Positions 1-64,000 of a stretch of DNA of 64,000 nucleotides are shown here, piece after piece (the first letter of the stretch is position 1; each line of letters begins with the position of its first letter). This stretch comes from Metarhizium brunneum (taxonomy: Eukaryota; Ascomycota; Sordariomycetes; Hypocreales; Clavicipitaceae). The notes beneath the pieces were generated by a model that saw only the letters and a program-made list of their open reading frames with translations, made no database searches and was not told the origin of the DNA. A program made the position numbers and the translations under genes. The stretch is taken from assembly GCF_013426205.1 (NCBI RefSeq), contig NC_089423.1, positions 2,728,001 through 2,792,000 on the forward strand. Reading direction: 5' to 3'.

Positions 1-902
1 AGGGCTGGACCGACGGATCAACGCTTCATCAGGCAGCCCGCAGGCACAGAGTTGGACAGTCGAGCGGCGGCGTGGCGAAATTTCAACTGCGCAGGGCGAA
101 AGAGCGACAAAACGGCGACAGCGCAGTCTGAGGCCAGAGGTGGACAGGCGGATGGTCAAGGGTTGACGTTGACGGAGATGGAGATGGAGACGGCTGCGAG
201 TACACAAGTGAGCGATGGCGATGGCGATGGCGGAAAAGGTAAGTGGAAGAAGCACTGTGAGGCGTCTGGGGTCTGGTGCAGACATGGACTCCATCAATAA
301 TGAGGCACAGGCGCTTTGCCGCCGAGAGGCCACAAGGCAGGGCGCTGGCACAGGCGCCGGCTCGTATTGACGCAATGTGCCAGGCATCCAACTGGTTCCT
401 GCGGCCTGCACAGCAATCAAGTGTGTGCCTGGGCTCACGCTGGCTGCTCCCAGAGGTGGCTGGTCAAGCTGCACCACACATGTGCTGGTTAGCGAGCCCA
501 CGCCGCCCAAAGCATCATCAAACGTTCACCAATGGCGCACACGTGCAGCGAGAAGCGGGGCCATGCATACTGGTGCAGTCAAACATTGAACCGGACTGCT
601 CGGCTCGAGTGCTCCAGGCCCCTCGTCCCGTTTCGGCAAAAGTCAGACCTCCAGTCGTCTTGCGCCATCAATCGACTCGACATCATCATCTCCAATCTAC
701 AGTAGTACTGCCCCGGTACCCGCCTTGAGTTAGTAGCACCTCACGATCATGTTGGAACGTTTGTCACGTGCTAACATGGCGCGAAGAGCAGAAGCAGAAC
801 CCCAACCAGCCAAGGTAGCTGGATTTTGACCGCGCACAACACCACAGCATCTCACGCCTCTACGGAGCCATTGCCAAATCGCCTACTCTGCACCTTGGCA
901 TC
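1..902. other. Intergenic flank, no gene seen
   Basis: No open frame here has recognisable protein content. The small frames (60-150 codons) overlap on both strands and look like chance. The segment lies downstream of the minus-strand Zn2Cys6 gene and probably holds its 3' untranslated region. I see no repeat or RNA gene. Confidence 0.6.
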
Positions 903-2790
903 TTACTCAAGCAACTCAAGCACGTGCTCCTTGTCCAAAAGGGCCAAATACTCCGCTACTATCAAATCAGCAATGACATGCCCAACGGCGTCATGGAGCA
1001 AGCAAACGTACCTCCAACCCTCCACTCCGTCCGCAGCGCCTTGAACCCTTGGACAATCTGCTTGATGCCATCCAGCATGGTCCGACTACCAAACTCCTTG
1101 TAAAAGCACGCACAATCAATGGCGGAATAATACATGCTGTGCCCCGGCACAAAACTCACACTCGGTCTCACTGCCGGCGAAGCAACCATGTGCTCCATGT
1201 GCCGTGCTATCTGCGGCAGCAAGACGCCGCTGAGATGCTCCATGCCCTGTATAGATAGCTGCTGCGCTTCCGCCTCTAGTGCTATGCGCTCTGGGCCAGC
1301 GGACCTGTTGCTCTCGTTACACGCGTACTGTGTGTAGAGCAAGTACCGGGCCGAGCAGCATATCGACAAGGCAGTGTAATTCATGTCCTCCACGTCAGCA
1401 GAATCAGGACCAGAACTCCCCTCTCCTTGGAAAGAGTCGAGCGGGCTGCCGAGACTGGTGTCCAACGCCACGAGCGCTTTGTGAAGATGCAACGCCTCCG
1501 AAACAACTTCGGTAACGTCAGTCATGGCCGACTTGCAGCGATTGATGTGGGCCATGGTCTTGCCCAGCACATGCGCTGCTTGGCATGTTCTTGCAAAACT
1601 CCCAATGGAATTGGCGGCGTGGAACGATTGTGCGAGGACGGGTTCGTTTATGCTGATTACGCCGTTGTTCCAGTCTCGGTCGTTGGAAGGCAGGAGGTGG
1701 TCAACAGACGGGTCCGGCGTTGCGAAGGGCAAGCCGGGCGATCCAAGGCTGACAAGCCTAGAAGTATGTCGTCAGCACACATCCAGATGTCCTCTTACAC
1801 ATGTGGTGACAGGATCGGGGGCAAGACTTTGTACTTGTCGAGAACGAAAATCGCCCACCACGTCCGTCCCTGCTCTTCCCTCAAACTCCACATATCCGGC
1901 AAGACGAACAGCTGCGTTGCGAGCTTGGTATTATGTAGCCCGATAACCATGGCCAGCCTCGCCGCCCTGCCAACCGTCAAGTACGCCGCCGGATAGATGG
2001 CATGGCCCATTTCATAAACCGCCAAGAGAACGAGGGACTGGACCAACCGCAGCGACACGTATCCTCCCGACTCTGCGCAGAAGAGGCATTGCCTCGCAGC
2101 ACTGTACAGCTCATTATCTGCATACGAGGAGGAATTATCGGCAGACTGGAGGGGCCTGCCGGTGCACAGTTTCATGCTTAGCAGGAACAGCGCATTGCCG
2201 GCCCTGGTGTCAGGATTAGAAGAGGTCAACTCGGAATAGAGGCGCTTCTTGCTAATCATCGGTAACCAGGTATAGACGGTGGACAGGAAGCGCTCGCACA
2301 CCTCTCGCCAGTCATCCTGGACGAGCGTGTGGGCCTTTTCCGCCCAGGGCAATTGCTCGGAGGAGAGGTCATGTTGGCCAAATTTGGAATAATGATCTGG
2401 GTCGAGGAAGAATGCTGCAGGGAATGACGAGTTGACGTTTGCATACGAAGGCAGGGGCATCAGGTCGCTGAGCCCTTTCCCTTGGAGGAGCTGTTCCAAG
2501 TCGTGCAGTCTTGAGGCGAGATCAGGGTTGGGCGCGGGCTCTGAACCGGCATCACCGGGGCGGTACTCGCATTTTTTGCTGAGCCGAAGACACTCAACCC
2601 CGGGTTAGTGGCATGCAAGAAGATTCAGTACACAAGGTCGTCTTACAAGTGAACATGACGGAATGTCCCTAGAGCACTTGCGTTTCAAACGTCTGTCGCA
2701 CTCGGAGATTAGCCAGCGAGCGCATCATGCCAGGTGGGACAAAACGTACCGACAGGCTCGACAGGCCTGTATCGCGTGGCGGGCGGACAT
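903..2790 (-). CDS. Zn2Cys6 fungal transcription factor with fungal-specific TF domain
   Basis: Nuclear DNA-binding regulator; target genes unknown. Spliced model: 2790-2750, 2692-2647, 2592-1835, 1757-1012 and 958-903, giving 548 residues. The zinc cluster sits at the extreme N-terminus with perfect spacing (Cys10, 13, 20, 27, 30, 37), but it only forms after two small introns (57 and 54 nt) are removed. The first intron falls between two arginines; the second has an unusual GAG acceptor, needed to keep Cys30 and Cys37. The middle homology region follows, with a motif typical of the fungal_trans domain (GRTWWAIFVLDK, then LGSPGLPFATPDPS across the fourth exon junction). Start is the ATG at 2790, eight codons before the first cysteine pair. 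It is divergent from the dehydrogenase at 3315 across about 520 nt, so shared control is possible but unproven. Confidence 0.9.
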
Positions 2791-2850
2791 GACGCGACGC
2801 CGTGGCTTGGCCTGAAGGGGGAGGGATGGGGGAACTCAAAGGACTCTGTC

Positions 2851-2866
2851 TACGGAGTACGGAGTA
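2851..2866. repeat. Tandem TACGGAG microrepeat (two overlapping TACGGAGTA 9-mers)
   Basis: Two 7-nt units (TACGGAG) plus TA. The same 9-mer TACGGAGTA or its complement occurs at 10666, 11189, 20498, 23593, 23621, 31455, 32718 (tandem), 33183, 35765, 35921, 37436, 41285, 42300, 42837, 48834, 48958, 52105 and 54443. Every copy is outside the coding regions I annotate. Confidence 0.9.
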
Positions 2867-3139
2867 GTACTAATATCCAAGATTTCATCAGTACGTGTGA
2901 AGTGCTGCAACTCAGCTGGTGCTGCTGACGTCGACCGAGGCGGGCCCCACCGCCCCAGAGCGGCGACGGACTGGAGCCTCGAGCGGACTCGAGCGGATGC
3001 GAAGCGGACATGTCCGCTCCGCCGCGTTAAGTCCGTGGCGGACATGCAGCCGTGCCGGAGATAGTTGCAACTTTGGAGTTTAGAAACTCTGCAACGAGAC
3101 ACGCAGAACCTCCGGGCTTCCTGCCACTGTTCATACAGA

Positions 3140-3147
3140 TATAAATA
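3140..3147 (+). promoter_or_regulatory. TATA-like element of the SDR gene
   Basis: TATAAATA lies 168 nt upstream of the dehydrogenase ATG at 3315, on the coding strand. It is followed by a C-rich, A-rich leader typical of fungal 5' untranslated regions. Confidence 0.4.
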
Positions 3148-3314
3148 TGCGCCATGTTGCCAATGGAGTGGGAAAAAACAACTCGTCAACCCGCAAGCCT
3201 CGATTGCAACGACAAACAGCGCCCGGCCAGCCCACTTACAACTTTACAAGCCGTCGCCCACCAAACCCAAACTTGGCGCTTCCCTCTTTCCACAACACCC
3301 ATCAGACCCTCAAA

Positions 3315-4409
3315 ATGTCAGACGCATTCCACCCCTACGCCGACCTCTACGTCAACCCCTCCGGCCCGGGAGACCAGCGCCCTACCGCGCTCAGGGTCGT
3401 CCAAGACAGCGGCGCAAAGGGCACATGGGCCGGCAGAGTGGTCCTCGTCACCGGCGGCACAGCCGGCATTGGCGTGGAGACGGTCCGGGCCATGCACAGC
3501 ACCGGCGCAGACGTCTACTTCACGGCCCGGAGCCTCGAAAAGGCCGCTGCCACAAAGGAGGACGTCCTCAAGACCACCTCGGGCAAAGGCAAGCTGGAAG
3601 TCGTCGAGATGGACATGGACTCGCTCGATTCCGTCCGCAAAGCCGCCAAGGACTTTCTCGGCAGGAGCAGCAAGCTGAATGTCCTCATCAACAACGCCGG
3701 TGCGTTTCCCCAGCCACCTTGACATTACTCAACACAGGATGCATCAGAATCACTGACAATAGGCCCAGGAATCATGGCATGCCCATACACCAAGACCAAG
3801 GACGGCTTCGAGCGCCAGTTCGCAGTCAACCACCTCGCGCACTACCTCTTCACCCGCCTCCTCCTCCCGACGCTCATCTCCAGCTCGACGCCCGCCTTCA
3901 ACTCGCGCATCGTCAACGTCTCCTCCTCGGGACACGGCATGTCCCCCGTCAACTTTGACAACTACAACTTCGACCAACCCGACTCCTACGACCCCTGGCT
4001 TAGCTACGGCCAGTCCAAGACGGCCAACATCTGGACCGCCAGCTACCTCGACCGCGCGCTTGGGTCCCGCGGCGTCCACGCCCTCTCCCTGCACCCCGGC
4101 GGCATCTGGACCGGTCTGGCTACCTACCTGCCCGACGAGGTGGTGGACTCGTGGAAGAGCGATGAGAAAGTGAGCACGCAGATGTTGAACCCTCCGCAGG
4201 GCGCTGCCACCTCTGTCTGGGCCGCCGTCGCACCGGTCTGGGAGGGCAAGGGCGGAAAGTACCTTACCAACTGTAGTGTTGCGAGCAATGCAGCCGGCAC
4301 CGTGGAAGTTCTGGATCCCGGCGCGGCCCCTCATGCGTATGATGTCCAAGCCGAGGATAGGCTCTGGGAGCTGAGCGCCAAGCTGGTCGGCGTCGAAAAG
4401 GATGTCTAA
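3315..4409 (+). CDS. Short-chain dehydrogenase/reductase (retinol dehydrogenase/WWOX-like)
   Basis: NAD(P)-dependent oxidoreductase of the classical SDR family, probably cytosolic; the substrate cannot be told from sequence. Two exons, 3315-3699 and 3769-4409 (69-nt intron, donor GTGCGT, acceptor CCCAG), encode 341 residues. The nucleotide-binding glycine motif TGGTAGIG is at 46-53, NNAG at 126-129 (split by the intron), the NVSSSGH strand with the catalytic serine near 180-182, and the catalytic pair Y208xxxK212 in YGQSK. The intron acceptor was chosen because it restores NNAGIM, the usual SDR junction. The ATG at 3315 follows a CAAA context. The 3' end converges with the methyltransferase gene, 215 nt away. 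Divergent from a Zn2Cys6 regulator. Confidence 0.93.
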
Positions 4410-4624
4410 AAAATGCCAGGCAGTGGTTTAGTTCTTGGGCGGATTTGGGACGACGTTGGCACACGTCCTTTCAGATTGATGGAGTTTGTTGACCAAGGAT
4501 GATACAGCATATGTATATTACAACGTAGGGTACAAGCTATTGATTCTTGATTCATAATTAAATTCGTCATGTAACAAATAGTTGAGCAGAGAACACCACG
4601 CCCACAACATACAAAAACAGACCA

Positions 4625-5269
4625 TCACTTCCTCCTCGCCACGATAAACAGCCTCCCGTCATCCCCCTTGGAAGAATGCACCTCCTCGGCGAGAATCTCA
4701 AACCCCGCCTCCCGAATCCTCTGCTTCAGCTCAGCCCCCGTGAACTTATTCACGTGCGGCGCCCTGCCGACGGCCTGCATCGCCGGCAGCACCACCCACC
4801 TCATGAGCGGATTCGCGCCCCCCACGCACGCCGTCTTGCTGACGAAGACGCCGCCGTCCCCTAGCACGTCCCTGATCGTCGCTACCGTGGCCCACGGGTC
4901 GCGCACGAGGTGCAGGTAATTGTACGCCAGCACGGCGTCGAACCTGGCCCTGCTGCTGCGAGCCACGTCCTCGGCCGTAGCTGCGCGGAACTCCAGGCCG
5001 GGGGCAACGTCTGGATCCGACCCGCGCTTCTCGTTGGCGATCCTGATCATTTCAGACGACAGGTCCGTGGCGAGGTAGCTGGCGACGCAGGGCGCGAGGA
5101 CAAACGCCGCGGAGCCGGTGCCGCATCCCAGCTCGAGAACGCGGTCGCCGCGCCCGAGGTAGCTCCTTGTCGCGGCGAGGGTGCGCTGGTAGCCGCGCTC
5201 GTCGGATACTTTTGCCTGGGCGTAGGACGCTGCTGACCTGTCCCAGAATGACTTGTCGCCTTGGCTCAT
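4625..5269 (-). CDS. SAM-dependent class I methyltransferase
   Basis: Single-exon gene of 214 residues. Motif I VLELGCGTG (residues 44-52) and the acidic end of strand beta-2 (ATDLS, Asp69) mark the S-adenosylmethionine site of a class I (UbiE/Methyltransf_11 type) methyltransferase. The N-terminal KSFWDRSAASYA segment is typical of small fungal and bacterial members. The acceptor substrate is unknown. The ATG at 5269 was preferred over an upstream non-ATG extension because it begins the conserved N-terminal helix. The gene converges on the SDR gene; no shared pathway can be read from that. The high GC of the frame matches the SDR gene. Confidence 0.88.
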   Translation of the reverse strand: MSQGDKSFWDRSAASYAQAKVSDERGYQRTLAATRSYLGRGDRVLELGCGTGSAAFVLAPCVASYLATDLSSEMIRIANEKRGSDPDVAPGLEFRAATAEDVARSSRARFDAVLAYNYLHLVRDPWATVATIRDVLGDGGVFVSKTACVGGANPLMRWVVLPAMQAVGRAPHVNKFTGAELKQRIREAGFEILAEEVHSSKGDDGRLFIVARRK

Positions 5270-5846
5270 GGTGTGTGTACACAGATTTGTTGACAGGCCG
5301 AGCACAAGAGATCGGGTGCTTGGTGAGACTGGAAGACGAATTTTGCTGGGCTGCGAATTCTCCAGCAGCGCCGGAGTTACTTCTTATCAAAAACGATGAA
5401 GAGATATCCGTGCCGACTGGATTCTTACGTGTCCTTTTCGAGACGACATGCCGCCTGGTTGGCCTAGTATCCGGCGCCAAGCGACTATCTATGTAACGAT
5501 GAGTTTTCCCTTCAGCTACAGCTTGGGTCTGCAGGCAGCAACACGTCATGTGCTTCCATGTCACATCAAGCCCAATCGACCGCGTTGACAATGTTGCGTT
5601 TCTTTTTGACTCTTCTACTTCTTAGCTACTTCGCGCGGCTGAATCATAGGTTTCTCGCGACCGTTCATCATCCATCTAGCTACCGTTCCTGACGTTCCCA
5701 TTTGCCTCGACTTGGAAACCCTGCACAGCGGGCCAGATGCTCAGCGACATAATTTCCCACCCTGCCAGCCATTTTCTGCAAACCAAACACAATCCACCGA
5801 TAAAAAAAAGAAACACTCGTCAGCTGGACATTGCTCATACACCCAG
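5270..5846. other. Intergenic, methyltransferase promoter
   Basis: Upstream region of the minus-strand methyltransferase and 3' flank of the next minus-strand gene. It has no supported ORF. I see no clear core promoter element or repeat. Confidence 0.5.
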
Positions 5847-6011
5847 CTAGGCACTAAAGTCTATACCCTCGAACAGCATCTTCAGGCTGTTGATGTCCTC
5901 GTTCTTCTCCTTGATCCAGCGATTGCGCGTCTCGTAGTCCACGACCTCGTCCTCCGGGCCCAGAGTCTCGGCAATGACCGAGCAGAGCTCTGCAATGCGC
6001 AAAAGCCTATC
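5847..6011 (-). other. In-frame coding-like continuation beyond a TAG stop
   Basis: Immediately after the TAG at 6014-6012 the same frame stays open for 54 codons to a second TAG (5849-5847). The translated segment is charged and helix-like (for example RLLRIAELCSVIAETLGPED and ETRNRWIKEKNEDINSLK) and looks like real protein. This suggests that the stop is a recent nonsense change, is removed by splicing, is read through, or is a sequence error. A 45-nt in-frame GT-AG segment spans the stop but has a weak donor and no branch site. Confidence 0.5.
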
Positions 6012-7372
6012 CTATTCCTTTGCCGCAATAGCACCCAGCTCCTCTGGCAAGTAGACTATTTCGACAAGCCTCATGAGCCGCTGCTTGAAATCTGCCCCCC
6101 GGATTCCCTCCGAGTTTGCATACCTCTGAATCCTGCGAGTACATCTGCTCCAATTTGTCGGCGTGACGGACGAGATGCCGTCGCGTAGATGCGGCACCAT
6201 TCTCAAAAACTGAGTCGCCGCCGCCGACTGGACGGGCTCCTGGCGTGTTTGTTGTGTGCTCTGGTCCTGTGCCTGGTTAGTCATACCACTCCGAGGCCTT
6301 GGTTCTCGTAGTTGCAGTCCAGGTAGCTCACCTTTTGTGCCATTTGAAGGCCTCTCTCCTTTGTCTTCTCCCGGGCCACGTCTTCGGAAGGGTCCAAGTC
6401 CATTGGGATCATGCAGTCCGATATTTCAGATATATCTGACATTGAGTCCCTTTCGTCACTCGAGCTATCGGAATACGGGCCATCGTCTTGTGAAGTGATT
6501 GTAGATGGAGCTGCCTGTTTCTGCTGCTGCTGCTGGATAACCTGTTGTTGCTCAGGCTCCCTCTTTCTCTTCGGAAGGACAATTCTGAGCCGCTTGACTG
6601 GTGTCAAAGGGCCGTAGTTCCTTGCAGCAACCATTTCTGCGTTTTCTGGGCTAGCGGACGATTTCGCTGGGCGTGGTGCTTTTGTCGGCGACTTCGTGAG
6701 CTGTCGATGCATAGCCCTTCCCGTCTTCTCACCCGTTTGCGTCTTGGTAACAACGGCCCCTGGTCCCTGTTTGGAGCCAATCGCAGATACCGGCGTCATT
6801 GATACAGCAACTCCATCGCCGTCACCCGCCGTGCGGCTCGCCCCGGCCTTGTGGTCATGATTTCCAGATCCTGGCGGTGTCTGAACTGTTTTGTGACGTC
6901 GGCGTGCCTTCTTTGCCGACGGCGGATTCGGTGTTGGCTCAGGTGAACGCTTCGATGCTCTCTTCTTTTTCGAAATTGGCCTCCGAGAACCGGCAGACGT
7001 TGTCATGTTCCCTCCTCCCTTGCCCAAGTCTGATCGTTTGGCATGCAGTTGTTCGTGTACTTGTGAGAGCAAAATACCGCAAAACTCATTAGAGGAGTGT
7101 GCCTCTCGCAGTCTCCTGGTCGTTTCTCTGTTGAGCTTCAGGGCTGTCGGAGGCAATGCCACGTGCGTTCTGACATTGAGACCATCTGGCAAGCAGATCG
7201 GACAGCTGGCACGGGCTCTGGCACCCGTCATCTTTCTGCACGCCCTAAGAAACTTGAGTATGCTGCCTGTCACCTTGCGGAATTCCGTTACCGAACTGAA
7301 GCCCTGTCCCTGAGCCTCCTCAAACACATTTTGTATTGAGCCCAGGAACTCTGTCCCTGCCGTGCTGCCCAT
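6012..7372 (-). CDS. Hypothetical basic, low-complexity protein (C-terminus interrupted by TAG)
   Basis: I do not recognise this protein. Two exons, 7372-6332 and 6266-6012 (65-nt intron, GTGAGC donor, GACTAAC branch, CACAG acceptor), give 431 residues up to the first stop. The N-terminal 110 residues look folded (helix around EFRKVTGSILKFLRACRKM, then a CPICLP motif that could be half of a metal site). The middle 230 residues are Lys/Arg/Ser/Pro-rich with nuclear-localisation-like clusters (SKKKRASKR, AKKARRRH), and a polyglutamine and acidic DSSSDERDS stretch follows. A nuclear role is inference. Exon 2 contains a segment whose neighbouring frame also looks protein-like (DKLEQMYSQDSE near 6150-6115), so small compensating frameshifts are possible. 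See the entry for 5847-6011 on the premature stop. Confidence 0.65.
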
Positions 7373-7956
7373 TTTGCACGTAAAATTGGTTCTTGTGTGA
7401 GAGGAGTGAAACAAGTTTTGGTATCGCGGGCTAGGGAGATGCAAAGTTCAAAACGACCAGGCCTTTGAAAATAAATATTTTGGTGATGAAAAAGAACAAT
7501 AGAGGACGAGACATTGGCCGCATTGCAGCACCCGTGCGACTGCGCAATGCACACCCAAGTACTAATTAATTAATACTTACTACTAGTATACTACTGCCCA
7601 TCACAAGCAATGAAAGCTCTAACCACACAAGGCTTGATGCTTCCTCTGGAGCTGCACGTTTCGACTTTCAAATGCATCGCCAACACCAACCTCACCTGTG
7701 GCAGCTCTTTTGGAGCCCCCAAGCCAGGGGGGTGTGGAAAGTATTGCCTCACCGCCGAGGATACAGAAATTATGCACACACGCACGCCCTTGCCAAACAA
7801 GTTCCGCTGGAAAAAGCTCAGTTAATAATACGTCTACTTTACGCTGCGGGCAAGATTATTAAACGTAGCCTGCCAAAATGCCCGTACTCCACGCAAAACA
7901 ACCAGACCAGAGCTATCTCATCCCGTTAGATCCATTTTTTGACGGCATCTCTATAA
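7373..7956. other. Intergenic between basic-protein gene and BiP
   Basis: Promoter of the minus-strand basic-protein gene plus the 3' untranslated region of BiP. It includes a small A+T run (ttaattaattaat near 7564). No ORF is supported. Confidence 0.5.
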
Positions 7957-10275
7957 TTACAGTTCATCGTGGAAATCAGACTCTTCCTCCTGGCTGCCAG
8001 GAGCATCACCACCGTACATCTTGGAGGTAATAGGATACGCCACGTTGGACAGCTTCTCCTTCTGCTCCTCGAAGTCCTCGGCGGAAGCGTCGGCACCGTG
8101 CTCGTCGAGCCACTCAGTAGCCTCCTTAACGGCGTCGATAATCTAAGCTCAGTATTAGCTAACTGTTGCTGTTGATGGGTGGCAGTCATCACTTTGGAAC
8201 ATGAACTTACAGTTTCCTTGTCTTCCTCGTCAATCTTGCCACCAAGACCCTCGGCATCGTTGACCTGGTTCTTGAGGCTGAAAGCGTAGGTCTCAAGACT
8301 GTTGCGAGCTTCAATGCGCTCACGGGTAGCCTTGTCCTCCTCGGCGTACTTCTCGGCCTCAGCAACCATGCGGTCGATTTCCTCCTGGGTAAGACGGCCC
8401 TTATCGTTGGTGATGGTGATGGACTCCTGCTTGCCAGTGCCCTTGTCGTGGGCTGAGACCTTAAGGATACCGTTGGCATCAAGCTCAAAGGAGACCTCAA
8501 TCTGGGGAACACCACGAGGCGAGGGGGGGATGCCAGTAAGATCAAACTTGCCAAGAAGGTTATTGTCCTTGGTCAGAGATCGCTCACCCTCGTAGACCTG
8601 AATCAGGACCACAGGCTGGTTATCAGCAGCAGTAGAGAAAATCTGGCTCTTGCGAGTAGGGATGGCGGTGTTGCGGGGAATCAACTTGGTCATGACTCCA
8701 CCAGTGGTCTCAATACCGAGAGTAAGAGGGTTGACATCCATGAGAAGAAGTTCCTCGGTACCCTCCTCTCCGGACAGAATACCAGCCTGAACAGAGGCAC
8801 CGAAAGCCACAGCCTCGTCGGGGTTAACCTTCTTGGAGGCCTTCTTGCCAAAATACTCTTCAACGAGAGCCTGAACCTTGGGGATACGAGTAGAACCACC
8901 GACAAGAACAATATCATCGATCTCGGACTTCTTCATTTTGGCGTCCTTGAGAACCTGCTCGACAGGCTTCAGGGTCTTCTTGAAGAGCTCCTTGTTCAGC
9001 TCCTCGAACTTGGCGCGAGTCAGGGGCTCAGAGAAGTCCTTGCCCTCGAAGAAGGCATCTATTTCAATGCGAGTGAGCATCTGTGATGAAAGGTCGCGCT
9101 TGGCCTTCTCCACCTCACGCTTGAGTTTACCCATGGTCTTCTTATTCTTGGTAATATTGACGTCGTGCTTCTTGTTGAAGTTCTTGGCGAGGTAGTCGAT
9201 GACGCGCTGGTCGAAATCCTCACCACCAAGATGGGTATCACCGGCAGTAGCCAAGACCTCGAAAACACCCTGGTCGATGGAAAGAAGAGAGACATCGAAA
9301 GTACCACCACCAAGATCGTACACAATGATATGGCGTTCGCCCTCGGTCTTGTCCAGTCCATAGGCAATAGCAGCAGCGGTGGGTTCGTTGACAACTCTGA
9401 GGACATTGAGACCGGCGATCGTACCCGCATCCTTGGTAGCCTGGCGTTGGGCATCCTGCACTGGTTGTCAGTAATGATGACTTTGTTGAATCGGCTTAAT
9501 AGTGGTGCGCGGGACTCACATTGAAGTAGGCAGGAACAGTGACAACGGCATGGGTGACCTTCTTGCCCAAGTAAGACTCGGCAACATCCTTCATTTTACC
9601 CAAAATCATGGCGGAAACTTCCTCAGGGGTGAAAGTCTTCGGAGTGCCCTGGACATCAACCTGGACGACGGGCTTGCCGTCCTCGGCGACAACCTTGTAA
9701 GGGAAGTGTTTGAGATCGGCCTGGACGTTTTTGTCACTGAATTTTCGGCCAATCAGACGCCTAAAGATGACTTGTTAGAAAGAAAACAATGCTCCAACTA
9801 ATGCGTTGAATGGCTGCAATACTCACTTGACGTCAAAAATAGTTCGTTCAGGGTTACCGGCGGCCTGGTACTTGGCCGCGTCACCGACAAGACGCTCCTC
9901 ATCGGTGAAGGCGACATAAGAAGGAGTAATTCGGTTACCCTGATCGTTCAAGATAATCTCGACGTGGCCCTTTTGCATCACACCGACACAGCTGTAGGTC
10001 GTGCCCAAATCCTGTCAAAGAGGCGCAACAAGTCAGCAATCGTGTCAGGGAGGAGGGGAGCAGACCCGTAGTAGCAGTTGAGAGCCGCGCCTTCAGGAGC
10101 AACCTGCCACTACCATGGCCTCCAAGGAGATGGAAGTACTCACAATACCAATGACAGTGCCATATTCAGATACGTCGGCCTGGACAGGCTTGACGAAAGC
10201 CAGGGGAGAGAAGAGCAGGGTGATCCAACAAAGGAGCCCAAGGCCCAAAGCGAATGTGCTTCGTGATCGAGCCAT
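7957..10275 (-). CDS. kar2: Endoplasmic reticulum Hsp70 chaperone BiP/Kar2
   Basis: Luminal ER Hsp70 that binds unfolded polypeptides, assists translocation and damps the unfolded-protein-response sensor (family knowledge). Five exons, 10275-10144, 10011-9827, 9760-9520, 9455-8211 and 8142-7957, encode 662 residues, the normal BiP length. A hydrophobic signal peptide occupies residues 1 to about 33 (ends PVQA), followed by the phosphate-1 motif [12 protein letters not shown] created across the first intron. The ATPase domain shows [21 protein letters not shown] and [11 protein letters not shown]; the substrate-binding domain begins after [15 protein letters not shown]. The C-terminus is HDEL, the fungal ER-retrieval signal, immediately before the TAA at 7957. 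Introns are 132, 66, 64 and 68 nt with good GTGAGT/GTAAGT donors. Adjacent to HBS1 in the same orientation. Confidence 0.98.
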
Positions 10276-10502
10276 CGCGGGAGGGGGGTTAATTGCGGAG
10301 GCGGAGCCGGTTCGAAGCTATCGTGGTAATGGAAATCAAATACTAACTAGAATAAAGAAAAGAAGAGTGAAAGCTACGTAGCAAGGTGTCTTTGATCCTC
10401 AAGCCAGCGTCTTCACCAATTGGGTGGTATGGGCATCGATAGATGAAATGAAGACGGACGGGGATGCATACAAAGAAGAAGAAGAAGCAGCAGCGCGACG
10501 CC

Positions 10503-10513
10503 TTATAAAAATA
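10503..10513 (-). promoter_or_regulatory. TATA-like element of BiP
   Basis: On the gene strand this reads as a TTTTTATAAG run, about 230 nt upstream of the BiP ATG. It is the only TATA-like run in the proximal promoter. Confidence 0.35.
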
Positions 10514-10763
10514 TGTCGAGGTGTCCAGGTGTCCAAAAGAGTGCACAAGAGGCCAGATTTCATGCAAGGCCCTACTGGGGCTGGCTTGCCAGAGCAGGCC
10601 CCACTTAGCAGGAGCGAGTCCTCAATGACTCCTCATAGTCTCTTGAGGATCTCGCACTGCATACTTACGGAGTACCTGGCAGAAGGCTTGATGGCAGGTC
10701 CACGAGCACTACCTACCCACTCACTTGGTACCCAGGTAGGTACCTAGGTAGTTTGAGTAGGCG

Positions 10764-10770
10764 CACGTCA
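10764..10770 (-). promoter_or_regulatory. TGACGTG bZIP/UPR-type element
   Basis: TGACGTG on the BiP strand, about 490 nt upstream of its ATG. bZIP factors of the Hac1/XBP1/ATF6 group bind ACGT-core sites of this kind, and BiP is their standard target. The assignment is inference from a 7-mer. Confidence 0.3.
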
Positions 10771-11269
10771 CGTTGCTGCTGCCAACTGTCGTGACTCGTC
10801 TTGTTGCCCCTGCGGCCACTGTCCCAGAGACAGTGCCAGAAAGCCACTGCGCACAGGGCGCTCCATGGCGCTAGGCAGGTAGCACATCGACCCTAATAGA
10901 ATGTCGCCTCAAGTGGGGACCTCGAGAACATTCGAAACAACAACTACCTATTACAAAGGCAGGAGTCGCCGCAGGACTCTTGCAAGGCACAACACGTTCC
11001 CATAAGCCAAGTACAGATATGACCTCAATAGATCATTTCTATGGTGAGCCTGCGGGTGTGAATGCCAACTACTAATTTGCTACCTAGACACGGAGTACCT
11101 AGCTACGGGTTATCCCGTGACAAATCGTGCGTCACCATCTGATATCTGGCTTTGTGTATTGGCCTCTCGGAACTAAATGCCACCTGTCTACTCCGTACTC
11201 CATGTCATCGACAAGGTTCTCTTTTCACTATGACTCACAGCCATGATAAATCTTAATCCGCGGATACAT

Positions 11270-13893
11270 TTATTCCAATAAGCCGGCAGCAATGGTTTCC
11301 CCACCGCTGCGAAGCACAACTCTCTGGCCCTTTTCCAACGGAACCTTGGAACCAAGCTTAATCGTCACGCGAGCCACACTGCCCGGCTGGACCACCTTGG
11401 GCTTCTTCTTAATGACCTCACCAGTAGCCTTATCAAGGGTTGCGGGTATTGACTGTATTTGTCCAGCTGCATGTAGACGGCCACGGTGGAGGTCAACGGG
11501 CATCGGCATTAGATGCTCGAACGCCATGACCTTCAGAGTGAACGTGTCGCCAACACTGATCGGGTTGACGGTACCGCATAAGATATCGCCAACACGTATG
11601 TGGACGGGATCAATATCAGTCAAGGCAATCGTAACACTCTGACCAGCAACTGCCCATTCTTGAGCCTCCGTGTCCACCATGATGGATTTGATATATGTAC
11701 CCTCGCCGCTGGGCTGCACGATAACTGCATCACCAATCTGAATATTCCCTGCTTCAATGCGGCCAGCAAGCGTTGTTGTGCCCTGTTGTTGGGATCGAAA
11801 CACTTCTGAAATCGACATTCGGAAGGGTTTCGTGATGGCACGGGCCGATGAAGGCTCTGAATCCTCCAATGATGCAAGAAGAGTTGGGCCCTGATACCAT
11901 GCTGCAGTTGCATCCTTTATCTTACTGGCGATATTGTCTCCATTCAGACCTGAAATTGGTATAAAGCTTACCAACTTGCTTTGGAAGCCTAGGCCTGTGA
12001 GAAACCCCATGACTTGTTGAGAAATCTCGTCGAATCGATCTTTTGACCAACCAACCATGTCAAGTTTATTGACAGCGACAATCAGGCGCTGCACACCCAG
12101 ACTGCGCAGCAATAATACGTGCTCTCTCGTTTGCCCCTTGAGGCCTTTTTCGTAAGCCCCAGTATTTGCGTCAACCACGAGAACGGCAAAATCTGCCTGG
12201 CTAGCACCAGCAATCATATTTGGGACGAAATCTCTATGGCCAGGGGCGTCCAAGATGGTGAACTTGGTGTTCGGGGTTTCGAAATGATTGGTGGCGATGT
12301 CGATTGTGACGCCACGTTCCCTTTCTTCCGTTCTCTGGTCCATGACCCAAGCAAGAGCAAAAGATTGTTTTCCTGTCTTCTCTGCTTGTCGACGATACTT
12401 ATCTACCGTGCGCTCTTGAACATATTTCAGTTCAAGCAGAAGGCGACCCATTAGCGTACTTTTGCCGGCATCAACGTGTCCTATTTACATGTTAGCATAG
12501 ATGACAGGGGCAAGCCAGTCATCTTCTTTTGTAACTTACCAACGACAACAAAACTGATGCTCTTTTTTCTATTGCTCTTCTCGTACTCTTTGGCCACATC
12601 AAGACCTTTGCTCTTTGGGGGCGGAGCGTCGCTGACCCTCAGATTCGAAACGCCATTTGCCACATCTACAACTTTAGATACGGCATCGACGTTCTTGTCT
12701 TTTTTCACTACTATCGATGCCGCTTTGACAGGAGCTGCAGTCTTCTTCCCGGCTGAAGAAACATTAGAATTAGCTTGTTATTTCGCCTTTGCGAAGTTCG
12801 AACCTTTTGCCTGCGCGGCCAGAACGATATCGTCCGGGCTGGGATTAGAGAATGCTGTAGCAAGGAAGGATGATGAAGCTGCGTATGGCATTGCAAAGAA
12901 ATCAGGCCTGTTTGCTTGGCGATCTTCTGGAGCGGGACCGAACAAAGTCTTGGCGAAGGCGGATGGTGCACATGCAGGAGCTGGCTCTGCATCTTCTTCT
13001 TGCTCTTCCCTTTGTACTGGAGGGTATTGATTCGGTTTACCCGATTCTTTCTGGGGAGCTATGACTTCGACAGGAGCAGCACTGGAGTGTGTATTTTGAG
13101 AAGATTCACTCCGTGAGTCGCCTCTGCCTAATATTGGACGCGATGAAGGCTGCATATCGGGGCCACGCAGCCGCTTTGCGGGGCTTGAAGCTCCTTTGGT
13201 GTTGCCTTTCTGAGAGTCATCGGTGATCGACAATCTCTTCAAGCCACTTTCTGTCTCTGAAGATTTTGCTTGCTCTTTCTTTTCGTCGTTCTTCTTTTTC
13301 CTAGCGGCCGCAAGTGCTTGCAACTTGGACATTTTCGGGGCATCTCCGGCTCCGCCAAGCAATCCGCCTCGTGGCTCAAAGGGTGCTATCAGAGTAGCTT
13401 GGCGACTCTCGGGCGTGTTCAACCAAGGCATATCATCGAACTCTGATTGAAGAATAATCGAATTTGTTCTGTAGCTGAAAGTCCTACAAGGCGGTAGAGG
13501 TAGTGTTTCAGGTGTTTGTGGCGAGTTGGACAATGGTAAAGCGCTCGCCGCTCCAGCAGATCTTACAAACAGGCCGAGTGATGATGAAAACGAGAACTCA
13601 TGCAACTTACTCTCTGGGGCCTTTTTCGGTGTGGGTTTAGGCGGTGGTGGTGCAATAAAAGTCTTGGTTAAGTAGCTGGCAGACTTCTCTACATCGAAGT
13701 AGTAGTGCCATAGCGCCTCCTGTATCTGCTTGACTGTCACTTTGCTGGCATTGGCACCAAGGGCCTTTTTCACATCGGCAGTGCCCTCCTCCATAGCTTG
13801 CTTGTCCTCAGGGCTCAGCTCTTCCTCCTGATCTTCCTCATAGTCGTTCCCATCATATAGGTCATCGTCGTCGTAGAAGTCAGCGGGTGCCAT
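11270..13893 (-). CDS. HBS1: Hbs1-type translational GTPase (ribosome rescue; possible HBS1/SKI7 dual gene)
   Basis: Hbs1 acts with Dom34/Pelota to split stalled ribosomes in no-go and non-stop decay. Exons 13893-12804 (or 13893-13611 plus 13442-12804), 12752-12540 and 12480-11270 give 837 residues unspliced at the optional intron, or 781 when it is removed. The acidic N-terminus leads into an Hbs1 N-terminal helical domain (about residues 45-90), then a disordered linker with the conserved block GGLLGGAGDAPKMSKLQAL. The EF-Tu-like GTPase core shows GHVDAGKST, ERGVTIDIA, DAPGH and NKLD, followed by domains II and III ending in GETIAAGLLE. The ATG at 13893 was taken rather than an upstream in-frame TTG. 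The intron splitting the P-loop glycine (59 nt, GTAAGT) is clear. The 51-nt intron at 12803-12753 has an atypical GTTCGA donor but restores frame. Confidence 0.93.
13443..13610 (-). other. Optional in-frame intron/cassette in HBS1 (SKI7-like region candidate)
   Basis: A perfect GTAAGT donor (13610) and a CAG acceptor (13443) bracket exactly 168 nt, a multiple of three with no stop in the reading frame, so both retained and spliced messages encode full-length proteins. The retained peptide (56 residues) is Ser/Phe/Leu-rich, beginning KLHEFSFSSSLGLFVRSAG, unlike the flanking linker. Splicing joins PKKAPE to FDDMPWL. Confidence 0.6.
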
Positions 13894-14756
13894 GGTCAAC
13901 AAAGATGCGGTACAATAGCTAGTCTTTTCGAAGAAGATGCGGACAGTTTGTTTCGCTGTCGGCTTAAACTGGATGCGGGAAAGGGGGGAAACCGTATGGT
14001 GTTTCTGAGCCGGTTAGCTTGTTGTCTGTCCGTCATGCCTCGGTCAAAATCAAGGTATGATACGTACTCTGGCAAAATTATGCGACACAAAAAAGGGGAC
14101 GCACAGGAACACCAGCTGCGCGGTCAACAAAAGAAGCCAAAAGGATGAGGAGTGCTAGCAATGGGCTGCCGAAAAATTGGGCTCCAACATTCAGCCAAGT
14201 AGAAGTTTGGCGGGCAGTGAAGACCTGTGTGACTGAACTGATGACGCGTGGGGCAATTCTGGAAAGCCGTCGACGCTGTGAGCAGGTCACACACATGGAG
14301 GGGCAGAGAAGCATGGAGCTTCAACGACGAACATTGACTGCCACTTAGGCCCCGCACCAGTGACGCCTGAGCTCCATGCCTGCCCGGCCTCCTGCCTGAT
14401 GGCCTAGCAGTTAAACTTGCCCCTCCTTGCCCAGCATCGAAGGCACTAACCGCAGAGAGCTGCCCGCTGTGGATACCCACTGACCGCCTAACCGTGGCCG
14501 TCTGCAGAAGCCAACAGAACATTGAAGCTGGACCGTTTCGCAACGACAATTCGGATGACGGAGATTTCTTTTCCCGGCGTCCCGCACCGCGACCAGTTCA
14601 AGGCAGCACCAATATTCTAAAAATTTGGCTACGACGACAAGCTCCAAGCTTTAGGCCATCGTCATCGCCAGTTTCGGGGTCCTTCTTTTCTGTCGGCGAG
14701 TCATATTTTTGGACATAGTCTGGTAGAGCTTTCGTTATAGCAAGCTCGTCACCAAC
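13894..14756. promoter_or_regulatory. Divergent promoter shared by HBS1 and CCT5
   Basis: The 863-nt spacer separates the HBS1 start (minus) from the CCT5 start (plus) and must hold both promoters. No ORF in it resembles a protein. I see no convincing TATA box for either gene. Confidence 0.5.
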
Positions 14757-16664
14757 ATGTCACTGAGTGAGTGCAACTAGTTGTGGCAATCCAGGGGGGT
14801 TTGATAATGACTGAAGCTAACTTGAACTTGGCAGACCTGGATCCTAACAATGGTAATTGCACCATAATGAATCCTCGGGAAACGGGCTTGAGCGCTAACT
14901 CATACATCTTCGAATAAACAGCAACCTTTTTGAAGGATGAGCAAGGCCGGCCGTTTATTGTGGTCAGAGAGTAAGTACATGCCCCGCCATTCGCGTTCAG
15001 TTCGAACAACGTCTGACAACCACACAGTCAGGGAAGGAAGAAGCGTCAATTCGGAAACGAAGCCGTAAAGTCTCATATACTCGCAGCTAGGACCGTTGCA
15101 AATCTCGTCAAGTCCTCCCTTGGCCCTCGAGGTCTCGACAAGATTCTCATCTCCCCTGACGGAGACATCACAGTCACCAACGATGGCGCCACCATCCTAC
15201 AGCAGATGGAAATCAGCAACCACATTGCCAAGCTGCTGGTAGAGCTGTCCAAATCCCAAGATGACGAAATCGGCGACGGTACCACCGGTGTTGTTGTCCT
15301 GGCTGGTGCTCTGCTGGAGCAAGCTGCCGACCTTATTGATAAGGGCATCCACCCTATCCGAATCGCCGATGGTTACGACCAAGCTTGCGACATCGCCGTT
15401 GCCGAGCTGGACCGAATCTCAGACACGATCGATTTCACAAAGACAGAGACTGCTAACCTGGTCAAGGTTGCACGAACAAGTTTGGGCAGCAAGATTGTCT
15501 CCAAAGCGCATGATCAATTCGCCAACATTGCGGTGGACGCTGTCTTGTCAGTGGCAGATCTGGAGCGAAAGGATGTCGATTTCGAGCTGATCAAGGTTGA
15601 CGGCAAGGTTGGAGGCTCGCTCGAGGACACGCTGCTCGTCAAGGGTGTCATTGTCGACAAGGACTTTTCTCACCCACAAATGCCTTCTGAAGTGCGAGAC
15701 GCCAAGATTGCCATCCTGACTTGTGCCTTTGAACCCCCCAAGCCCAAGACGAAGCACAAGCTCGAGATTACCAGTGTTGAAGAGTTCAAGAAACTGCAAA
15801 ACTACGAGAGGGAGAAGTTTATCGAGATGATCCAGCAGGTCAAGGACACGGGCGCCAATTTGGCAATTTGTCAGTGGGGCTTCGATGATGAAGCCAACCA
15901 CTTGCTTCTCCAGAACGGTCTTCCAGCCGTTCGTTGGGTTGGTGGCCCCGAGATTGAGCTGATTGCCATTGCCACGAACGGCAGAATAGTACCGCGGTTC
16001 GAAGACCTCAAGCCAGAGAAGCTGGGTTCGGCAGGTGTTGTCAGAGAGATGACTTTTGGCACAACAAGAGAGAAGATGCTGGTCATTGAGGAGTGCGCCA
16101 ACACTCGTGCCGTGACTGTTTTCTGCCGTGGCAGTAACAAGATGGTATGTGTGCCCGTCACACCCTGTCCAATGGACTATGGATTGCTGACACATTGTCT
16201 AGATTATCGATGAAGCGAAGCGATCACTTCACGATGCTTTGTGCGTGGTAAGAAACTTGGTTCGCGACAATCGTGTCGTCTACGGTGGCGGTGCTGCCGA
16301 GATTGCCTGCTCCCTGGCTGTCGAGGACGCCGCCGTCAAGACGCCTGGTTTAGAACAGTACGCCATGCGTGCGTTCTCTGAAGCTCTGGATACCGTCCCT
16401 ATGACGCTGGCTGAGAACAGTGGTCTCAACCCCATTTCTACTCTTGCTGAAGTCAAGAGTCAGCAGGTCAAGGCTGGGCCCGACAACCGAGGTAAACTTG
16501 GTGTGGACTGCATGGGACGTGGCAACAACGATATGAAGGAAGCGTTTGTCATTGACCCCTTGATTGGAAAGAAGCAGCAGCTTCAGCTGGCCACGCAATT
16601 ATGTCGCATGGTTCTGAAGGTGAACAACGTCATTGTTTCAGGCTCGGGCGACGAGGAGTTTTAG
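14757..16664 (+). CDS. cct5: T-complex chaperonin (TRiC/CCT) epsilon subunit
   Basis: Subunit of the cytosolic eight-member chaperonin ring that folds actin, tubulin and WD40 proteins. Five exons, 14757-14766, 14835-14852, 14922-14970, 15028-16144 and 16203-16664, encode 551 residues. The first three exons are tiny (10, 18 and 49 nt), which makes the 5' end easy to misannotate; each junction restores the expected N-terminus ([20 protein letters not shown]). Group II chaperonin signatures are present: [16 protein letters not shown], the ATPase loop GDGTT (108-112), and, after the fourth intron, [10 protein letters not shown]. The epsilon assignment rests on [19 protein letters not shown] and the conserved C-terminal half. 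An apparent GTAAGA donor inside that block was not used because the encoded residues are conserved. Confidence 0.96.
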
Positions 16665-17266
16665 ATAAGTCACGATAGAGAATGGGAATATACCAAATCA
16701 AGGTTAAAGGGTACAAAAGTAATGGCACAATAGAGGTTGCCTTGACTCGACACCGGGTCGGCCACATCAAAACATGCAATATTGAGAGCTTCTATCTACT
16801 GTGACTTGTTGCTTCTGATTGACAATCATCCGACTGCCAAGAATCGCCAAAGATTAGAGCTGTGGAAAAGAGCCTCGTCTCCAGCTCTCGGAACAAACTC
16901 ACATCAAGGTGTAAGTGTGTCGTCATGTCCACCCCCCCAAACAGCGCGACCGCGTGTACAGTCAGCTTACTTGGTAGCAGCAGGCTCCGTGATTGCGTGG
17001 CTTTTTGTCTCCAGCATCCAAAGGGCCATCCACCAAACTCTGGACTCGGAGTCGGACGGCGTGGCCCCCTGGTAAGTTGGACACGTTCCACGCCAATAGG
17101 GCTGAGCGCTCCGTTCAGCCTCTTTTGCTCTTAAAGGCGCGCCACTGACATCGCCAGTAGAAACCATGACCTGTGGAAAAAGAAACTCCAAGCTTTTCCC
17201 TCGATGCCTTATTATCTATCAATCTCATAGAGCTATTTAACACCCGCTGTGCAATAGCCCAGGTGT
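16665..17266. other. Intergenic, promoter of second Zn2Cys6 gene
   Basis: CCT5 3' region followed by upstream sequence of the Zn2Cys6 gene at 17267. A TATTTAA run lies about 30 nt before the ATG. No ORF is supported. Confidence 0.5.
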
Positions 17267-18848
17267 ATGGATATGGATTCCTCTCCAAGTCCGGAGTCGG
17301 CCTCATCAACGCCCAGCAACAGCCGGCAGTCTACTACTGGCAAACGACGTCCAATTCCCAGAAAAGGACACACAAAGTCTCGTACGGGTTGTCCAAATTG
17401 TAAACGACGAAAAGTCAAGTGTGACGAAGCCACACCCATCTGCGGAGCATGTAAGCGGCTGGGGCTTGAGTGCGAATACTCGCTGATGAGAAGAGCTCAG
17501 AGGAGTGAAGCTCAACAACATGCTTCACCGTTGGCAGTGGGACGGGCTGTTCCTCAGCCGTTGTCCACGCATCCTGGTTCGTTTGGGTTCTCGGACTTGA
17601 GATTCTTTCAGCATTTTCTCATATCTGCGTTTCCGCCGCTGCCAGTTGGGGGGAGATATGTGTGGCAGTACATCTCGCAGATGTCGCATGAGGTATGTTG
17701 TCGTGTGTGAGCGTCTACCGGGACCATTGGAAGTGGTACAACGACTGGCGACCTGACTTGTGACGTATAGTACGACTTCTTGATCCATTCGATGCTCGGA
17801 CTGGGTGCCTCACATCTGAGTCTACTGGCCCCTGGCGACTTCAATCAGTCTGCCTTGCAGCATAGAGTGACGGCTATTGAAAGACTAAACAAATTCCTGT
17901 CAAGACCGGCGCTTTCACTTTTGGATACCGAGGCGGCTTTTGCTGCCATTCTCACCCTGACCTTCCAGGCAGCTCACATGCCGGATGGCCTTACAGACTT
18001 TCTTACCATGACCCGCGGCTGTACGTCTTCTCGCATGGGGCGAAATGACCCAAATCCGACGACGGCATCATGTTATTAACACCAAGTCCGCTGTAGGTTT
18101 TCTTGTCGGAACCCACGTGGTACCTGATCTCGAGAACTCGGCCTTTAAAACATTTGAACGAGACGTCTACGTCGAAAAAGCATCGTCTGTAGCCGCATCA
18201 GACAACCACTGGCTCCCCTTGCTGGATAAGTCCATTGCCAACGGGTTCTGCACAAGTCTTGAACAACTCGGCCCCCTGTGTCACAGCGTCATTGACATTG
18301 AGCACATTGCCATGATGCGCCGAATAGTGATTTCCGCCACAAATAACATTTACGAATGTCAGACCTGCCCACGCGCATACAGGTAGATAAAAAGCTACCC
18401 CTGCTGACCTGAAGCGTTTTGATTCCTAGGTTTCCGCGAGCATTCATTCCTCCACGAAAAAGCAGGCCGCCTCTCGGCCGTTGAATTTGCCGCATTCATC
18501 GATCCAAGCAATCACATCGCGCGCCTTGTCATCGTCCACATGCTGCTGTTGGATATCATCATGAGTCGTACAATCTGCGTGTGGGAAGAAGGCCCTCAAT
18601 TTTCCTTCCATGAGACCCGTCATCGCTACGACGCGCGCAACGTCATGGCCATTGTGTGGATGGAGAAGATATATGATTCGTTGCCAGAAACATATCAGCC
18701 GTATATAGAATGGCCGCTCAAGTTTTCGCGGTTTATGAAGACTACATTTCAGGCCGACACCAGTTTCTGGAGACTTGCTTCAGTAGATCTACATGACGAT
18801 ATAGGGTTAGAGACATTGCGGCTTGAGGAGAGTGAGATTTGTGAGTGA
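17267..18848 (+). CDS. Zn2Cys6 transcription factor, Upc2-like type
   Basis: Nuclear regulator with the binuclear cluster at Cys42, 45, 52, 59, 62 and 69, preceded by a Ser-rich leader and the basic GHTKSRTG approach typical of the sterol-uptake-control (Upc2/Ecm22-like) class. Four exons, 17267-17692, 17771-18020, 18097-18357 and 18430-18848, encode 451 residues. After the cluster, helical segments ([39 protein letters not shown]) match that class. The third intron uses a non-consensus GTCAGA donor at 18358; the better-looking GTAGAT site 25 nt downstream breaks the frame, so this junction is the least certain. Sterol regulation is family inference only. The neighbour downstream, an RTA1-like protein, converges on it 169 nt away; RTA1 proteins are linked to lipid and azole stress, a suggestive pairing. 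Confidence 0.85.
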
Positions 18849-19017
18849 ATCTATATTGTAAGGCAGGTATACCCGACAAATGAAATATAATCTGTTAACA
18901 AACAAAAATCCCCATCTACGAATTGCCAATCTACACCACCGTTGTGTTCTAGTCTAATACATTAGCCATAGTGGGCTTGAGAATGCTCAAGTTTCTTCGT
19001 TTAGAAAGTCTGTTGCT

Positions 19018-20030
19018 TTAGGCAGGACTGCCGTTTACACGTCTCATCCGGAACCACCCTCGCTTGCCAGCGAGCTCCATGGATTCGTCAGACCGAGACT
19101 CCTTGGGCTGCGCCGCTCCATCCTGACCGAGGAATCGGCCCGGGTGGTATATGACGAAGATGCCAATGGCGCCAATCATGGGCAAGGTCTCAAACACCCA
19201 GAACAGCCACTCGGTGCGGAAGGCATAGCCATTCATGCCCTCGGCAAACTCGCAAACACGATAGATGCACCGAACCTGGTCTTGTCAGAGTCGTGGAGTC
19301 TCTGCACTCGGCAAGTGGTCTTCTTTCTTACCATGATCAGGACACTGGAAATGTACACGGATAGAACAACCTGCTGCCATCCCGTGGGGGCCTCCGGTCT
19401 CGCCATTCTGTTGGCCAAAACATGAAAGCGCCGAAACACGCAGAGGAACAATCCAAAGGCGACGAGCTGAAAGGACAGCCCTCCGATAAGCACATAGCGG
19501 CCAATCTTCTCCTTTTCGCCTTGCCAATTATCCGAACTGGCAATTCCAGAGCCACTGCCCTGTATAAGGAACGAGACGACGTCGCAGACGACAAAGATGG
19601 GTGTAAGTCGATTTCCGGGGACGCCAAGAACGCGATGATGCGAGGGGGGCAGGACGGCACGGATGAGGCGGCTGATGAGAAGGTAATTTCCCGCGGCGAC
19701 AAATACGGGCGCGAGGACGGTAAACGTCAGTGTCAGGACGAACGGGACCTATGGAGCTCTCGTTAGATTTCCGCATAGCTGAGACCTCTGATGCTTGCAG
19801 CGGGCGTCCAAGTTTACCAATATGGTGCGGTTCCTGGCAGAATAGGCTCTGAGAACATAGCCGGCTACTTCGACTGCCGCGCCAACAACCACGACAGTAA
19901 AATACCAGGCTCTGTAGCGGAAGAATGTCAAGTATGTTATGGCGGTGAAAATCAGGCCGTATACGATTGTGCCAATTACGGCCAGGGCAAAAGATGGGTT
20001 GTACATCCAGACATCCTTGTCGTCGGCCAT
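19018..20030 (-). CDS. RTA1-like seven-transmembrane protein (lipid-translocating exporter family)
   Basis: Integral membrane protein of the fungal RTA1/RTM1/RSB1 family, whose members are tied to sphingoid-base export and toxicant resistance. Exons 20030-19818, 19748-19332 and 19275-19018 (introns 69 and 56 nt, GTAAAC and GTAAGA donors) encode 295 residues with seven hydrophobic segments. The family hallmark CDVVSFLIQGSGSG lies in the loop/helix after TM4, a second hallmark (RCIYRVCEFAEG) forms across the last intron, and the C-terminal TM7 ends in YHPG. The tail is short, charged and cytosolic. The ATG at 20030 starts MADDKDVWMYNPS just before TM1. Substrate unknown. Confidence 0.9.
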
Positions 20031-20166
20031 TTTGGGTGTAAATTTGTCGTTTAAGGATTATTAGACAAGAAGGATTTGGATTCTTCTTTTTGGCTTCTGA
20101 AACAAGACTCGATTGTTGTCAAGATGCTAGGTTCTACAACGAGGCACATTCCCGCTGGGTGGCTCT

Positions 20167-20172
20167 TATAAG
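20167..20172 (-). promoter_or_regulatory. TATA-like element of the RTA1-like gene
   Basis: TATAAG within a palindromic CTTATAAG, about 137 nt upstream of the ATG at 20030. Confidence 0.3.
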
Positions 20173-21483
20173 TTATACCTCTCCAACATTACGTGTAAGT
20201 GCCTCGGATAGAATCCGACGAGTTTACGATGCGGCGCCAGCTTCGAATAGCACAGCCCACAGCCCACAGCTTAATTCAGTTCAAATTTGTATCAGATTGA
20301 TTCCGTGCTGGCGTCTACAATAATGACAGTATGCCCATGGGAATGGCATCGTCTTGAAAGCCGTTAAGCTCGTTTGCCTCTTTGGGAAACTGTGGGTCGG
20401 GTTGACGTTGGACAATCCGATGGATGCGATGGACCAATCAGCTTTGTCCTCTTGAACCCTCCAGATGTCGCACAACCAATCGTCCCGAGCTACAGAGTAC
20501 GGAGTAGATGTTTGCAAATCTCGGTGCCCGGGGTGCCTGGCTCCTGGCTATCTTTCACGAAGTCTCTTTCGCTTCCTTTCCAGTTTTGAGTTTAGAGCTG
20601 CTCGGGAGACGACATTGATGATGCGGCCCCCTGCGAGAGACGCGTGGACAAGCGAATGATTGAGCAATGCTCTTCGATACCTGGAGGCTGGAATGATGGC
20701 GACGGGAGGGCATGCAGGGTCTGAAGGGGCATTTCTACTTGGCAGTGGAAGGACTCGTTTACTGGGAAGGGAAACCACGAGTTTCTCTTACTGCCTCGTA
20801 AGGCGGGCATGCCGATTTTCCAGCTGGTCAGTTGAGCCTACGGCTTACCATGGTGCTTACATGAAGGCGACCTGGTGCAATTTCACAGCTACCGATGTCC
20901 CAAGTGTCACGAGCAGTCATGTGCCTCCCATCAAAGCCTTCAGTGGCGGCGTCTGGAAATGTGTGAGTCGAGAACTCGAGAGACGTCGTGACGCAAAACT
21001 AATATAGTAATATTAGGGTTGCACTCGCATGTCCAGGGATGAAACAGGGTCGCGTGCTTATCCGGCAGAAATAAAAGAAAACTCGAATTCAAATCAATGT
21101 TGCGATATTATTACCATCACCATCACTGTTATTACTCTTTGGGCCCCGTGGACATGAAAAGATTCTCATTTGTCAATGGCCGACCTCATATGTAAGCGTT
21201 GGGTCGTGTCAAAACACCATCCATCAGCATTCGGACCTGCAATTACATTAGGCAGCCAGCTGAGGCGGTGCAACATGATACAAGCAGGCGGATGAGGGGT
21301 CAAGGAGGGCATGCTCGTCCGGTATCATGGCGTTCGGCAGCACGTCGTCCAGCTGAAGTCACGGCGCGGAACTCGACGCCCCCAGAGTGCGAGGTTACAT
21401 TCTTGCACACGCTCTGGTCCTGGACTCCTGGACATGCTGCAGGCCTTCAGGCGCCCAGGGACACATGCACACTGGCACACATG

Positions 21484-21532
21484 CTACATGCTACATGCTA
21501 CATTCTACATTCTACATTCTACATTCTACATA
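21484..21532. repeat. 7-mer minisatellite (CTACATG/CTACATT)
   Basis: Seven consecutive 7-nt units: two CTACATG, four CTACATT and one CTACATA. The variant units are sorted into blocks, which suggests expansion by slippage. Confidence 0.9.
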
Positions 21533-22060
21533 CATGCTCCAGCCTGTTGTGTTTGCTTCTGCGCTGTGGCTTACATGATCTGCCGCAAGCGTGTGGTGCT
21601 CCGTGGATCGTCAGCAGATGGCAGCTTGGCCGCCTTTGCATGGTGGCGGAGAGTGGACGCAGCGGATGCTCTCACCGTCTGTTCCGGAGGGGTGCCACTT
21701 GGGCTCTATGAGGCGGGAGGAAGAGGAGGACGAGGACGAGGTAGAGCCAGGCGAGTTGAGCGCTGGCTGAGGGTGATTGATGGTGGTGTTGATGGCCTGG
21801 TGGTTTGTTTCTGTAGACGGAGCCGGCGCCTGTCAACTCCAAGAGTCTGACGGTGAGAGACGACGAGATTTGCTACATGTAGACGATTGCCATGAAAAAA
21901 GTCGAGCACTTTGGGACTGGTCACTTGTGCCTGGGAACTGCCGTCGACATGGAAATGCAAAACAGGTGGATGTAGGTGTGTGTGCTTCTCGGGCCGCATC
22001 CGTAATGCTTAAATATGAACCAAGGGGCGGAGGCGGATGGATGTCTCGAGCAGTTATTTT

Positions 22061-22150
22061 TGTTTTCCTTTTTTTAAAAAAAAAATGAAATAAAATAAAA
22101 TAATTCTACAAAATAAAATAAAGGGAAATAAAAATAATAAATTAATAAAC
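22061..22150. repeat. A+T-rich island with T7A10 palindrome
   Basis: T7 (22069-22075) followed directly by A10, then about 60 nt of AAATAAAAT-type sequence, inside otherwise GC-balanced DNA. Confidence 0.8.
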
Positions 22151-23592
22151 CATGCCACATGGGCCTGCTCCATGTCCCCTTCCGGCCAACCGTATTCGCT
22201 GGCCCAAGGCGGCGGCGATCTCACCGCCCTCCTGCCAGGTCGCGCCTGCCTCTGCTGGTCGCAGATGCACGAGTTGACGCTTGACATGAGCTGGTGAGAT
22301 GCCAGACTCTTTCCCCGCCTCTTTTGGCCTCACACATTCGCACGCCTTTCACACGCCTCCCACGCTGCATCTCACCCTTGGTCATCTGGGTCATCTGCCT
22401 TCGCTTTGCTGAGCTGGCAATCAACCCCCATGTTGCCCCATCCGTCATTCCCGCCCGTGGCAAATGCAGCACATCGCACACGACGCAGCCAGATGCATCC
22501 TCATCGTACCCGCGTGGCCGCGCCCAGCCCGTCAACCGTCAAGGCCGCCGACCCGGTCAAGCACAGCATGCGAGACCAACTTTGGGGATTCGGCATGTTC
22601 CACCTCGCTTGTGTTTGTTCCCAAAGGTACTTTCAGCTTGCGGGACCGTCCCGCCTGAAATGAATGAAGCCTTGCTGTGACTGTGCTCAGAAGGGTCGGA
22701 TTCGAACACACGCCCTGAGCCCAAAACATGTTGCGGTGAGGACGCATGCTCTCTCACAGGCTCAGACTACGTGATGGATTTTTGGCCGCCGTGGAGCTGG
22801 CCATGGCAGTCTTTAGTCTTCACCTGCCGCGGGACAACTCAGCGACCCCGTGGTCACGGTGAAGCTGTCACGGAGACCAAGACTTTTGGCGACATGACGA
22901 GACGGACAGAGTACAGGCCCTGGCATTGCCTACATGGAAACCAAGTACATACACCTGCCGCGAGGGCCAAATCAGTTTCTCGCAGACCTACGATGACGCC
23001 TACCGTCGGATGATGCATCGTCATAGCCGCCGCTCTGTGCTACTGCATGCCCACTGCACACCCGCAGCCCGTCCAGCGATCGTGTCGACCAATTCAGCAT
23101 CACCGGACTCCGTAAATTCAGTTTCTCTCCTTCAAGACTATTCAAAATATCAAGTGCACAAAGAATTGCTGCCCACGGTCCTTGGCTCACGCCCCTCCTG
23201 CGTCGTCGTCGCCTTAGCCCTCTTGCAACGTACGCCGGCCACCGGAAGTGATGAGCCTGCGTTAGTGCCACCCTCGGTTGCCAAGCTTGCTTATTTTTGA
23301 TGTCTCGCGGGCAATAGTGGGAAATGACGTCTTTTTTCTTCTTTCCGGGGGGGCGACGGCATGTCCCCATGTGATAATTTGCCAGCAAGAGGCATGTTTA
23401 GTTCTATTGGGTATTGATAGCCCAGTACATTAAAACGACGCACAAGATCTAAGCATCATTCATCCAAGTCGTCTTCTCCTTACAGACGGATACTGGACCC
23501 CGCTATCGGCGAGTTGAGACGGCGGGCTGCAACCTCTGGAGCATTCCGTATCCGAGACACGGGGTGATGGGCTCATTTAAACCATGAGCACG

Positions 23593-23629
23593 TACGGAGT
23601 ATGGACTCATGGATTAGTAGTACTCCGTA
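23593..23629. repeat. Inverted pair TACGGAGTA / TACTCCGTA
   Basis: Two 9-mers in opposite orientation separated by 19 nt can form a 9-bp hairpin. It is the only place in the window where two copies face each other at short range. Confidence 0.7.
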
Positions 23630-24601
23630 TGTAGAATGAGAATGGCAATGGTGCTACGTGACACATCGAGTCTGTCAACACTGCTTTTTGTCCAACTTGC
23701 CGCTTTTCGGTCTCAGTCTGTAGGGATTAAGCCGCTGTCTTGAGACGGTTAGCTGACTCGAAGACATTTGCTGTGTAAACAGGTCTTGTGAGATTCGTTG
23801 TGCCAGCCTTTTGTGAATTCCTCCAAACGTCGGCGGGTGCGCGCCAAGGTTCATGTATGGAGTACCATGGCGTCGTGATGCAAGAGAGCATGAAATTGAA
23901 CGTGAGGATGAGGTGTGGTTCGAATCCACGGGAAGACATAAATCATGTTTGAATTATATTCTGGACAAAAGAGTTGTTCTCGACTTGACATGAGACTCCT
24001 TTGAGTGCTAAATGGCAGCTCCACGAGGACCCTCGCGATGCTGACAGTCAGTGGCCGTGATTGATTTTAAGTTTTGTGACAAAATAGCCCTGAAATGGCA
24101 ATTGCAAAAGCTGCAGAGGGCGATTTTATTTTATTGGCTCGCTACCATGGGAAAGCGCTATGATGATGGTAGGTTCACTCGCCGTGCCGAAAACAAGTCA
24201 GCGAACTATAGCTACCCTGGACCATTAAGGAATATCGAATATCCATGGCATATGAGTCTGACCAACAGATTTGGGAGCTCAAGTTGCACAAAACAAGGTT
24301 GGGTAGAAATGCCAGGCTGGAGGCTTGACAAGATCAAAGGGAACATTGCATTTTAAGGGAGTATCGCAACTATTGCCAGCTGCACTAAAAAAAGGGGGAG
24401 GAACCTTCGTTCGTTCGCGTTGACACTATTTCTCCTTCTCACAGGGACATCCAGTCAATTTATAATTAACCTCCCGCTACTTACCTAGCGACGCGCCTAC
24501 TTAGTAGAAAGGCAGACAGCCTGTTTCTTTGCTTAAAGCTTAGGCACAAGAGTAAAGAATGAAGAAAAGAGCATAGTGAGTCACTGCCTGACTTTGGACT
24601 T

Positions 24602-24607
24602 TATAAA
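24602..24607 (+). promoter_or_regulatory. TATA box of the RNA ligase gene
   Basis: TATAAA on the coding strand, 78 nt upstream of the initiator ATG. Confidence 0.45.
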
Positions 24608-24684
24608 GCCGGGACCCTCCGTGCGACAAGATCAGAATCATTCAACATTTCAATACTAGTTTGAATTATCTGTCGTTATACAGC

Positions 24685-25824
24685 ATGCCTCGGCGACTCG
24701 TTACCGTCAGGCGAGTTGCCCTAGTCACTCCTATCCCAGGCGCAGACCTGGTCGAGGCCGCAACCGTGGACGGATGGACCTGCGTGGTGAAGAAGGCCGA
24801 ATTCAACGTCGGTGATTTAGCTGTATATTTCGAGATTGACAGCTTCTTGCCCGCGTCTGATGAGCGCTACTCCTTTCTCAAAGTCAACACTACCAAGCAG
24901 GACGAATTCGAAGGCATCCGCATCAAGACCATCAAGCTGCGAAAAGTCTTGTCCCAGGGCTTGCTTCTACCACTTGCCACGTTCCCCGAGATCAAAGGCA
25001 CTCTCGACAGCATGCAGGACCAACATGGAAAAGAAGATGCCGAGAGCAAGATACAGAGCATGAGCTTTGAGGACGTCCTCCGCGTGCGCAAGTGGGAGCC
25101 GCCGGCACACGAACAAGGCCCATCCGCAGCTGGGCTGGCACCGTTTCCCATATTCATAAACCGGACCGACCAGGAACGTGTGCAAAACCTGCCCAACGTA
25201 TTTCAGCAGTGGGGTGATGCCGTCTTTCAAGAGTCCACCAAGATGGATGGATCTTCCATGACGGTGTACTTTGTCCGCAACGACGGCACCCATCTAGACA
25301 GCCTTCCTGCATTCGCACACAACGAACACGACAAGATTCGGAACATGCCGAACGGCAAAGTGGGAGTTTGTTCCCGCAACTGCGACATTGCCCCGGACCC
25401 AAACAACACCTTCTGGTCCGTCGCTCTACGAAACGACTTGCCCTCCAAGCTCAACCAACTCAACCGCAACATTGCCATCCAGGGCGAACTCTGCGGATCA
25501 TCGATACAGAAGAACTTTGAGGGATTTCAGAAAGGGATTCATGATGTATACCTATTCAACGTGTGGGACATTGACTCGCAGAGGTACTTGCTGCCGCGGC
25601 AAGTCCACCAAGAGTTGGCTCCGAGCTTGGGGCTTAAGCATGTTCCTGTGACTGGGTATCGGCCACTGAGCGAAGTTGCGGTTGATTTGGCGGGCATTCT
25701 GGAATGGGCCGAGGGCAAGGGGATCAATGGGCGGAAGAGGGAGGGCATTGTGTTGAAGGAGGTTTCTGGGGGGTTCAGCTTCAAGGCGATTTCCAATTCT
25801 TATTTGCTCCGGAATGGACAGTAG
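24685..25824 (+). CDS. RNA ligase, DraRnl/Rnl5 (DRB0094-like) family
   Basis: ATP-dependent polynucleotide ligase predicted to seal RNA 3'-OH/5'-phosphate nicks. Single exon, 379 residues. The N-terminal OB-like module (RLVTVRRVALVTPIPGADLV, VYFEIDSFLP) is the hallmark that separates the Deinococcus Rnl5 group from T4 Rnl1 and Rnl2. The nucleotidyltransferase core follows: lysine motif I KMDGSS (Lys186, predicted AMP acceptor), a motif III-like DVYLFNVWDI, motif IV EGIVLKE (353-359) and motif V SFKAI (365-369). All core residues look intact. The ATG at 24685 was taken rather than an upstream in-frame TTG. It is the same orientation as the CHY protein gene 536 nt downstream. Its cellular substrate in fungi is not known to me. 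Isolation and lack of introns raise, but do not prove, horizontal origin. Confidence 0.85.
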   Translation: MPRRLVTVRRVALVTPIPGADLVEAATVDGWTCVVKKAEFNVGDLAVYFEIDSFLPASDERYSFLKVNTTKQDEFEGIRIKTIKLRKVLSQGLLLPLATFPEIKGTLDSMQDQHGKEDAESKIQSMSFEDVLRVRKWEPPAHEQGPSAAGLAPFPIFINRTDQERVQNLPNVFQQWGDAVFQESTKMDGSSMTVYFVRNDGTHLDSLPAFAHNEHDKIRNMPNGKVGVCSRNCDIAPDPNNTFWSVALRNDLPSKLNQLNRNIAIQGELCGSSIQKNFEGFQKGIHDVYLFNVWDIDSQRYLLPRQVHQELAPSLGLKHVPVTGYRPLSEVAVDLAGILEWAEGKGINGRKREGIVLKEVSGGFSFKAISNSYLLRNGQ

Positions 25825-26360
25825 TCGCTGGGCTGGGAAGCTCCATGTCCGTCTATGATGGCGGCATGCAGCGGCGAATACAATCTTTACTTTTCACGCT
25901 TCAAGGGGGTATGCAATAGATGGTTATGACTCTATCCCGGCCGTGACTCACAATATCATTATGAGCCATCAATTACTCAGTAGTGAAAAACCAGAGCGAA
26001 TCAAGTCAAGGCATCACCAACGGCGCTAAAACTCGATATGGAAAGTGAAATTCAGCAGGAGCCTCCCATTGACCCCACTTTGCAACGCCACCATCCCAGA
26101 TCCCAACGTCCGTCGTCAACCCTCGTTGCGAACGTGACATAAAAGGACTCTCTGTGCTTCTCTTCCCGTCAACGGGTTTTCTTCTCATCGCATTCTATCT
26201 CATTGTATTGACTTGGTGTTGCTGACCGGCGTTGGGTGTTTCCTTTATTCCAGAAAACAAAACAAAAAAAATCCAGAAAACAAATCAATCCTCCATCTCA
26301 CCCGTCATTCCACTCATCATTCCACTCATCATTGGCAACGTCGTCTCTACCCGGGGAGCC
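25825..26360. other. Intergenic, promoter of CHY zinc-finger gene
   Basis: RNA-ligase 3' region plus the leader of the next gene. The last 100 nt are A/C-rich with repeated cactcatcattccactcat units, typical of a fungal 5' leader. No ORF is supported. Confidence 0.5.
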
Positions 26361-28436
26361 ATGATCGCCTTGAAGACTCAGACCGACGGCCCACCACGGA
26401 CCCGAAAACAGGCTGTGGGAGAAGCACCATCTTCTAGGGTCGTGTCCAAACCGGTCCCGACTTCCCAGGCAGATGACCCTCGTGGTTATCAGGTCGAGCA
26501 ACTTCGACGACGATTCTCCCCAAAGGAGTCCACTGCTGCTGATGGGACCACGTCCCTGGTGTTCAAGTTGAAGCCCTCAGACCCCGACTTTCCCTTTGAA
26601 CTGGCCCACCTCGAGTGCCATGTGCGCGTCCCCGCCAATTATCCGGATGAAAGACCGGAGCTGCGTGTAAAGAACAGCAACATCCCCCGGGGGTTTGGTA
26701 TCAATATCGAAAGGGGTTGGGACAGGCTGGCCATGGAGAGGAAGGGAGCCACTATTCTCTCTATTGTGAATGCTCTAGATAAGAACTTGGAAAAGTTTCT
26801 GTCCGAGGAAAAGGTAGAAACAGTCAAGTTGGTGGCCTTTAAGGATACAAGGCATCTGGATGATGCCGTCTCTGTCCCGACGCCGGAACTGAGCGGCGCG
26901 CCAACTGAGCCAGTCAAGTCAAAGCCAGCTGCAAGACCCTATATTCCGGAGGAGTCATACTCAAAGGAGCAGATTGCCGAGGCCAAGGCGAGGAGAGCCC
27001 AAGAAGTTCGCCAACTGGAGGCACGCATGGGCAGGCTGCCTAGGTTTCGACGCTCGGCGGATGGGATTGTGTTTACCTTGCCGATCGAGCCGAAGAGAAG
27101 GAATGAGCTGCCTCCTGGCCTTCACTCCGTCAACAGTCTCCACCTCATCGTTCCGCTATTGTACCCGCTGCAGGATCTCAGAATCCAGCTCAACGAGGCG
27201 GATGGCGTTGATGCGGAACCAGTGGAGGCATTGTTTGCGGTCAAGGCAGCACAGCAAAAGTCCATGTCTCTGATGAGCCACATGAACTATCTTGTCCAGA
27301 ACATACATGCTCTAGCCAAGCAAACCCAATCGATGGCGCAAAAGGCTGCGGCCAAGAAGCAAGAAGACACAGACAAGGCCAATACAGTCGACACATTTGT
27401 CGCCGGGCCGTCCGGTGTGTCTGCTGAAGAAAGAAGCCATGTCAAAGTCATACCGCGACCACCTGAATGGGATTTTGTAGAGGATGACGAAGATTCAGAC
27501 GAATCCTACTCCAGCGCATCGGATGGAGAAGGCGGCGTTGTTCTACTGCACAAGGCGGATGCAGAGTCGGGCGCGGAGCCGGAACCAGCGCCATCACAAG
27601 TCACAGAAGTTCAAGAGCGAGGCACCATGATGTCCTTCCCGTCCATTGAGCTACACGGCATCGAAGTCATACAGGTGTCCATTCTCAGCATCAGCGTAAA
27701 ATGCGAACGCTGCAAAACAGTCAACGACATGACGGGTCTAAAGCCAGGCACGGAGAAGATGGCAAGCTGTAAAAAGTGCGCCACGCAGCTCACGGCCAAG
27801 TTCAGCCAGACCCTCGTCCACGAAAACTCGTCCCGCGCGGGGTTTATCGATTTGTCCGGCTGCAAAGTAGCCGACATGCTCCCCAGCACCTTTATCCCAA
27901 CGTGCGCACGCTGCTCAACTGCCAGCCAGGGACTCGTGTCGGTCAGGGGTGAAACCATGACCAACATTTGTCGCGAGTGCCACGGCAAGTTCACATTCAA
28001 GATTCCCGAAGTCAAGTTTCTCTTCGTATCGCCCGGGTCCCTGCCGCCGGCGACCGTCGGGCCCCGGCGAAGGACGGAGAAGCTGGGCCTCCACGCCGGA
28101 GAGGCGCTCCCGGACAGAGGCACCTGCGCGCACTACCGAAAGTCATTCCGCTGGTTCCGCTTCTCGTGCTGCCAGCGCGTGCACGCGTGCGACAAGTGCC
28201 ACGACGGTGCCGAGGACCACGTCAACGAGTGGGCAAACCGCATGATATGCGGATGGTGCAGCCGGGAGCAGAACTACGCGGTGGAGGCGTGTGGTTTCTG
28301 CGGACGCAGTGTCATTGGGAAGAAGGGCAGAGGCTTCTGGGAGGGCGGCAAGGGCACCAGAGACCAGCGGACCATGAGCCGCAAGGACCCAAGAAAGTAC
28401 AAGCGACTTGGGGACGTGAACAAGAAGGAGGGGTGA
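26361..28436 (+). CDS. CHY zinc-finger protein with RWD-like N-terminal modules
   Basis: Single-exon, 691 residues. The C-terminal 105 residues (about 587-691) form a CHY zinc finger: the GTCAHYRKSFRWFRFSCC start, then CDKCHD, CGWCSREQ and CGFCGRS with a basic tail. Upstream lie two further Cys-pair sites (CERC...CKKC and CARC...CREC), an acidic stretch (EDDEDSDES), and two segments resembling RWD/UBC-like folds (about 35-150 and 215-340; each has a strand-rich part, a YP-containing loop, and a helix). CHY domains bind zinc in RING E3 ligases such as RCHY1 and in mitochondrial Hot13; no RING finger is visible here. A role in ubiquitin-type interactions is therefore only suggested by the RWD-like modules. 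The ATG at 26361 is the first in frame. Confidence 0.85.
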   Translation: MIALKTQTDGPPRTRKQAVGEAPSSRVVSKPVPTSQADDPRGYQVEQLRRRFSPKESTAADGTTSLVFKLKPSDPDFPFELAHLECHVRVPANYPDERPELRVKNSNIPRGFGINIERGWDRLAMERKGATILSIVNALDKNLEKFLSEEKVETVKLVAFKDTRHLDDAVSVPTPELSGAPTEPVKSKPAARPYIPEESYSKEQIAEAKARRAQEVRQLEARMGRLPRFRRSADGIVFTLPIEPKRRNELPPGLHSVNSLHLIVPLLYPLQDLRIQLNEADGVDAEPVEALFAVKAAQQKSMSLMSHMNYLVQNIHALAKQTQSMAQKAAAKKQEDTDKANTVDTFVAGPSGVSAEERSHVKVIPRPPEWDFVEDDEDSDESYSSASDGEGGVVLLHKADAESGAEPEPAPSQVTEVQERGTMMSFPSIELHGIEVIQVSILSISVKCERCKTVNDMTGLKPGTEKMASCKKCATQLTAKFSQTLVHENSSRAGFIDLSGCKVADMLPSTFIPTCARCSTASQGLVSVRGETMTNICRECHGKFTFKIPEVKFLFVSPGSLPPATVGPRRRTEKLGLHAGEALPDRGTCAHYRKSFRWFRFSCCQRVHACDKCHDGAEDHVNEWANRMICGWCSREQNYAVEACGFCGRSVIGKKGRGFWEGGKGTRDQRTMSRKDPRKYKRLGDVNKKEG

Positions 28437-31400
28437 TTGCCTTCTCAAGTTGGTAGAATGCTACAATGTGTTGGTTGGTTGGAATGTCTGCTGGTGCACC
28501 CAACAGTTAGGTGTTGGTTCACGCCTGTATTGTAGTGTAGGCTGCAAAGTTGCAAGCACGGCATAGAACCAATTACCAGGCAGTATTTTACTTAATCCAC
28601 GGGCATCACTCGCTCTTCGTTGACACCAGACATCTCATAGTACTACGATTCCAATGCTTGAGAATCACAGGGCATCAGACAGTGTCCACTGCCATTCGTC
28701 CCGCTGCGATGGTCGACGGCTGTGTGATTTCCGCCACGCCCCCCCCAAAGCCATGATAATCCTGTGTGCCGCTCCAAAACGCAAACGCCTCAGCACACAT
28801 GCATACGCGCCGCTCACCGCTCACAAACGCGGCGGAAACACGTGTCCGCGCATGGCTGAGAGCCTTGGTTTGCGGCAACAACGTTATACGATAATACGAC
28901 AAAATGCGACCCTGCCGGCATCTGAGCCCCAGCTGCCGGGCGCCTACTATGGCGCGTCGATTGGAGAGCGGCGTTTATGCGCTGCGTTTGTCGCACTGCC
29001 TATGTACGTATTCTTTTTTCTTTTTTTTCAAGGCCACACCGTCTTGGTGAGGATTATTACTACTAGTAGTATTTTTTATTTTTATTTTCTTTTGGACAAA
29101 TCGCAAGGGCTGCGCGGAATGTTGTGGCGGCTGGGTGATTCAGCTGTGCCGCCGGGTGGTCGGCACGTCACCCTTGGGAGGGAAGCGCATTTTGATACGT
29201 AGATACCTTTGCATGGAGCGTTGCACGGAATAAGACTTTTTTTTAAATCATGCATCCATGTAAAAGAATAAAAAGTGTTTTAAAGTATTTTAAAATCCAT
29301 GATTAGTTTTTTTTTCTGGCGTCTAGAGTCAAATGGTGAGCTGAAAGTGTTTCTCCGACGACCCCTTCAACCCAAGGGGACGTTTAGCTTCCCGGGGATT
29401 GTCCGTATACACCACGTAGCGTCGAGATGGGGATAGTCTGATGGCAGGTAACGTGGAAGGTTCCCAGCAGTCTGGGTCTGGCTTTGCTAGAGTCTATTTT
29501 GCCTTTTTTCTTTGACGGCAGTGGTAATGCCGTTGTAGATCTGGGGTCTGGTACCGTCGTCGCAGAAGTTTGTTTCCGCCAACCAGGTGACGGGCCATGT
29601 AGGCCGGCGTGGGCTCTGGTGCTACGAGGCGGAAGTTTCTTTTTGACAGCCGGTGTCGTGGTCCAAATGCAGGCACTGGGGAGCGTGTCATTCAAGGTCG
29701 AGGGCTGCACAGGTGAAGCAGCACGCCGTGTCGTTCCCGAAACCGTCAACTGGTCCAGTCGGCTCCTCACGTGGCCGGGTCTTTGGACGTTCAATGTTGC
29801 TCATCAAACGTCAATGCCAGCCCGCACCCATGCGCGCACGACTGAAGACGCGAATCTCGTCCAACTTGACGCTGCGTCACGACGGCCTGCGCGCCTTCGG
29901 GCTGGGACGGTCCGTTCACGTCGCAAGGTCCTCGACCCCGAAACAACGGCCGCCTCCGTGGATGCTCGGGCTGCCAAACTGCCATCCTTATTTTGCACGC
30001 CGGGTGGTGGAGACGGCGTCCATCAGCGCTGACGTCGGCGTCCCCGTTGACGCTTTTAGCAACGGGGGTGCTGGTCGTGTATGTATGTATTGTGTCGATT
30101 GATTACGGACCAAAACGGAGCCCCGGCATCAGGCCACGAGGGTCGCATGGGAGGAAACCTTGGTACTCGGTATACAAGAGAGGACTCTTCCCCGGCCCGG
30201 GCAAGGTATAGTTTGGGGCTAGTAGTATCATCATGTAGGCGTTTTCCCCAGGGTTCATGAGCACTGCTGCCCTGCGAAGCTGATGCTGCGTGTCAATGCG
30301 CGCGCTCCCTCTCCCTTTGAGAGGCCTAGCAGCGCGAAAAACAAAGTAAAAGTTAAAGTAAGGATGCGTCCGTCAAGGCCGTGCCGTCCCTGTGCCGTCC
30401 ATGGTGCGGTCGTTTGCCTCTCCACGCTCAGACAAAGCACAACCGTGGCCTTCAATGTTGATGAAGACACCAAGGGCCAATGGAACGCCCTCCCTGATGC
30501 AGACAGCAGACTAGGCGAGCGTGCGCTGTCAGAGAAACTGCCAGGATGATCGTAGACTCGTGCGAGACCAGTGACATGTGCTAGCTCAAGTGTCACCTCC
30601 ACTTATCCCATACTGCATGATCACTCGGTAGCGATTCTTAAGTAGTATAAGAGACTTGATGCGGTCTGACGTCTTTTGATGCAAGGATGGTGAGTTTATT
30701 GGAAGCTTGTTCAAGGCGAGAAGGAGACCCTATAGCGAAGTTGGTGTCAAAGATGGCAAGACCAGTTGGCAGTTGTTTTTGCGACAGAATCCCCTCTTGA
30801 CAGTGTTCATGTTTTCGAAATCAATCGCAATCAAGCCAAGAACACGTGACCGCCAGCTGTCTGCACGCTCCTGCCAGATGAAAGATGAAAAACCATATTA
30901 TAGACAACTTTTAGCTTTGCACTTTCCACAACCTTCGCAGTCGCAACCGCCCAAAGTCCCCAGATGCGAGGGACTGCGACTTGCTTGGGCGCCCAGCGGT
31001 CGAAGAGAGTTGAAGACACATTGTCCCTCCCGCACCCTCGGCAGGCGATCTTGGGTCGAGCCCAGCGGCCAATGAGAGGGACGGGCTGACTCGGCTCCCC
31101 TGTCACCGGCCCCGGGAGGCTCTTCCCGGCGCCGTTCGCGCATCAGGGGCATCGTGTGCTCGGGTCGGTGGCTGTGTTTGTCCTTCAGGACAGCAACGCC
31201 CCCTTGTTGCCGGCCAATTTCGCGAGCCGGGGCATGAAATTGGCAGGCAACGGTGATTTTAAATCAGGGGGCTTTATTTTATTGTCTTTTTTTTTTTTTT
31301 CTTTTTACACAAAGAAAAGAGGATCCGAAAAGCCCATCTGTCTTGTGGAAGAGGGCTTCTCTGGTGCATGACTGCAAGTGCTTTGTCAGTATACAATATC

Positions 31401-31560
31401 CATCTCAGTTGGTCGAATAGACGTAATGCGCGGCGCTGGTGACAATTCTCCATGTACGGAGTATGCGCGTGCGATTCCCCTGCATGCGAATCATGTGCCG
31501 TGTGGGCTTCAGCGCAAGTGGCATGAAGAAGAAAACGTCTATGCCAGGACGGGCTATTCT

Positions 31561-31646
31561 TCCACGCATAATTCTATTATTCTTTCAGTCTTTAAAATAA
31601 TAGTAATTAAAAAGTATAAAATAAAAATAAAACCAGAGAATAAATC
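31561..31646. repeat. A+T-rich island
   Basis: About 85 nt dominated by AATAATAGTAATT and AAATAAAAATAAA runs between GC-richer flanks. Same style as the islands near 22.1, 33.9, 34.2, 38.0 and 55.8 kb. Confidence 0.7.
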
Positions 31647-32137
31647 CCCCCCAACTTAGTCATGTTCTCGACGACACGCCCCCCTTGCCCCCCTGGTTGT
31701 CACAGCTTCTCACACATCACCTCCCGAAATCGAGTCTCCCCATGTCCAACAGGCAGCATTGGGTAGGTTTCCAGACTTTCCACGCGCTATCGGGAACCCC
31801 CTGGTTGCTGCCCAAGCCTCCTCTTTTTTTTTCTTGTCCCTTGGGCAATCAAAAGGACACGCCTTGCCAACCCCCGGGGTTCCTGACTCTCGGGCCGTGC
31901 GCGGGCTGGGATGTGCGGCTTGAGACGGTGGGTTCGGATCAATTACGTGACGGGACGAGCATCGCGATAATGTCAGAATTTGGACGTGGCTGGCGGCCCG
32001 TTGGTGTGACTACGCTGCCGAGCCTCGGTTGCGCAAAGTGGTTATGGGATTCTGTGCGGTCTTGCCGAGTACGGTAAACAAACAAATTTCATACAATACA
32101 TACACCAAACAGGCGGGGGAACGTGGCAAATATTCCA

Positions 32138-32158
32138 ATCCATCCATCCATCCATCCA
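32138..32158. repeat. ATCC microsatellite
   Basis: Five perfect ATCC units plus one base. Confidence 0.95.
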
Positions 32159-32717
32159 GAGGGAATAGTACACATTTCGCAGTACCGGGTGGTTTGTCAT
32201 GGTGAAACACAGCCGGTTGGTTGGCTGAGTCGACGACGGAATACATTGCCGGTTCCGCTGTTTGACTACCTTGGTCGCTACGATATTGCCCAGCCGCCGT
32301 GTTGGTTATCATTACGTCAATCTTTAGGGGCGAAAGAACAAAAAAAAAAAATGCAACATGGCCTCTGAACAACTTGGTCCGCCCAACATGCGGTAATTTG
32401 CATCGACCTCTTCACACATGGGCGTGTTTGGGCTTTGAGCAAAGGCGCAGCGGCGGTTGGTGGTGCGAAAAGCCCGCACAGGGCGTCGAGACAACGGGGG
32501 GTTCAAGCAATGTGTTCCTGCAATAACAAGTCAATGTGAAATTGAAAAGGACGCAGCAGGATGGAGCGGACCAGAGCGACTTTTCAATTGTTCGGTGTTA
32601 ACAATGGCGAGGAGTCGGAGTTTACTATTCCTTCTTCTTTTTCCACGAGCACAGGCGCACTCACTTGCATAACGTGGGTTGGTTGTGCATGTCTCGATGC
32701 GCATTGCACGTCAGGAG

Positions 32718-32733
32718 TACGGAGTACGGAGTA
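32718..32733. repeat. Tandem TACGGAG microrepeat
   Basis: TACGGAGTACGGAGTA, identical to the tandem copy at 2851-2866. Confidence 0.9.
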
Positions 32734-33027
32734 GGAATAGGGTTTTTTGAAGACGCAAGACATGACAGGTCGCATGCATGAAAGGAAATCGGCTACCAAC
32801 AAAAGACGTATTATTTTCCCCTTCTTTAAACAAAAAAACCACATTATAATATCCGCCAGCAAAAACATCAGTACGTCTGCTGCTCTTCAATGCCGACAAG
32901 ACAGGGCCAGCAAGAACAAAACTCTATTGTCGATGACAGATGAGGAGATGGAACGGACCCCTTGATCTTGTCTCTTTCCTCCGCCCCAGATTCTCCAACC
33001 GTTGAAGCCCCGCCCGGGCCTGTCTCA

Positions 33028-33049
33028 TTTTTTTTTTAAAAAAAAAAAA
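33028..33049. repeat. T10A12 palindromic tract
   Basis: Ten T followed directly by twelve A, then further T-rich sequence. A similar T10A9 tract lies at 54965-54983. Confidence 0.95.
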
Positions 33050-33914
33050 TCCCTTTTTTCTTTTTTCCCCAGAGTCCCACCTCGCACAAGGACCAGACAG
33101 CATCCCCGTAAAACGCCACTCCAACTGGAAAAGGAAGCTACGGCTCGTCCACCAAAACGGGCATGTGCAAACAACGAGGCAATACGGAGTAGTTGGCATG
33201 TGTCAACTCGTACATACATGCAGCTCGGGACAAAAGCGACATTGAAGGTACCAAAACGGCCATGTACCTCTGTCGCGGTGGGCTGGGGGTTCCGCCGCCC
33301 CGGGTACTCACGGGATGCGAGATATATTTCCGCTCTCTACACCGCAACAACAACAAACATGGGCATCCTTAACAAAGGACCATTTGACCTTGGGAAGAAG
33401 CCGGCAACACGGCCGGCATCGAGTTTGCATGTACATACGTCAACTGGTAGTATTTGATGCTTCATCCCCCATGCCCAGTGCGCCACAGGGTCTCGTTTCA
33501 GCTCCCCTTCCAGCGGTGGCTTCCCCAAAGCCAACACCGCGTCATCTCACTGAGTCGCATCGGCGCGACGGTTCACATCTCACTTTTTGCCGGGCGCGCG
33601 GGGGACAGCCCCGGGCAAAACGGCCGTCGTCCCCGACTCGCAGGCAGAGTCAGTCATGTGTGAGCCAGGCGCCCCCCATTCGGCGCGTACGACCCCCATC
33701 CACTGAGCCGTTACGGCATGGCTGACACGTCCGCGGACGCCTCTTGACTCTTGACTCTGTTTTTTTCCTCTTTCCCCAGATTTTTCTTTTGCTGCGACAG
33801 ACTTCGGAGCCGTCGCCAAGGAGGGAGGGCGTGTGCCCAAGAGCCTGTGTGGCGCCATGTGGTGGCTTTTGTGTTTTTTGGTATTGTGCGCGTGCCTCGA
33901 GGCCGGGGCTGCAT

Positions 33915-33966
33915 TTAAATTGAGTGAATATTTGGATTTAAAATAAAATAAAATATAATTTAATAT
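33915..33966. repeat. A+T-rich island
   Basis: TTTAAATTGAGTGAATATTT followed by repeated AAATA units and TATAATTTAATA. Confidence 0.7.
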
Positions 33967-34189
33967 CCAGATAGCGGAAGGATGAGATATTTTGGACGTC
34001 TTCGTACTACAGTACCCTGTACGTGGTGAATTTCAAGACAGCCAGCGTCGGCGCTTGGTAGCATCGTCGCGTGGCCATGGTTACATTGAAATCCCAAGGC
34101 AGCGGTGTCGGATGGGGCCATGGGGCCAGTCGGAGACCCGGGGAGCCGTGCCCGTCTCGACGTTGGTGCTATGAGAGGAAGGCGAAAGA

Positions 34190-34275
34190 ATACTAAGAAT
34201 AAGAAAAAATAATAATATAAAAAAATAAACATGTAATTTTATTTCATGATTTTTTAATTAAAAAACAATACATAG
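34190..34275. repeat. A+T-rich island
   Basis: AATAAGAAAAAATAATAATA-type sequence with TTTTATTTC and TTTTTTAATTAAAAAA. Bordered by GC-rich DNA on both sides. Confidence 0.7.
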
Positions 34276-37200
34276 AATCTACACACACTTGGCCGTGCAG
34301 AGCCGCACGGGCAGACCAGTCATTTTGGCGGGCAAACAAGCGCGGCTGCACCACGCCAGCGTGGCGGTCATTGTCTGCACATGCATGTGGTCTCTTCATG
34401 GCAGGCCAGGTAGATGCCGACTCCTGCCGCCGGCACTGGCAATCGCTGCTGGCTGGTGCCATCGCCTCGGCTGCAGAGCGCTAGAAACTAGGCGCAGCCC
34501 AAGGCAATCAATTGTCACGGGTCGGCTATTGAAAACCCCCAAGCTCAAGTGCTCCCAGTGCCATGTCCCTTTGGCCCGCGCCACAGCCCGTGGCTCCCCA
34601 TCCTCACGGACGAGCCGCGTGGGCCACAACTGTCAAGGTATTGTAGGGCCCATTGAATGAAGCTGCACCAGACTTGACATGTGCACATTCGCAAGCCTTG
34701 ATTCTTCAAGCCCCCAGCCCGTCCTCAGCCCACGAATAGGCCGGCAATCAGCCGCTTGGGGGGGCTTCCGAAGGGCGGAAAAAGCCACGGTTGACCGTGT
34801 GCGGCGGGCATGAGTCGGCCGCGGCAGCAGTAGCGACTGGCTGGGTAAAGGGCCTGGTGTGCGCCGAGCGTCCCTTGACAAGCCGCCACCGTGAACAATC
34901 AATCCATTGAAGAAGCATTGGGGATGCCACATGTGCCAGGCACTCGGCAGTGGTTTTTGCCCGCTGTAGCTGCAAGAGTTTACGGCGCCGGAGGTGCCTG
35001 GCCAGATGTGTCCATTGAATGCAGGCCGCGCCAGGCTGCATGTGCTATTGTCGATTGACGCTGTCCACAGCAGGTTGCCTTGGCTGCTGGATGGCACACA
35101 CACAGTGCACAAAGGCATGAGCGATATCCGCGCTTCCTCGCCGAAAAGCCAACATGCCTGCGTGCAGCATCCTATGATTCCCATCCAACGCGAAAAGCTC
35201 CCAACCTCACAAAAAAAAAAAAAGGAAGAGCCGCGCACCACCTGGCCAATCGTCCTGTAAGGGCCATCAAGTCGCCCCTTGCCTGCAGCCGCTCCGCTCC
35301 TCCCCGCCTATTCCGCTGCCCTCTGCCCTATCTCGGTGTTACTGCATCCAAGTACCGGGTCACTGCTTGCACAAGTCAAATGCCTGGTATACCAGCATTA
35401 ATAACAGCATTGAGCACAGGGTCTGCATGGCCGCCCCCCCAGCCACGGCGGGGAGGGGGAATTCAACAATCGCCCTCATTCACGTCGGCGCTCTCCCGAA
35501 AACGCCATCCTGCCACGCCAAAAAAGGCACCGCGATGTCGAGAATCTCCAATCCGCGCGGGGAAATAGTAGCGACGGACCCTTTCGCCTGCAAAGCAGAG
35601 TTGCTGGTCGCCCTCTTGCCGGGGGGGGGGAAAGGAAAAAGAAGGCTGACCAGTCGGCGGCCAGCGTTCCGGGAAGGCTCCGAAATTCGAGAGCGTGACC
35701 CCGTGCGGAACAAGCCAGGTAGCCCGATTTTAAATGACACGGAATTTATTTATTTATTTTTTTTTACTCCGTACAGTCGTCGCTTTTTTATTGCAATTTT
35801 CTGACTGGTCCGCGGAACAGGGCCAGGTGGGGGGACTCTGCGCTATGCCGCATGGGGAACCCGGGATTTGCTCGCCCTTCTTCCGCGAGCAGCCAAACCA
35901 GACGGTGACAATGGGAAAAATACGGAGTAGAGGGGGGGGTGCCCTGTGCGCCTTGTGTTGTGACTTTTGGCGGCGGCGGCACACACACAGGCACACACAC
36001 CACCCACGTGCTGGAAGGCTTCTAGAAAAGATGGGGGTGCTTGGCGCCTGGCCCCCGAGTGGGCTGTTGGCTGTCTTGCTGTGGTGCGCCGTCGTGGCTA
36101 ACAGGGTCGGAAGCAACTCCTGGCTTCTGCTTTGGCTCTCCCACGGGGGTCGGAGGGCTGGAGGGGTAGTGCTCAGCTAGGCCCTGGGAGGTAATACAGG
36201 CGACCGGCAGAGCAAGCTTTCGATGCAACGCGACATTTGTGCTCCAGCCCTTCGTGGTAGTAGTACGTGTCATGGCCTTACAGGGCGGCGTTTCCCCGAT
36301 CCCTTTCTTCCGGGCGCTGGAGGGCGCTGACAAAGCCGTCGGGGCAGAGTCACCTGCCATGAGATGAATGATCCAGAAGACTCTGGCCCTGTTGGCCGTC
36401 GAGAGCGCCGTGTCGTGCTGGGCCGACTTCAACTTGGGCGAAATTGGTGGCGCCGTCAGATGCCTCGGGAAGCGACGGCATCCAGCAAAGAGGCGAGGCT
36501 CGTCGCGTCACATTTGTTTTTGTATTGTAGTCTAGTGATACGTAATCGCAATCGCGATCGCATGGATGATTATCTTGTGTTTGTCAAATCCAGCCAGCCA
36601 GTTGGTGTTGACACCGGCCCACGACCCGGGACGGCTTTCGGCGCCAACCACTGCTGCTCAAGCGCGGCGCCTACAGAGTACAAATCAACAAAGACCGAGG
36701 TGCTCCCATGACGTAGGAGAAGACGTCTTGTGCAACCCTCGGCGACTTGCTACCGTTGCGGGGGAGGGGGCTCCAGCTCCAGCTCCAGTCCCCTCGATGA
36801 TGACAAGGAGCTCGATCTCGCGCGGTGCGTGGCATCACGGCAATCGTTGCCTGGTATCCCCATGGTCATGGTGGTTTATGCCTTGTTATTTTTGGCCCAT
36901 CACGACTCGCGAGTGCGGGGTTGGAGCGCATTTCGCATCACGGTGGTTCGTCCAACACGATGGGATAGGGCCATTGTACATGCGAGGCCGGTCACCAGGC
37001 CGGGGCGCGCATTGTAAACTAGGATACCGCCTGTTGGTTCCTTTGATGCTTTGCAAGTGAATAATGACATCGTCCTTTTAAAAAGTAAAATAATCACACG
37101 TATGTCGCTGCCAGTCCGCTTGGGGCCATTTTGCTAGTCGACATCAACAGACGCAGAGTCCAAGCTCCTGCATCGACTCCAACCTCGCAAACCATGGCGT

Positions 37201-37984
37201 TCACGTTCGAGTCCATGTCACCAGACTTGGGCGTTTACACCGCATTCATCACTTTGCATGTACGCTCAAGCCAGGCGCCGTCCCCCGTGGCGTGGCCCCC
37301 CCGTGCACCAGCGCGCGTGGGCAGCAAGAGTCGGTGAGTTTCTAAATACAGAGTTTGACGCAGGCCCGGAATATCGCCCTCGGCGGCACGCACGCCAGAC
37401 TGCCATGTCTGCGCGGCCGTGTCATCAGGAGCCCCTACTCCGTACATGTCGCCAGCCTCGGCCACACGCCCCCCTGTGTGTGTGCCCTGGGATGCGCCGA
37501 CTGCCCGCTTGTTGTCTTGCTCTGCGCTGCCTTACCCGCCAGCCGCCCTAGGCCGGAGCCGCGGATGTGTATTTGCGTGTCCAATGTTCATGTGCGTCTC
37601 AGACACTGACACGCCGTCGTGGCCGTCGGCCCGGGCGATGCGCCCTCGGCCAAGACTGGGAATCGGTGTGCATGCACGCTTGACATGTCCGGAACGGGAG
37701 CGCAGCTTTGCGTCATGGTTGGCTGCCCTGGGACATGCTGTTGGCAGAGACTTTTCCGTCGTCGTGTCTGGATCATGGCGGGCGCAAGGCTTCGAGGCCA
37801 TGCGTGTGCCTGCCTGGGCATGTTATGTACGCAGAGGCACATGTCCTCCGAGACGCGCTTCACATGCCGGCCCTGGTCTTTTTCGTGGCCGGCTCGCATC
37901 TCTGCGCACGGATGGGGAATGGACTGGGTGAGTTGGCTGCTGGTCAGAATGGAAGGGACTGCGCGGCGGTGTGTTGCCGAATGT

Positions 37985-38055
37985 GTCAGGTAAATTAATA
38001 AACAGACAAATAAATAAATAAATGGTTTAATTTTAAATTTTAAATTTAAATTCAC
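37985..38055. repeat. A+T-rich island with AAAT repeats
   Basis: Four AAAT-type units (aaataaataaataaat) followed by nested TTTAAATTT palindromes. Confidence 0.75.
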
Positions 38056-38673
38056 TTTGCGTCCGTCACCACCGCTGCGACCGGACTGTTCCTGCCTCCC
38101 CAACAAAGAACATGCATGGGACTTCAATGTTGACACCAAACACCCCGCATTCCGCATTCCGCACCCGTCCGACTTTGTCGCTCCGCATGCGGCCGTCTCG
38201 ACCTTGCCAACAAGCCCTTTGTGTGCCATTACCCCATACCCGCCCGCCTGATAGCCACATGACTACACCATCCCGGCCTCGAATATTGCTTCAACTCATT
38301 TTCTTCTTCCCCATTCGGGCCTTGTCGGTGGTCCAGGTGGCACCCGCCGATGGGGAGGGGGCCGACGACGCGGGAATCGTGTGCTTCGCCAGATACCCGC
38401 GCGCTCGGCCGCTTGCGCAACACCGACATGGACCCCGGAAAGCATCGCGAGTCTTTCCGATCGCCTGCGGAAGGGCTTGTGCTGAATCCTTTACAATCCC
38501 CCTTGACGCGGGTGCTTTGTTGACGCCAAAAACGCCCACGTATAGGTATTCTCCTCTCATCATCTATGCACACCCCCAAATGGTGCGGCGCGCCCTTGTG
38601 ACCTGTTTTCGTAACAATCATTGATCTTTGTTCTTCTGGAAACCTCCCGTGCCCCCCATCCCCCCCCCTTTTT

Positions 38674-40770
38674 TTATACCAAGTGAAAGGTTCTCAGTCT
38701 GGCGCCCTTGTTGGCAAAATACGCCGCATCAGGCCTCTTGTACATGGACACTCCGTCTGTCGCGGTGGCCCTCTGCACAAACGCATCCTCCTTGGCGCCG
38801 ACTTCCAGCAGGTCCCAGTCGATCCTGGGATCTGCCGCCGCATCTTCACCCGTGTTTCTACTCCTGAAAACAGGCCCGGACGGGCCCCATGTGAGGCGCA
38901 CGTCCTCCGGCAACGGACCAAGCAGGGCCTCGCCCCAGTTCAAGCCATGTGCGTTGCAGGGCCCGACAACGGCATACGTGCTGCTGTTTTCAGTGCCGCC
39001 ACCACCACCACCGCTCCATGCCTCCTGGGCCCGTAGCACCAGCGGTCTCATGCAGCCCAGCATGACCGAGATCTGGTCCCCCGGCCGTGTAAGCGCCGGC
39101 CCGGCCCCGACAAAGCCTTCCTCGGTAATGAGCAGCGCCGTCTCCTCGCACGCCCGCACCATGCTTCCGACGCAGAGAAAGACGTCCGTCATGACGTCCC
39201 GGCTCGGCTCTGTCGCCGGAGAAGCGTCGCCAACCGTAGTGTCGAGCGCAAACCTAATCAGCCGCTGAAACTGGGCCATGCTGGGCGTGGCCGCATCCCT
39301 CACTTCGTCCGCCATGTCATCGGCAAGGCAGCCACCCGACAGTGCGTAACACAGAGCCTCAAGCATGCCGTCCGCCCGCGACGGTCGGTACCCCGGCCCA
39401 TCGGAAAGATGGAGCTTGGCGGCGACCTCGTGTATGAGAGCGACGACAGACGGCAGTATGGGATCCTGCGGCGCCGCGCTCCGTGCAACGGCCATGGGGA
39501 CAACGTCGACGACGGTCGCGGCCAAGACGCCCTTGATGGCCAGCCCCCGCCCCCCGTCGACCACACACGCAGACACGGCCGACTGCCCATCGGCGCACTG
39601 CGGCGTCGGCCACAGGTCCCGCTCCCGCCTCACGGTCCAGTCCGGCACCCACGACGGCCGCCGACCCGGACAAGTGGAGTCGGCCCGCCGGGATTCCGAC
39701 ACGAGGTCGGCCCTGCGCGTCGCCTCCATCTCCGCGAGCACCAGCTCCTTGTACACTTCCACCACGGGCTTCCTGTAGTCGGGCGCGATGCGCGCCGCGA
39801 GGCCCTGCGCTTCCGGCGGCAGGATCCCCAGCACGCCGTAGACCCGGTCGCGGGGGTCCGCGCACCCGGTCCGCTGCATCTGCCGCAGCAGGTGGCCGAG
39901 GCCCGAGACGCGGGGCGCCGCGGTGTCGGCCACGAGCGCCGTCCTCGCCGTCCAGCGCCGGAAGCGAGGGTGCCGGGGGTCCTTGGCCTTCCTGTCGAGG
40001 AAGACGGCCGCCCTGGCGAACTTGGCCCAGGCGATGGACGACGCGCCGCACAGCAGCACGGCGTCGGCGGCGCCGAGCGCAATCTCCTGCCGCGCCCAGA
40101 GCCTCTCGAACCAGGGGCGGTGGAAGAAGGCCTCGAGGGCCTGCGACTCGGGCCCGTCCCAGGGCAGGGCGACGCGCTCGTCGAGCAGCAGCCGGAAGTA
40201 GGCGCTGGCCGCGCCGCTCTCCCTGGTCCACTGCGACTCCCGGGGCCTGGGCCGCGGCGCGCGCGACCCGGGGTCGGGGTCGGGGTCGAGGTCGACCGAG
40301 TCGGCGATGCGGTGCAGCAGGTTCACGGCCACGTTGCTGCCGGGGGCGGAGGGGCCGGTCCACGCGAGGACGCGCTCCGCCGAGGCGTAGATCTCCGCCA
40401 CGAGGGAGACGTGCCGCGCGCGCTCGTCCAGGTCCTGCTGGTTGATGCACACGGCGTCGACCCAGAGGACGAGGTGGCTGTCGGCGTAGGGGAGGTGGCC
40501 GAGGGCCTCTGCCAGGTTGGCCGTGACCGAGAGGCGCTTGGCCGGCGCGTCGGTCGACGACTGGGCGACGGCGACGTCGAGCCTGTCGCTTGCGTCTCCC
40601 CAGACGTACGACAGGGCCATGAAGGGCCGGGCCTCGAGCGGCGCGTGCTGGATGGTGATGCGGATGTCCTCTGGGCGGGGGGACGCGCGCGGGTGAAGCA
40701 CCGCCAGCCGGATGTGCTTGCCGTCTGGCGGCAGCGGCTCGTACTGGTATCTGTCCATGGCGGGCGACAT
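38674..40770 (-). CDS. HET-domain (heterokaryon incompatibility) protein
   Basis: Single-exon, 698 residues. The HET domain occupies roughly residues 50-220 with its three signature blocks: ALSYVWGD (52-59), LWVDAVCINQ (102-111) followed by ERARHVSLVAEIYASAERVL, and a downstream FFHRPWFERLWARQEIAL block. In fungi HET proteins trigger growth arrest or cell death after fusion of unlike hyphae, often paired with a polymorphic partner, though most family members are uncharacterised. Residues 300-400 keep the usual DPRDRVYGVLGI and DYRKPVVEVYKELV motifs. The C-terminal half has a Gly6 run and no recognised domain. The gene is strikingly GC rich, with very long open frames in other frames as a by-product. 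The start at 40770 gives MSPAMDRYQYEPLP; the second Met (40758) is an alternative. It stands alone between gene-poor zones. Confidence 0.9.
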   Translation of the reverse strand: MSPAMDRYQYEPLPPDGKHIRLAVLHPRASPRPEDIRITIQHAPLEARPFMALSYVWGDASDRLDVAVAQSSTDAPAKRLSVTANLAEALGHLPYADSHLVLWVDAVCINQQDLDERARHVSLVAEIYASAERVLAWTGPSAPGSNVAVNLLHRIADSVDLDPDPDPGSRAPRPRPRESQWTRESGAASAYFRLLLDERVALPWDGPESQALEAFFHRPWFERLWARQEIALGAADAVLLCGASSIAWAKFARAAVFLDRKAKDPRHPRFRRWTARTALVADTAAPRVSGLGHLLRQMQRTGCADPRDRVYGVLGILPPEAQGLAARIAPDYRKPVVEVYKELVLAEMEATRRADLVSESRRADSTCPGRRPSWVPDWTVRRERDLWPTPQCADGQSAVSACVVDGGRGLAIKGVLAATVVDVVPMAVARSAAPQDPILPSVVALIHEVAAKLHLSDGPGYRPSRADGMLEALCYALSGGCLADDMADEVRDAATPSMAQFQRLIRFALDTTVGDASPATEPSRDVMTDVFLCVGSMVRACEETALLITEEGFVGAGPALTRPGDQISVMLGCMRPLVLRAQEAWSGGGGGGTENSSTYAVVGPCNAHGLNWGEALLGPLPEDVRLTWGPSGPVFRSRNTGEDAAADPRIDWDLLEVGAKEDAFVQRATATDGVSMYKRPDAAYFANKGARLRTFHLV

Positions 40771-43731
40771 CTAGTTGAGTTGGGGTGCGCGAGGACAAGT
40801 TTGGCGACGGCACGGGGGCTCTTCACTGCATGGCTGGAGCTGAACCCTGGTGTTGGGGATCGTGGCCGCGTGTGCACTGTCTCTTTGCGGCTGGGGGTTG
40901 CAGACGGGGTGCTCTATTTGGGCGTGCCGGGCATTCTGCGCGAGCCTGCCATCTCAGCCCTTGCCGTGACTGCTCCGTTGTAGAGTTGTGGTGTTGTGTC
41001 TTTAATGTCTGGTCCAATTGGGCCAAGCCGGAGCGGCGTCGAGTCTGACATTTAAAACATCCCTGCTACGCTGATACGACGGGCAACCCACAAACAGCAC
41101 CTTGTACGTTGACAGCTTCAAAAAGGGAAAACAATAAAAATGAGCACAATGAGCACAATGCCCTGACAACTCGGCGTTGCTGCAAACTCGAGCCACTGCA
41201 TTGCTGCACCGTGCTCTCGACTCCCATCGCCACCATCTCGTGCGCGCCGCGTGAAAACAGGCCAATGCCCACATTTCCCTGCCTTACTCCGTAAATACTC
41301 CGCGCAAATATGTGGTAGTACTACACACATGCGGCGGGTGGGTTCGACGGAAATGTCCGTCAACACAATCATCTGCCACCTTAAAAAACGCTCAAAGAGG
41401 GCCCGTTTTCAATCCCCGCCGAACCCGCCCCAATGCCGGCAGCACATGCCATTTTTCTCCATGTCGAACCCACATCTCTGCCAGTTATTCGATTGAATAT
41501 TCTTCAAATCCCATCTTCGCACCCCCTCAGGAATACTCCCTTGTCCATCTACGGAGCGCACACAGATATACATGCATGCATTTGCATGCACACACGCACT
41601 TGGCTAGGTACATGCAAAAAACAATCTGTATGCGCCAGCACACCCGACCTGCAAAAAATTTCTTCTCGTCACCCGTGGACCCCTACAGAACCCCTCTTTG
41701 CAATCACAAGGCAGATGCTACATGTACATGTACCATTCATTGACCCTTGCCTCCGACTCCGGCGCGACACCCGTGCACATGCATAGCATGTCTTTGAGGC
41801 TTGTCCAGCCCAGTCGCTGACGTGCACGCGGCGCAGCTACACCGTCAATTCCCCAAACCGACAAAATGTCCAGTGTTTCAAGCACAATTTTTTTTCTTTC
41901 TATACAGACGCCAACGTAGCGTGTGACAAAATGAAAACGCTCGATTCGGGCAAATTTACCGTAACAAGAGTCGTCCAGGTCCTGGACCCAGAATTAAAAA
42001 ACGGCCCCAAGTCGGACCGACCCCATTGCGCGGGCAGCAAGAGTCATTTCCTTCTTCTCCAGGTGTCCTGCGTACCACGTACACGCGGTATACATCCAAT
42101 TCGACCCAAGCACAGCCTCCCCTCCTCTGCGATCTCTGCATTATCTGTCGGCTCTGCAAGCCCCGGCCATTAAGCACCTGTGAAGCAGCCGAGCGACGGC
42201 AAAGCCTTATCCTACTTACCTGCCGTCGGGCGACGCCGAAAACTGCCAAAAAGAACCCCCCTTGTATCCAGTACCTATCCTAGCACTGTACATACCAAGT
42301 ACTCCGTACCCAGACAGACTTGACGTCAGGTCCATCTCCCAATCAGCGCAGGATTCTTCTCCGGCCCGACCCAAACTCAAAGCCCATTAGCCCTGGACGG
42401 GTTCCCATGCTGCCGGCGAGCGCAGAAAACCACAACGTTTGTAATCAACACAGGACTCGCCTTCCCCGTCGCAGCAGCAGACAAGGGGAGCAAGGGAAAA
42501 GCTACTTCTCTGCCCGTGAGTCGCGACACTTGCCCTCTGGTCCCCTCTACTTGGTTCATTTTCACTTCTCCTCCTCCAACCCAGACACTAAACACTTTGC
42601 CTTCTCCACACTGAGAGCTTTTCACGCCGTGCTTCACGCCGACGTCCATGCCTGCCTGCACAACTACCGAGCTTGGCTTAGCGCGAGGGACCACTCACTG
42701 GCCATCACTTGAGTCACCTCACCGCTACCTCCGCCTTATGTCCATCGAGTGAGGCCATGCCGATATCTAAACACCTTCAAATCACCACCAATGAATGCAC
42801 TCTCCATTAGTCGTCACGCCTTCATCGCCTCTTCCCTACTCCGTACATTCCACCACACATTCACACTAGCAAGCTCACTGCCACAAGTAGAATACGTAAT
42901 CTTGGTTTCATAGCTTATTCAATTCATGCTTTTATGGCTCTTCTAACCTGGCCGCCACACGCCACTCCGAGCTGCTTATTCTAATTGTCTTTGAACAGCC
43001 AATGCTCGCCTCGTTGGGCAGTGTGGCCGACCCTCTCTCCCTATTGCTCCCGCATCGTGCGATGCCGCATTTTCTCTTTGTCTAGCTCCTCTGCTGCCTT
43101 TTCTCTTCCCGCTTTTTTTTTTTGCCTCCTCCTGGCCATCACCAAGCCAGAACTGTCAAACCCCCCGCTTAGTACTCAAGGTTGCCCTTGCAGAATGTCC
43201 CATCTCAATAGTCTCCGCCCCCTCGTTTCCGTGATAGAGTTACAAAGCCTTCAGCCAATAGAATAAACATGAATGCATGTGTTCCCGATGGAGCCAAGTC
43301 CAGACCATGGTATCATTTGGGTTCAAAAGGAAAAAAATCAAAGATATGCAAACGCCTCGTAAAGTGCAACTTGTCTCTTGATGTCAAAAGACAAAGAATA
43401 TTAAGGCTTTAGCACAATACACACGGATCACGCATCAATGCATGTATCTCCATGAGTACGCTGCATTGCTGTGCTGTCGTTGGTAATGCATGTAACGCTA
43501 ATAAAACCAGTCGTGCAATGTCGCCGGGTCGAACCCAAGTATCGTCATAAAAAGTCGAAGATGTGGTATGTAATTAGGAAGATCAGTGTCGTTGAGAAAA
43601 AGGGAAAAAATCTTTACACGCCGTTCAGATATACACGGCAAGGATAGAAGAAGCCTTGCCAGGCAAGCTCCTGATACCAGCCAAATTGGTACATGCTCAT
43701 CAAGCAAGGACGAAAAGGACGACTGTGATAT
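40771..43731. other. 3-kb spacer with pyrimidine-biased plus strand
   Basis: Upstream of the HET gene and downstream of the GATA-like gene. From about 41.3 to 43.2 kb the plus strand is rich in C and T and poor in G, as in fungal 5' leaders, yet no plus-strand ORF with protein character follows. Three TACTCCGTA copies (41285, 42300, 42837) lie here. No coding gene is supported. Confidence 0.5.
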
Positions 43732-45462
43732 TTACCAGCCCTTTGAATGGTATCCGTTGAGAGCTTCCTTAGAGAAGTATTGGTTCCAGCTGTGGGCTTC
43801 GGCATCTTCGCTGGCCTTCATACATGCTTTCTGGGGATACTGTTTCAGGTTGGCAACGTCCTGCGATGTGTGACGGCGCTTGAGCAATGCCTTGCTGCCC
43901 AATTTCTTCTGCTGTCGCTCCCAAACAAGGTTGAGTCGGAGTGACTCGGTAAGTTCGGTAGCCAGCATGTTGCGGCGGGTGGTCCGGGGAGAAAAGGCCG
44001 CAGGGAAGTTGACATGAGTAGCATGGGTCGTGATGGGCTGGGCGCTGGACCGGGGAATTTCGCTAATAGGCTTGAGTGCAGAGTGTCGCATACCCTTCAT
44101 CATCAGTGGCGCTTCATCCGAGTCATTGGGAGACACGCCCAGACTCGGTCCATTGGGCGTCGCTCGGGTTCGGTGGATAGCGGGAGTGGACTGCGAAGAT
44201 TGATTGCCGAGTGTCCTGGCGCGCTCGTTCTGAGCAAGCATGAGCGTGATTAGCGATGGGCGGGAGGCGAGGTTGGCCTTGGACTCGACACGCTGGAAGA
44301 ACTTGTCGTCAACACTAGATTTGCCGCTGTCTTCCGTGGAGTCTTCCCAGTCAGAAGAGTCGTCGTCGTCAATGGCACTCTCGTCAACATATTCGGCCTC
44401 GGTATCAGAGTCAACGGCGGACTCGCTGTGTTGCAGGGCCTGGGCCGTCAGGTTGCTGATGCGAGTGTTGGGAAGGGCAGAGTGGCCAGAGCTCCTGAGG
44501 GAATCTTCTCCCGATGATCCGCCAATTTGGAACATGGGCTTCTTGCCGACGGCAGCGGAAGTGGCCTTGATGTTCTCGATACTCTGACTGTGCTCGCTTG
44601 ATGAGCAAGATCCACCAAGGGCGAAGCGAGCAGGCTGCTTCTTAGGCTGCACAGGCTTGGGTGCTGGTGAAGAGCTGGGCTCGGGTAAAACATCTTGCGA
44701 CGAAGCAGCAGCAGCAGGTTCTGGGAAAGGGAGGGCTTGGACTCTGAGGCCCTCGGGAGGCGGGAACGGGGAAGGATGTGAGACTTCAGAAATTTGCTCC
44801 GACGATTGTGACTCGGTCGTGGTAGATCCGGATCGGGTGAGAGCGGGAGGAGCAGGAGGAACCAGAAGCTTCTGCTTCGTGGACGCCATCAAGGGTGATG
44901 TTTGTGAAGGGGCGGACAGGGGAGCCTTGTCCTTGACAATAGACACAATCATCTTCTCAAAGTCGTCAGAGCTGATGCGTCGATCCCGTCTGGTGGTGGA
45001 GGAATCTAGTCTTCGTATCCTAGGTCGGATCTCAAGAGGTGCCGAGACCGAGGTGAAATCAACCGTCTCGTCGTCGGCCAAGGACTCGACGCTGCCAGAG
45101 AGCTGAGGAACCTCTTGTAACCTCGTCTCGGACGGGACGTTCTTGGGAGGGATGGTGGTGGTTGTAAAGGCGGCGGAGGAGGCGGTGTTCTTATTCGCGT
45201 TCTCGACGAGCTGTTCTCTTTGCCAGAGGCGCCAGCTCAAGTTTTCTAATCTCCTTCCCTGTTCTACAGAATCTGCGCAACGGGAAAAGACTGTTGCACC
45301 GGTTGGTCAGCATCGTGGTGGGTGCAGTTTGGTTGTGGCGAAAGAGGACCTACCTGTCCACATGCTATAGAGATTGGCGGGATTGGCAGTGTCGACCTTG
45401 TGGATGACGTTGGCGTCTACTGTCAAGACGTGCGTGTCTAACCGGTAAGGCATGTCTGCCAT
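43732..45462 (-). CDS. AreA-type GATA-like domain / DUF3295 protein
   Basis: Exons 45462-45354 and 45290-43732 (63-nt intron, GTAGGT donor, AACAG acceptor) encode 555 residues from the first in-frame ATG. The intron acceptor restores the family signature NLYSMWTVFSRCADSVEQG followed by RRLENLSWRLWQRE, characteristic of the short GATA-like (DUF1752) domain first noted in AreA. The rest is Ser/Pro/Glu-rich and mostly disordered, with an acidic block (YVDESAIDDDDSSDWEDSTE) and the conserved C-terminal end YHSKGW of DUF3295 proteins. No GATA zinc finger is present. The function is unknown; links to nutrient signalling are inference. An in-frame stretch upstream of the ATG still looks coding, so the true start may differ. 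Confidence 0.8.
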
Positions 45463-45540
45463 TTGTGATGCTCGATCGTGGGCGAGTAGAGATGGATCCA
45501 AGAGTGCTTGTTTAGGAGGGTGGTCTGTTAAAAGGTCCAA
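45463..45540 (-). other. In-frame coding-like leader without ATG upstream of GATA-like gene
   Basis: This segment is in frame with the GATA-like protein and encodes a family-like stretch ending LLDPSLLAHDRASQ just before Met1, but contains no ATG before an in-frame TAG near 45580. Either an upstream exon supplies the start (a GTAGTC...AACAG pair exists but leads into a stop) or initiation is non-AUG. Confidence 0.4.
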
Positions 45541-47440
45541 GGAAGCATGCCTCGTCGCTTTGAGGAGGGGCGACTACCTGGCAGCCTTATATGGCGTGGA
45601 GGTTATTCGCTGTGAAGGAGGCTGGTGGCAGTGAAGGATCGAGGTAAATGCGTGTCGCGTTGTTCAGCAGTGATTCTGGCGCCAATTCGCGGGATTGCGG
45701 ATGTGAAGAAGTTGGTCTTCAACTCAAAGCCAAGGCGTGTGTACGAGGCTTTGTGGGTGTTAAGTGCGTTGCGGGATGGTGGGAGCGGTGGGAGCCGGCA
45801 GGCCAAGGGCTCACAATGGGCGAAGAGGATTGCAAGCTGCAAGTGAGACGGTGCTTGTCTGGAGGATAGATGTTGTTTGTTCGGCAGCGGTTGGGCAGAG
45901 CATACAATGCGGAGGTGAAGATGGGGACGAAAGAACGACAGCGCGAAGGGTGTCTGGGGAAGAGGATATACATGTAGTCACGAACGTGGGATAAGAGCAA
46001 GGTGGGACGGGGAGGGAAAGAGCAGCCCAAGGGCAGGCACTTTGAGCATTGAGTCGTGGCGTGGGTGTAACTTGGACTCAGGACCCAACAAGAGCAAGCA
46101 AGGGTCGGAACCATGTGGTACGTACCGGGTGCAAGGGTGGGGGTGAGCGCGCGGAGAGGGCGTGCACACAGGAGCGAAGGGGGGTGCGGAACGGAGGCGC
46201 CGCTGGGAACAGCGCACGCACAGAGAGGGCGAGACGGAGACGAAGCAGCCAGCGCGCTGGGGGCCCAAAAGCACCCTCTTGTGATCAGTAACCATGGGCT
46301 CGCCAGAATTCCAGGCCCCCCAAAAGTCCCAGGTGTCCCGAGAGCAGCCAGGGGGGTGTGGAGGGTGGCCAAGGAGGGGGAACTCGCCCTGGGCCACTTT
46401 GCCCTCTCTCTCTTGCCTCTGTCCCTCTGCGGTCAGCGTGACCCGGGCTTTGCAGGCTAAACTTGAATGGGTATCACTTTGCCATTGCGCTATTGAATGC
46501 ATCGAAGGTACTGCCTATAGTGGCTTAGTTTGCATGCCTGACAACTAAACCTCTTTGGGTCGCTCTCCGTTTTGGCATGTAGCTGGCTTGGGTCGAGCAC
46601 TCTCGCCCAGGCAAGGGCCGTGGCTGCGCACCGTCTTTCATCATGTGATGGCAGGTGCTCCGTTTCGGTTGTCAGTCACCGAGGCCCTTTGGGTCGATTT
46701 TGCTCGCAATGCCAGACGGGCTGCTGTCTCTTACCGGTATGGTATGCGAACTGCGTGTCCGTCTAGGTGGTCCAGATGTCAAAGACTGAAAGACTGAACC
46801 TGACCAAGCCTCACTCAACTCACCGGGCAGCCCCCCGTGATGTCGGAACACAGCTGGCCGTCACGCGCAAGCAGGTTGAAACGGAGCCAGCGCACGCCCG
46901 AGGATTGGGCTGGGCCGTGGAAACTACCTAGTGTTATTATTGTAATTGTTGCGATGCACCTGCTGCAATTTGCTGCCTTTGGACGGTTGATCCAGGAAGA
47001 CTTTGATTAGGAGGCAGACCGCGTCTGCGGATAGTCGCTCCCGACGGTTGATGTCTTCGCTCAGACCGCGCATTCACGCCAAAGCACCAGACCGGCTGTT
47101 CGATGGCCTTTTTTGGTCTTGTTATTGTTGTTTTTGGCCCATGGCAGGTCCATGAATAGCCACAGTCCAGTGTTTGAATGAGGCAGCAGTGTTTCATGCT
47201 CGGCCCCGAATCCAACAAATGCCTTTCATGGCACCCCGTCAGGTGCTCAGGTGCTCCTTTTGCCGGGCCAATTGGCCACAGACGGCCCTGTTTGCCTCAA
47301 TGTCGTCAATGGTCCGTCAGGGCGCTTTCAGAACGAATGGATGGCAAGGGGAGCCCCCGGATTTGCTGAGTCGGCGCGCAGGCCGGCGCAAGGGTCGACC
47401 TTCATTCATTCAATGTTCAGATGGGCTTCAGATCCACGGT

Positions 47441-47477
47441 GCCATGATGCCATGCCCCGATGCCATGCCCTGATGCC
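47441..47477. repeat. Imperfect GATGCCATGCC repeats
   Basis: Three adjoining gatgccatgcc-like units with small changes. Confidence 0.7.
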
Positions 47478-49286
47478 AACGCATGGCTCCAGCCCCCCCC
47501 GTCCAGCTGACCTTGTGACGCGCTCAATCGCCTGGAATTGGATAGTAATGGATTATGCCAATGGGGCTCCTCCCCAGGGTTCAAGGCTCAAAACGCTCCC
47601 CCAGATTTCGCCGTAGTCGCGAAACGGCAGCCTTGTCATCATCGGACAATCAGTATCTGCTGCGCCTGACCGCAATCCTGGCCATTGACACGCCAGCAAT
47701 CGTGGCAGATGCCGGGACGTCAACTCGATGCAAACGTGAACCAGCCCAAGTACAATCCGGCCATGTATGGGGAGTAGCGGTGACCAGAGTGCGATTACAA
47801 GTCATTCAGTGAATACCACCTCGGGAGCAACGCCCCCTGGGCCCAATGTCGTTCGTTGGCCTGTTCCTTGGACTCGTGCGTGTTGTGAGCGTTGGATCAA
47901 GATTCAAGACCATGGGGTTGCATCGGGCAAAGGGCATTCACGTCAGCGTTGGACCTCGACGCCATGCGCATCATGTCCAGATTGTCGGTGCCAACGCATC
48001 AAAATGAAGAATACAACAAGGACATGACGGCACCAGACCCTTTCGGCGTTGATGGTCACCTGCGCTTCCATCTGTTTCGGGCCACGGGCGGTGCCGAGGC
48101 GAATTGGCTGATGCTGATTGTTGCCAGTCTGGTACACGGCTGGTCCTGACTCTTGAGTCCTGACTCCTGCATGCAATCCATTCATGGCTCTCACTCTCGC
48201 AGGAATCAAATTGCCAACATATCACAGACACGCCAGACACGAAGCACCTGAAGAGTATTACTTTTGGCGGGTCACGGCAACTTGGACTCCGTCGATATGA
48301 TCCTTCTTCTCGCATTGCTGGCTCCATCGGATTTCTTCTTCTTCTTTTCGTGGTCAATAACACCATACCGACGTCCCTTCAACTCAATGACTTGTCAGTT
48401 TGCGGATACGTACCACACTTGTATTGTAGTGCTTTTCGTTGATTATCCGCATCCCCTCCCCAACCAAGACATCTCCAACCACGCGCCAGCTACCCAGAGT
48501 AAAAAAAATATATCCATGGGCCATGTTCTTTTCGACTATAGTTGCCATGCAACATGACGGTTGTTTTTGATTCGCCGCCACCCGAGGTTATATCCGGTAT
48601 GCGTCTATTTCAACGCGTATATACACTTGACATGATACGGGACCTGTGACCATAAAAGGTGTCGGTGCAACGATGCAGCGCCTCATCAGACATGCCTCGG
48701 CGAGCCAATCTCTGCTGGCCACTCCTATCTCCCCCCGCAGTTACCGAGTAGATTTGTAAGATAGTCCCGGTGGGATTGCCAACTCCATGCCTGCATCGCT
48801 TGCAAACCGATTGATACGTCTTTCCCCGTACAATACTCCGTATATACTAGCCCATTGAATATGATATAAGAATAGACTCAGCTCCCGGGTCTCAGGCACA
48901 CACCCGAGTTTCTTCTGTCGGGGGCCGTGCATCTGAGCTGTCAGGTTTCAAACCGTATACTCCGTAGTGTTTCTGTTGAAAAACAAACTCTGTCGAGCAC
49001 TACTCCCTGCCAGTCAACTGGATGGCGCCATGATGGCTGATTTGCCTCGCAGTGACGGCCAGTCACCCCGCGAGAAGGAAGGGCGGGTGGCGCCCGTCAT
49101 GCTGCAAAACCATTGGCTGTCGGACTCCAATCCTGGTTCCCCGGACCTTAGCTCGATCCCGTCGTCCTGGGACTTGGGTGGCTCGGCACCGCATGTCGAT
49201 ATTATGTATACACAAATTCCTTTGAAATAGTAAGCCAATGTGATTTCACGCTCGGGCGGGGGAGCATAGCTGTGGAAGAAGAATAA

Positions 49287-49305
49287 AATCAATCAATCAA
49301 TCAAT
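49287..49305. repeat. AATC microsatellite
   Basis: Four AATC units plus AAT. Confidence 0.9.
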
Positions 49306-52300
49306 AAAAACCTTGAACCGTACCTTTGTAGACTGATTGACCAGCAATCCTACCCTATTATTCGCTTCTTAGCCAACCACTAGCATAACAGGAAACTCAG
49401 CCCGCCCAGAGTCGGCCAATCACGGCTGCGAAAATAGCTTTGCGAGGTCATCTGGACAGAGCACAAGGCCATATCCCCGCGAATAGGAAACGAAGCCCCC
49501 GGCATGCCTGCAGCTACGGGCAAAGCTGATAGAAGTCTTTTTGAGCGGGTTAAGCTGGCTTAATCAATCTCGCTGCATGGCCATCAACCATTGACAGCCC
49601 TATCTTCATTCCCTACAGCAACCATTTGCATTGTTTGTGACACCGTGGTCTTCGACGACATATCAATGCGACAGGATGGTGAGGCGGTCACCGATCACTA
49701 GTGATATAGCTAGCCCTCTAATGCTCTATTAGCTTGAGTTTTTAATTCCACAAAGGTGCGACCATGGAGAAGTTGCAGCCTGGTACTCCGGACCGACTAA
49801 GAGATCAAGGGATGGCAAAGTCTGCCCAATCCTTGGGCTGCAGCCGCTGCAGCCATCCGTCCACGATGCTGGCACCGTTTCGCTGGAGGGGGGGGGAGCC
49901 ATTGTTATTTGTGATAGATCATGGCAGATGGACTACCGACCAAAGCCTGTGACCCAAGCCCGCGGGTCTCCAACTGTGGAATGTCTCTGCAAGGTGGAAA
50001 TCCAGGTACGACATCCTCCTGTCTCACTACTAGTTCGCTATGAAAAAGCTGGAGCAGGGTGTGCTGGTAGGGGAAGTCTTGCTTTTTTTGTTTCCTCGAG
50101 AAAACGCATCCTTCCCTAAAAAAGCCCGATTGAATGAGATCCTGCGATCCCGCAGCCTCTACCTCAGAACGCAAGGGGCAACGTAAGTTGTACAACCATC
50201 AAACGACTTCTTCCGGGAAATGGTCATTACGTAGCTGGCAGCATACCGACAGAATGGTTCTCTATCTTTCAAGGTATATCTATCAAGGTAGAGCCATCAC
50301 GTAGAGGATGTATGCTTGTGGTTCGCAGTTTTTCTCCGAAGTTCGGTTCCGCCCCGACTTGGACAGATACGTATTCTGCACTTTAGTAAGTAATTGGAGT
50401 CGTCTCTTGCTCTTTTGGCATGCAGAGCTCGGTAGAAAGACTTGGATGCTTTCGACCCTGTCCACCCCTGGGCAAATGACCTCATGAATTGTAGCCCTTG
50501 GATGTTTTCTTTCCTTTTCTAGGAAACTCATTAGTTTAGCAGCCACAAGGTCGTCCCGCGACGGACCGCCGATGAACCAGGCATCTTCTCCGCTCCAAGC
50601 GCATAACTAGCGGGACGCGCCGTTCAGCTACGCTACAACCATGAGTCCATGATGGAGAATGCCCGCTGTCATCTCATGGAATTCCTGATGATATCAAGCT
50701 CTGTCAATGAGGTGTGTCTCAGGCTTTTGGCCTTTCCTTCAAGTGTTTCGCGCTGTATCGTTGAGTAGTGAGCCGAGATGGTTCGGAAGGGAGCCCTACA
50801 GGGGTTGGATCGCCCACCCAACATTCAAGTTTGACTTGTGGTCGATTTCGAGAGACATATCGGGTGGTTGGTGTCTGCCGGAGACACCAACGCGTAGCGT
50901 ACCTGCTCAGGCGCGTAGAAATGGGAGTCTTGGCTAGTCCGTATTAATATTGTGCCTGGTAGGCTACCCAGTCATTGACAGCATTGTCCTTTGCATGAAT
51001 TCATTCAGATGCAACCATCTAGCGCGTGTAAAGATACGTGACCAATATTTCTCCTATGCCACGAGTCGAGGAGACAACAACTTTGTAAATATTTGCATAT
51101 TGTCTGGCTGGAATGACTCAAAAAATAAGACCAGTCCCAGTCATGAAATCCGGGGTATCAATTTCAAGAGACTTTGGAGAGACTCTCAAGAAACATTCGT
51201 AGAGTCAAGCCACAAGGGTGCAAGACGGGTATGGAGCACTGGATCTCGCTGAGTGAGTTCCAGATGGGACCGGCGATCTGGTTGTGCGCGATCGAGCATA
51301 CTGGGACGCCAAACTAGGAATGTAATCGGCAGGCGACTGGGACACTGTGTGCAGGGAGGGCTGGGATGTTAGTGTACAGGTAAACTATGCAGCCAAGCAC
51401 TAACGCCCGAGTTTGTTGACTTCATGTCCACACCTTTGACATCCGCGAGGGTGTTCCAGCCGGTTGGCTGAGGTGACACAAGAATTATGAAGTAGTATGG
51501 AGTTGGGGAGAGCCATCCATCCACAAGGACGCGTTGCTTTCCCTTCAAACATGTTCGAGGCGAATGGCGCATCATGGTGTGTAGGGAGTAAAACGACAAA
51601 TCAATTGAGAAGCGAGGATTTCTTATTTCTCCTCAAAATTCTTTAAATTCAATTTAACAAATTCGTCCTTGGTACGCAATACACGACTCTCCGCGCAAGT
51701 AGTCGAGGACGGAAAACGGAACCTTTGAGTCGCATGGTGAATGTTGGCTGGACATATCCTGGAAGTTCCTTCCAAAAAATGTGTTTACTGCAGTGCGTGC
51801 CCATGGTTCCTTCCGTGCCCAGCAGACACGAGCTGGACGGGCACCAGACTGCAGGCGCTGGCCAGCCATGGGAAGGAGCAACCGAACGCGCATGATGTGC
51901 TGAACAGAGACATAACACATACTTGACGGAATACATACTTGACCCCATAGCATTTGTGATATATGAGCGGCGCTCTGGCGTGACGGACACGCCGGCTCTC
52001 TCTCACCTGGGCAGGTGTCACAAATTCTCCAATCCACACGCGGCAGAAGGTCATTTGCATCTTGAACCTGCCATTGTACACGGCAATGTGCTTTGCGTGT
52101 GGACTACTCCGTACAACAGCCCACTCTCCACAAATCCGTCAGGATGCAGCATTCTCGACTTTGATCAGCATGCAGGGCAAACGGCGGGGGCATCCGTTGG
52201 ATGTACTATCTCCCTGGTAATTGCAGAATCCTCATTCTTGGAAAAAGCTTGGTATTCCTCCGAATTCCCCATTCAAATGTATGTACAAACCCCTGGCCCC

Positions 52301-54964
52301 CAGCATTACGCGGATGGGTTTAATCCTGATCCTAAGCAGGGCCCAAATGCACAAAAGGTACAGCCCCTGGAGGACGAAATCACGAAAAGCATTAGCCAGA
52401 CCCTTGCAGTTCGCAACCAGAGGACACCATGGGAAGTACATATGTACATGACCACCATCTGACCCTTCGGGGTGCGCTCCGAGGGTGGGCCAGAAACCAT
52501 CCATGAGGCTCCGGAGTCACCGCAGAAGCTCCATGTCAGCCTTGGGCGGTTGCGGCCACTTGTTGGTCGCGGATATGGCCGGGAATGCAGTCCGGAGGGC
52601 TCGTGCCCAAGATATTCATCGTCATCTTCGATTTGATAGCACTCGCCGTGCGATTTCTGCTCGAGGCCCAGGATTGGAGTCAGTCATTCACCTGTGCGCC
52701 AAATGTAGCATGTCCCTGTTCAGCAAAGGGGAACTATGGCCCCTGACCACCACGCCCTCGGTCCAAGAGCTCTCCCTAGTGATGTAAAAAACAAATCTAC
52801 CAATTTGGTGCTAGCACAAAGAGCTTTGCAGACCGGGCCGAAGTCACCCTCAGGTGTCGGGTTCTGAAGCCAGAAACTGAGCCTGCAATTCTGAACCTTG
52901 GGAAGAATATGCGAAATTTGCTTTCGTCAAAAGGAAAGTAAATTCCTGGCTGATTGACGGATTGACTAACGGCACCAAGTTACGGAATGAAAATAACCGT
53001 TCTATACTGCCTGGTCCCAACAACTTGAATCTAACCTGGCAATCGAACATGGCAAGCTTGTCCTTGATGGCCCAAACTTGCCACCTGACATACCAAGGCA
53101 GCGTCAGTCTTGATTTTTGTGATGAAAGTATTAGCGAGTAAGCCACAGGCTTGTCTGCGGCCTTGTTATGAGAAAACACCTACTGCACACGTGGTGGCGA
53201 CGAGACCAAGTTACTACCCCAATTTCCTGGAATACATTTCTATTCTTGGAGTATAAGCCCTCGTTTTCTTTTGTGGTAATAGGGCACCTGTTTGCTTGAA
53301 GCTCAGTTCTGGAGCCATGGAATCACCTCTAATAATAGATTCATGCATAACGAGGCCAGCCACTGCTTCACCATGACAGCGATGACATTGATACAAATGA
53401 CGCGGTAGGTACCCGTCCCGAACCTACTAACAAGACCAGTTGCACCTCCCGTAAACATGCGGATACTGATAACATTGGCAAAGGCGTTGTTTTGCGGGGG
53501 TTATCAATCTCCTTCCTTGGGATCCAAGGAGCTTCAATGGGAACCACGGCAATGTGGCAACTCGCAGTGTGTGCGTTCTACAATCTAGCCATGCCTCTCG
53601 TGTTGGTTTCATGGCGAAACCATCTTGACAGTATTGCTCTGCAAGGATATCCGTAATCCATTATCTCTAGGTCCAGCTGATTGCTTTGGTGACAGATGAT
53701 GATTGCAAATTTACGCCTCCTAGGCTGTCAACCAAAGATAAGCAACTATGACCGATAGCACCATCATACCCTTGAACCGAAGATTGATGCAATGGCTATC
53801 ACCACAAGATGGCAGCCCGTTCCGAGGCGAATGACCTGGCCAGTGTTTTTTCCCCATCATCACCACGTTTCGAAATATACCAAAAGCGAATGTCGCCCTC
53901 TCTGGGGATTGGATCAATTGCATTTTGAACTAGAGAAAGCCAACTTGATTGTGAAACAACCCTCTCGCATCTGCCTTCCCTTGCGAATGCGTGGTGAGCG
54001 GTTTGTTGCCTTACTCAGACTTCTCACCGACGTGGATTTGCGGCCCGGAACGACATCAGATGATCGATTTAGCGTTGGGGGCCATTTGCGCCGTTAAGTA
54101 AGATGCAGGAATGCATGGCGTGGTAGCACGGGATGGCGGAGATGCAGATGGCAAATCCATGGTGGTGGGTGAGAATGATGGCAATGCCCGACGGCCATGC
54201 TGCCAACCACATAACATGAGCATCCGTGTAGATGATCAGCACTTGCAGTCAAACGCAGCTATTTTCGCACCTGCCCTTTGGCCCCCATTCCTCGCCTAGC
54301 GACGAGTTGTACGCACGCCGGATGCCTTCAGTGGCATGCGCTACAAGACGCTTCATCATCCGCGGGCGTGCGTGGGATGCCTCCTTGCGCAACGTCCCTC
54401 AAGATGACTCGACGTCACTCGACAAGCGGATTCTCAAGCATGTACTCCGTACAAGCGCGGGGCATGAGGCCCCGGGAGGTCAGGAGTACTGCATGAAAGG
54501 GCGATGTCCCGAGCTGGATACTCGTCCATGCCTTTTCAGCCAACCGACTTTCACGCAGCAAAGGGCTGAAATAATAGGCGAATGCCACTCTAGCCACGTT
54601 TGGCCCCCAACTCGAAGGCCGCGGACCTCGATTTGGCGGTCGGGGGGGCATCTCTCCCTCTGGAGGTGCAAGTTACCATGTGCTTACGCGGTAGGGAGCC
54701 GCGAAACAACATCGTCAGCGACGAGCGTGTCTTATTTCCATCCGAGCCCGACAAACCCGGGGGTGAAAGGCCAGCCTGACTGGTGTAAATCCGGGGGAGG
54801 GGGAGGCATTCTCGTCTGTTGTGTCTCCCACAGTACTATTTGCAAGGCAGTAAGTATGCACGTGTCAGCTCTGCGCGTATGTTGGGACGGGCGTGGGAGC
54901 CAAGGTTTGGTTCCTGCTAATAGATGCCCAAACTGGCGTGTTTCAAGAAAACCTTTTCTTCTAA

Positions 54965-54983
54965 TTTTTTTTTTAAAAAAAAA
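54965..54983. repeat. T10A9 palindromic tract
   Basis: Ten T followed by nine A, as at 33028 and 22069. Confidence 0.95.
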
Positions 54984-55784
54984 CTAATAGTAAACCAGCC
55001 ACTTTGGGTCGCAAGTTGCCGACGACGCCGCGCTGGCCGCGCAAATACAAGCTCTTGATGTCGTCAATGGTCACGGTGAGGATCACAGCCGCCAAGGTTC
55101 ACTCAGGCGGATGGAAATGGGGCGCACTTGGGCTTCAATTGTCATTTCCGACGCCATGGTGTCCGACTGTGCGGAGTGCTGGCATTTGTCCCGCGTGGGA
55201 GTTGGAAATCTCTCAAGGAAGAGAAACAACTGTGGTGCGGCTGAGCCGATGTTTGCCTACTCCCGTACATTCTTCATGACACCATGGGCCCTGTCAATCA
55301 CATATCCCTGATTAGCCCTTCCCGCCATCACACTCAATTCAGGTCGCTCCGAGGTCGCAAGTTGACCGAGATGACGATGAATGTGGCCCTTGGCCCCGGC
55401 TGCAGTTTCCTATGTCTTCCGAGTCTTGTTCAAGAGTCACGTCCAGTAGGAAGTTGTCCTGAAACCCACGCGTGACCCTTTCAAGCCACAAACCACCAAG
55501 GTTTGCCTTGCGATGAATCCGTCCGGGCTCCGGCCTTCGGTAACGAGATTGGATGGTCATGTTGTTTCATCTGATCACGACTTGGCCCATGTTCGGATGG
55601 ACCTCATCCCGCGGGTGACGATTACGTATCTACGCCGATTGACGGCTGAATGTGATTTGTACGGCCGGAATATAACTACCAGGGTGTGGCGTTGAGCGCT
55701 TCGTATGATTGACGTGGCAAGACGGGATGAAGACCGGGTGAATCAAATCCGGTAATAAAAATTGCCAACGATATATGGATAATA

Positions 55785-55855
55785 TTAGAGCAAGAAACAA
55801 AATTTAATGATTTAATATAATTAATTTTTTTATTGTGAATTTATAAAAAGAAGAT
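55785..55855. repeat. A+T-rich island
   Basis: TTTAATGATTTAATATAATT followed by a T7 run and ATTTATAAAAAG. Confidence 0.7.
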
Positions 55856-56041
55856 GGCGAGGAAGAGGAATAAATGCTCAGAATACGGTGCACCGTTTTC
55901 AAAGCGTTGAGAGTTCGTGACCGTTTTCCCATCCGGCGTGACTGACCACGTCGTACTTCCACAGATGTCATTTGTCTGTGTTTTGTGCGACCAACTCGTA
56001 TAAGGCGATCCAGTAGTTTTGTCCGATTGACATTGCAAATA

Positions 56042-56265
56042 TTAGATCCGAGATAACTGAGTCAGGGTCATGGGAGAGATGCCCAGAATGTGCCCTTTCT
56101 CGTGCTTAATCAATTCTTGGTCATCAACTTGCTCCCCTCGTTGGCCAGAGCAACACCGCGCTATTCAGCGTCTATTCCCGCCGTGACAAGACTTTTGTTC
56201 TGAAATACCAAGCCATTGAGTTTGTACTTTGCCGCTGGCTCAGCCTTGGACGGCACCTCCTACAT
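56042..56265 (-). pseudogene. Possible decayed HExxH metallopeptidase-like fragment
   Basis: On the minus strand one frame reads protein-like text (KAEPAAKYKLNGLVFQNKSL, then LANEGSKLMTKN) broken by stops, and the adjacent frame continues with KHEKGHILGISP, an HExxH zinc-peptidase-like motif. Read in order they could be one small protein damaged by stops and a frameshift. The match to any family is from memory of HEKGH-type motifs only. Chance is a serious alternative. Confidence 0.2.
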
Positions 56266-59200
56266 CGTGGAACCCGGTCCAAGGTTTCCGTTCCCCGAGA
56301 CGGCCGGGTCTGCTATCAAGCTGTACCGCCAAACAAGATAATACATCCCTAACAATCCGCTGCTACTCGTCGTTTCCGTGGACGACGTGTCCGGATTCGC
56401 CTCGCCCCCCTTGTTTGCCGAGGAGTCAGTCGTCACTCACTCAGTGCCTTTCGCAGATTCCCAGCATCAAACCGTCCCGTCGACTCACCCCGAGCCCGCG
56501 GTTCCTGTTCAGGCAAAGAAAGGTCAACTTACCACGGCTCGTCCAATGGTGCCTCCAAATCGGGAGCTGCAGAACCATGTGTGCCCCCTGTGGCACGGGT
56601 CTACCAGAGACTCGGCTGCAGTTAGCCAAGTTTCTCCCAGTCCCTCGGTGGCACAATCGTCAGCCGGCGCGGCAACTTCCAACCTGGTGAGTAGGCCAGG
56701 TCAGCCGGGACAGAAGAGACACAGCAGCAGGTTCCTGTATCACGGTAGCATCCCGCGCCCGAGCTGGCTCTGCTTCGCAAGGGACGTCATGCGACATTGG
56801 GGCGCGGCCGTGAACGTTGACAGACGGGACAAGGGTAGTTTGTCTGGCTTGCTGGTTTTGCGATAACCCCCCCTCTCCTCTTGAGGACGTGCGTTCTCCA
56901 GCTTCCCCCGTTTCTTGGGCGTTGAGTATGTAAACGTCACGGCATAGGGACCCGGGGGCGGTGGCGAGTACAAACACTTACGAGCCATGTCGAGCTGAGG
57001 GCGTTTGTGCCCGCGTACACAAACGGCCGCGGAGGCTGATGCCAATGCTAGTGCTAGTAGTATTCTCGATGGGGGGGTGTTTGAGTGCAAACATCGTCAT
57101 TCAACGTTTGTTGTATCACAAATCTCGCTCAACTCGCCCCTGGGCTGTTTGTGACGCCACCGCGGGATGTTCGACGGGGGGGGGAAGATTGGACTCCAAT
57201 TTACCGGCAGGGCAAGATGACTTTTTTTTTAAATTTGCTTCTTTTTTCATCTAATCTGTATGTATGTGGGTTTACGGGTGTTTGCTCTGGCGGCTTCGAC
57301 GCCATGCAGATGTCGGCTTCTGGTAAACGATCTTGCATGATGGGCGCCAAGGGCTCGGAGGTTGGGAAAGGGGGTGGATGATCTCTCTGCCGCTGCTTTT
57401 TGGCTGACGCCTGGATGCTGGTGCTACGTGGGACGAATGCGTTGATGGGCGTGTATGTGGTGTTTTTCTTTTTTTTGCTTCTTCTGTTGTTCGGCAGCGG
57501 GATGGGCGTTGCACTTGTCGAGCAAGATAGATACTACGGTCAAGCTACTTTGGAACGGTTCGAGAGTGGCCAATACCTTGGCAATATGCTCAATATTGGG
57601 TCTATTTAAATGATGGGTTTTCCAAGTATAGCGTCTATAGGTTGAGACTCAACACGGTCTCGGACGCTGCGTTTGCAGGGAAATGATGCCATAATATCGC
57701 TCGACGGAGTAGATTTAATGCCCGCGCGTCTATTGAAATGTACACATGTTCAATTCAAAGTGATTGAATTACATCATCTAATTCACCGGCACTGCAATGC
57801 CCAGTGCTCGTCCTCGTTCAAGGAACCTCCTGCATCAAACCCCACGCCGGGCAATGTACACATCTCAGAGGCGCCGGACACGACGGCCGTCTTCTCACTC
57901 ACGGCCCCTCCATCTTCGTTAACCAGCCGAGAATACCCTCTTCCACTGGGTCATAAGCCTCAATGGCGGTGTGAGCAAGCTGAAACCTCTGCGAGTATCT
58001 AGGAAAGGGTTGCCATCTACGTCCGAGTTGGTCAATTCTGAACAGGGTCTACCCTTGATAAAACTGCGACTCCATTGGCACTTTCAGCAAACAAGCCGTC
58101 TGGTTTTCTTCGAGGCTGGGCCGAGATGTGGCATTCTCGGCAGAGAAACACGCTCCGTACAGCTATGTGATGCCGTATAAGAAGCCTTCGCGAAGGGTGG
58201 TCACGACGGCTCATGGCCAAACCTGACAACAGATCCTCCATAATAGGATACTGGACGCAGTGTGTGGCGTCGGGACGGCCGCAGAACTGGTTTCAGACGT
58301 CCTAGACCAAGCCACTGTGTTCGGATCTTGTTTCTTTTGCGGCGGGCCGGTATTTGTTGCAAGATGCAGCATCGCCAGATTGGGATCCGTGCCTAGATAA
58401 TACTCCGCACATACATACAGTGAATGCCTGGTGATTTTTGCTTTTTGGACGACTTGTCCAAGTCCCGGGGCCGGTGAGCTTCCGACGCGTGGAATTCCCT
58501 CCACGGAGTCAGTCGTATCACGTAGTACTCGGGCGTCGAGAGCGGGAGGCTCCAAGACACACAAGGTTAGATTTGGACGGTTGCATTTCAAAATAGGCAG
58601 AAGTTGTGCTTGTCCGGTCATGGGATGACGTGCAGACGATAGGATTCCTTGGCCGTAACGCTCTCTGACCACCCTCGAGGAACAGCGTTGGCGGCCATGG
58701 ATTAGGATTGTGTCATGGCGATTCTTGCAAGGCAGCATTCCAGGACCGATTCCATATGGCCCAACGGACTGGCCGTTGACCGTTGGTCATTCACGGTTCA
58801 TACTCTTCCTGCATGTCATTCACCGAACGCGCGGGTGGGTGGTGCTGTGAGACATGTTGATGCATGAACTCTTTGAAGCTAGTCAAGCATGGAACAAGGA
58901 ATATTCTCTAGGACGCTTCCGCACAGATCATCAAGCCATGAAGCGCTTGTCGTGTCTTTCATACCTTGAGGGCTGGTATATGGGCTTTGACCGTATTTCG
59001 CGATACGTGTCAAGGTGTATATGGTGTGTTTTTAATATTGCGAGACAATTCATCAGCACTCGGCCCTTTGTTTAGCTATTTCTGTTTGAATGACCATCGG
59101 GTTTCTCCGCGAATGTGTAAGCCCACCTGATTAGATATTCATCTACGCTAGATGCCAAGGCAAGACTTGTTGACAAAGCTTCCACCCTCCTACCAGGTAG

Positions 59201-62200
59201 ATACTGCCTCGGATTATGCGTGTGATTTGTTCAAAGGAAAACCCCTACCGTGTCATTGAATGAGAGGTGACTACATCATTTTGGGTCGATATTTGGAAAG
59301 TTGATACGGCTCATGCCCCCAACACGCTCGTCCACCAAGACCGTTGATGCGTTGTAACTGTTCTCTCATAGTGTTCCAACAGACAAGTAAGAATCTGTTG
59401 TCACTTTCCCTACTGTTGGAGGTATTCGGGCTGTTACTTCAAGTCCTTTTGGAGCAAAAGTTTCCACCATGTCCTCGCTGAAAACCGGTTTCGGACACCT
59501 ATTCACTCGGATACTTTCAAGAACGTAACTGGAGGCGAAGCAGCTGTTGACTTTAGACATTCAACAGAGTAAACGAAAATGCAAGGTCCGTTGTTTTCTT
59601 CACAGAAACCACCGTCTTGATTTCCTCAGTAAAGAAAAACTCTCTGGCATTGTTGCTGGAAACTGCGAGCCGTATCTGGAGCTCGCTATTAAGCATATCA
59701 AGGGGTGAATTGTTTCGCTCATTAGTCAAGTGAAATTATAAGTTATTAAGCGTATCATCGTATGAGAACAGACAAAGTTCGCCAAGCTCCTCCCGATGTA
59801 TGCAATTTATCACTTATTCCTAATAAAGTTGTAGGAGAGAAACTTGGTTCATCTATAACCAACAGGTCTTAAACTTGGCACACACAGCCGAGTACCTCAA
59901 GACGCCTCATGAATGACATGGAATAACATGAAACAACAATATCAATTATAGGCGCTTTACATGAACAGCTATACCACATATTCTTTTCGTCTTTAGAAAA
60001 CGTAGGTTGGACTTGGTCATGGATTCCTCCTGATTGTAGCGCAAAACTAAGCAACCCGCAGCTTCTGGTTCAGGAGTTTACGTCCAGTTTTCGCTATATC
60101 TCTTGGCGGACATATCAACAGCGGATGGATTTCACCAGTGTCGTATTTAGAGATTCTGCACTACCTCGACTTTCGTTGTTCACGAGCGTAAACCCGAGCA
60201 AGACACTCCATGTGCGGCACCTACCCTATATAATTATAAAAGTGCCCTCATCAGTTTCTGAGATATATTTAATTCAATCTAACCGCCGCACGGCTCGTCC
60301 TCAAGAGTCCCATAGACTAAATACTGTGACTACAGAAAGTCAGTTGCCCATTTACTGCTCATATTCGTTGACCAAGACGGCAGGCATATAATATGGAAAA
60401 CCGGGAATATGTATAGGCGCTCCAGATCCTGAAGGTTGCAAAAGGCAACTTGTTTGCTGTCATAGCAGTGTGAAGTCGCCGAGAGTCTTGACAATGTGCC
60501 GTGTGGCAGTTAGATTTGATTGCTTTGGCCGATTTCAGCAAGTGCTTCGGGGAGCTTAGTAGAAGCGAGCTCTTATGTGCAGTTGTGTTGGTTCACAGAA
60601 GGTAACTTGTAGTTGTGGCAAGTCTCTTATTATTGAAAGAGTGATGAGGGGAGAGAGGAACGGACCCGTGGAATGCCGACGAGCATAGACATCGTTAATA
60701 TACGTTATATGCGGCCATTTCAAGTCTTTAAATCGAGTCACTGTCACGTACTATATCTTGCTTCCCTGTAGTGGCTGAGGCTATCACGAGATGGCCTTTG
60801 CCAGCGCGCCGCGATGAATCACCTATCTTTTAGCATCTGACGCATGGTGATGCGTGTACTCATGGCATTGAACACGGTAAATTGCGTTTATTTGGCTTGG
60901 GTACGGCCAGACACAATATGTTTCTCTCACTGGGCCGCATTTGATGACGTAGTGCTTGTGCCATCATTTGGATAGGTCGAAAAAAAGAAAGAAAATATTA
61001 ATGAATTAATATCCTTTCGGATAAACAGGCTTGGTTCCCAGCCCCGCTGTCCTCGATCCTGGCAAGCTGGGCATTGGACGACTACATCCATATTACAACG
61101 AAGAGTTATTGGCCAACATGACTTGTTCAAGGTGAAGAATGATATCTCACGGGCCGTCCGCGGCTGATCTGGGCTATTTTTAGTCTCGGCGACTAGAGGG
61201 TCCTCCTAGTTCAGACTCATTTAGCTGTACTATGCAATTGCTGTCTTGTATCGCTAGTTTTGACTAAACGGAGCATAAGTCCAAATTGATAGAGAGGCCC
61301 GCCATGGCGACATGCCGAACGAGAAAAATGGAACAACGGGCCAGGACCCCCACCAGATACGGGCCGCAAAATGATTTCTTTGCGTGTCAAAGCCGCGGTT
61401 GTGCGAAGCTGTCATGGTATCGGCCGGGTGCCCCTGATGCATCTCTCCACAATGACGGGGCTAAGACTTGGAATCGACTTCTTTTTGACCCGGAGCGAGG
61501 CGATTCACAGCTTGCACCGGCATCTCCGCAAGACATGTGAAAAAGAAAAATACGTACCATGGCCAAGCTGATAACAATGCAGGCTTATCATAGCTGTCCC
61601 ACGTTCCTGCGTGAAGCCATTCCGCATTGGGGATGCGAAGTCTTAATTTCAACCTGGTCAAATAAGGCACGAAGAAAAAAATGAAATGCAAAATCAGGTG
61701 TTGAATGAAGGAACCTGTTCAGCTGGGCTTGGTAGCCGGCTGAGTTGCTTCACGTGCTTCTTGAACTGGATGGGGGAGTTTTCTTCGTTCTCATTACTTG
61801 CTCGCTGTTGGAAAATAGGGTTGATTTTAACAATTTCTACTCCGGATACTAGTCAGTGAGGATTATATGGTCAGTTTTACATGCCCTCCGTCTAGGTAGT
61901 CAGTCCGATCTCAAGCGAGATGCACGCCGACAGGGGCTTAAGTTCCAGATGCAGGTGGAGATGCCGGCCTGAAATACGTATCACTTATCTTCTACTGCTC
62001 AGTATCCTCGATATTCCCTGGCTTGCTGGCCTTCCGTGTCTTCTCCCGATTGTGGACCATAGCAAGGATGCGATACCGTGTTAAGGGTACTATGCACATT
62101 CGGCAAATTCATTGTGATGGCAACGATGCTCTGTTACAATCCAAGGACGAACCGAAGCAACCGATGCTTCCTGTCTGCATGCTCCAGAAAGTATGACACG

Positions 62201-64000
62201 CAGCCACAACTGCCTGAAGCACTCAGCCCTGAATAGTATTCGGTCACAAGCCAAAAGTTGCCAAGAACGTGGCAACCTAGTCTCAATATTCGGCTGTTGG
62301 CGGGCAAGCAGGTCGGTGGTTGACTTCTGACAAAGGCTTCTGGTAGGGCCGAGCTGTGACCGTTTCGGTAAGGGAAGGGAAGCCACCTTAAGCCATACTC
62401 GTCGTGTGCTGTGTTTCCACTGCGGCAGTAATAATGTGGCGGTTTGTGCCGTGGCTATTGGGGAGATTGTCGCGCATCCAGGGCAGCAAAGGGGTTACTA
62501 CGTAGCAACCTGGATCAAAGGAAGCACAAGCTTGGGGCGTCGCATGCCGTCTGCGCAGTGAAATGTAGAATATACCGAGTTGGAAATGCGCCAGCCTTTG
62601 TTTGCCATGGCTTGTTCACGCCAGAGGTCCCAGCCGAGCTCCCGCTTGTGCTGCGAATTTGTTGGGCCAAGGACAGCTCCAGGAGGCATCCTTTGAGGAC
62701 TATAAGTAATAATACTTCAGAAAGCTGCCTGAGACTGATGTTTGCTTTCTGGGAGGCGCGCCATGTTTTGTTCATAGCCATGAAGTTGTACGCGAGGACG
62801 CAGGCAGCGGAGGCCACTTGATAGTCCGATTCGCCTTCTTTTGGGTTTGTTGAGGAGGGGAAGACATGGTGTGGCGTTTTGGATGGATCCAGATGTTGGA
62901 GGCCCAATGGCCCCTGTCAGCAGGGGTTGCGAGCCTTCAAAGATGTCATGGCTGATGGGTGGGCCTGTGCAAGATAAATGCGGAGCTCTGATTGTGCAGA
63001 AAAGGGTGTCTGCCGTGGTGGTGCTGGGATCCTGGGATCCTGGGCTAGCCCGACCGAGTGATGGATGGTTTTTGCGCTGACTTGGAGAAGACAGCCGTAG
63101 GAGGGTAAGGTAACCTCTGTGACGGTCGTGTATCGGCAGCCTCGGTTGACCTAGATGCAGAAGCGTCTTGGCCGGCTTCACCGAGTTGAATGAAATTTTG
63201 GAGTTGGATACTTGCCTCGGGATGACGGACAGGCTGGAGGTCTGGACTCTGGACGAAGCTTGAACTGCATCGATGAGCCGAGCCACCGATTTTAGCAATG
63301 GTCCTTGCTGTGTGTGGGGAAGAGAGAAATGAGAGATGGGAGCCCTCTGTACGAGCAAGCGACAGCGGCCGGCCATACAAACAGAAGGCTTCTGGCAGGA
63401 GCGACCGGGAGCGTCGACGTTGCTCCGGAGGGACCTCAGTGTTTCCTGGTGCTCAAATGAGCCGCGTCTGCCAGCCCTGGCCGCTTGAGCCTTTGGATAT
63501 TTCTGAGCCTCTTGGAATGCATCGACCTGAAGAACTTGCCATCCTCGAGTGCAATTCTGAGCCTCGGAACGCCACTCGGGTACCTAAGGGCTTCAGCACT
63601 TGTGAACGGGGCACCAATAATCGAGGCTGCCGCCGTCCCAAGGGGACCGACCCCAGACGACTGCTTTTAGCTTGGCAAGATCCCCATCCACATGTTTCGC
63701 TGCTGTGTTAAGTACGAAGTGTGCGTAGTACAGCGGCCGCAAAGTACCTGATGAGGTCAACTGGTGTTTGGTACAAAATAATAAGCATCATGGCCGTCCC
63801 TAGGCACTATGTACTTGACAGACTAGCCATTGTTCAGTGTTCAGAGGGCTTGTGAGCTGGCCCAGCGTACCGACCCAGGTATCCCCGCAGGTCGCATCTC
63901 GGGCCTCATTTGGCCGCGAGTACCCCGGCAGCTAGCTCTGTTTGGGTACTGCTCAAGCTCAATCCCTCCAGCGCCCCTCCCCAGATACCTCTCCAGATAC

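Follow-up and report, generated by a model that had tools for sequence, protein, structure and literature searches.

A probable single-copy HBS1/SKI7 gene of Metarhizium brunneum with a conserved stop codon ahead of its GTPase exon

Dual HBS1/SKI7 genes are already known in fungi, including Pezizomycotina. Marshall 2013 reports alternative 3' splice sites in the SKI7/HBS1 gene of Aspergillus nidulans and, for Lachancea kluyveri, a 70-kDa and a 96-kDa protein, both detected through a tag at their common C-terminus; the same paper puts the age of alternative SKI7/HBS1 splicing in fungi at no less than 500 million years and considers Ski7 proteins of basidiomycetes and animals that are truncated (PMC3597508). 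Vertebrate SKI7 is described as devoid of a GTPase (PMC7924785, PMC6143672), and the GTPase-like domain of yeast Ski7 is reported to be dispensable (PMC6143672). According to the description of the human complex, patches of SKI7 bind at RRP43-MTR3 and CSL4, and right behind the CSL4 patch the protein ends in a conserved helix (residues 617-632), which is in contact with SKI2 (PMC11540850).

The locus described here lies in a 64,000-nt window of contig NC_089423.1 of Metarhizium brunneum. It resembles the genes of A. nidulans and L. kluyveri, as presented in PMC3597508, in being a single gene with a shared N-terminal domain, motifs located in a spliced linker and a shorter Hbs1 form, but it differs from them in that the Hbs1 junction found in its relatives skips the Patch-4-like motif as well, and in that the unspliced frame stops before the GTPase. 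With vertebrate SKI7 (the HBS1L isoform HBS1LV3) it shares an HBS1_N/UBA-like domain, a PSxFAxxL motif, an SPDDIV patch, a short end after this patch and a frame without GTPase; whereas vertebrates use a dedicated exon, we propose retention of a long intron, on the basis of sequence. For Cryptococcus and Ustilago, a GTPase-less Ski7 was likewise proposed, since an annotated intron may be no true intron, and Hbs1 is made by skipping (Marshall 2013); the skipping involves one or two exons in those fungi, whereas one 858-nt intron would be removed here. In the plant HBS1/SKI7 genes, as described by Brunkard and Baker 2018 (PMC6143672), retention of the intron that follows brings in stop codons, but the GTPase remains part of plant SKI7 and intron retention is regarded as unproductive, whereas the read-in tail is conserved at our locus.

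We propose, with a probability of about 0.6 for the whole reading, that a single HBS1/SKI7 gene is switched by the 858-nt intron and yields a GTPase-less SKI7 when the intron is kept. Very probably, one locus gives rise to two mRNA-surveillance proteins. The sites, frames and motifs, the junctions in relatives and the conserved tail and stop are observed directly, and isoform expression and function in M. brunneum are what we infer from them.

Layout of the gene and its Hbs1 form

All features are on the minus strand, with coordinates counted along the window. Exon 1 (13611..13893), common to all proposed isoforms, harbours the start codon, an acidic stretch and an HBS1_N (UBA-like) domain (PF08938, E 3e-27), and it is followed by a GTAAGT 5' splice site (13605..13610). 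Further downstream are a 51-nt intron 2 (12753..12803), with a weak-looking GTTCGA donor and an acceptor, TTTCTTCAG, with two CTAAT; a linker exon (GKKTAAP..., 12540..12752), which is joined to exon 1 in Hbs1; a 59-nt intron 3 (GTAAGT ... GCTAAC ... TAG, 12481..12539); and the exon of a translational GTPase with EF-Tu family domains 1-3 (11270..12480; PF00009 at E 7e-51, PF03144 and PF03143). The gene is single-copy: searches of the 37.8-Mb assembly (7 contigs) with PF08938 and with the 371-residue product described below gave one match each, and thus no separate, second SKI7 gene was seen in it. Rfam gave no match in the window at gathering scores. Among the matches listed (the best 120 of 495), the closest annotated protein is that of Metarhizium acridum, which is 90% identical across 75% of the region scored, followed by those of M. 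album and M. rileyi.

The Hbs1 form can be delineated from the proteins of relatives, among which forms with and without SKI7 motifs are both present. Among 134 such proteins of at least 500 residues, 123 carry a [PS]SPD motif and 11 lack it; ten of the latter also lack DIVLAAQ, the exception being P0133, which keeps DDIVLAAQAK. In these ten short Hbs1 proteins, exon 1 is joined straight to the linker exon at ...(E/D)|(A/T)GK, as in ...KKAPE|AGKK... and ...TPPD|TGKK.... A search that contributed to this set listed the best 120 of 287 matches, with 30 new proteins among them. For three of the ten, P0121, P0127 and P0132, the source is a contig of about 2.1 kb (2082, 2103 and 2086 nt, respectively) that carries a complete, intron-free ORF of 567-570 residues; the remaining seven are annotated gene models. 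As the gene in the window has introns of 858 and 59 nt within the same coding region, these contigs are almost certainly cDNA assemblies.

The junctions of the short proteins indicate that the Hbs1 form of M. brunneum would drop 858 nt (12753..13610). This Hbs1-specific intron would be removed for Hbs1 and kept for Ski7. Splicing of 13610-12753 and 12539-12481 in the window yields an Hbs1 of 568 residues, with HBS1_N and GTPase in one ORF and the G motifs GHVDAGKST, DAPGH and NKLD intact. This predicted protein aligns end to end with P0121 at 83% identity (1-568 to 1-567) and with all ten short proteins at 70-83%, from residue 1-27 to residue 568. The 12753 acceptor preserves the phase and is accompanied by a pyrimidine-rich tract and two CTAAT, at distances of 11 and 17 nt; among the [C/T/A]AG sites listed, a CTRAY-type match within 30 nt exists only for 12879, for 12753 and for the two neighbours downstream of the latter, 12745 and 12742. 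Joining the 13610 donor to this acceptor would thus discard both SKI7 motifs, and the resulting mRNA would encode Hbs1 (HBS1_N plus GTPase), the ribosome-rescue partner of Dom34. The GTAAGT at 13610, put forward as a donor in a preliminary description of the locus, is therefore backed by junctions in the proteins of relatives, and its role as the alternative donor is supported.

A more upstream Hbs1 acceptor of the Aspergillus kind, TACGCAG at 12879 (in frame, with CTGAT 23 nt upstream), was also considered and dropped. Relatives mostly have Y-A-S, Y-T-S or Y-T-Q at this place, with no conserved phase-1 AG by an uncounted reading, and in the ten short forms the junction lies at AGK or TGK.

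The SKI7-side frame, its motifs and its end

From the ATG at 13893, one frame runs uninterrupted to an in-frame TAA at 12780-12778, right after ...PSPDDIVLAAQAKGSNFAKAK. This 371-codon ORF (12778..13893; P0151) is our candidate for a GTPase-less SKI7-like protein, which would be produced when the 858-nt intron is left unspliced. Its HBS1_N domain spans residues 10-84. Alternatively, removal of the intron at 12803-12753 would fuse the SKI7 part to the GTPase, retention of this intron 2 leading to the stop at 12778; both routes may be used. The AlphaFold model of the 371-residue form is poor overall (mean pLDDT 53.4), with a confident N-domain in which helices are predicted at residues 28-51, 54-63 and 68-80 (pLDDT 87-91 for the blocks covering residues 31-80).

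Two motifs that define SKI7 are located in this frame, within the stretch skipped by the short Hbs1 proteins. The first, PSAFAKTLFG (12937..12966), conforms in its conserved PSAFAKTLF part to the SKI7 pattern PSxFAxxL / RxxxFxxxL. The second, PSPDDIVLAAQAK (12805..12843), corresponds to the Patch-4 pattern PF.F...SPDDIV with AFSNPSPDDIVLAAQ. In a PDB search with a C-terminal profile of 12 fungal sequences, all five matches (E up to 10) are Ski7 chains, namely 9g8m ('Isoform 2 of HBS1-like protein', which we take to be human SKI7; E 0.029 over two weak stretches) and the yeast Ski7 chains 8qca, 5jea, 8qcf and 5g06 (E 0.11-0.48). As these E-values (0.029-0.48) are individually weak, it is the fact that all five are Ski7 that carries the argument. 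The profile aligns the human ARPSAFASTLC with the SKI7-like motif at a weak score of 7.2 bits, and the human FKSASPDDIVKANQKK (7.6 bits) and the yeast FNRPSPDDIIQSAQ with the Patch-4-like motif. PDB searches with the N-terminal stretch or with the whole-ORF profile retrieved only the 3mca chain, by an N-domain match. Exosome and Ski complex binding would be putative functions of such a SKI7-like protein.

The most distinctive feature of the frame is its end, the C-terminal tail GSNFAKAK followed by the TAA (12778..12804). We collected similar sequences with a query made of 16 SKI7-side ORFs. Among the matches listed (the best 120 of 591), 119 ORFs besides that of the window are shorter than 500 residues, similar and uninterrupted, in a set that only uninterrupted ORFs can enter and of which 15 are rows of the query profile. 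They appear from their sequences to be Hypocreales-like or Sordariales-like. The position of the stop was counted from the P of PSPD in the 119 ORFs with this pattern, including that of the window and leaving out P0200, which has SSPDD. The stop comes after 21 residues in 83 of them and after 22 in 28 (111/119 together), and after 18, 20, 23 (four ORFs) or 24 (two ORFs) residues in the other eight. Two types of tail occur, a GSxF(A/T/S/G)(K/R)xK-like one that characterizes the larger group of ORFs and a GSLLGKGKR-like one that characterizes the other. A truncated named model of Trichoderma gamsii (P0135) ends in GSNFAKAK, and one of Purpureocillium (P0244) has another tail and extends three residues further.

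Conservation of the tail and stop, both of which lie within intron 2, is comparable to that of protein domains. Identity to the window is 0.66 for the tail over the 119 ORFs and 0.75 over the 83 GSxF ORFs, as compared with 0.80 for Patch-4, 0.65 for HBS1_N and 0.60 for the SKI7-like motif; it falls to 0.18 in the loose linker, 0.27 for residues 95-115 and 0.08 (0.08-0.09) for residues 116-150. A conserved stop shortly after Patch-4, as expected of a vertebrate-type GTPase-less SKI7, is thus present, and the SKI7 product may lack the GTPase, as in vertebrates. For Hypocreales-like and Sordariales-like fungi in general, we see an even chance that the long intron, when kept, serves as a coding SKI7 module with its own C-terminus and stop, that a vertebrate-type architecture therefore exists in filamentous ascomycetes, and that many of the annotated 'Hbs1' proteins of 780-840 residues are composite models matching no major isoform.

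Marshall 2018 PNAS reportedly sorts the Ski7-like proteins of eukaryotes into four kinds, and a truncated form in filamentous ascomycetes may already be described there. Our literature search, which covered titles and the opening lines of abstracts from sources other than that paper, found no report of a conserved GTPase-less frame in Sordariomycetes, and this frame may be new. Should the conserved stop be in use, filamentous ascomycetes would have the animal-type, GTPase-less SKI7, which would bear on the ancestral form of the protein and on why yeast Ski7 has a GTPase-like domain. The HBS1 genes annotated in many Hypocreales would then seem to be mixtures of two isoforms. The locus could also offer a simple setting in which to ask how the balance between rescuing ribosomes and recruiting the exosome depends on the retention of a long intron.

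The fused form and the fate of intron 2

Several observations weigh against the GTPase-less SKI7 proposal. The passages of Marshall 2013 that bear on the second intron of A. nidulans describe alternative 3' splice sites, not retention of the whole intron (PMC3597508). The models P0122, P0133 and P0148 skip only part of the region, and the composition of the ORF set described above is itself biased. The motif is carried by 123 long gene models, of which 121 exit the ORF at an identical residue (120 A, 1 V) and thereby jump the stop, P0113 and P0116 being the two that leave it differently. A GT is thus nearly fixed at that glycine codon, and a SKI7-GTPase fusion probably exists as well; it may be the main form. 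Chance codon choice would not give a fixed GT at this codon, and gene finders, which need a donor, may favour it. The 51-nt intron 2 is probably real in many species, despite its poor-looking GTTCGA in the window. The long matches listed (the best 120 of 495) are all annotated models, with none from a raw-contig source (jgi, ena or lgn, the last of which we take to denote assemblies of public reads); the fused form is thus seen here in annotated models, and the count amounts to absence of evidence. A model with three isoforms, Hbs1, a GTPase-less SKI7 and a SKI7-GTPase fusion, fits all these data.

These models also count in favour of a possible, though less likely, alternative, namely that the gene works as reported for A. 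nidulans (PMC3597508), with a long, GTPase-containing SKI7, a proximal 3' splice site used for SKI7 and a distal one for Hbs1; intron 2 would then normally be removed, and the 168 nt that follow exon 1 (13443..13610), or part of them, would be a true intron. The CAG at 13443..13445 would be such a proximal acceptor. Judged from residues and not from codons, an in-phase AG exactly at 13443, just before the equivalent of FDDMPW, is possible in 9 of 10 hand-picked, close Clavicipitaceae-like proteins (P0001-P0005, P0123, P0128, P0138 and P0140, but not P0126), and the acceptor may therefore be conserved within Clavicipitaceae; P0029, a T. atroviride gene model, is spliced just before the equivalent of FFDDMPW. 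By the same reading, this AG is possible in only 16 of the 119 ORFs of relatives, and no CTRAY or YTNAY match is found in the 60 nt upstream of the CAG.

Codon usage and spacing point in the same direction as the alternative. With half of 38 ORFs used for training and the held-out ones as control, the 168 nt rank at percentile 1.3 among 153 coding windows, and hence are not coding-like, and at percentile 39.7 among 184 windows without stops taken from other frames; their flanks are low too (22-23 percentile), and exon 1 is high (90). In the long models, at least 40 residues separate the anchors in 70 of 120 cases, which speaks for coding, and fewer than 40 in the remaining 50, several of these by model splicing. 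Moreover, 50 of the 83 GSxF-tail ORFs have a GA[DEG] at residues 13-30 of the segment (mean of 1.7 and maximum of 5 in shuffled sequences), as the GCAG acceptor of a normal short intron would give, and several Fusarium models do splice at this place (PE|DHGRL). The window, however, reads GGAGCGGCG there, with no CAG or TAG, and relatives may thus splice a short proximal intron that has been lost or weakened here. The domain-like conservation of a tail and stop that lie within intron 2 also argues against the Aspergillus-like arrangement.

We regard as unlikely a second alternative, in which the long intron or intron 2 is kept and the conserved stop down-regulates SKI7 by nonsense-mediated decay (NMD), so that no GTPase-less protein accumulates. 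When intron 2 is retained, the stop precedes intron 3 by about 240 nt, and such an mRNA could be an NMD target; down-regulation of this kind was proposed for retained introns of Arabidopsis and rice, a plant precedent that concerns the intron after the cassette (PMC6143672). However, NMD needs a stop, not a conserved eight-residue tail with its K/R largely in register.

The 168-nt segment after exon 1

The preliminary description had placed the switch in these 168 nt, taken as an optional in-frame intron that resembles the HBS1/SKI7 cassette and whose two isoforms are both full length. The GTAAGT from 13610 and the CAG ending at 13443 are present at the spacing described, the segment is free of stops with its phase preserved, and it does sit between the HBS1_N domain and the GTPase exon. 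The open frame is not special to it, as 13893-12778 is one uninterrupted ORF, and the TAA ends either version before the GTPase unless the intron at 12803-12753 is removed as well, which contradicts the claim about full-length isoforms. That the 168 nt act as the cassette is highly improbable: although they are read through in the annotated 837-residue models of M. acridum, M. album and M. rileyi, they hold neither SKI7 motif, so that both remain in either version, and a much longer stretch, equivalent to 858 nt, is missing from the Hbs1 forms of relatives. To the extent that sequence can tell, the idea of a dual gene is right, given a single-copy HBS1-type gene with both SKI7-defining motifs, and it is the cassette that was misplaced; we consider the conserved stop the more interesting feature. 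The CAG at 13443 is a doubtful acceptor, in view of the evidence on both sides given above.

Conservation of the 56-residue peptide holds for its beginning in close relatives. Residues 95-115 (SKLHEFSFSSSLGLFVRSAGA), coded by the first ~63 nt (21 codons) of the segment, are 0.80 identical in six hand-picked close ORFs, a value equal to that of HBS1_N in the same ORFs. Residues 116-150, the last two thirds, are unconserved, with an identity of 0.25 even in these six, and the peptide is predicted to be disordered (AlphaFold pLDDT blocks of 37-45 over residues 101-150). The segment is best described as the first part of the SKI7-side sequence, removed at times or not, and not as the switch. No SKI7 motif is found inside 13610-13443; both are located about 640-805 nt downstream of the 13610 donor (12966-12937 and 12843-12805), and the conserved stop lies 665 nt downstream of the segment.

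Start of the 168-nt segment

Downstream of the GTAAGT donor at 13610 (minus strand) of the probable dual HBS1/SKI7 gene, the first 21 codons (13548-13610, with the pattern FSFSxxLGLFVR) are in six close ORFs conserved at the level of the N-terminal domain HBS1_N (0.80 identity). Despite this conservation, the codon usage of the entire 168-nt segment is not coding-like, and the conserved stretch may be a peptide, a splicing element or both.

Read-through peptide in relatives without the GSxF tail

Among the 36 uninterrupted SKI7-like ORFs lacking the C-terminal GSxF tail (P0218-P0252), raw pattern counts revealed (L/V)(T/D)..Q(G/A) in the read-through peptide of 16, including 11 with SLTxxQG. 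The latter motif can be encoded by CTGAC...CAGG, i.e., a branch point and an acceptor translated in frame. The pattern hints at a genuine proximal intron in Sordariales-like fungi.

A fungal HBS1/SKI7 fragment, P0233, is filed under a Thaumarchaeota metagenome-assembled genome, evidently a contamination.

Neighbouring chaperonin gene

A TCP-1/cpn60 chaperonin (CCT subunit) gene (15017-16664, plus strand) lies in divergent orientation to HBS1/SKI7, approximately 1 kb upstream of its start; in a domain search, ORF 15017-16213 matched PF00118 (E 3e-114).
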